DNA of 36,019 nt from contig JAAYWY010000033.1 in NCBI GenBank assembly GCA_012516165.1, forward strand, positions 1-36,019, given 5' to 3'. Of the stretch, positions 1 to 36,019 are shown piece after piece. The first letter of the stretch is position 1. Each line of letters starts with the position of its first letter. Below the pieces are notes generated by a model that did not search any database, was not told the origin of the DNA, and saw only the letters and a program-made list of their open reading frames with translations. The DNA is from Bacillota bacterium (GTDB taxonomy: Bacteria > Bacillota > DTU030 > DUMP01). Both the position numbers and the translations under genes were made by a program.

Positions 1-2
1 CC

Positions 3-469
3 GTTGCACCCGGCATTTACGCCGGGTGAGGATTGAAACGGGCCTCAAGTCCCTAGCCGTGAACGATGCCATCCCGTTGCACCCGGCATTTACGCCGGGT
101 GAGGATTGAAACGTAGCAGCCGTAGCTCGTTTCGAACTCGAAGCTGCGTTGCACCCGGCATTTACGCCGGGTGAGGATTGAAACTTGCTTATGATCCCCA
201 CTCTCACCCCTCCCTTGGTGTTGCACCCGGCATTTACGCCGGGTGAGGATTGAAACATGGGACACTCGGCACGGCCTGGGCACCGCGAGCGTTGCACCCG
301 GCATTTACGCCGGGTGAGGATTGAAACTGCTGCATGCTTGCTCACCCCCTTACTTCTTCTTGTTGCACCCGGCATTTACGCCGGGTGAGGATTGAAACAT
401 CCAGCAAGTAACCATTGGGTCACCAGCTTTGGGTTGCACCCGGCATTTACGCCGGGTGAGGATTGAAAC
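3..469 (+). CRISPR. CRISPR array (3' part), 7 intact 37-bp repeats GTTGCACCCGGCATTTACGCCGGGTGAGGATTGAAAC, spacers 34-36 bp
   Basis: Identical repeats at 3-39, 76-112, 148-184, 220-256, 291-327, 362-398, 433-469; internal stem CACCCGGC/GCCGGGTG; ATTGAAAC 3' end suggests + strand orientation with the leader left of the window. Confidence 0.99.
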
Positions 470-498
470 TAAACAAGAACAAAGACAATAGGCTATGT

Positions 499-535
499 GT
501 TGCACTTGGCATTAACGATGGGTAAGGAGTGGGAC
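499..535 (+). repeat. Degenerate terminal CRISPR repeat
   Basis: GTTGCACTTGGCATTAACGATGGGTAAGGAGTGGGAC aligns ungapped over all 37 nt with the consensus, with about 9-10 substitutions; preceded by a short 29-nt spacer-like gap. Confidence 0.9.
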
Positions 536-625
536 AAACATGTATGTCGATGGCGATCAAAATGTATAATCAAAAGAAATTATGAATCATGGGGTGGTAT
601 AATATCTATCGGGGGACAGGTAAGA

Positions 626-662
626 TTATTAGCACCTTCTATATTGGGGTGGGGATTGAAAT
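626..662 (+). repeat. Second, more decayed CRISPR repeat remnant
   Basis: ...AGCACC..GGGGTGGGGATTGAAAT; the last 15 nt GGTGGGGATTGAAAT match GGTGAGGATTGAAAC at 13/15; about two repeat units beyond the remnant at 499. Confidence 0.65.
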
Positions 663-785
663 GTTATTCTAGTTGTTATATTATGGACAAAATAAGAAGA
701 GCGGCAGGAACTTGCCTGTCCACCACTAGAAATGCTATATACTTGCGCATAAAGCCATATGCATAAGAAGGATTTCTATAAGTAA

Positions 786-827
786 AACCCCGCCGGCCAT
801 AAAAAATATTTATGCCCGTGCGGGGTT
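786..827. terminator. Long imperfect hairpin, terminator-like on the minus strand
   Basis: AACCCCGC cggC CATAA ... TTATG cccgt GCGGGGTT; reading the minus strand the stem is followed by TTTT. Confidence 0.5.
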
Positions 828-854
828 GACGTTTTCGATATAATTGTATACAAT
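826..854 (+). promoter_or_regulatory. Promoter with overlapping GntR-type operator
   Basis: TTGACG (826-831), 17-nt spacer, TACAAT (849-854); perfect palindrome ATTGTATACAAT at 843-854 covers the -10. Confidence 0.65.
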
Positions 855-901
855 AATACACAAGTACAAGGATACAATATTACCTTATGGAGGTGCCCGC
901 T

Positions 902-1072
902 ATGAAAGCATGTGCTCCGGAGAGGGCAGGATGCGTGCTAGACCGGTATGTTGTGGATCAGGCGGAGCCGACTGGTGGAGATGGCTGGGTGCTAAGAGTA
1001 GCGGATACGCCGTTTTTGTGGGGAAATTTATTTCAGTGGGATTATCTTTTGAGCCGTCCTTTGGAGGACTAG
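902..1072 (+). CDS. Uncharacterised 56-aa small protein
   Basis: MKACAPERAGCVLDRYVVDQAEPTGGDGWVLRVADTPFLWGNLFQWDYLLSRPLED; GGAGGTG RBS 6 nt before ATG; own promoter upstream and hairpin terminator downstream. Confidence 0.6.
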   Translation: MKACAPERAGCVLDRYVVDQAEPTGGDGWVLRVADTPFLWGNLFQWDYLLSRPLED

Positions 1073-1128
1073 TGGCTGTTAGATAATCTGGATGAATTAA
1101 TATGTATAGCAGGCTTCTTAACATATAG

Positions 1129-1163
1129 CACCTGTGCGCTAATGAGTGCAGGTGTCTTTTTTC
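1129..1163 (+). terminator. Rho-independent terminator after small ORF
   Basis: CACCTGTGC gctaatga GTGCAGGTG followed by TCTTTTTT. Confidence 0.75.
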
Positions 1164-1285
1164 ATTTTTCAACTGGATCCTTCTGGATCATTAAAGTAAA
1201 GCAGGGCATATAATGAGGAAATTTTAGGTCTAAAGGGATGTTTTCTTATTGGCATAAGCCTGGTAGTTAGTAATACCCTAATATC

Positions 1286-1314
1286 TTGCGATTGTTGTAT
1301 ACATAGCATACAAT
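1286..1314 (+). promoter_or_regulatory. Promoter/operator of the GntR gene
   Basis: TTGCGA (1286-1291), 17 nt, TACAAT (1309-1314); inverted repeat TTGTAT-N7-ATACAA at 1295-1313 overlaps the -10. Confidence 0.6.
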
Positions 1315-1375
1315 GAAATAGACAACAGTTGCTCGGTTACGGTTGCGCTAGTTCTATTTGGGGGAGGGATAGATA

Positions 1376-2077
1376 TTGCCGCGGCGCGGAGATGGTGGGC
1401 GATCTGGTCGTTCGGCAGTGCTCAGAAGTAGTATTTTTTTTCAACTGCGTGATGATATCTTAAAAGGACGATTTGAACCAGGCGAAAGCTTAGTGGAGCT
1501 TAAGCTGGCAGCACAGTATGGCGTTAGTCGTACGCCGGTGCGGGAAGCGTTAAGGCAATTGGAGTTAGAAGGTTTGGTTAAATATTTGCCTAATCGCGGT
1601 GTAGTGGTGGAGGGTATTACTACTGAAGATGTGGAGGATATTTTTGTTATTCGTGAGCATTTAGAAACGCTGGTAGCTACCTGGGCTGCTAAGCATGTTA
1701 AGCCGGAAGAAATAAAAAAGATGAAGGAGATTTTAGATTTACAGGAATTTTATACGGCTAAAGGCGATGTGGAACAAGTTACTAGTCTAGATACCGAGTT
1801 TCATCGCTTGTTATTGGAGGCTAGCCGCAGTAAGTCACTACGGTATGCACTGGGTAGTATGTTGGACTATGTGGAGCAGGCTCGTTTTCGGTCGCTCCGC
1901 GTGCCGGGTCGTATTCATGATTCGGTAGGAGAGCATCGGGCTATTTTAGAGGCGGTGGCGGATGGCAATGCCGAGCTAGCAGGAGAACGAATGGGAGAAC
2001 ATATGCGGCGGGCTCGCGAAAATGTATTGCGTTATGTGGCTGCTCCCCAAGATCCCACCAATAAGGAAAAGGAATAA
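1376..2077 (+). CDS. GntR-family (FadR/FCD subfamily) transcriptional regulator
   Basis: Winged HTH 'LRDDILKGRFEPGESLVELKLAAQYGVSRTPVREALRQLELEGLV' plus FCD-like C-terminal domain; TTG start after a GGGGGAGGG RBS. Confidence 0.95.
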   Translation: MPRRGDGGRSGRSAVLRSSIFFQLRDDILKGRFEPGESLVELKLAAQYGVSRTPVREALRQLELEGLVKYLPNRGVVVEGITTEDVEDIFVIREHLETLVATWAAKHVKPEEIKKMKEILDLQEFYTAKGDVEQVTSLDTEFHRLLLEASRSKSLRYALGSMLDYVEQARFRSLRVPGRIHDSVGEHRAILEAVADGNAELAGERMGEHMRRARENVLRYVAAPQDPTNKEKE

Positions 2078-2083
2078 ATATAG

Positions 2084-2126
2084 GGCTGTCCTTATAGCAT
2101 GGCTTAAGCGGGACAGCCTTTTTTTA
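2084..2126 (+). terminator. Rho-independent terminator
   Basis: GGCTGTCC...GGACAGCC followed by a T run. Confidence 0.85.
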
Positions 2127-2276
2127 TACTTGGATCCAGTTGATTGGGGAATTATAAAAAGTATCGGCAGTAAAAAAGTCGGGCCTTACTGTTTATATGG
2201 CCAATAGAGCAGCGGTATGATGTCAAGTGGTAATTGGAAGTTATTTTAGAAATTCACCGCAATTGGAGGGTTTGCA

Positions 2277-5200
2277 CTGGATATTCAAGAACTGCGCCAG
2301 CGGGAGGCGCAATTTCAGGATATTTTGGCCACCGAACTTAAAAAAATAGACCGACGCCAGACAATCGATGTTGTTGTGGGAATACCGTTTTACAATGAAA
2401 AGGAAACTTTGGCACAGGTGGTTACCACTGCAGTGCAAGGGCTAAGTCCGTTTCTTAATGTAAAGCCGCTTATTTTATGTGTAGGTGATCCGGCTGGCAA
2501 AGAAGCGTTAGCTTCGCTTACAGATTTAAGTTTGCCAGTACCGCATCACCAGTTTCTTCTGGCAGAGGGGATCAATGGCCGCGGTTTTAGTATTCGCGCT
2601 ATATTAGAAGTTGCTCGGGAATTGGCTGCGGACGCGGTGCTCCTAGAAGCGGACCTTAGAGAAGAAGGAAGTGAAGGTTTTAAGCCTAGTTGGTTGGAAC
2701 GTTTATATTTTCCTCTGCTACAGGACTATGACTTGGTTAGTGGTTGCTTTCGCCGCCACTACTTTGAGGATCCCACGGGCAGTCTATTTGTAGGGCCTAT
2801 GCTTGAGACATTCTTTGGTCTTAAGTTGCGCGATCCCTTAAGCGGGGTGTATGGTATTTCCCGGCGGCTAGTAGAGGATTATTGTACTGATCTTGACTGG
2901 TGGTACGGTGGCGTTGGTGGTTATGGTGTCGATCCTTGGTTGGTGGCCCAGGCGGTGGTGTGGAAGAAAAAGATTTGTGAAGTAAGCCTGGGGTCTAAGA
3001 TTGGACCGCCTACTTTAACCAAGCGGGCGTATGTGTTCAAACAGGTGGCACAGTCCTTGTTCGATTGTATCAAAACCAACGAGGACTATTGGCTCCGATC
3101 CCAACTCATCTTAAAGCAACCAGACATTTATGGTCTAGAAGCTCGCGATCGGGCGCCAGCGTTTAGTTGCCATCTGGAGGATCTTGTAGCTAGTTTTTCT
3201 CAAGGGCTTGATCAGTACAGTTCGCTTTTGGCGCATGTGTTGCCGGAGAAAGCTTTTGCTGCTATGGAAAAGGCTGCTTTTCAGTCAGGCCGGGATTTGG
3301 TGTTTAGTGATAGATTATGGACCACGGCTGTGTATCATTTTTTACAGACGTACGCTTTTGATAACACAGTGAAAGCGGAAGATATATTTGAAGGCTTACG
3401 GATTGTCTATGATGGTCGCATTGCTTCTTTTGTTGCTGGTGTGAACAAATTCTCCAATTTAATAGGGGAAGTAAAACACTTAGATCAGGAGGATCTTACT
3501 TATGAACAGGTTGATCGGCTTAAAAGGAATCAGGTTGCAGAGTTCTTAGATGCCAAGAGTGGATTTATTAAAACTTGGGTGGAACGGGCGGCGGAAGTTC
3601 GACCGGTAATTACCCCCCTGGATTATTTAGAATTTATTCCTGGTGTACCGCTAGCCTTGCCCAAGGACTTAAAAGGTATTGGTGGTTTGCCGGTTAGAAC
3701 TAATGCTGTTTTTCGTCGCCTGGAGGAACGCTATAGCCAGGAATTTCACCGCTTTATACATGAAGAGTTAGGGTTAAGTGAAAATTTAACCTCTGAGAAG
3801 ATTGGTGCTGGTTTAGAGGAGTTTATGACTAAGCTGGAACAAATAATGCATACTTTGTTGCCAGGGGATTTGGCTACAGCTGAGGGAACCAGACAGGTGG
3901 TGGACCAAGTATTAACCTTGATTCCGCACAAGAGAATTTTAGCCGTAAAAGAAGAAGTCTTGCGGCAACTTCTGACAGAATTCCCGCCGCCCAATCTGCT
4001 CATTCGCTTAGGTTACACCAGTACAGCCGAGCTACTTAGCCACTTAGATGTACGGGACGCACTGGCGTTGGCTGGTATCAGCGAGGAACGAGAATATACC
4101 GACCGCCTACTGTGGTGGTTGGGAGATAACTTACGGCCAGATAGTCTAGAAGAAGTAGACATGCGGCCGCTCATTTTTACCCCGGAGACGTTTCCGGGGG
4201 TGGGGGAACTTAGGGATATCTCGCATTTTGATCGTTTGGCAGCGCGAATTACCGTGAGCAACTTGCCTAAAGGTTTGGGCGGATTGTTCCCTAAGCTGCG
4301 CTACTTAACCCATATTGCTAAAACGTTAGTGGAAGCAGAACACTATTCCTTTATTTGGCAGATATATGCTCGAGAACGCAAGGGTTTTGGTCTTAAGCTG
4401 GTTAACTCTGTTATTAAGCACCGCGGGCGGGAGGTGTTTTCAGCTACCAATATTTTTCAAAACTGGCACCAGCGGGAGCTTACAAAAAGGTTGCAGCTTG
4501 TGGCGCAAGACCTTAAAAGTCAAGAGCAGCTAGAGGAAGCACGTTTTTTGGAGCTTATGGCTAAAGGTTATGGGCTTGGTCTTACCCTAGGCGACGGGAC
4601 CTTTATTCCTTGTTCCGCATGGACCTGGGCCAGCTATAGCTTCCGTGGCGGCAAAGGTATTCCTACTCCGTTGTCGGTGCGGATAGAGCGTGATTGGTTC
4701 CACCATGATTTATTAGAAGAAATTTACAAGGAAATGGGCTTTCGACCACAAGATATTATGGTGGATGCCATTAACCGTATCGGTGAAGGCCGAGAGTCCG
4801 AGAGCTTATTGGATGCTGTTTTACGCGGCCCTGTCCAGGAAGAGGTAGTTTTGGTTCAAGATGTGGGTTCTTATCCACCGGCAGGACAACTTAGACGCCA
4901 CAAACTAAACCCGTTATTGGAACCCATACAAGAGCATTATTGGGAAAACCGTTATGTGCTCAATGCTGCCACTGTGCGTTTAGATGGTAAGGTGTATGTA
5001 TTGTACCGAGCTTTTGGCGAAGATGAAGTATCACGGATCGGGTTGGCAATTTTTGATGGTGCCCAGCTCTTAGAACGCTTGCCGGAACCTATTTTTGGCC
5101 CAGTTATACCGGAGGAAAGCCACGGCTGCGAAGACCCGCGAGTGGTGGTGATCGGTGATCAGCTATACATGGTGTATACAGCTTATAATGGCATTGTTGC

Positions 5201-5846
5201 TCAGGTGGCAGCAGCTACTATTTTAGTAGATGACTTTTTGGCGCGGCGCTTTGATCGCTTTCGGCACTTAGGTTTGGCTTTTCCGGGGTTATGGGATAAA
5301 GATGCCGTCTTATTTCCGGAAAAGGTGGGCGGCCGTTGGGTAATGTATCACCGGGTGGAGCCGAGCATTTGGGTATCTTATGCTGACGAACTAAAGTTTC
5401 CTTGGCCAAAGCAGAATCATAAGATTATCATTGGACCACGGTCGGGACTAATGTGGGATTCGTTAAAAATTGGGTCTGGTTCGCAGCCTATTAAAACCAA
5501 ATACGGTTGGCTGCTCATTTATCATGGGGTAAGCAGTACTATGGTTTATCGGTTGGGTGTAATTTTGGTAGATATAAAAGATCCCGGACGGCTGTTGTAT
5601 CGTTCTCCTAATCCCGTGCTGTCTCCTGAGACGGAGCACGAAATGGGGGCCAAGGGGCGATCGTGGGTGCCTAATGTGGTATTTACCTGTGGAGCGGTAC
5701 CGGGGACGGACAAAGAGGTGCTGGATGATGATGATGAAATACTATGCTACTACGGTGCTTCGGACACTTATCTTTGCCTGGCTTCGGCTACTGTGGCTGA
5801 GCTTATCCCAGAGGCGGTGCGTCGGCGCATTGCCCGTAGGCGGTAG
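2277..5846 (+). CDS. Fusion protein: N-terminal GT2-like glycosyltransferase, middle region, C-terminal GH130-like glycoside phosphorylase
   Basis: N-term 'IDVVVGIPFYNEKETLAQVV' GT-A-like; C-term 'ENRYVLNAATVRLDGKVYVLYRAFGEDEVSRIGLAIFDG...HGCEDPRVV...MVYTAYNG...DKDAVLFPEKVGGRWVMYHR...GSGSQPIKTKYGWLLIYHGV' GH130-like; ORF open back to CTG at 2277, with GGAGGG 6 nt upstream (ORF track start is TTG 2325). Confidence 0.85.
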   Translation: MDIQELRQREAQFQDILATELKKIDRRQTIDVVVGIPFYNEKETLAQVVTTAVQGLSPFLNVKPLILCVGDPAGKEALASLTDLSLPVPHHQFLLAEGINGRGFSIRAILEVARELAADAVLLEADLREEGSEGFKPSWLERLYFPLLQDYDLVSGCFRRHYFEDPTGSLFVGPMLETFFGLKLRDPLSGVYGISRRLVEDYCTDLDWWYGGVGGYGVDPWLVAQAVVWKKKICEVSLGSKIGPPTLTKRAYVFKQVAQSLFDCIKTNEDYWLRSQLILKQPDIYGLEARDRAPAFSCHLEDLVASFSQGLDQYSSLLAHVLPEKAFAAMEKAAFQSGRDLVFSDRLWTTAVYHFLQTYAFDNTVKAEDIFEGLRIVYDGRIASFVAGVNKFSNLIGEVKHLDQEDLTYEQVDRLKRNQVAEFLDAKSGFIKTWVERAAEVRPVITPLDYLEFIPGVPLALPKDLKGIGGLPVRTNAVFRRLEERYSQEFHRFIHEELGLSENLTSEKIGAGLEEFMTKLEQIMHTLLPGDLATAEGTRQVVDQVLTLIPHKRILAVKEEVLRQLLTEFPPPNLLIRLGYTSTAELLSHLDVRDALALAGISEEREYTDRLLWWLGDNLRPDSLEEVDMRPLIFTPETFPGVGELRDISHFDRLAARITVSNLPKGLGGLFPKLRYLTHIAKTLVEAEHYSFIWQIYARERKGFGLKLVNSVIKHRGREVFSATNIFQNWHQRELTKRLQLVAQDLKSQEQLEEARFLELMAKGYGLGLTLGDGTFIPCSAWTWASYSFRGGKGIPTPLSVRIERDWFHHDLLEEIYKEMGFRPQDIMVDAINRIGEGRESESLLDAVLRGPVQEEVVLVQDVGSYPPAGQLRRHKLNPLLEPIQEHYWENRYVLNAATVRLDGKVYVLYRAFGEDEVSRIGLAIFDGAQLLERLPEPIFGPVIPEESHGCEDPRVVVIGDQLYMVYTAYNGIVAQVAAATILVDDFLARRFDRFRHLGLAFPGLWDKDAVLFPEKVGGRWVMYHRVEPSIWVSYADELKFPWPKQNHKIIIGPRSGLMWDSLKIGSGSQPIKTKYGWLLIYHGVSSTMVYRLGVILVDIKDPGRLLYRSPNPVLSPETEHEMGAKGRSWVPNVVFTCGAVPGTDKEVLDDDDEILCYYGASDTYLCLASATVAELIPEAVRRRIARRR

Positions 5847-5857
5847 TGGGAAGAGAA

Positions 5858-5888
5858 AAGCCTGGTGGCAAAAAATGCTACCAGGCTT
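5858..5888. terminator. Bidirectional hairpin terminator between convergent genes
   Basis: AAGCCTGGTggc aaaaaat gctACCAGGCTT. Confidence 0.75.
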
Positions 5889-5906
5889 CAGCTTTGTCCC
5901 ATGTGA

Positions 5907-6482
5907 TCAGGAACGGTTTTTGGCGGTGGTGGGTACCAGAGTTTCAGCTCTAAGCCAAACGCTTACCCGTTTATAAAGTAGGAAAGTGGCCACAGAGGTA
6001 AAAAGTCCCTTCATCAGGTTAAAGGGGATAATAGCGGCTTTTACCATAGGCAGTATCTGTTCTACTGGTATGTTCCATAGCGGTAAGAAGATGTAGATGT
6101 CGGCAATGGTAACGGTGGCGGTCATAACAATAGATCCCACTATTAAGGAAACAATAGCTCCATTAAGGGTGCGAAAACGGCGGTAAGTGAGGGCGGCAGC
6201 AATAACTAAGCTGGCACCGGTGACAAAATTAGCCGACGTGCCAATGATACCGGATTCGGAGCGCCCAGAAAGAAGAAAAATAACACACTTGATAACTTCG
6301 GCTAGGACACCGGCTGCAGGGCCATAGGCGAAACCAGCGATAAGGGCTGGCACATCGCCGAAGTCAAATTTAAGAAATGGTGGCATAAAGGGAAGAGGAA
6401 ACTCCAGATACATGAGCAAAAATCCCAAAGTACCCAAAAACGCTACTTTGACCAAGTACTTGGTATCATGAAGACGAGACAT
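5907..6482 (-). CDS. ribU: ECF transporter S component, RibU-type riboflavin transporter
   Basis: 'FPLPFMPPFLKFDFGDVPALIAGFAYGPAAGVLAEVIKC' typical of ECF S components; preceded by an FMN riboswitch. Confidence 0.9.
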   Translation of the reverse strand: MSRLHDTKYLVKVAFLGTLGFLLMYLEFPLPFMPPFLKFDFGDVPALIAGFAYGPAAGVLAEVIKCVIFLLSGRSESGIIGTSANFVTGASLVIAAALTYRRFRTLNGAIVSLIVGSIVMTATVTIADIYIFLPLWNIPVEQILPMVKAAIIPFNLMKGLFTSVATFLLYKRVSVWLRAETLVPTTAKNRS

Positions 6483-6522
6483 AAGATAATGACCTCCTTA
6501 CAAGTAAAATTCACAAGTAAAA

Positions 6523-6550
6523 TTCCCCGGAAGAAGTACCTTCCGGGGAA
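6523..6550 (-). terminator. Expression-platform terminator of FMN riboswitch
   Basis: TTCCCCGGAAG gtactt CTTCCGGGGAA followed by TTTT on the minus strand. Confidence 0.8.
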
Positions 6551-6572
6551 CAACAGCTAAGCTAGGGGGATC

Positions 6573-6728
6573 ATAACCTTCTCCCATCCGGACTATACCG
6601 TCGGCTCTGGGTTATACCAGATCAACCACTTATGTGGCTCGCGGGCTCATCTTGGCTTATGCACCAAGCATCACCGCCGGTCAGGAATTGGAGGCCAAAG
6701 CCTTCTCACCTTGCCCTGAAGGACTTCT
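6573..6728 (-). promoter_or_regulatory. FMN riboswitch (RFN element)
   Basis: Minus strand: CCTTCAGGGCAAGGTGAGAAGGC...CCTGACCGGCGGTGATGC...GAGCCCGCGAGCC...CCGACGGTATAGTCCGGATGGGAGAAGGTT, the hallmark RFN blocks. Confidence 0.96.
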
Positions 6729-6911
6729 TCTATATTGTATTTCATTAATTAACATAACACAATTTACCGAGAAAAACAAGGCATTGATAGGTATTTTTTG
6801 GGGTAGAGACAGCAGGGATTTACAATATTATCACGAATACAGTGGTTAGATTGGTAACTTCAGGCAATTGCGGCAAGGGTGAACCGGGCAAGGGGGAAGG
6901 AGCAACCAGCC

Positions 6912-7844
6912 ATGAAGGTGCACATAGCGCAGGTGGTAAAGAGCCAGATTGCTGTTTGGGCCCGGCAAGAAGGGAAGGAAATTGGTGGGCTGCTATTAGG
7001 CCGGGTACAAAAAAGTGGTGAGCTTATCCGTCGTGTACGGGTGGAAGCAGCTGTGTTGGCCCAAGGGGCCGAGTCGGTGGGAAGTAGTATACGCCTGACG
7101 CCGGAACTGGTGGCCGAAATGACAGAACAGGCTAAACGCGAGTACCCTACTTTTCAAGTAGTGGGCTGGTTTCACACCCATAACGGTCTGGGAGCCTTCT
7201 TTTCCAGCTATGATGCAGCTGTTCATAAAGAATATTTTCCGGAAGTATGGCAGATAGCACTAGTCTTTGACCCAGAGCTAGACAAAGAAGCAATTTATGT
7301 CTGGCAAGGTCAAGAAATTGTTCCTTATGCTTTTGATTCAGGAGCGGAACCACAAAGTTTGATAAGCCAGCGTCCTGTTTTCTCTCGTTATCGTTTAGTT
7401 AATCCCAGACGTTTGTTGGCGTCGATAGCGGTGATAATCTTATTAGTGGCGGCGGGAGTGGGGCTTTTTAGGTGGCGGAGTAATGGATCAGGGGTTCCAA
7501 TACCAGAACCAGGGCCAACAGAGCCTATTGGCAGTCAGGTACAAGAACCGATCAGTTCCGAGCCACCAGCAGCGGCTCCTTCTGTCCCGGCTCCTTCTGA
7601 GGGTACGGGCAATCAACTATTGCTGGAAGGAACTAAATATACTATACAGCCTAATGATAATTTATGGGAGATTAGCCGCCGGTTTTATGGTCATGGTTCG
7701 TACTTTGGATTGATCTTAGAGCATAACCAGATTGACGATCCTCGACAATTAACACCAGGGCAAGAGTTATTGCTACCACCGAAGCCCGAAGGGGGCGTTT
7801 CAGAGGCAGCAGGGACGACAGCGGTTCCGGGTGTAGGGAACTAA
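6912..7844 (+). CDS. Membrane-anchored JAMM/MPN+ metalloprotease-like protein with C-terminal LysM domain
   Basis: EIGG glutamate plus HTHNGLGAFFSSYD (HxHx7SxxD JAMM motif); TM segment 'LLASIAVIILLVAAGVGLF'; Pro/Ser linker; LysM 'YTIQPNDNLWEISRRFYGHGSYFGLILEHNQIDDPRQLTPGQELLLP'; AAGGAG RBS before ATG 6912. Confidence 0.9.
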   Translation: MKVHIAQVVKSQIAVWARQEGKEIGGLLLGRVQKSGELIRRVRVEAAVLAQGAESVGSSIRLTPELVAEMTEQAKREYPTFQVVGWFHTHNGLGAFFSSYDAAVHKEYFPEVWQIALVFDPELDKEAIYVWQGQEIVPYAFDSGAEPQSLISQRPVFSRYRLVNPRRLLASIAVIILLVAAGVGLFRWRSNGSGVPIPEPGPTEPIGSQVQEPISSEPPAAAPSVPAPSEGTGNQLLLEGTKYTIQPNDNLWEISRRFYGHGSYFGLILEHNQIDDPRQLTPGQELLLPPKPEGGVSEAAGTTAVPGVGN

Positions 7845-7851
7845 AATAATG

Positions 7852-8871
7852 TTACCGGTGCCGCGGGTGAACGGTCCCGACAAATAGCCGCCAACTGGAG
7901 AAGATAAAGGCGATTCCACCAACGAGGATGTTCAGGTAAAAGGTGAGCAATCTCCACATCAGCAGATACTGCCGTGCCATAGTTGCTGGTAGCACTGGGT
8001 CGAACACAGCAAGTTGCCACAGTTCGCTGGCTCCGCTGGCCCCCGGTGTAGGGGCAAAAAGAGGGCCAATATACGCCACGTTCTGTAAGTATAACCAGAC
8101 TCGCGCTGTAAATTGGGGAAAGCTAGAAGCCAACAAGATTGGCGCAATGGAAAAAAGGCATATGAAATAGGCAGTGGACGCTCCCATAGCCAACAGTAGC
8201 AGGACAGGGGAGCGGGCCAGTAAAGTAGTGAGATCACAGTAAAACTGGTGGAGGGCTTTTTCAGCTTTGTTTCGAATACCAGAAGGCAAAAGATTTACTA
8301 TTTGGTTTGCTAGTTTAGGCTGAATAAGTAGTACCAGTAATCCCAGCAGGGCCGCTAGATAAAGTAAAACTCCGGTGAGAAAAGCATTATGCCAGGGGAA
8401 AGGAACACCTAGGTTTTGTAACCCTAATACGGCAACTAAAGATAACCCAACTAAGACCATTTGTGATAACCAACCACCTACGGTAACCACTGCTCCTGCT
8501 TCTAACCAGGTGAGGCCGGCTTCTTTTAATACATAAATAACAGCGGGTGTTCCGCCGAAGAGAAAAGGTGTAATAAGGGTAAGAAAGTTGCCAGACCAAA
8601 TAGCGCGTAGAGCAGTGGCATAGGTAATTTCGCGATCTATAGCTCGTGTAAGAATTCTAAGTCTAAGTGAATCAGCCAGCCAGGCTAATATGAGCAAAGC
8701 CATGGCTAGAGCTAGCTGCTTAGAGGGAAAAGGGAGCGGAAATATATCACCAGCTTCGGCTGGCAAATGCCAGAAAACATAGATTGTTGCTGCAGCACTA
8801 ATGGCTATGGCCAAGGCTGTTCCGATAACAAGCTTCTTTTTGGAATGCAACTTTTTCCCCCACAGTTCCAT
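7852..8871 (-). CDS. Flippase-like / lysylphosphatidylglycerol synthase TM-region (UPF0104/YbhN-like) membrane protein
   Basis: Polytopic; 'GNFLTLITPFLFGGTPAVIYVLKEAGL', 'PTPGASGASELW' motifs of this family. Confidence 0.85.
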   Translation of the reverse strand: MELWGKKLHSKKKLVIGTALAIAISAAATIYVFWHLPAEAGDIFPLPFPSKQLALAMALLILAWLADSLRLRILTRAIDREITYATALRAIWSGNFLTLITPFLFGGTPAVIYVLKEAGLTWLEAGAVVTVGGWLSQMVLVGLSLVAVLGLQNLGVPFPWHNAFLTGVLLYLAALLGLLVLLIQPKLANQIVNLLPSGIRNKAEKALHQFYCDLTTLLARSPVLLLLAMGASTAYFICLFSIAPILLASSFPQFTARVWLYLQNVAYIGPLFAPTPGASGASELWQLAVFDPVLPATMARQYLLMWRLLTFYLNILVGGIAFIFSSWRLFVGTVHPRHR

Positions 8872-9090
8872 GATAAATAGATAAATACGGTAAGACTGGT
8901 TTGCATAGAATTACATCTGTTTCATATTATATCAAATTATAGGTGCTGTAAACATAACGGAACGGGCGGATTAGTGGCTGTTTCTTTGCTAGAGAATTTT
9001 AAGCAAGATTGGGAGGATTAACCTGCTGCCTAGCGAATATAATATAGGATGTGGTATTTTTATGGCAATCAGGCGGAGGGAGGTGTATTT

Positions 9091-9861
9091 ATGCAAATCG
9101 ATTTATCGGTAAACACAGCATTGCCGCTGGCTTTAGAAGGAACAGAGCTGCGCTTTGGAGCTGATGTGGTGCCGGTGACCCCTGTTGTATACTCAGCTGG
9201 GGAAATGCGCGAGGTGTTTTACTCACCGGCAGAGGTAGACTCTAAGCAGCAGCTTTATTTTAGTTATAATGGGCTTAGCCTAGAAAAAGATCGTGAGCTT
9301 TTCGAGCGCCATGGTCTACGCTATAACCTGCTTATAATGCCTCCGGCTCTAATTGGACCAGAATATGTCAAGACGGCTGGGCATTATAATCCAGCTCCAC
9401 CGGAGACGGCAGAGACTTATCCGGAAGTGTACGAAGTAGTTCAAGGGCAGGCCCACTTCTTGCTTCAGTATTTAGACCCGGAGATCGGTTCAGTGGAGGA
9501 AGTGATCCTGTTTGAGGCGGCTCAAGGGGACAAAGTTCTTATTCCACCCGATTTTGGCCATGTGGTAATTAATCCAGCCAATGAAACGCTAGTTGTGAGC
9601 AATTTGGTGGCCGATAGCTTTGCTCCTTTATGTGAGCCGTTTATCAAATCGGGCGGAGCAGTATATTATGAGGTACGGGTCCAGGGGGTTTCTACATTTA
9701 TTGCTAATCCCAATTATGACTATATACCGCAACTGCAGCGCCGATTGGCACGTCAGTATCGGGATTTAGGTTTGGTAAAAGGGGTTACCCTATACGAAGC
9801 ATTTATTAAAGACCCTGATGTGTTTCATTATTTAACCCATCCCAACCTGTGTCCCCAATAA
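9091..9861 (+). CDS. Cupin-type (archaeal-type) glucose-6-phosphate isomerase-like protein
   Basis: 'GPEYVKTAGHYNP...ETYPEVYEVVQGQAHFLLQ...DKVLIPPDFGHVVINPANETLVVSNL' resembles the cPGI family; GGGAGGTG RBS; next to pfkA. Confidence 0.75.
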   Translation: MQIDLSVNTALPLALEGTELRFGADVVPVTPVVYSAGEMREVFYSPAEVDSKQQLYFSYNGLSLEKDRELFERHGLRYNLLIMPPALIGPEYVKTAGHYNPAPPETAETYPEVYEVVQGQAHFLLQYLDPEIGSVEEVILFEAAQGDKVLIPPDFGHVVINPANETLVVSNLVADSFAPLCEPFIKSGGAVYYEVRVQGVSTFIANPNYDYIPQLQRRLARQYRDLGLVKGVTLYEAFIKDPDVFHYLTHPNLCPQ

Positions 9862-9878
9862 GATAGAGGTGATTATTA

Positions 9879-10838
9879 TTGCCCAAGATTGCCGTACTCA
9901 CAAGTGGCGGCGATGCACCCGGCATGAATGCTGCCATCCGGGCAGTAGTACATCAAGCGGCTGTGCACGAGGCAAGGGTTGTAGGTATTAAACATGGCTT
10001 TGAAGGACTCCTCAAGCGTGAGTTTGTCGATATGGATCTAGGTTCCGTAGATGATATTATTCAACATGGCGGTACGGTTTTGCGTAGTGCGCGTAGTGAT
10101 CGTTTTCGTACGGCCGTGGGACAAGAGGAGGCAGCGGCCAATCTAAAAGAAGCCGGAATAGATGGCGTGATTGTGATTGGTGGAGAAGGTAGTTATCGGG
10201 GTGGAGCTGCTTTAACGACCAAAGGCATTGCTGTTATTGGGGTACCTGGTACCATCGACAATGATATTCCTTGTACCGATTACACTATTGGCTTTGATAC
10301 GGCAGTAAATACAGTGGTCGATGCAATGAACAAAATCCGCGATACTGCCACTGCCCACGAACGAGCCTTTGTGGTAGAGGTGATGGGACGAGCCTCGGGA
10401 CATATTGCCCTCATGGCTGGATTGGCCGGTGGGGCCGAGTCCATACTTATCCCCGAGATACCATTTGATTTAGACGATGTTTGCCGTCGACTCAAATGGA
10501 GTGCCGAGCGGGGAAAGGTGCACAGCATTATTTTAGTGGCTGAGGGAGTAGCTTCGGCCTATGCTATCGGTGAGGAAATGAAAAAACGAACTGGTTTTGA
10601 TACTAGGGTATCGGTGTTAGGACACCTTCAACGAGGTGGCGCGCCTACGGCCTTTGACCGAATTTTAGCCAGCCGTCTAGCAGCACAGGCGGTGGAAGTC
10701 CTCCTGGAAGGGGAGAACCAAGCGGCTATGTGCTATCGTGCAGGACAAGTGGAGGCAATACCTTTTAGCCAGGTATTCGCTACTACTAAAGACATTGACC
10801 GCTCACTTTATGATTTGGCGGCTGTATTAGCCATGTAA
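9879..10838 (+). CDS. pfkA: ATP-dependent 6-phosphofructokinase
   Basis: 'IAVLTSGGDAPGMNAAIRAVV', 'GVPGTIDNDIPCTDYTIGFDTAVNT', 'VLGHLQRGGAPTAFDR'. Confidence 0.97.
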   Translation: MPKIAVLTSGGDAPGMNAAIRAVVHQAAVHEARVVGIKHGFEGLLKREFVDMDLGSVDDIIQHGGTVLRSARSDRFRTAVGQEEAAANLKEAGIDGVIVIGGEGSYRGGAALTTKGIAVIGVPGTIDNDIPCTDYTIGFDTAVNTVVDAMNKIRDTATAHERAFVVEVMGRASGHIALMAGLAGGAESILIPEIPFDLDDVCRRLKWSAERGKVHSIILVAEGVASAYAIGEEMKKRTGFDTRVSVLGHLQRGGAPTAFDRILASRLAAQAVEVLLEGENQAAMCYRAGQVEAIPFSQVFATTKDIDRSLYDLAAVLAM

Positions 10839-10842
10839 TGGG

Positions 10843-10885
10843 TAGGGGCTGTGTTCCTTAAGATAATTAGGGAAACAGCCCCTTT
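10843..10885 (+). terminator. Rho-independent terminator
   Basis: AGGGGCTGTgTTCC...GGGAAACAGCCCCTTT. Confidence 0.8.
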
Positions 10886-11078
10886 GCCTTAAAACCTCAG
10901 ATTTTATTTAGGTAGGTCTTTTGTATCAGGTAAGAAGAAGTAATGTTATCCTTCCTTTCGCTTGTTCGCTTACGGCATTTTATGTGTTAGTGTTAGTTAA
11001 AATAGATGTGCCGTAGGAGGCGAAGTCGGAGGTGATTTTTAGGCAGGTAGTGGAAAAAGTTGTCCTTTGGGGAGGCGA

Positions 11079-12749
11079 ATGACTTTGTTACAACCAAATC
11101 CAAATATGATTGCTATTGTAATCGGCGATGGTGATAAGGAAGAAATCGTTCCGGCAGGCACCACGCTCCAGGAATTAAGTCGCCGTTACCAACCAGAGCA
11201 TACGTCGACTATTGTGGCGGCCATGGTAGATGGTGAGCTCAAAGAACTTACCTGGCCGCTGACTCGGGCCGCACAGGTTAGATTTCTTGACCTATCCTCG
11301 GATGACGGGCAGCGGATTTATATACGCAGCCTTTCTTTTTTACTAGTCCGTGCTGCTTTAGATGTTCTCCCCGGCAGTCCAGTTAGCATCGAACACTCTT
11401 TGGGCAATGGTCTCTATATAGAACTTAAGGGATCACAGCTTTTGGCCGAAGAAGATGTACAGGCACTAGAGAAGCGTATGCATGAGCTAGTACAGGCTGA
11501 TTTGCCATTCAAGAAAGAACGGATGCCCCTTTCCCAGGCCAAAGAAATCTTTTGTCGTCAAGGCCAAATCGATAAAGCAGAACTTTTAAAATACCGGCAG
11601 AAAGACTACCTAAATGTGTACGAATTAGACGGATTATATGATTATTTCTTCGGCTATATGGTGCCTAGCACAGGTTTTCTAGATAAATTTGCCCTCCATT
11701 TTTATTTGCCGGGAATGATTATGCTGTTTCCCAGCCAGGACCGGCCCAATGAAATCCCGCAGTATGTGGATCAACCAAAATTAGCTACTATCTTCCGCGA
11801 GGCTGAACGCTGGGGAGAAATTTTAGGGGTTGGGGACGTAGCGTCATTAAACAATATTATTGCCAAAGGCCAGGGTGTAGAGCTAATTCGTATAGCGGAA
11901 GCTTTGCATGAAAAAAAGGTGGCCGAAATTGCCGACGAGATTACCGCTAATCACGAACAGATGCGCCTGGTTTTTATTGCTGGACCTTCGTCTTCAGGTA
12001 AAACAACATTTTGTCAGCGTCTATATATTCAACTGAGGGTCAATGGACTAAAACCAGTTACCATTTCTCTGGATGACTATTTTCTTGATCGCGAAAACAC
12101 ACCGCGAGATGAAACAGGAGAATATGATTTTGAAGCTTTAGAGGCTTTAGATTTAAAACTGTTTAATCAACAGTTGGTAAAGTTGATTCAAGGGGTGGAG
12201 GTAGAAGTCCCAGTCTTTGATTTTAAAAAAGGTGTTCGCACTTGGGTAGGGCGCCACCTTAAAGTTGAGCCCGATCAACCCATTTTGATTGAGGGTATTC
12301 ACGGTCTAAATCCAAGGCTCACACCTGCCATTCCCAAAGAAAAGCAGTTTCGTATCTATATTAGTGCTTTAACACAGCTAAATATGGATCGCCATAATCG
12401 CATTCCTACTACAGATACTCGGCTTTTGCGAAGAATTGTGCGCGATAATAAGTTTCGCTCAGCTAAACCCGAGGAAACCATCTTGCGCTGGCCCTCGGTG
12501 CGCCGCGGCGAAGAACGCAATATTTTTCCTTTTCAAGAAGAGGCAGATGTCATGTTTAATTCAGCGTTGGTGTATGAACTCTCGGCTCTTAAACAGCAAG
12601 CCGAAACAGTGCTGGGAACTATAGTGCCTGGCAGCCCGGCCTATCCGCGGGCTAAGATGCTAACCAAGTTTTTGGCCTATTTTCTGCCCTTGGATACGCA
12701 AGAAGAAATTCCTCGTAACTCTATCTTGCGTGAGTTTATTGGTTATTGA
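11079..12749 (+). CDS. Nucleoside (uridine) kinase with N-terminal TGS / ThrRS-like domain
   Basis: P-loop 'FIAGPSSSGKTTFCQRLYIQL', 'ISLDDYFLDRENTPRDETGEYDFE'; N-terminal TGS-like region; GGGGAGG RBS before ATG 11079. Confidence 0.9.
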   Translation: MTLLQPNPNMIAIVIGDGDKEEIVPAGTTLQELSRRYQPEHTSTIVAAMVDGELKELTWPLTRAAQVRFLDLSSDDGQRIYIRSLSFLLVRAALDVLPGSPVSIEHSLGNGLYIELKGSQLLAEEDVQALEKRMHELVQADLPFKKERMPLSQAKEIFCRQGQIDKAELLKYRQKDYLNVYELDGLYDYFFGYMVPSTGFLDKFALHFYLPGMIMLFPSQDRPNEIPQYVDQPKLATIFREAERWGEILGVGDVASLNNIIAKGQGVELIRIAEALHEKKVAEIADEITANHEQMRLVFIAGPSSSGKTTFCQRLYIQLRVNGLKPVTISLDDYFLDRENTPRDETGEYDFEALEALDLKLFNQQLVKLIQGVEVEVPVFDFKKGVRTWVGRHLKVEPDQPILIEGIHGLNPRLTPAIPKEKQFRIYISALTQLNMDRHNRIPTTDTRLLRRIVRDNKFRSAKPEETILRWPSVRRGEERNIFPFQEEADVMFNSALVYELSALKQQAETVLGTIVPGSPAYPRAKMLTKFLAYFLPLDTQEEIPRNSILREFIGY

Positions 12750-12768
12750 CATTCCAGTTCTGGAACTC

Positions 12769-12797
12769 TTGACTAATGGAAGGAAATTGTGTATTAT
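12769..12797 (+). promoter_or_regulatory. Sigma-A-like promoter of groESL
   Basis: TTGACT (12769-12774), 17 nt, TATTAT (12792-12797). Confidence 0.8.
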
Positions 12798-12809
12798 AAA
12801 TCTTGGTTG

Positions 12810-12836
12810 TTAGCACTTCATCGAGATGAGTGCTAA
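12810..12836 (+). promoter_or_regulatory. CIRCE element (HrcA operator)
   Basis: TTAGCACTT-N9-GAGTGCTAA, one mismatch from the canonical TTAGCACTC-N9-GAGTGCTAA. Confidence 0.97.
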
Positions 12837-12861
12837 AGAATACGAAAGGAGGTTCTAGTCT

Positions 12862-13149
12862 ATGCTAAAACCACTCGGTGACAGGGTTGTAGTAAAGACC
12901 ATCACTGCCGAAGAGCGGACCAAGGGAGGTATTGTCCTACCGGATACGGCCAAGGAGAAGCCCCAAGAGGGTGAAGTGATTGCTGTTGGGCCAGGCCGGA
13001 TTTTGGACAATGGCGAGCGGCTAGCACCCGAAGTTAAGGTTGGTGACCGGGTGATCTATGCCAAATACGGCGGCACCGAGGTCAAATTAGACGATGAGGA
13101 ATACTTGATTCTAAGAGAAAGTGATATCCTAGCCAAGGTTGAAAAATAA
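12862..13149 (+). CDS. groES: Co-chaperonin GroES
   Basis: '[45 protein letters not shown]'. Confidence 0.99.
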
Positions 13150-13166
13150 TAGGAGGAGGGATTTAG

Positions 13167-14786
13167 ATGGCCGCTAAACAGCTTGTTTACAAAGAAGAAG
13201 CACGTCATGCTTTGGAACGCGGCGTAAGTGCCGTGGCCGATGCGGTTAAAGTAACCCTCGGACCAAAAGGACGTAGTGTGGTACTTAGTAAGAAGTTTGG
13301 TTCCCCAACTGTTACTAAAGACGGTGTTACTGTAGCCAAAGAAATTGAATTAAAAGACCCATTTGAGAACATGGGTGCTCAACTTTGCCGTGAAGTTGCT
13401 TCCAAAACGAACGATGTAGCCGGTGATGGTACCACCACTGCTACTGTATTAGCCCAGGCTATTATGCGCGAGGGTATTAAAAACGTGACTGCTGGTGCCA
13501 ACCCCATCTTTATCAAGCGAGGTATTGATAAAGCAGTTGAGGCTCTTACTGAAGAAATCAAGAAAAAGGCTATTCCTGTTGAATCAAAAGAAAGCATAAC
13601 CCATGTAGCCTCTATCTCTGCCAATAATCATGAAATCGGTAAATTGGTGGCCGATGCCATGGACAAGGTTGGCAAAGATGGTGTTATCACGGTAGAAGAG
13701 TCCAAGAGTCTAATGACCACCGTAGAGATTGTGGAAGGCATGGAGTTTGACCGCGGCTACATCTCGCCTTACTTTGTGACCAATGCAGAAACCATGGAAG
13801 CCGATCTGGAAGAACCCTATATTCTTCTGTATGAGAAGAAGATCAGTTCCATTAATGATTTGCTACCGCTGCTGGAGAAAGTGGTCCGTACTGGCAAACC
13901 GCTTCTGATTATTGCCGAGGATGTAGAGGGCGAGGCCCTGGCAACTTTAGTGGTGAACAGACTGCGCGGTACCCTGCAGTGTGTGGCGGTTAAAGCCCCA
14001 GGCTTTGGTGATCGCCGCAAGGCCATGATGGAAGATATCGCCATTCTTACCGGCGGCAAGTTCATTTCCGAGGACTTGGGCATTAAACTAGAGAACATCG
14101 AACTGGACGACCTGGGTCAGGCAAAGAAGGTTAAGATTGGCAAAGAGAAAACCACCATTGTGGAAGGCTTGGGTGACAAAGAGGAGATCAAAGCCCGCGT
14201 AGCTCAGATCAAGAAACAGATCGAAGAGACTGATTCTGATTATGACCGTGAGAAACTACAAGAACGGTTGGCTAAGTTAGCCGGTGGTGTAGCGGTGATC
14301 AAAGTTGGCGCTGCTACGGAAACCGAACTCAAAGAGAAAAAGATGCGCGTAGAAGATGCCCTTAATGCTACTCGAGCTGCTGTGGAAGAAGGCATCGTGG
14401 CTGGCGGCGGAACGGCTTTGCTAGACGCTGTTGGCGTGCTGGATAATGTTGACGTAGAAGGCGATGAGGTAGTTGGCTTAAATATTGTCCGCCGGGCGGT
14501 AGAAGAGCCTCTGCGTCAGATTGTAACGAATGCTGGTCTTGAAGGGTCCATTGTGGTAAATAAAGTGAAAGAATCTGCTCCTGGCGTAGGTTTCGACGCT
14601 GTAACTGAGCAGTATGTAGATATGGTGAAAGCTGGTATTGTTGACCCGGTCAAAGTTACTCGTTCTGCGTTAGAAAACGCAGCTAGTATTGCTTCCTTAC
14701 TTCTCACCACTGAGTGTTTGGTGGCGGATATTCCTGAAGAAGAGAAGCCAATGCCGCCCATGCCGCCAGGAGGCATGGACTACTAA
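13167..14786 (+). CDS. groEL: Chaperonin GroEL
   Basis: '[34 protein letters not shown]...[15 protein letters not shown]', C-terminal '[11 protein letters not shown]'. Confidence 0.99.
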
Positions 14787-14828
14787 GAGAATAAAAGAGG
14801 CTGCCGTACGGCAGCCTCTTTTATTCTC
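14787..14828. terminator. 42-bp perfect palindrome, bidirectional terminator
   Basis: GAGAATAAAAGAGGCTGCCGT / ACGGCAGCCTCTTTTATTCTC, starts directly after the groEL stop codon. Confidence 0.95.
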
Positions 14829-15002
14829 AAAATGTTTGTAGGCTTAACAGATAATATTTAGTTCGTTTTTTTAACGGAGCCACTATAGACCGTGGATGGG
14901 CTAGTTTCTTTACTAGCGAAAGGGTTTTGATACTGAGCAGCGAATAGAAAAAATAGGTTTTACTATTTACAAAAGAGAAATCCGTACAAGGAGCTGACAC
15001 TA

Positions 15003-15701
15003 ATGAAAGAAAGAAAAGAAATACTCGGTATTGTAGGTGGTATGGGTCCAGCAGCCACCATTCAATTCATGCATTTGGTAGTAAGTTTAACCCCAGCTAA
15101 GTGCGATCAAGATCATATCAGAATGTTAGTAGATATGAACCCAGCTATTCCTGATCGTACGGCGGCTATCTTAGGCCAAGGTCCATCGCCGGTGCCGGAG
15201 CTAGTGAAGTCGGCCCAGCTGCTGGAACAGGCCGGAGCTACATTTTTAGTCTTTCCCTGCAATACAGCCCATTATTTTTTACCACAAGTTCAACCACAAA
15301 TCAGCATTCCTATACTTAATATGATTGAAGAAACGGCAGCTTATATAAAAGAACAGGGGATCAAGAAAATTGCTCTCTTGGCCACCGATGGTACGGTACA
15401 AACAGGGATTTATCAACAGGCTTTGACTAGTCGTGATCTATCCTGTCTGGTACCCGATGAGCTGGCCCAAAAAGCGGTGATGAAAACCATCTATGATATT
15501 AAGAGCGGGTGCGAGCTGGAGGTGGCCAAGCAGACTTTTGCCCCGGCTATTAATTGGTCTAAGAGGCAAGGAGCGGAAGCGGTCATCGCTGGTTGTACCG
15601 AGTTATCGTTAATTTTAACCGCCGACACATATCAGGGTTTGAAAGTAATAGACGCCATGAAGGTAGTGGCTGGTAAGGTGCTAGAGCGGGTTTTAGATTA
15701 A
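15003..15701 (+). CDS. Aspartate/glutamate racemase family protein
   Basis: 'GIVGGMGPAATIQFMHLVV', 'FPCNTAHYF', 'AGCTELSLIL' with paired catalytic cysteines. Confidence 0.95.
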   Translation: MKERKEILGIVGGMGPAATIQFMHLVVSLTPAKCDQDHIRMLVDMNPAIPDRTAAILGQGPSPVPELVKSAQLLEQAGATFLVFPCNTAHYFLPQVQPQISIPILNMIEETAAYIKEQGIKKIALLATDGTVQTGIYQQALTSRDLSCLVPDELAQKAVMKTIYDIKSGCELEVAKQTFAPAINWSKRQGAEAVIAGCTELSLILTADTYQGLKVIDAMKVVAGKVLERVLD

Positions 15702-15712
15702 TCAATAGCTTA

Positions 15713-15738
15713 AGGTAGAGCGCCCACGCCACCTTTTT
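15713..15738 (+). terminator. Possible terminator
   Basis: GGTagaGCGcccaCGCcACC then TTTTTT. Confidence 0.5.
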
Positions 15739-15793
15739 TCTTTGCACTAAAGAGTGTGAGTGGTATAATGGGGCCATTGAAAGGGTGACAGCT

Positions 15794-16639
15794 ATGATTA
15801 TTGGAGCTCATTTATCCATTGGCAAGGGTTATCCAGCAGCGGCCCGGCAGGCGGTAAGCCTTCAGCTAGATGGATTTCAGTATTTTACGCGCAATCCTCG
15901 CGGAGGAGCAGTACGGGCTTTACCCGAATCCGAGGTACAGGAGTTTCGGCATGTGGTTGAGACCTTGGGGTTAAAAGCCAATTTGGCTCACCTGCCGTAC
16001 ACGGTAAACATGGGCAGTGATGATCCGCGGCTGCAGGACTTTGCTGTTATGGTAGTGCGCCAAGATATAGAGCGAGCGTCGGCTTTGGGAACACCATTTT
16101 TGGTAGCCCATCCAGGGCATTTTGGTCAAGCCGGGGTTGAAGCTGGGCTTATGCAAGTGGCAAATACCATCCGGATGGCACTGGAGGGGGCACCGACTGA
16201 CTCTGTATTTTGCCTGGAAGTTATGGCGGGGCAAGGACGAGAAATCGGCGGCCGCTTAGAGGAACTAGCGGCTATTATGAGTTTAGTAGGGGACAAAGCC
16301 GAGGTTGGAGTTTGTTTAGACTCGGCCCACTTGTTTGCTGCTGGCTGGGACGTGCGTAACCATGCTGGGATAGATGAGCTGATAGAAACCATTGACGCCA
16401 CCTTCGGTTGGGAACGAGTAAAAGTGATGCATCTTAACGATTCCAAAGTGCCGTTGGGCAGTCGCCGTGATCGGCATGAGCTCATTGGCCAAGGAGAAAT
16501 TGGCTTGGATGGGATTAAGGCAATTGTAAATCATCCCTATTTGAGGCAGTTGCCCATGTACCTTGAAACGCCGGTGAATGGTGATTACAAAAGGTATCAA
16601 CAAGAGGCTCAACTGGTGCGGGAATTGGTACGAGGATAG
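15794..16639 (+). CDS. nfo: Deoxyribonuclease IV (endonuclease IV)-like TIM barrel
   Basis: 'IGAHLSIGKGYPAAARQAV', 'FQYFTRNPRG', 'LAHLPYTVNMGS', 'GVCLDSAHLFAAGWD', 'VMHLNDSKVPLGSRRDRHELIGQGEIG'. Confidence 0.93.
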   Translation: MIIGAHLSIGKGYPAAARQAVSLQLDGFQYFTRNPRGGAVRALPESEVQEFRHVVETLGLKANLAHLPYTVNMGSDDPRLQDFAVMVVRQDIERASALGTPFLVAHPGHFGQAGVEAGLMQVANTIRMALEGAPTDSVFCLEVMAGQGREIGGRLEELAAIMSLVGDKAEVGVCLDSAHLFAAGWDVRNHAGIDELIETIDATFGWERVKVMHLNDSKVPLGSRRDRHELIGQGEIGLDGIKAIVNHPYLRQLPMYLETPVNGDYKRYQQEAQLVRELVRG

Positions 16640-16712
16640 GATATAAATGGTGGCATTGGGTAAAATAGCTAGTAATACTGCTGCTAATAGTGATTGCTGG
16701 AGGTAATCATAA

Positions 16713-17588
16713 ATGGCCGAAATCAAAGCTGCATTTATAGATAGTTGGGCAGACACCAAAGGGATGCTGCCCTTACTTTTTCTACTTTTTATGGGGCTGG
16801 AATTCTTCCAGCATTATCGGGGCGAACAGCTAGGAACATTACTTCGCCGCGCTGGTGCGCTGGGACCGCTTTTTGGGGCTGCTCTGGGGATTATTCCTCA
16901 GTGTGGCTTTTCTGTGGTGGCAAGTTTATTGTACTTACAAGGTTATGTTACCCCTGGTACCTTGCTGGCTGTATTCTTATCCACATCGGACGAAGCTGTA
17001 CCGGTTATGTTGGCCCAACCGGATAAACTAGGTTTTATTGCTCCGCTTCTTGTGGTGAAACTGATCCTGGGTATAATAGGTGGTTATATTACCGACTTGG
17101 TACTGCTGCCTAAGTGGAAACCGCTGGACTATGCGCCAGCTAGTCAGGCGCTGGTGGGACATATACCAGGTGAGCATGCCCATCCTGAGCCGCCCATGGC
17201 CATAATCCGCCATGCTACCCACCAAACAGTGCAAATCTATCTGTTTGCCTTTTTGGCCACCGCAGCACTTACCTATGGTACTGAAAAACTTGGGTTTGAT
17301 CAGATGGCCAAATTACTTTTAGCTGGCAGTCCTTGGCAAATACCGCTGGCAGCAGTTATCGGTCTCATCCCCAACTGCGTCGTTTCCGTGGTCATAACCC
17401 AGCTATACCTAGAAGGAGCTCTGAGCTTTGGTGCTACCGTAGCTGGACTGGCATCAGCTGCCGGGCTGGGACTATTGGTCCTCTTTCGACATAACCGAAG
17501 TTGGGCTGATACCTTCCGGTTAGTGGGACTACTTTTTGGTTTTGCTTTAGTGGAGGGCATGATATTATCGGGAGTGCTTAATTTATGA
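16713..17588 (+). CDS. Putative permease, possibly a heavy-metal/manganese-type exporter
   Basis: Polytopic; two similar halves with 'GIIPQCGFSVVASLLYLQG' and 'GLIPNCVVSVVITQLYLEGALSFG'. Confidence 0.75.
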   Translation: MAEIKAAFIDSWADTKGMLPLLFLLFMGLEFFQHYRGEQLGTLLRRAGALGPLFGAALGIIPQCGFSVVASLLYLQGYVTPGTLLAVFLSTSDEAVPVMLAQPDKLGFIAPLLVVKLILGIIGGYITDLVLLPKWKPLDYAPASQALVGHIPGEHAHPEPPMAIIRHATHQTVQIYLFAFLATAALTYGTEKLGFDQMAKLLLAGSPWQIPLAAVIGLIPNCVVSVVITQLYLEGALSFGATVAGLASAAGLGLLVLFRHNRSWADTFRLVGLLFGFALVEGMILSGVLNL

Positions 17589-17655
17589 CCCGACCTGTGC
17601 CGGGAGTTTAAAAGTGACTTGATATTGACGAGTAAGGGGAAAATATGCTGAACCT

Positions 17656-17721
17656 ATGAAGGAAAAACATTTAGTTGAGCAGAATATTGAAAGTGAAAAG
17701 AAAGAAGGAGATTGGGGGTAG
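17656..17721 (+). CDS. Possible 21-aa leader peptide upstream of plsY
   Basis: ATG...TAG: MKEKHLVEQNIESEKKEGDWG, ending 6 nt before the plsY start; no strong RBS. Confidence 0.25.
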   Translation: MKEKHLVEQNIESEKKEGDWG

Positions 17722-17727
17722 GGGCTC

Positions 17728-18309
17728 TTGCTAGGTACTATAGTCCTGGCCTACCTTTTGGGCTCGATTCCTTGTGGGGTAATTGCTGGAAAGCTAAAGG
17801 GTAAAGACATCCAGCGTTTGGGAAGTGGCAATATAGGTACGGCCAATGCGGCTCGCGTCCTTGGGGTACCGATGGCACTTGCAGTTTTAGTTGGTGATGC
17901 TTTGAAGGGTTTTTTAGCAGTATATTTAGGCAAATGGTTAGGAGGGACACTCACAGCGGCCATCTTGGCAGGCCTGGCAGCTGTGTGTGGCCATAATTGG
18001 TCATTGTTTTTGGGATTTAGGGGTGGTAAGGGTGTAGCAACGTCCTTTGGTGCGTGCTTGGCTTTGTCGCCTGTGTTAGCTCTATCTTTGGTACCAATTT
18101 GGGTGGTAGCAGTAGCTCTGACCAGATACTCATCGTTAGGTTCTATCTTGGCTGCTGGTGCAGCTCCTTTTATGGCTGCTATTTTGCGATTGGGGTGGCC
18201 AATATTTTGGTTTGCAGTGGCTGGAGCTAGTTTAATTATTCTTAGGCATCGAGGCAATATTAAGCGTCTGTTGTCTGGGACCGAGTTGCGGTTAGGGGAT
18301 CGGTTCTAA
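17728..18309 (+). CDS. plsY: Acyl-phosphate:glycerol-3-phosphate acyltransferase
   Basis: 'YLLGSIPCGVIAGKLKGKDIQRLGSGNIGTANAARVLG', 'GHNWSLFLGFRGGKGVATSFG'. Confidence 0.97.
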   Translation: MLGTIVLAYLLGSIPCGVIAGKLKGKDIQRLGSGNIGTANAARVLGVPMALAVLVGDALKGFLAVYLGKWLGGTLTAAILAGLAAVCGHNWSLFLGFRGGKGVATSFGACLALSPVLALSLVPIWVVAVALTRYSSLGSILAAGAAPFMAAILRLGWPIFWFAVAGASLIILRHRGNIKRLLSGTELRLGDRF

Positions 18310-18342
18310 CCTCGGTGCTTTAGAGAGAGGAATAGAGGAATA

Positions 18343-18948
18343 ATGGATTTGCTGGACTATATCGAGGTCAACCCTATCATTGCGGCCGTACGCAATATGG
18401 GTGATTTACGGTCTGCTTTGTCGTCTACAGTACGGGCAGTGTTTCTTCTTACTGGCGATATTAATACTGTAGGTGAAGCGGTACGACTAGCGCGGCAATC
18501 CCATAAAGGTATCTATCTTCATCTTGATTTGTTGGAGGGCTTAGGTAAAGACAAGGCAGCAGTGCATTTTTTGGCCCAGAAAGTTCGGCCCGATGGGGTT
18601 ATCACAACCCGTAGCTATCTTATTCAGGCAGCCAAAGCAGCGGGCTTATATACTATTCAGCGTATTTTTATTTTGGACTCACTGTCGGTCAAAACCGGGG
18701 TGGCTAGTGTGCAGAGTACGCAGCCAGATGCGGTGGAATGTCTTCCTGGTATATTGCCGCGAGTGTTCGGCGAATTAGTTCAGGAACTGGATCGACCTAT
18801 TATTGCTGGTGGTTTGTTGCAGTATCCAGAAGAGATGCGGGCGGTGTTTAATTCTGGGGTAAAGGCGGTATCGGTTAGTAAAAAAACTTTTTGGAATTTG
18901 TTCCATACCAAGGAGGAATTTTTACGGTTTTGCCGAATACCTTGTTAG
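18343..18948 (+). CDS. glpP: Glycerol-3-phosphate-responsive antiterminator GlpP (copy 1)
   Basis: 'NPIIAAVRN', 'HLDLLEGLGKDKAAVHFL', 'PDGVITTRSYLIQAAKAAGLYTIQRIFILDSLSV', 'VECLPGILPRV', 'PIIAGGL'. Confidence 0.93.
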   Translation: MDLLDYIEVNPIIAAVRNMGDLRSALSSTVRAVFLLTGDINTVGEAVRLARQSHKGIYLHLDLLEGLGKDKAAVHFLAQKVRPDGVITTRSYLIQAAKAAGLYTIQRIFILDSLSVKTGVASVQSTQPDAVECLPGILPRVFGELVQELDRPIIAGGLLQYPEEMRAVFNSGVKAVSVSKKTFWNLFHTKEEFLRFCRIPC

Positions 18949-19051
18949 TAACTAGTTAACGGCGCACACACATCTGTATGCTTTAGCTGATGTAGCAAAT
19001 AAATCAGATTTAGCCAGAAAAAGTAAATACTGTGGACGGAGAAATGGAGAA

Positions 19052-19104
19052 AGTCCTATCCTAGGTTCATTTTTTATAAATGAGCCTTGGGTAGGGCTTT
19101 TGTT
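19052..19104 (+). terminator. Leader terminator upstream of glpK, candidate GlpP target
   Basis: AGTCCTATCCTAGGTTCATTT tttat AAATGAGCCTTGGGTAGGGCT, 20 of 21 positions pair (with G-U), followed by TTTTGTT. Confidence 0.8.
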
Positions 19105-19191
19105 ATCTCCGGCCAAGTGGTAGGAAGGAGGTGTATTAGGAAAATTCATAATAAAAATGCTTGATAGAATCTAGTATTATAATTAATTTAA

Positions 19192-20697
<1,506 letters not shown>

Positions 20698-20765
20698 GGG
20701 TAGCTTGGTAACAATAGTAAATATTAACCAGTTGCAGCAAAATTTGTAGCAGGTGGCAGGAGAAA

Positions 20766-20829
20766 AAAGCCACACCCTATTTTATGGTCACAGCCCAGGT
20801 CTCGTCATTGTTTGTGTGGGTGTGGCTTT
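20766..20829 (+). promoter_or_regulatory. Intergenic hairpin between glpK and the G3P dehydrogenase gene
   Basis: AAAGCCACACCC - 40-nt loop - GGGTGTGGCTTT, 12-bp perfect stem ending in TTT. Confidence 0.7.
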
Positions 20830-20864
20830 GTATACTCTGCCAGCCGGACAAAGGAGGTTCTACA

Positions 20865-22349
20865 ATGGAAAGACTGAAGGCGGACGTGGTGGTCATCGGT
20901 GCTGGTGTTACCGGTACAGCGGTGGCCCGTGAGCTGGCCCGCTATCAGCTGAAAGTATTTTTGGTGGAAAAGCATCCTGATGTGGCTTGTGGTTGCACCA
21001 AGGCCAACACAGCCATTGTGCACGCGGGCTACGACGCGACGCCCGGGACTTGGAAAGCTAAACTCAATGTCCGGGGGGCTGCAGTTTACCCTCAGGTGTG
21101 TCGAGAATTAGAAGTAGAGTTTAAGCCTACAGGATCGTTGGTAGTGGCTTTGGCCGAGGATCAAGTGCCCCACTTGTATGAGCTATTAAACCGGGGCTAT
21201 GTTAATGGGGTGCCCGATCTCAAGGTTATTGGTCGGGACGAATTGTTGGCTAAGGAACCATATGTAAACCCCAAAGCAGTGGCGGCCCTGTGGGCTCCTA
21301 CCGCCGGATTGGTCAATCCTTGGGGGCTGGCTATTGCCCAAGCCGAGAATGCAGCTGAAAATGGAGTGGAAGTGTTGCTGGGAGCACCGGTGGTAGGAAT
21401 AGATGTAACAGACGGACTTGTTACAGCGGTACAAACACCAGATGTAATTATTGAAACCCGTTATGTGGTGAATGCTGGCGGAAGGTATTCTGATGAAATT
21501 GCCCGGATGGTGGGCCAAGATGACTTTCGCATTGTTCCGCGCAAAGGAGAATACTATGTATTTGATAAGCGCTTTGGTTATATGGCCAATTGCCCGCTGT
21601 TTCCGGTACCGACCGCCATATCTAAGGGTATTTTGGTTACACCGTCGGTGGACAAAAACTTGTTAATTGGTCCTAATGCCCAAGATCAGGAAGACAAGGA
21701 GGACTTAGACACTACAGCCGAAGGCTTGCAAGAAGTGCTCAGCGAAGCGCTCACCATGATGCCCGATCTTCCTGTAAAAGATGCTATTACTAATTTTGCT
21801 GGACTAAGAGCAGTAGCTAGACCCAGTAATGATTTTGTCCTTGGTCCAGCTCCAGGTGTGCCTAATTTTATTAATGCTGCTGGTATTCAATCGCCAGGGT
21901 TAACATCTGCACCGGCAGTGGCGGAAGTGGTTCGTGATTATCTTCAGATGGCTGGTTTGGAGTTAAAGGGGAAGAAGAAGTTCAATCCCTTCCGCAAAGG
22001 GATTGTCACCTTCCGAGATAAGAGCCATGAAGAGCAGGCCCGACTTATTCAGGAGGATCCTCGTTATGGCCAAATTGTTTGCCGTTGCGAGACGGTAACC
22101 GAAGCAGAAATAGTCCAAGCGCTTAACCGACCGATTCCTTGCACCACCATTGATGGGGTTAAGCGGCGTACCCGTGCTGGTATGGGGCGCTGCCAAGCGG
22201 GTTTTTGTACACCGCGGGTAGTGGAGATAATGGCTCGGGAGCTTGGGCTCAGCTGGGATGAGATTACCAAAAAGGGCGGCGCTTCCCGGTTGCTCTTGGG
22301 GCAGACGAAGTGCTCAGCTGCCGTAAAGGGGGCAGGGAAAGATGCGTAG
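20865..22349 (+). CDS. glpA: FAD-dependent glycerol-3-phosphate dehydrogenase (GlpA/GlpD-type, with BFD-like Cys domain)
   Basis: 'DVVVIGAGVTGTAVARELARYQLKVFLVEKHPDVACGCTKANTAIVHAGYDA'; C-term 'IVCRCETVTEAEIVQAL...RAGMGRCQAGFCTPRVVEIMAREL'; GGAGGTT RBS before ATG 20865. Confidence 0.92.
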   Translation: MERLKADVVVIGAGVTGTAVARELARYQLKVFLVEKHPDVACGCTKANTAIVHAGYDATPGTWKAKLNVRGAAVYPQVCRELEVEFKPTGSLVVALAEDQVPHLYELLNRGYVNGVPDLKVIGRDELLAKEPYVNPKAVAALWAPTAGLVNPWGLAIAQAENAAENGVEVLLGAPVVGIDVTDGLVTAVQTPDVIIETRYVVNAGGRYSDEIARMVGQDDFRIVPRKGEYYVFDKRFGYMANCPLFPVPTAISKGILVTPSVDKNLLIGPNAQDQEDKEDLDTTAEGLQEVLSEALTMMPDLPVKDAITNFAGLRAVARPSNDFVLGPAPGVPNFINAAGIQSPGLTSAPAVAEVVRDYLQMAGLELKGKKKFNPFRKGIVTFRDKSHEEQARLIQEDPRYGQIVCRCETVTEAEIVQALNRPIPCTTIDGVKRRTRAGMGRCQAGFCTPRVVEIMARELGLSWDEITKKGGASRLLLGQTKCSAAVKGAGKDA

Positions 22350-23619
22350 TATAAAGTACGATGTGGTAGTAATTGGAGCTGGACCGGCCGGCTTGGCGGC
22401 TGCTTCCCGTGCCAAGGCCATGGGTGTAAAAAGAGTGCTGCTGGTGGACCGAGATCGGGAACCGGGCGGTATTTTGCAACAGTGTATTCACAACGGTTTT
22501 GGCCTCCATTTATTCAAGGAAGAGCTTACGGGGCCTGAGTACGCATATAAATTTATTGAGGAGAGCTATGCTTCTGGCGTAGAATTTTTGATGAATACTA
22601 TGGTGCTTACGATACAGCCTGACCGCCAAATTTATGCCATAAATCGGAAAGTAGGGATGCTTAAGATCGAGGCTCAGGCTATTGTGCTGGCCATGGGATG
22701 CCGGGAACGGAACCGGGGAGCAGTGACTATTCCCGGTAGCCGACCGAGCGGTATCTTTACCGCTGGCACTGCTCAACGTTTTGTCAATATGGAAGGTTAT
22801 ATGCCTGGGCGTCACGTGGTGATCCTAGGTTCAGGGGACATCGGTCTTATCATGGCACGGCGATTTACTTGGGAAGGGGCCAAAGTAGAAGGCGTATTTG
22901 AAATCATGCCTTATTCCAACGGCCTGAACCGCAATATAGTGCAGTGCCTTAAGGACAACAACATACCTCTTCATCTTAGCCATACGGTGACTAAAGTCCA
23001 TGGCAATGAGCGGATTGAGGCAGTTACGGTTTCCCAGGTAGATGAGCACTTTACTCCTTTATCTGGTTCAGAACAGGTAATACCTTGTGACACCTTGCTC
23101 CTATCGGTAGGTCTTATTCCGGAGAATGAGCTTAGTCGCGATGCTGGTATTCATATTGATCCGGTAATAGGGGGTCCAGTGGTTACTGATGAGATGGAGA
23201 CTACCTTGGCAGGCGTGTTTGCTTGTGGTAACGTGGTCCATGTGCATGACCTGGTAGATAATGTAACCCGCGAAAGCTGGCTGGCTGGTGAGGGGGCAGC
23301 GCGGCTGGTACTAGGACAACAACCGACAAGGGATCTAGTGACCACTAAAGCTGGCTCAGGGGTTCGTTATGTGGTACCACATAAGATACATGTGGAAAAT
23401 CTAGCTACCAGAACCACCACACTTTATCTTAGAGTTTTGCAACCAGAGGAGAATGTAAGAGTAGAGCTGGTCTCAGGGACTAAATCGTTGTTTAGCGTAC
23501 ACCAACGGGTAGTGCGCCCGGCCGAAATGGTGAGCATTAATGTACCACCAAAACGTATTACGGCTACTGCTGGGGAAGAACTTATGGTTCGCCTGGTAAG
23601 GGAAGGTGACAAGGCATGA
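22342..23619 (+). CDS. NAD(P)/FAD-dependent oxidoreductase, G3P dehydrogenase partner subunit
   Basis: 'YDVVVIGAGPAGLAAASRAKAMGVKRVLLVDRDREPGGILQQCIHNGFGLHLFKEELTGPEYA'; overlaps both neighbouring genes. Confidence 0.9.
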   Translation: MRSIKYDVVVIGAGPAGLAAASRAKAMGVKRVLLVDRDREPGGILQQCIHNGFGLHLFKEELTGPEYAYKFIEESYASGVEFLMNTMVLTIQPDRQIYAINRKVGMLKIEAQAIVLAMGCRERNRGAVTIPGSRPSGIFTAGTAQRFVNMEGYMPGRHVVILGSGDIGLIMARRFTWEGAKVEGVFEIMPYSNGLNRNIVQCLKDNNIPLHLSHTVTKVHGNERIEAVTVSQVDEHFTPLSGSEQVIPCDTLLLSVGLIPENELSRDAGIHIDPVIGGPVVTDEMETTLAGVFACGNVVHVHDLVDNVTRESWLAGEGAARLVLGQQPTRDLVTTKAGSGVRYVVPHKIHVENLATRTTTLYLRVLQPEENVRVELVSGTKSLFSVHQRVVRPAEMVSINVPPKRITATAGEELMVRLVREGDKA

Positions 23620-24005
23620 GTACTATTTATGAACTAACCTGCATTGCTTGTCCAATGGGATGTCAAATAAAGACGAAAGTCCAGCAGGATAAGATCATAA
23701 GCATAAAAGGTAATTCCTGTAAACGAGGAGAATTATATGCTCAAGATGAAATTTTCCGACCAATGAGGGTGATTACGAGTACAGTCCGTGTTCAGGGCGG
23801 TGTATTGCCAGTGGTTCCTGTGCGAACAGCTGAGCCCATACCGAAGGATAAAATTGGGGTAGCCTTGCAGGAGATAGCTTGCATAACTGTTACTGCCCCG
23901 GTTAAGTTCCACCAAGTAATAGTTCCGAACATTGCCGATACCGGGGTGTCAGTTGTAGCTAGTCGTCCTCTAGCAGCTAAAGAAGGTGGCGAAAAAACAG
24001 CCTAA
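23616..24005 (+). CDS. DUF1667-like Cys-rich protein
   Basis: 'YELTCIACPMGCQIKTKV...GNSCKRGELYAQDEIFRPMRVITSTVRVQGGVLPVVPVRTAEPIPKDKI'; 4-nt overlap with the upstream gene. Confidence 0.88.
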   Translation: MSTIYELTCIACPMGCQIKTKVQQDKIISIKGNSCKRGELYAQDEIFRPMRVITSTVRVQGGVLPVVPVRTAEPIPKDKIGVALQEIACITVTAPVKFHQVIVPNIADTGVSVVASRPLAAKEGGEKTA

Positions 24006-24034
24006 GCCGAGGAAGGTAGGGGAGGGAGAACACT

Positions 24035-24667
24035 TTGACAGAACTGGAGCGTCAGTTAAAGACTCGGCCGATCATGGCGGTTATCCGTGATGATGTAAGT
24101 CTGGAATTAGTGTTAAAATCGTCGGTATGCTGTGTTCTCCTGGCCTACGGCGATCTAGTGAGTATTGGTCCGACAATTCGTCGGCTTAAGGCAGCGGAAA
24201 AGTTGGTATTCCTTAATTTCGATATGATCGATGGTCTCGGTGCTGATCATGCGGCAGTACGTTTTGTGGCCCGCCGTACAGAGCCACATGGTATTCGCAG
24301 TACCCGGAGCCAGATCATTAAAGCAGCGCATAAGGAACAACTTTTTACCATCCAGAGTCTATTTTTGCTTGATTCATTAGCATTAAAAAATGGTCTCAAT
24401 TCAGTAATTAACTGTTCACCCACGGCGGTGGAAGTGCTTCCGGGGATTATGCCTCGGGTTATTCGTGATATAAGTGAACGGTGTCCTTTGCCTCTTATTG
24501 CCGGTGGCCTAATTCGTAGCCGCATAGAGGTCCAAGATGCTTTGGTGGCAGGGGCAGTTGGCTGTGCTACTACTGACCGTACTCTCTGGGATTTGAACCG
24601 TTGTGTCAAGGGAGGCGATATCAAAGCAAACGATTCCCAGCGTACACCAATATTGCACTACGCATAA
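24035..24667 (+). CDS. Second GlpP-family antiterminator paralogue
   Basis: 'RPIMAVIRDD', 'NFDMIDGLGADHAAVRFVARRTEPHGIRSTRSQIIKAAHKEQLFTIQSLFLLDSLAL', 'VEVLPGIMPRVI', 'PLIAGGLI'. Confidence 0.9.
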   Translation: MTELERQLKTRPIMAVIRDDVSLELVLKSSVCCVLLAYGDLVSIGPTIRRLKAAEKLVFLNFDMIDGLGADHAAVRFVARRTEPHGIRSTRSQIIKAAHKEQLFTIQSLFLLDSLALKNGLNSVINCSPTAVEVLPGIMPRVIRDISERCPLPLIAGGLIRSRIEVQDALVAGAVGCATTDRTLWDLNRCVKGGDIKANDSQRTPILHYA

Positions 24668-24696
24668 ATTAAGATTATAGAGGGAGGCGTACGGGG

Positions 24697-25569
24697 ATGG
24701 CAATTGACATTGGGTATTTAGCAGCGTCCTTTGGTGGCGGTGTTTTGGGTGCCTGCTTGGGGGGATTACCAGCCTTTATTTTGACCGGATTTGTAGTGAT
24801 GGTGGGTGTAGCAGCTAGTTTCTTTGGTGGACCCGAGGCAGCTAATATTATAAACGGTGTTGCTTTTGGTCCGGTTCTAGGTCCCTATGTGGCTTTTGCT
24901 GGCGGCGTGGCTGCGGTTACCTATGCTTCTAGTCGTGGTTTTGAGGTGGCAGGCAAAGATATTGGTACTCCGTTGGCTCAGTTGAATAATCCCAGTGTCT
25001 TGTTTGTAGGTGGTATCTTTGGCGTTATTGGTTATCTACTAGTTACTCTTTGGAATACCTTGGGCCTAAAGACGGATACAGGTGGATTAACTGTGGCTAT
25101 TTCGGCCATTATTGCTCGAGCTGTATTTTATCAGGAAGGCCCCTTTGGTACGTTAACCGAAGAGGCGAAAGCCAAAGGTGGCTTATTTGCTGTTACCGAA
25201 GGCCATTGCTGGCTGCCGTGGCAGAGTGATTGGGGCCAGGTAGCCTTGATTGGTGTAGGATTCGGATTAGCAGCAGGTCTAGTAGGTATTGTTACTGGTC
25301 AGCCAGTGCTGGCGTTTGGTATTAGTGCTGCTTCGTTGGTGTTTTTGCGGTTTGCCCCTGGTTTCCCGGTAACACACCACATCACACTTCCTGCAGCTAC
25401 CGCTGCGTTGGCCACGGGAAGTGTGTGGATGGGCGGCCTATTTGGGTTGCTGGGTGCTATTTTGGGTGAAGTAGCAGCTCGTTGCTTCTTTAACTATGGC
25501 AAAAACCATATTGATCCGCCAGCCGTGTCGTTGGTAATCACTAATACTATCATTCAGCTATTACTATAG
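24697..25569 (+). CDS. Uncharacterised polytopic membrane protein, last gene of the glp cluster
   Basis: Gly/Ala-rich hydrophobic segments throughout (e.g. 'GPVLGPYVAFAGGVAAVTYASSRGFEVAGKDIG', 'HITLPAATAALATGSVWMGGLFGLLGAILGEVAARCFFNYGKNHIDPPAVSLVI'); good GGGAGG RBS; terminator follows. Confidence 0.85.
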   Translation: MAIDIGYLAASFGGGVLGACLGGLPAFILTGFVVMVGVAASFFGGPEAANIINGVAFGPVLGPYVAFAGGVAAVTYASSRGFEVAGKDIGTPLAQLNNPSVLFVGGIFGVIGYLLVTLWNTLGLKTDTGGLTVAISAIIARAVFYQEGPFGTLTEEAKAKGGLFAVTEGHCWLPWQSDWGQVALIGVGFGLAAGLVGIVTGQPVLAFGISAASLVFLRFAPGFPVTHHITLPAATAALATGSVWMGGLFGLLGAILGEVAARCFFNYGKNHIDPPAVSLVITNTIIQLLL

Positions 25570-25633
25570 TGTTGGTTTTTAGCAGGGGCTAAAATGATTA
25601 ATAATTTTAGGTAAAGAACCAAGTGTAATTTTA

Positions 25634-25664
25634 GCCAGTGGCCTTCTTCAGGTCACTGGCCTTT
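25634..25664 (+). terminator. Rho-independent-like terminator at the end of the glp cluster
   Basis: GCCAGTGGCCT tcttc AGGTCACTGGC then CTTT. Confidence 0.7.
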
Positions 25665-25748
25665 GATATCTGCAGCAAAGATGAGCCGGTAGTTAACTGG
25701 AAAAGGCATGGAATACAGGCTCAGCTGTCAGAAAAAAGTGCAGGTTTC

Positions 25749-26912
25749 TCAAACCTTGGGAGCAGGGCTTATGGTACGAAGAGTAAAAAATAGCCCTATA
25801 GTAGCCAGGGCAGCCAAAGAGCCGCCGAAGTAAAAAGGAGCAGCTGGTCCGAAAGCATTCCATAGCAAGCCCCCGATGAGCGATGCCGGGAGGAGAGCGA
25901 TGCCGATTAAGGTGGCATGAAGCCCAATAAGGCTGGCTCTTTGCTCCGGCGGGGCAATTTCGGCGATGAGAGCTTTTTCTACCCCTTCGGTAAAAGCTGA
26001 CCAGAGTCCGTAGAAACCAAATAATAGCCACAAACTATTAGGCTTAGTAACCACAGCAAAACCAAAGTAGGCCAAGGCGTAACTGAGATCGCCTAAGATG
26101 ATGAGACGACGGCGACCAATTTTATCGGACAGGCGACCGGCCGGATAGGAGAGTAGGCTGTAGGTGAGATTGTAGACTAAGTAAAGAAGAATAACAGTGG
26201 CATCGGTAAACCCTAGCGATTTAGCTCGTAGAAGCAGCAGCTGATTAGAAGAGTTGCCCACGGTAAAAACAAAATCCAGGATCAAAAAGGCCTTTAATTG
26301 TTTGTCTAGAATACCCCAGTTTAGTGCTAGGGGTTTTTCTTTTGTTGTCATCAGGGGTGGCTTAGTTTCGCGTACCAAAAACAGCGTAGCTACACCTAAA
26401 GCAGCCGGGATAAAGGCGTATAAAAATACGGCTCGATAATCACCCTGATAAAAAGTTAGGAAATAGTAGCTAAGTATCAGACCAATAGAAGCTCACAAAG
26501 TATCCATAGCTCGGTGCAACCCAAATGAGCGGCCTAAAGTAGTTTCATCTACTGATTCGGCCAGCAAGGCATCGCGGGGAGCTGTGCGTATTCCTTTGCC
26601 AAAGCGATCGGCAATTCGTCCTAAGAGTACACCTGGCCAAGAATTGGCAAAGACAAGAGCTATCTTACCCAGGCCGGAAAACGCATAACCACCAATGGTG
26701 AGGGGTTTTCTTTTGCCTAAGCGGTCCGACCAATAACCGGAGAAGACTTTGAGCAGACTGGCCAGACTTTCGGCAATACCTTCTATTAATCCTACAATTA
26801 CTGGTGTAGCGCCCAATCGGCTGGTAAGATACAAGGGAATGAGCGGATATACCATCTCACTGCTGATATCGGTAAACAAGCTGGATAAACCCAAAATGAT
26901 TACATTAAACAT
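25749..26912 (-). pseudogene. MFS transporter interrupted by one in-frame TGA
   Basis: ORFs 26493-26933 and 25749-26378 share one frame; open translation continues across ATG GAT ACT TTG TGA GCT TCT ATT GGT into '...FFTFYQ'-type TM sequence without frameshift. Confidence 0.85.
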
Positions 26913-26988
26913 TGCTTCCGCCTCTTTACACAAACTTACTGATAACTTAATTGTAGTCCCAAGTTTGTTGGTAAGTCAATGCAAAAAG

Positions 26989-27006
26989 GGCTGCTAATTA
27001 GCAGCC
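26989..27006 (-). terminator. Terminator of the DtxR/MntR-like gene
   Basis: Perfect palindrome GGCTGCTAATTAGCAGCC followed by CTTTTTG on the minus strand. Confidence 0.8.
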
Positions 27007-27047
27007 ACTGTGCCAAAGGGAGAAAGTTGCTGACACATTCCTTGATG

Positions 27048-27512
27048 CTAGCGGAAAGCTTGCCACTGGGAAAGGACTTGGGGATGGGAGTTAAAGAAGG
27101 CTAGGAGTCGTTCTAATCCAGTCACTGCGGCCGGGCTAATGTTATGCTCGATTTTCTCGGCGTCTTCCAGCACATCTTCTAATCCAAGGAAACGTAAGAA
27201 TTGTTCCAATATCAGGTGGCGGTGGAGCAGATAAGCACCTCGTTCCCGACCTTTGTTGGTAAGACGGATAATGCTGTATTTTTCGTAGACAAGCCAGTTT
27301 CTTTCGGCCAACCGTTGAATCATATTGGATGCTGATGGTGGTTGAACATTCAGGGCTGTGGCTAGCTCCAGAACACGAGTATATCCGCTATCCTTGGACA
27401 GGCGGTAGATCATTTCTAGATAATCTTCCATGCTAGGGGTTAGACTTTCCCAATGCCGCGTATTTTTGAGATGGTAGCCGCGAAAGGTATAAAAATCGGT
27501 TTTGTTACTCAT
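27048..27512 (-). CDS. DtxR/MntR-family metal-dependent regulator
   Basis: 'LTPSMEDYLEMIYRLSKDSGYTRVLELATALNVQPPSASNMIQRLAERNWLVYEKYSIIRLTNKG...HLILEQFLRFLGLEDVLEDAEKIEHNIS'. Confidence 0.93.
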   Translation of the reverse strand: MSNKTDFYTFRGYHLKNTRHWESLTPSMEDYLEMIYRLSKDSGYTRVLELATALNVQPPSASNMIQRLAERNWLVYEKYSIIRLTNKGRERGAYLLHRHLILEQFLRFLGLEDVLEDAEKIEHNISPAAVTGLERLLAFFNSHPQVLSQWQAFR

Positions 27513-27708
27513 AACATTCCTTCTTCCTGCTGCTGGGTATGGGGCCTTTTGCCTTATCATACGCTGCCGTTGCCGCTAGCAGAACCGGAGGGATGTTAGT
27601 TAAGCCCTGTGTAGAAGTCTGTCTGTAGGATTTTTTACTGAGCACGATTTGGTGTTACTTATTTAAAAAACAGATAATCATATAGGCTTTGTATATGGTC
27701 AAGCTCGT

Positions 27709-29100
27709 TTATAGTGATGGTAATAATATATTTAGAATGAATAGCACAGTACAAGCTATCATTAAAGGTAGTAAGAATGCTACAGCCGTCCACAATGTGC
27801 TCCCGGTTTCTTTTTTGATGGTCCATAAAGTAGTGCTACAAGGGAAATGAAGCAAAGAAAATAGCATGACCAAGAGGGCTGTTTTGGCTGTCCAGCCGTG
27901 GGCCACCAGCAGCTGTTGCAATTCGCTTAAGGTATCTGGCCATAGCAGGGCGTTTCCAGCCAAATATCCCATGACCACAATGGGAAGTACAATTTCGTTG
28001 GCTGGTAGACCAAGGAAAAAGGCTAGTAGAATATAACCGTCTAAGCCTAACCATTGGGCAAAACCATTGAGGCTATTGGCAGCTGTACTTAAAACAGTAG
28101 CCCCGGACCCCAGGTGAATATTAGCTAAGATCCAGGTTAGGGCCCCAGCTGGAACTGCCCAAACTACAGCTCGTATCAACACATGGATTGTACGGTCAAA
28201 TACCGAACGAATCAAGACTCTTATTACCTGTGGCGGCCGGTACGGGGGCAATTCTAAGATGAAAGCCGAAGGGACACCTTTTAAAAGTGTGCGGTTTAGG
28301 AGCCAAGATATAGCAAAAGTTGTGCCGATGCCGATAATAACTAGAACTAAAACAGCCAACGACGCTGACAGACCTGAGTTTGAACTATACAAGGTACCAC
28401 CGAGAAAGATAGCACTTAAGGTGATAAGGGTAGGAAAGCGGCCGTTACAAGGTACAAATGTGTTGGTCAAGATGGCCACCAGCCGTTCCCGTGGCGACTC
28501 AATAATTCGACAGGCGATAACACCGGCGGCATTACAGCCGAACCCCATACACATGGTTAATGCTTGTTTACCGTGGGCACCGGCCCATTGAAAAAGGCGA
28601 TCCAAATTAAAGGCTACCCGAGGTAAATAACCTAAGTCTTCAAGTAAGGTAAATAAAGGGAAAAAGATGGCCATGGGTGGCAACATTACTGCCACTACCC
28701 AAGCAGTGGTGCGGTAAATACCTAACACAATAAGACCGTGTAGCCAAAGAGGGGCCTTTAAACGTATAAATAGGGCCGATAGAGCGCCTTCACCAAGGTT
28801 AAAAAGTGTGGACAATAGTTCTGAAGGATAGTTAGCCCCTTCTAAAGTCAACCAGAATACGATTACTAGTAGTACCATCATCACCGGAAAGCCTAATATG
28901 GGGGAAGTAAGCACATGGTCCAACCGTTCTTGCCAGTTAATCTTAGAAGTAGGCATTTTTTTGACGGACTGTTCGGCAATGGTCTGGGCAGTGTCAAAAA
29001 TACTACAAACCACCTGATCGTGCGAGGGCGCGGGGAGATTAGCAGCGAGCTGGCGGGCTTGCTGTAAAGCGGCTGTCTGACTACTGTTTAGCTGAACCAT
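27709..29100 (-). CDS. feoB: FeoB membrane (Gate/FeoB_C) half of a split ferrous iron transporter
   Basis: 'LDHVLTSPILGFPVMMVLLVIVFWLTLEG', 'MGFGCNAAGVIACRIIESPRERLVAILTNTFVPCNGRFPTLI', 'HFPCSTTLWTIKKETGS'. Confidence 0.92.
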   Translation of the reverse strand: MVQLNSSQTAALQQARQLAANLPAPSHDQVVCSIFDTAQTIAEQSVKKMPTSKINWQERLDHVLTSPILGFPVMMVLLVIVFWLTLEGANYPSELLSTLFNLGEGALSALFIRLKAPLWLHGLIVLGIYRTTAWVVAVMLPPMAIFFPLFTLLEDLGYLPRVAFNLDRLFQWAGAHGKQALTMCMGFGCNAAGVIACRIIESPRERLVAILTNTFVPCNGRFPTLITLSAIFLGGTLYSSNSGLSASLAVLVLVIIGIGTTFAISWLLNRTLLKGVPSAFILELPPYRPPQVIRVLIRSVFDRTIHVLIRAVVWAVPAGALTWILANIHLGSGATVLSTAANSLNGFAQWLGLDGYILLAFFLGLPANEIVLPIVVMGYLAGNALLWPDTLSELQQLLVAHGWTAKTALLVMLFSLLHFPCSTTLWTIKKETGSTLWTAVAFLLPLMIACTVLFILNILLPSL

Positions 29101-29834
29101 GGGGCCACCTTCTTTGTAGTACTAGGATGCTGCATTACAAGACTAGAGGTACTTGTTTTGTCTTCGGGTAGAAAGTGTTGTAGTATAGATTCATCTTGTT
29201 CCAGCAGCCTTAAGGCAAGCCAGCGGGGTGATAATAGCGGGGCAAGTGGTGACAATTCCTTAGTTAAGACAGCTAACGCTATTTCTATGTTCGGGTCGTA
29301 GCGGATGGGGCGAGGAGAAGTGGCTATGCGGCCGGTGGCAACATTGAAGATGGCTTTTTTTAAAGCAGCCAGGCCCTTACCGGAACGGGCTACGCAGGGT
29401 ATAGCTGGTACACCCAACTCTGTAGCCAACTTATCGGTATCTACGACTAAGCCTTGGCGCTGGGCTTCATCCATGAGATTAACGCAAACCACCGTCTTAG
29501 GGGTTATTTCCAGTACTTGCAGTACTAGATTTAGATTTCGCTCCAAGCAGGTGGCATCCACCACTACTACGGTGACATCAGGCAGTTCGAACAGAATAAA
29601 ATCCCGCGCTACTTCTTCGTCAGGAGAGTTGGCAAATAAGGAATATGTGCCGGGCAGGTCTACTACGGTAAAGGTTGTGTTCTGCCAAGCAAAGGTCCCG
29701 GCAGCCAGGGTGACTGTTTTTCCGGGCCAGTTGCCGGTGTGCTGATTAAGGCCGGTTAGGGCATTAAAAACTGTGCTCTTGCCGGTGTTGGGGTTGCCAG
29801 AAAGAGCCACAATGGGATGTTTTAAGTTATTCAC
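29088..29834 (-). CDS. feoB: FeoB GTPase half of a split ferrous iron transporter
   Basis: 'IVALSGNPNTGKSTVFNALTGLNQHTGNWPGKTV', 'VDLPGTYSLFANSPDEEVARDF', 'NLMDEAQRQG'. Confidence 0.93.
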   Translation of the reverse strand: MNNLKHPIVALSGNPNTGKSTVFNALTGLNQHTGNWPGKTVTLAAGTFAWQNTTFTVVDLPGTYSLFANSPDEEVARDFILFELPDVTVVVVDATCLERNLNLVLQVLEITPKTVVCVNLMDEAQRQGLVVDTDKLATELGVPAIPCVARSGKGLAALKKAIFNVATGRIATSPRPIRYDPNIEIALAVLTKELSPLAPLLSPRWLALRLLEQDESILQHFLPEDKTSTSSLVMQHPSTTKKVAPWFS

Positions 29835-30088
29835 TGTTCTGACCTCCTCACCATAATGGACTGTGCTTCGTTGGCTCTAAGGGCTAAGAGGGTACCGCGG
29901 ACGCGATAGGCACGAGGATCACCCAAGGGACTAGAGAAGGCAAACTGTATTTTTGTTCCCGGGACTAGCCCTAGGTCCAGGAGGCGGCGTTTAACAGGAC
30001 CCATTATTTCTACAGCGACAATTTCTCCCCAACTGTCATTCGGGAGCAGGGAAAGAGGTATTATTGTGTCTTGATTAGCAGCAGCCAT
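29831..30088 (-). CDS. feoA: FeoA-like protein
   Basis: 'IIPLSLLPNDSWGEIVAVEIMGPVKRRLLDLGLVPGTKIQFAFSSPLGDPRAYRVRGTLLALRANEAQSIMV'. Confidence 0.93.
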   Translation of the reverse strand: MAAANQDTIIPLSLLPNDSWGEIVAVEIMGPVKRRLLDLGLVPGTKIQFAFSSPLGDPRAYRVRGTLLALRANEAQSIMVRRSEQ

Positions 30089-30280
30089 TTATGTCACCTC
30101 ACTTAGTGGTCACAAACAAACTTAGTCTCGCCTACAACTGCTTTATTCTATGAAAAATAGCGGTCACTGGTCACTGACGTTCCTGCTTTTTAGCAGGGAA
30201 GGAGGCTGTAAAGGTGGAAGTATTATCCTCGAAAGCAGTGGTTTATTAAAATATGTATAAAAAGGGGTCTTAGGGATCAG

Positions 30281-31240
30281 ATGGATAAGTATTTTGTTAT
30301 CGATGGCCATTGCGATGTTTTGTATCAATTAGAACAAGAAGGTGGAAAAGGTTCACTGAGCGAACGGCTTCAAGGGCAGGTTGATCTTAAGCGGCTGAGA
30401 GAAGGCGGGGTAGTAGCTCAGTTTTTTGCCCTCTATGGCGGAGAACCGAACCGATTGCTGCTCGCTCAGTCTAGTGCCCTTAAACAGATCAAACTACTTT
30501 ATCGTGAGCTTAAGGTAAATCCAGATCTGGTGCTAGCTTACAGCCGCGATGATGTAATTAGAGCCCGAGATGAGGGTAAAATAGCGGTAGTTCTCAGCAT
30601 GGAAGGAGGCGAAGCACTAGGGGATGACCCAGGATTGCTGGAGGTATTTTATCAGTTGGGCGTACGAGCCATAGGGCTAACCTGGAACGATCGTAACCTA
30701 TTGGCGTCTGGTGTGGGGGATACCGATTCCGGTAGCGGCCTGACCTCTCGAGGGCGTGAAACGGTAAAGATAGCTCAAGAGCTGGGGATGCTTCTTGATG
30801 TATCTCATCTTAGCCAGCGTTCGTTTTGGGATTTAATGGACCTGGCCGAAGGACCGATCATTGCTTCCCATTCCTCGGCTTATGCCCTTTGTGCACACCC
30901 ACGCAACCTTAGCGACGAGCAAGCCCAAAAGCTGGCCCAAACAGGTGGTGTTATTGGTGTTAACTTTCATTCGCCCTTCTTGCGTGAACAAGGCCAGGCT
31001 GAGCTCACCGATGTGGTAAATCACATTGACTACCTGGCGCAATTAGTGGGGCCTGAGCATGTGGGAATAGGGTCTGATTTTGATGGTATCCCAGTTGGTC
31101 CTCAAGGACTAGAAGATCCACACTGTTTTCCGGCCCTAGCCCAGGCGCTAAAAGAACGGGGCTATAGTAATCAAGAAATCCAAAATATTATGGGGGCCAA
31201 CTTTCTGCGTATTCTTCCTAAGGGCCAAGATGTGATATAA
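30281..31240 (+). CDS. Membrane dipeptidase (renal dipeptidase family)
   Basis: 'FVIDGHCDVLYQL', 'VLSMEGGEALGDD', 'LLDVSHLSQRSFWDLMDLAEGPIIASHSSAYALCAHPRNLSDEQ', 'HVGIGSDFDG'. Confidence 0.96.
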   Translation: MDKYFVIDGHCDVLYQLEQEGGKGSLSERLQGQVDLKRLREGGVVAQFFALYGGEPNRLLLAQSSALKQIKLLYRELKVNPDLVLAYSRDDVIRARDEGKIAVVLSMEGGEALGDDPGLLEVFYQLGVRAIGLTWNDRNLLASGVGDTDSGSGLTSRGRETVKIAQELGMLLDVSHLSQRSFWDLMDLAEGPIIASHSSAYALCAHPRNLSDEQAQKLAQTGGVIGVNFHSPFLREQGQAELTDVVNHIDYLAQLVGPEHVGIGSDFDGIPVGPQGLEDPHCFPALAQALKERGYSNQEIQNIMGANFLRILPKGQDVI

Positions 31241-31308
31241 TAAAAAACGTTTGCTTCTTCTGTTTACGACACATGGGTAGTGAGCTTTTTATGCGGGGGG
31301 ATATAACG

Positions 31309-32358
31309 TTGATTAAAAAAAGACCCAGCGTTAAGGTAGTTCTAGCGCTGGTGTCATTTATGCTGCTTATTGGCTGTGGTTTTAGAAACCCTGCTGCGGC
31401 TTCAGGTGACACTGCTTGTCCGACAGCTGAATTGCCGCCGCTACAAAAGATTACAATAGCGGCTGTGGGAGATGTAATGGCCCATATGCCTCAAGTTAAT
31501 GGCGCTTGGGACCCAAAGCGGCAGGTATATGATTTTACCCCGTCTTTTCAGGTGATTACACCTTATCTTAGCCGGGCGGACCTTACTATTGCCAATTTGG
31601 AAACGGTGATCGACGACAGTCGTCCCTATCATGGCTATCCCCGTTTTAATAGTCCCAGCAGTTTAGCTTTAGCCTTGAAAGAAGCAGGAGTAGACGTAGT
31701 TACCACTGCTAACAACCATGCCTTGGACCAAGACGAACAAGGTTTGCTGAATAGTTTAGACAACCTGGATCGAATCGGTTTGCTGCATACTGGCACGTTT
31801 TGTACCGCTGAGGACCGAGGACCACTTTTAATTCCAGTACAAGGTTTCAATTTAGCTTGTTTGGCTTACACTACCACTACCAATGGTTTACCGGTGCCGT
31901 CAGGTAAGGATTATTTGGTAAACATGTGGGATAAAGAAAAAGCAGCTCTTGATATTAAGGCTGCCAGAGAGCAGGGGGCCGAATTTATAATCACTAGTAT
32001 ACATTTTGGTCCGGAGTATCAACGCCAGCCATCGATTGAGCAGCAACAGATTGTGCAGGAATTGATCGATGCTGGTGCCGATTTGATTCTAGGTTGTCAC
32101 CCCCATGTGGTGCAACCATGGGCCGAGCAGATGAAACCCAATAGTGATGAGCGAGTCCTCATTGCTTATTCGCTGGGCAACTTTATTTCTAACCAATACT
32201 TCCCGTATACCGACCATGGTATTATTCTTTATGTAACTTTAGCTAAAGATCCGCTCTCAGGTATTATCGATATTTCGTCCTATGAAGTAACACCGACCCG
32301 GGTCCTGCGCGAGCAGCGGCATACTGTGGTGGTAGATGAGAAGTTGGAATTTCCTTAG
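31309..32358 (+). CDS. CapA-family (poly-gamma-glutamate synthesis-like) lipoprotein
   Basis: 'ITIAAVGDVMAHMPQ', 'LTIANLETVIDDSRPYHGYPRFNSP', 'VVTTANNHALDQ', 'LGCHPHVVQPWAE', 'YSLGNFISNQ'; LLIGCG lipobox; TTG start uncertain. Confidence 0.92.
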   Translation: MIKKRPSVKVVLALVSFMLLIGCGFRNPAAASGDTACPTAELPPLQKITIAAVGDVMAHMPQVNGAWDPKRQVYDFTPSFQVITPYLSRADLTIANLETVIDDSRPYHGYPRFNSPSSLALALKEAGVDVVTTANNHALDQDEQGLLNSLDNLDRIGLLHTGTFCTAEDRGPLLIPVQGFNLACLAYTTTTNGLPVPSGKDYLVNMWDKEKAALDIKAAREQGAEFIITSIHFGPEYQRQPSIEQQQIVQELIDAGADLILGCHPHVVQPWAEQMKPNSDERVLIAYSLGNFISNQYFPYTDHGIILYVTLAKDPLSGIIDISSYEVTPTRVLREQRHTVVVDEKLEFP

Positions 32359-32591
32359 CCAGAGAGAATTGCCAACTATTATTACCGCGTAAGACCTACT
32401 AAAGTTGCATGTGGTCGGTCTGTCGGCGCTCCCTGGCGGTGCGAACGACCGCCAGAACGAGCTTAGCTATGTGAAGAACAATTTATTTTAATCTAATATG
32501 AAATGAAGCAGCATTAGAGTCATGGGGAAAAGGCCAGATCTAAACTGCTGATCGCAGGGTTATTGTTAGACTAATTCTCGGAGGAGATATT

Positions 32592-34418
32592 ATGGAACTT
32601 AGAAACATTGCTATTATTGCCCACGTAGATCATGGTAAGACTACCTTGGTCGATAGCATTTTACGCCAAACCGGTGTTTTCCGCAGCAATCAAGAAGTAA
32701 AGGATAGGATACTTGATTCGGGAGAACTGGAACGCGAACGGGGAATTACTATTTTAGCTAAGAATACAGCCATATTCTATAAAGACACCAAAATTAACAT
32801 AGTAGATACCCCAGGCCATGCTGATTTTGGGGGCGAGGTGGAGCGGGTACTATCCATGGTGGACGGTGCCTTGCTGGTAGTGGATGCCTTTGAAGGGCCT
32901 ATGCCCCAGACTCGTTTTGTGCTAGAAAAAGCATTGGTGCAAAACCTCAAACCGATCTTAGTGGTAAATAAAATCGACCGCCCAGGAGCACGACCGAAAG
33001 AAGTAGTGGATGAGGTTTTGGAGCTGTTTATTAACCTCGGTGCTAACGACGAACAAATAGAGTTTCCTGTGGTCTATGGTTCTGCCCGCTCTGGCGTAGT
33101 TCATCCTGATTTAGGCGAGGCGCAGCGTCTGCTTAAGGCAGGGGAGCAAAGTATCTTTCCGCTACTGGATACAGTATTAAAATGGGTACCGGCACCTAGT
33201 GGTGATCCGGCGGCACCGTTGCAACTTTTGGTGACCACTTTAGATTGGAGCGACTATGTTGGCCGTATTGCCATTGGCCGTATTGCCAACGGCACGCTCA
33301 TTTCCGGCCAGGAAGTAGCTGTGGCCTGTGGCGATGCGGAGCCTGAAATAACCAGGATTGCTGATGTATTTACCTTTCAAAGTCTTAAGCGGGTACCAAT
33401 TGAGGAAGCAAAAGCAGGCGATATTGTAGCCGTAACCGGGTTGCCAGATGTAGCCATTGGTGCCACTATTATGGATCCAGTTAATCAGCGACCCATGTCA
33501 GCGATTACGGTGGATGAGCCTACGCTCACCATGACCTTTAGAGTTAATGACAGTCCATTCGCTGGAAAAGAAGGCAATTATGTTACCTCGCGGCAACTGC
33601 GAGAGAGATTATGGAAAGAAGCCCGTAAAGATGTGGCACTTAAGGTTAAGGAGACCGATAGCCCCGATGCTTTTACTGTAGCTGGCCGGGGGGAGTTGCA
33701 TCTTTCTATTCTAATTGAGACTATGCGACGGGAAGGCTATGAACTGGCTGTGTCTAAACCACATGTGATCATGAAAGAAACTAACAGTGGGCTGCAAGAA
33801 CCGCTGGAACAGGTGGTAATTGATGTTGCCGAGGAATACGCGGGAGCAGTTATTGAGGGGCTAGGAAAACGAAAAGGTGAGCTACAGAGTATGATGCCTC
33901 GGGGTGAAGGCCGGGTGCGGCTGGAATTTATTGTTCCCATGCGCGGCCTGATTGGCTATGCTTCACAGTTTGCCACCGAGACCAAGGGGACAGGTATCTT
34001 AAGTCAGAACTATGCTGGTTATGGTCCCTACAAAGGGCCAATACCAACTCGGTCCGGCGGCAGCCTGGTAGCGTGGGAAGAAGGCGAAGCCACCTCTTAT
34101 GCCATTGGCAATATTCAAGAACGAGGGGTAATGTTTATTACCCCAGGTACCCGAGTGTATGAAGGCATGATTGTGGGTGAGAATGCGCGTTCGGATGATA
34201 TAGACGTGAATGTGGCCAAGAAAAAACACGTTACTAACATGCGGTCAGCTACAGCCGATATAGCGGTCAAGCTGGACGAACCGCGGATTCTCACACTAGA
34301 AGAAGCGCTGGCTTATATCAACGATGATGAATTGGTGGAGATTACTCCTAAGAGCATTAGGCTGCGCAAGATGATCCTTAACCGAAACGAACGCAAGGAT
34401 GCTAGGCGCCCGAGCTAG
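32592..34418 (+). CDS. typA: Translational GTPase TypA/BipA
   Basis: '[28 protein letters not shown]...[15 protein letters not shown]...[41 protein letters not shown]'. Confidence 0.99.
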
Positions 34419-34494
34419 GGCTGGGTTTTTTCTTCTATTTTGTACCGCTAAAGTGCCACTGGTCATTTTGTGCAATATTTACGGCAACTAGATA

Positions 34495-34533
34495 GGGCCG
34501 GAGTAATGTTGTGAAACATCATTACTCCGGCCC
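34495..34533. terminator. Bidirectional hairpin between convergent typA and metQ
   Basis: GGGCCGGAGTAATG ttgtgaaacat CATTACTCCGGCCC, 14-bp perfect stem. Confidence 0.7.
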
Positions 34534-34557
34534 TGGTGTAACCCCAATATTCGGTTG

Positions 34558-35400
34558 TTAGAACGCCGGTACTACGGCTCCGTCGTATTTTTCGTCGATG
34601 AACTTTTTGACTGCTTCAGTATTCAAGGCGCGGGCAAGTTTGTTCAAGGCTTCGTTGTCTTTATCTTCGGCCCGCACCACCAGCACATTGGCGTAGGGGG
34701 AGTCTTTATCTTCTATAAAGATAGCATCAGCCTTGGGATTGAGTCCAGCGGGGAGAGCATAGTTAGTATTGATAACGGCAAAGTCCACTTCGTCCAGAGT
34801 GCGCGGAAGAGAGGCTGCTTCCAGTTCTTTAATGTCTAGTTTTTTTGGGTTGGCTGTTATGTCAAGTGGGGTTGCGTCTAGCCCGACACCTTCTTTAAGG
34901 GTAATAAGGCCTGCTTTTTGTAGCAACAACAGGGCGCGCCCGCCGTTGGTGGCGTCGTTGGGAATAGCCACCACTGCTTTTTCCGGTATATCGCTGATGT
35001 TTTTAATGGTTCTAGAATAGATACCTAAAGGTTCTATGTGAACCTTGGCAATAGGAACCAAATTAGTTCCAGCACCTTGGTTGTAAGTGTCTAGATACGG
35101 TACATGCTGAAAATAGTTAGCATCTAATTCTTTACCAGCTAAGGCGGGGTTTAATTGTGTCCAGTCACTAAACTCCTGAACATCTAAGTTAATGCCTTCC
35201 TTGGCCAATTCCGGTTTGATAAAATTAAGAATCTCAGCATGAGGAATAGCTGTTGCTCCTACTCTTAAAGTAATAGTCTCAGCTTGTTGAGGGGGGTTGT
35301 CGTTTGCTTCTGGTGCGGCCGGGGCTGAACAGGCGGAAAGAGTTAAGAGCAAGATGACAGCCGTGGCCACAAAGGTGATTCTTCGTTGAAAATAATTCAT
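34558..35400 (-). CDS. metQ: MetQ/NlpA-family methionine ABC transporter substrate-binding lipoprotein
   Basis: 'LTLSACSAP' lipobox; 'LRVGATAIPHAEILNFIKPELAKEGINLDVQEFSDWTQLNPALAGKELDANYFQHVPYLDTYN'. Confidence 0.95.
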   Translation of the reverse strand: MNYFQRRITFVATAVILLLTLSACSAPAAPEANDNPPQQAETITLRVGATAIPHAEILNFIKPELAKEGINLDVQEFSDWTQLNPALAGKELDANYFQHVPYLDTYNQGAGTNLVPIAKVHIEPLGIYSRTIKNISDIPEKAVVAIPNDATNGGRALLLLQKAGLITLKEGVGLDATPLDITANPKKLDIKELEAASLPRTLDEVDFAVINTNYALPAGLNPKADAIFIEDKDSPYANVLVVRAEDKDNEALNKLARALNTEAVKKFIDEKYDGAVVPAF

Positions 35401-36019
35401 TTAGTCTAGCCTCCTTTGATCTTTCGATGCTTTTAGAGCCATGTGGTTGCCCAGCGATTGCGTAATCTGCACTAAAATAATGAGGATAACTACCGTCTCT
35501 AGTAGGACATCATTACGAAACCGTTGGTAACCATAGCGGATAGCGATATCTCCCAGGCCACCGCCGCCGATGGCACCGGCCATGGCTGAATAACCCACGA
35601 GATTAATAGCAGTCAGCGTAAAGCCCAAGAGTAATGCCGGCCATGATTCAGGCAGCAGTACTTTGGTGATAATCTGCACTGGTGAAGCTCCCATGGATTC
35701 GGCGGCCTCAATAACACCAGGATCCACCTCTTGGAGGGAGTTTTCCACTACTCGGGCCACAAATGGTACAGCGGCTACCGCTAACGGGAAAATAGCACCA
35801 CGGGTACCAATCGATACGCCAACTAGTATTTTTGTTATCGGCATAAGAAGAAACAGCAAAATCACGAACGGTATCGAGCGCCCGGTGTTTACAATACTAC
35901 CCAGGATTGCATTTAGGGTTTGTCGGGGAAGGATATGTCCCGGAGCCGTCACTACCAGTAATACACCCAAAGGGCCACCCACAGCCAACGCAATAGCCAG
36001 AGATAGACCGACCATATAC
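35401..36019 (-). CDS. metI: Methionine ABC transporter permease MetI (5' end probably beyond the window edge)
   Basis: 'SIPFVILLFLLMPITKILVGVSIGTRGAIFPLAVAAVPFVARVVENSLQEVDPGVIEAAESMGASPVQIITKVLLPES'. Confidence 0.93.
   Translation of the reverse strand, partial: YMVGLSLAIALAVGGPLGVLLVVTAPGHILPRQTLNAILGSIVNTGRSIPFVILLFLLMPITKILVGVSIGTRGAIFPLAVAAVPFVARVVENSLQEVDPGVIEAAESMGASPVQIITKVLLPESWPALLLGFTLTAINLVGYSAMAGAIGGGGLGDIAIRYGYQRFRNDVLLETVVILIILVQITQSLGNHMALKASKDQRRLD

Follow-up and report, generated by a model that had tools for sequence, protein, structure and literature searches.

The glp operon and its last gene

The stretch of DNA analysed here (the window, 36,019 nucleotides of contig JAAYWY010000033.1 of a Bacillota bacterium) carries on its forward strand a glycerol operon with the gene order plsY, glpP, glpK, glpA, glpB, DUF1667, glpP2 and, finally, a gene for a 290-residue membrane protein. 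The glycerol-3-phosphate (G3P) acyltransferase PlsY (17728-18309; PF02660, E=6e-53) is followed by the G3P-responsive antiterminator GlpP1 (18343-18948; PF04309, E=9e-59), glycerol kinase (GlpK, 19204-20697; TIGR01311, E=1.5e-228), a GlpA-like G3P dehydrogenase/oxidase (20865-22349; NF033460, E=8e-90, and TIGR03377, E=2e-45, both below the cut-off), a GlpB-like FAD/NAD oxidoreductase (22342-23619), a DUF1667 protein in the place of the third dehydrogenase subunit (23616-24005; PF07892, E=8e-30) and a homologue of the antiterminator, GlpP2 (24035-24667; PF04309, E=4e-53). The kinase, dehydrogenase complex and regulators listed in the initial annotation are recovered, except that the third dehydrogenase gene is DUF1667 and not GlpC. 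DUF1667 also follows glpB in two other genomes (G090 and G304; G numbers denote genomes and L numbers loci), apparently taking the place of GlpC as the third subunit, and the N-terminus of the protein encoded in the window is weakly Molybdop_Fe4S4-like. The operon thus holds two different GlpP-like, G3P-responsive antiterminators; an Rfam search of positions 17500-26000 gave no antiterminator or riboswitch RNA as a target for such proteins. The plsY-glp cluster is headed by an ArsP_2-type 'arsenic efflux' permease (16713-17588; PF11449, NF037962 E=1e-65), as it also is in G001, G004 and G007. On the reverse strand, positions 25749-26933 hold two consecutive fragments of an MFS transporter, 26493-26933 (the N-terminus) and then 25749-26378, which look like a single gene broken by a frameshift or an assembly error.

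The last gene of the operon (24697-25569, forward strand) is an exact open reading frame of 290 codons with an ATG start, separated by 29 nt from the end of glpP2 (24667) and preceded, at a distance of 9 nt, by a Shine-Dalgarno-like sequence (GAGGGAGG, 24680-24687, forward strand). That this is a real gene, kept under selection, is seen from comparison with its two nearest homologues, which gives a dN of 0.065-0.083 and a dS >1.5. The operon is closed by a stem-loop (25634-25660, forward strand; 11 bp, 7 of them GC) with a weak T-tract (CTTTGATATC), which starts 65 nt after the stop codon and has the longest stem among the terminator-like sites of the window (19 found versus 10.6 expected). 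The location originally assigned to a multi-spanning 290-residue protein, directly after glpP2 and before the operon terminator, is, therefore, correct. The protein is very hydrophobic (GRAVY 0.93) and, as had also been noticed, lacks the paired NPA motifs of the aquaporin/GlpF family: NPA is absent, the sole NP dipeptide is N97-P98, and no conserved NPA-like pair appears in the alignment of its relatives.

The initial annotation had further stated that the operon contains no GlpF or GlpT, and had raised the possibility of a functional glpF elsewhere in the genome. The statement holds for the whole assembly (1.93 Mb, 291 contigs, 93% complete, so that a gene in the missing 7% is possible), in which there is no member of the MIP (aquaporin/GlpF) family and no GlpT match above the cut-off. 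The alternative polyol enzymes searched for were DhaK and PduC, and the same 93%-complete assembly contains neither.

A family without a name

The 290-residue protein matches no Pfam family at E<=1 and no NCBIfam model. When 24 homologues were searched against the same collections, no convincing model match was obtained, and none of them matches MIP (PF00230); a sequence search of the PDB with the protein and the 24 homologues gave no related solved structure. Weak matches to pMMO and colicin in these searches (E>=0.04) were discarded as noise. Thus, the profile search that had been suggested led to no Pfam or NCBIfam family with an unrelated known substrate, but to an unnamed one.

Homologues were found in 14 of 100 related genomes in a first search, in Budvicia, Rhodobacter, Jeotgalibaca and one Erysipelotrichaceae genome, and on plasmids of Rubrobacter, Microbacterium, Rhodococcus, Haladaptatus, Natribaculum and Haloferax volcanii (pHV4), where PGAP annotates them as hypothetical. 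A profile search recovered the family in 28/398 genomes from the phylum of the window (a sample of mixed completeness, 61-100%) and in 2/119 Enterobacterales; among the sampled Alphaproteobacteria only the Rhodobacter already known was found. The viral contigs searched contain no homologue, and the DNA of the Enterobacterales member has no match in the E. coli genomes. The unnamed family is real, with scattered members among Bacillota, Enterobacterales, Rhodobacter, actinobacteria and haloarchaea; so patchy a distribution would fit a catabolic part that moves horizontally.

Two glycines, G105 and G109, are invariant across the 42 members aligned, and H227, D273, H228, P63, D127, R141, P274 and A276 nearly so. 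Besides histidines, R141 is the only basic residue conserved at 85% or more, and there are no conserved cysteines. The H227/H228 pair sits on one short helix, and H271 is replaced in several members. The conserved residues lie within helices, and no soluble sensory or output domain is present.

Predicted structure and internal repeat

An AlphaFold model (pLDDT 82.7, pTM 0.81), built from only seven sequences, has about ten membrane helices, the long ones spanning residues 5-21, 23-43, 63-79, 99-122 and 128-145 in the first half, and 179-200, 203-218, 227-240, 243-263 and 274-289 in the second. The structure prediction called for by the initial annotation thus gave a model whose fold matches no solved one: Foldseek found nothing significant in the PDB, the first entry being GlpF with E=0.17 and a TM score of 0.20, and nothing significant among viral models.

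The two halves resemble each other. In a helix-by-helix comparison of family profiles, the order-preserving pairing (1-1 to 5-5) ranks first of 120, and hhalign independently sets helix 4 in the same register, residues 100-122 with 241-263 (P=0.0012, versus 0.031 for the best of nine controls). In this pairing D127 corresponds to D273, and the PH of the frequent GPH motif (63-64; PY in the 290-residue protein) to the HH of THH (227-228). At the level of sequence comparison, this shows a 5+5 helix internal duplication that carries the conserved residues, in a channel or transporter architecture; internal repeats of this 5+5 kind are typical of transporters. With an odd number of crossings per half, as modelled, inverted halves would be required.

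Genomic neighbourhoods

Neighbouring genes were named from translated open reading frames, with spot checks against Pfam and NCBIfam. About 26 of 43 family loci lie in clusters for glycerol (glpK), dihydroxyacetone (dhaKLM) or propanediol microcompartments (pdu), and another eight adjoin other polyol kinases or alcohol/aldehyde oxidoreductases (34/43 in total by our own tally, with several loci coming from related genomes and, thus, fewer independent events). The remaining loci, about nine (family f13, Jeotgalibaca, Erysipelotrichaceae and Haladaptatus), have no polyol genes nearby.

In the window and its kin the family gene follows glpK-glpA-glpB-glpP2. In G005 (L001), G004 (L002) and G007 it stands between the glp genes and dhaK-dhaL-dhaM; G001 has this same order plus a GlpF homologue inserted before glpP2, so that GlpF and a family member share an operon. 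G090 has the gene in the classic glpF position, ahead of glpK-glpA-glpB-DUF1667 and of a more distant glpP-dhaKLM, and in G304 it comes after glpA-glpB-DUF1667-glpK and a second FGGY kinase. A FAD oxidase gene precedes it, and genes for a GlpK-like kinase and GlpD follow it, in Enterobacterales G618 and on a Microbacterium plasmid. That plasmid carries another family copy, which ends the series epoxide hydrolase-haloalcohol dehalogenase-glpK between copies of IS1634 (L115; Microbacterium sp. J1-1 plasmid NZ_CP089591.1, 5369-10299). Epoxide hydrolase and haloalcohol dehalogenase lead from haloalcohols and chloropropanediol to glycerol, upon which glpK can act, and the cassette is probably a mobile module for haloalcohol-to-glycerol degradation. 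In a sister family the gene follows dhaL-dhaM; at one locus (L039 of G012, 7664-9914) two tandem family copies with an HPr-like gene between them follow dhaL-dhaM, and these copies might form a heteromer. The family tree suggests at least four separate associations with glp genes.

The second main context is that of 1,2-propanediol. In the window's own family, three members have a paralogue of the glp copy directly ahead of pduA/pduB-pduC. The family gene is found between PduP and PduS/PduT in G037, and adjoins PduS/PduT in G243, G281, G365 and G375. It occurs in glycyl-radical-type microcompartment loci in Rhodobacter and G371, and at the edge of a microcompartment locus in Budvicia, the signature enzyme of which lies outside the stretch examined. 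Elsewhere it is beside or near a pentulose-type kinase (Haloferax, Rubrobacter, G193), beside iron alcohol dehydrogenases or aldehyde ferredoxin oxidoreductase (AOR; G104, G155, G347, G189), or beside alcohol/aldehyde dehydrogenases (Rhodococcus). An equivalent slot may be occupied by a MIP, as in the orders iron alcohol dehydrogenase-AOR-pduCDE-MIP of G104 and AOR-MIP-glycyl-radical activase/enzyme of G023, and a PduF homologue is known in GRM4 loci of Shewanella (PMC4207490, a microcompartment survey). The glp and pdu contexts are intermingled on well-supported branches of the family tree: G090 (glp) groups with G365 and G281 (pdu) with support 100/97, and the window clade (glp) joins its pdu paralogues with support 98/95. 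This interleaving is what a single shared class of substrate predicts.

A divergent clade (L042 and L083-L085, from G023, G197, G245 and G144) consists of single genes away from polyol genes, divergently oriented in G023 and G144 from a response regulator and a glutamine-synthetase-like gene; its members may have a different role.

Co-occurrence with PduC and MIP

Family members occur in 9/19 genomes with PduC versus 13/235 without it (p=2.7e-6; 254 genomes, a set whose composition was reconstructed from the genome numbering), and the association persists when genomes are collapsed by taxonomic family (7/14 versus 3/~98, p~1e-5). At 23 PduC places, a family gene lies within 1.2 kb in three cases and within 16 kb in seven, and a MIP gene within 2 kb in two; MIP and family member are never at the same PduC place, except for the superlocus of G001, where they are 15.6 kb apart.

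The relation to MIP bears on the initial description of the protein as a candidate GlpF replacement. GlpF is missing from 124 of the 191 glpK genomes of the sample. Among these 191, a MIP is rarer in the genomes that have a family member (2/17 with a member versus 65/174 without, p=0.036, uncorrected for kinship). A genome-wide anticorrelation, plausible at first, proved absent on testing (MIP in 6/28 genomes with a member versus 84/370 without), and because the anticorrelation is weak and G001, a close relative, has both proteins in one glp operon, the description is only partly right and the word 'replacement' too strong.

Proposed function and alternatives

The reading preferred here is that the 290-residue protein is probably a facilitator of the cytoplasmic membrane for small uncharged polyols, glycerol in this organism, and not a homologue of GlpF. 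That the family as a whole represents an unrecognised, non-aquaporin class of channels for glycerol and small polyols, serving the catabolism of glycerol, dihydroxyacetone, propanediol and haloalcohols in bacteria and archaea, i.e. an independent answer to the problem solved by GlpF and PduF, is a broader proposal, to which about an even chance is given. The protein would act as a channel or uniporter: glycerol would enter through it, be trapped by GlpK as G3P and be oxidized by GlpAB with the DUF1667 protein. The two five-helix copies would place (G)PH/THH and (T)D(T)/(HI)DPPA as pseudo-symmetric pairs lining the pathway. The substrates common to the clusters would be glycerol, 1,2-propanediol and, perhaps, dihydroxyacetone and C4-C5 polyols; glycerol is favoured in the source genome because the gene is kept there without DhaK or PduC, and the range may vary, since some members lie beside pentulose-type kinases or AOR and alcohol dehydrogenases. 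The analysis shows the family with its conservation and neighbourhoods, the internal repeat, and an assembly free of GlpF, DhaK and PduC; we infer transport, its substrate, its passive mechanism and the lining of the pore by the paired motifs, the least certain step being the choice of a channel rather than a coupled carrier, which follows from the GlpF/PduF slots that the family occupies and from its few conserved charges. The earlier guess of a non-aquaporin glycerol transporter or channel gains good support from gene neighbourhoods in several phyla, with transport itself as a prediction.

Transport of other compounds has to be weighed against this reading. The protein could carry an intermediate or product, by uptake of dihydroxyacetone or export of propanol, 1,3-propanediol, propionate or an aldehyde, as might be suspected from the dhaK or dhaL-dhaM genes that adjoin the family in many relatives, from the iron alcohol dehydrogenases and AOR that flank it in G104, G347 and G189, and from G001, in which GlpF and a family member coexist as if their substrates differed. 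However, the source genome lacks DhaK, the haloalcohol-glpK and glpK-glpD cassettes yield none of these products, and only small polyols are common to all contexts, which makes this alternative unlikely. The initial annotation had also considered G3P or glycerophosphodiesters as the substrate, an idea consistent with the G3P dehydrogenase and the two G3P antiterminators of the window operon. It now appears very improbable, as the family occurs just as often in clusters that act on 1,2-propanediol without G3P, and is found in haloalcohol clusters, where none is imported either; the protein has, moreover, few conserved basic residues with which to bind a dianion, and no NCBIfam or MFS match.

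Roles other than transport are suggested by particular neighbours. Since many of these are flavin or Fe-S oxidoreductases, and H227/H228 and D273 are almost invariant, the protein might serve as a redox partner in the membrane, handing electrons from GlpAB, the RnfC-like PduS or AOR on to quinone. This is improbable, somewhat more so than carriage of an intermediate or product: plasmid cassettes in which the sole adjoining gene is glpK, or one for a sugar-type kinase, offer no such donor, conserved cysteines are lacking, the position of the histidine pair and the variability of H271 leave no conserved paired haem site, and the 5+5 repeat is one typical of transporters. A role in the membrane as sensor or regulator for polyol operons is about as improbable as G3P transport; antiterminator genes do adjoin the gene in the window, and in G371 it is next to a response-regulator/histidine-kinase pair, but the family travels more with kinases and enzymes than with regulators, and the protein has its conserved residues inside the helices and no soluble domain for sensing or output.

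Relation to known systems and significance

As a putative polyol facilitator, the family resembles GlpF and PduF (MIP, PF00230) in its neighbours and slots (glpK, pdu, AOR/diol dehydratase clusters) and in having an internal repeat, but it differs in having about ten helices, where MIP proteins have six and two half helices, in the absence of a PF00230 match, an NPA pair or a fold match, and in its possible coexistence with GlpF, as in G001. Distant homology to MIP was examined and rejected (hhalign of 24 members versus five MIPs: probability 0.4%, E=0.15 over 17 columns). GlpT and UhpT (TIGR00881, MFS) are, likewise, part of the glp regulons of other bacteria; the family, at about 290 residues, is not a 12-helix MFS protein, none of 24 members has an NCBIfam match, and its contexts are without phosphorylated substrates. 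Every defining test of MIP or GlpT membership having failed, the name GlpF is unwarranted, and the claim is that the protein works alike.

Among the open-access papers searched, none was found that assigns a role to the family. The GRM3 propanediol microcompartment locus of Clostridium beijerinckii encodes CIBE_4888, a 'conserved membrane protein of unknown function', which has MetK and a response regulator/LytS pair as neighbours and is strongly induced with its locus on L-rhamnose (log2 8.75/7.81/5.87; PMC6384099). The family member of G371 appears similarly placed, adjoining a response regulator/histidine kinase pair with MetK not far away, and CIBE_4888 may, by gene order only, be homologous to the family. 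In Haloferax volcanii the pHV4 protein HVO_RS03065 (hypothetical) belongs to the family, with 40% identity; its gene overlaps a carbohydrate kinase gene about 2.5 kb from the glpCBA operon, but the kinase is XylB-like and not GlpK, so that the substrate may be another polyol or sugar. The parts consulted of the literature on Haloferax glycerol metabolism name no such transporter.

The entry of glycerol into cells is usually attributed to aquaglyceroporins or to simple diffusion. For archaea, one recent study states that GlpF is rarer than glycerol kinase and that other transporters must serve (PMC11962113). The family described here is a candidate for such glycerol entry with members in the manipulable organisms Haloferax, Rhodobacter and Rhodococcus, which makes the question directly testable. 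If the proposal is true, many propanediol microcompartment loci would gain a name for the transporter that they lack, and a new part would become available for the engineering of glycerol and diol conversion.
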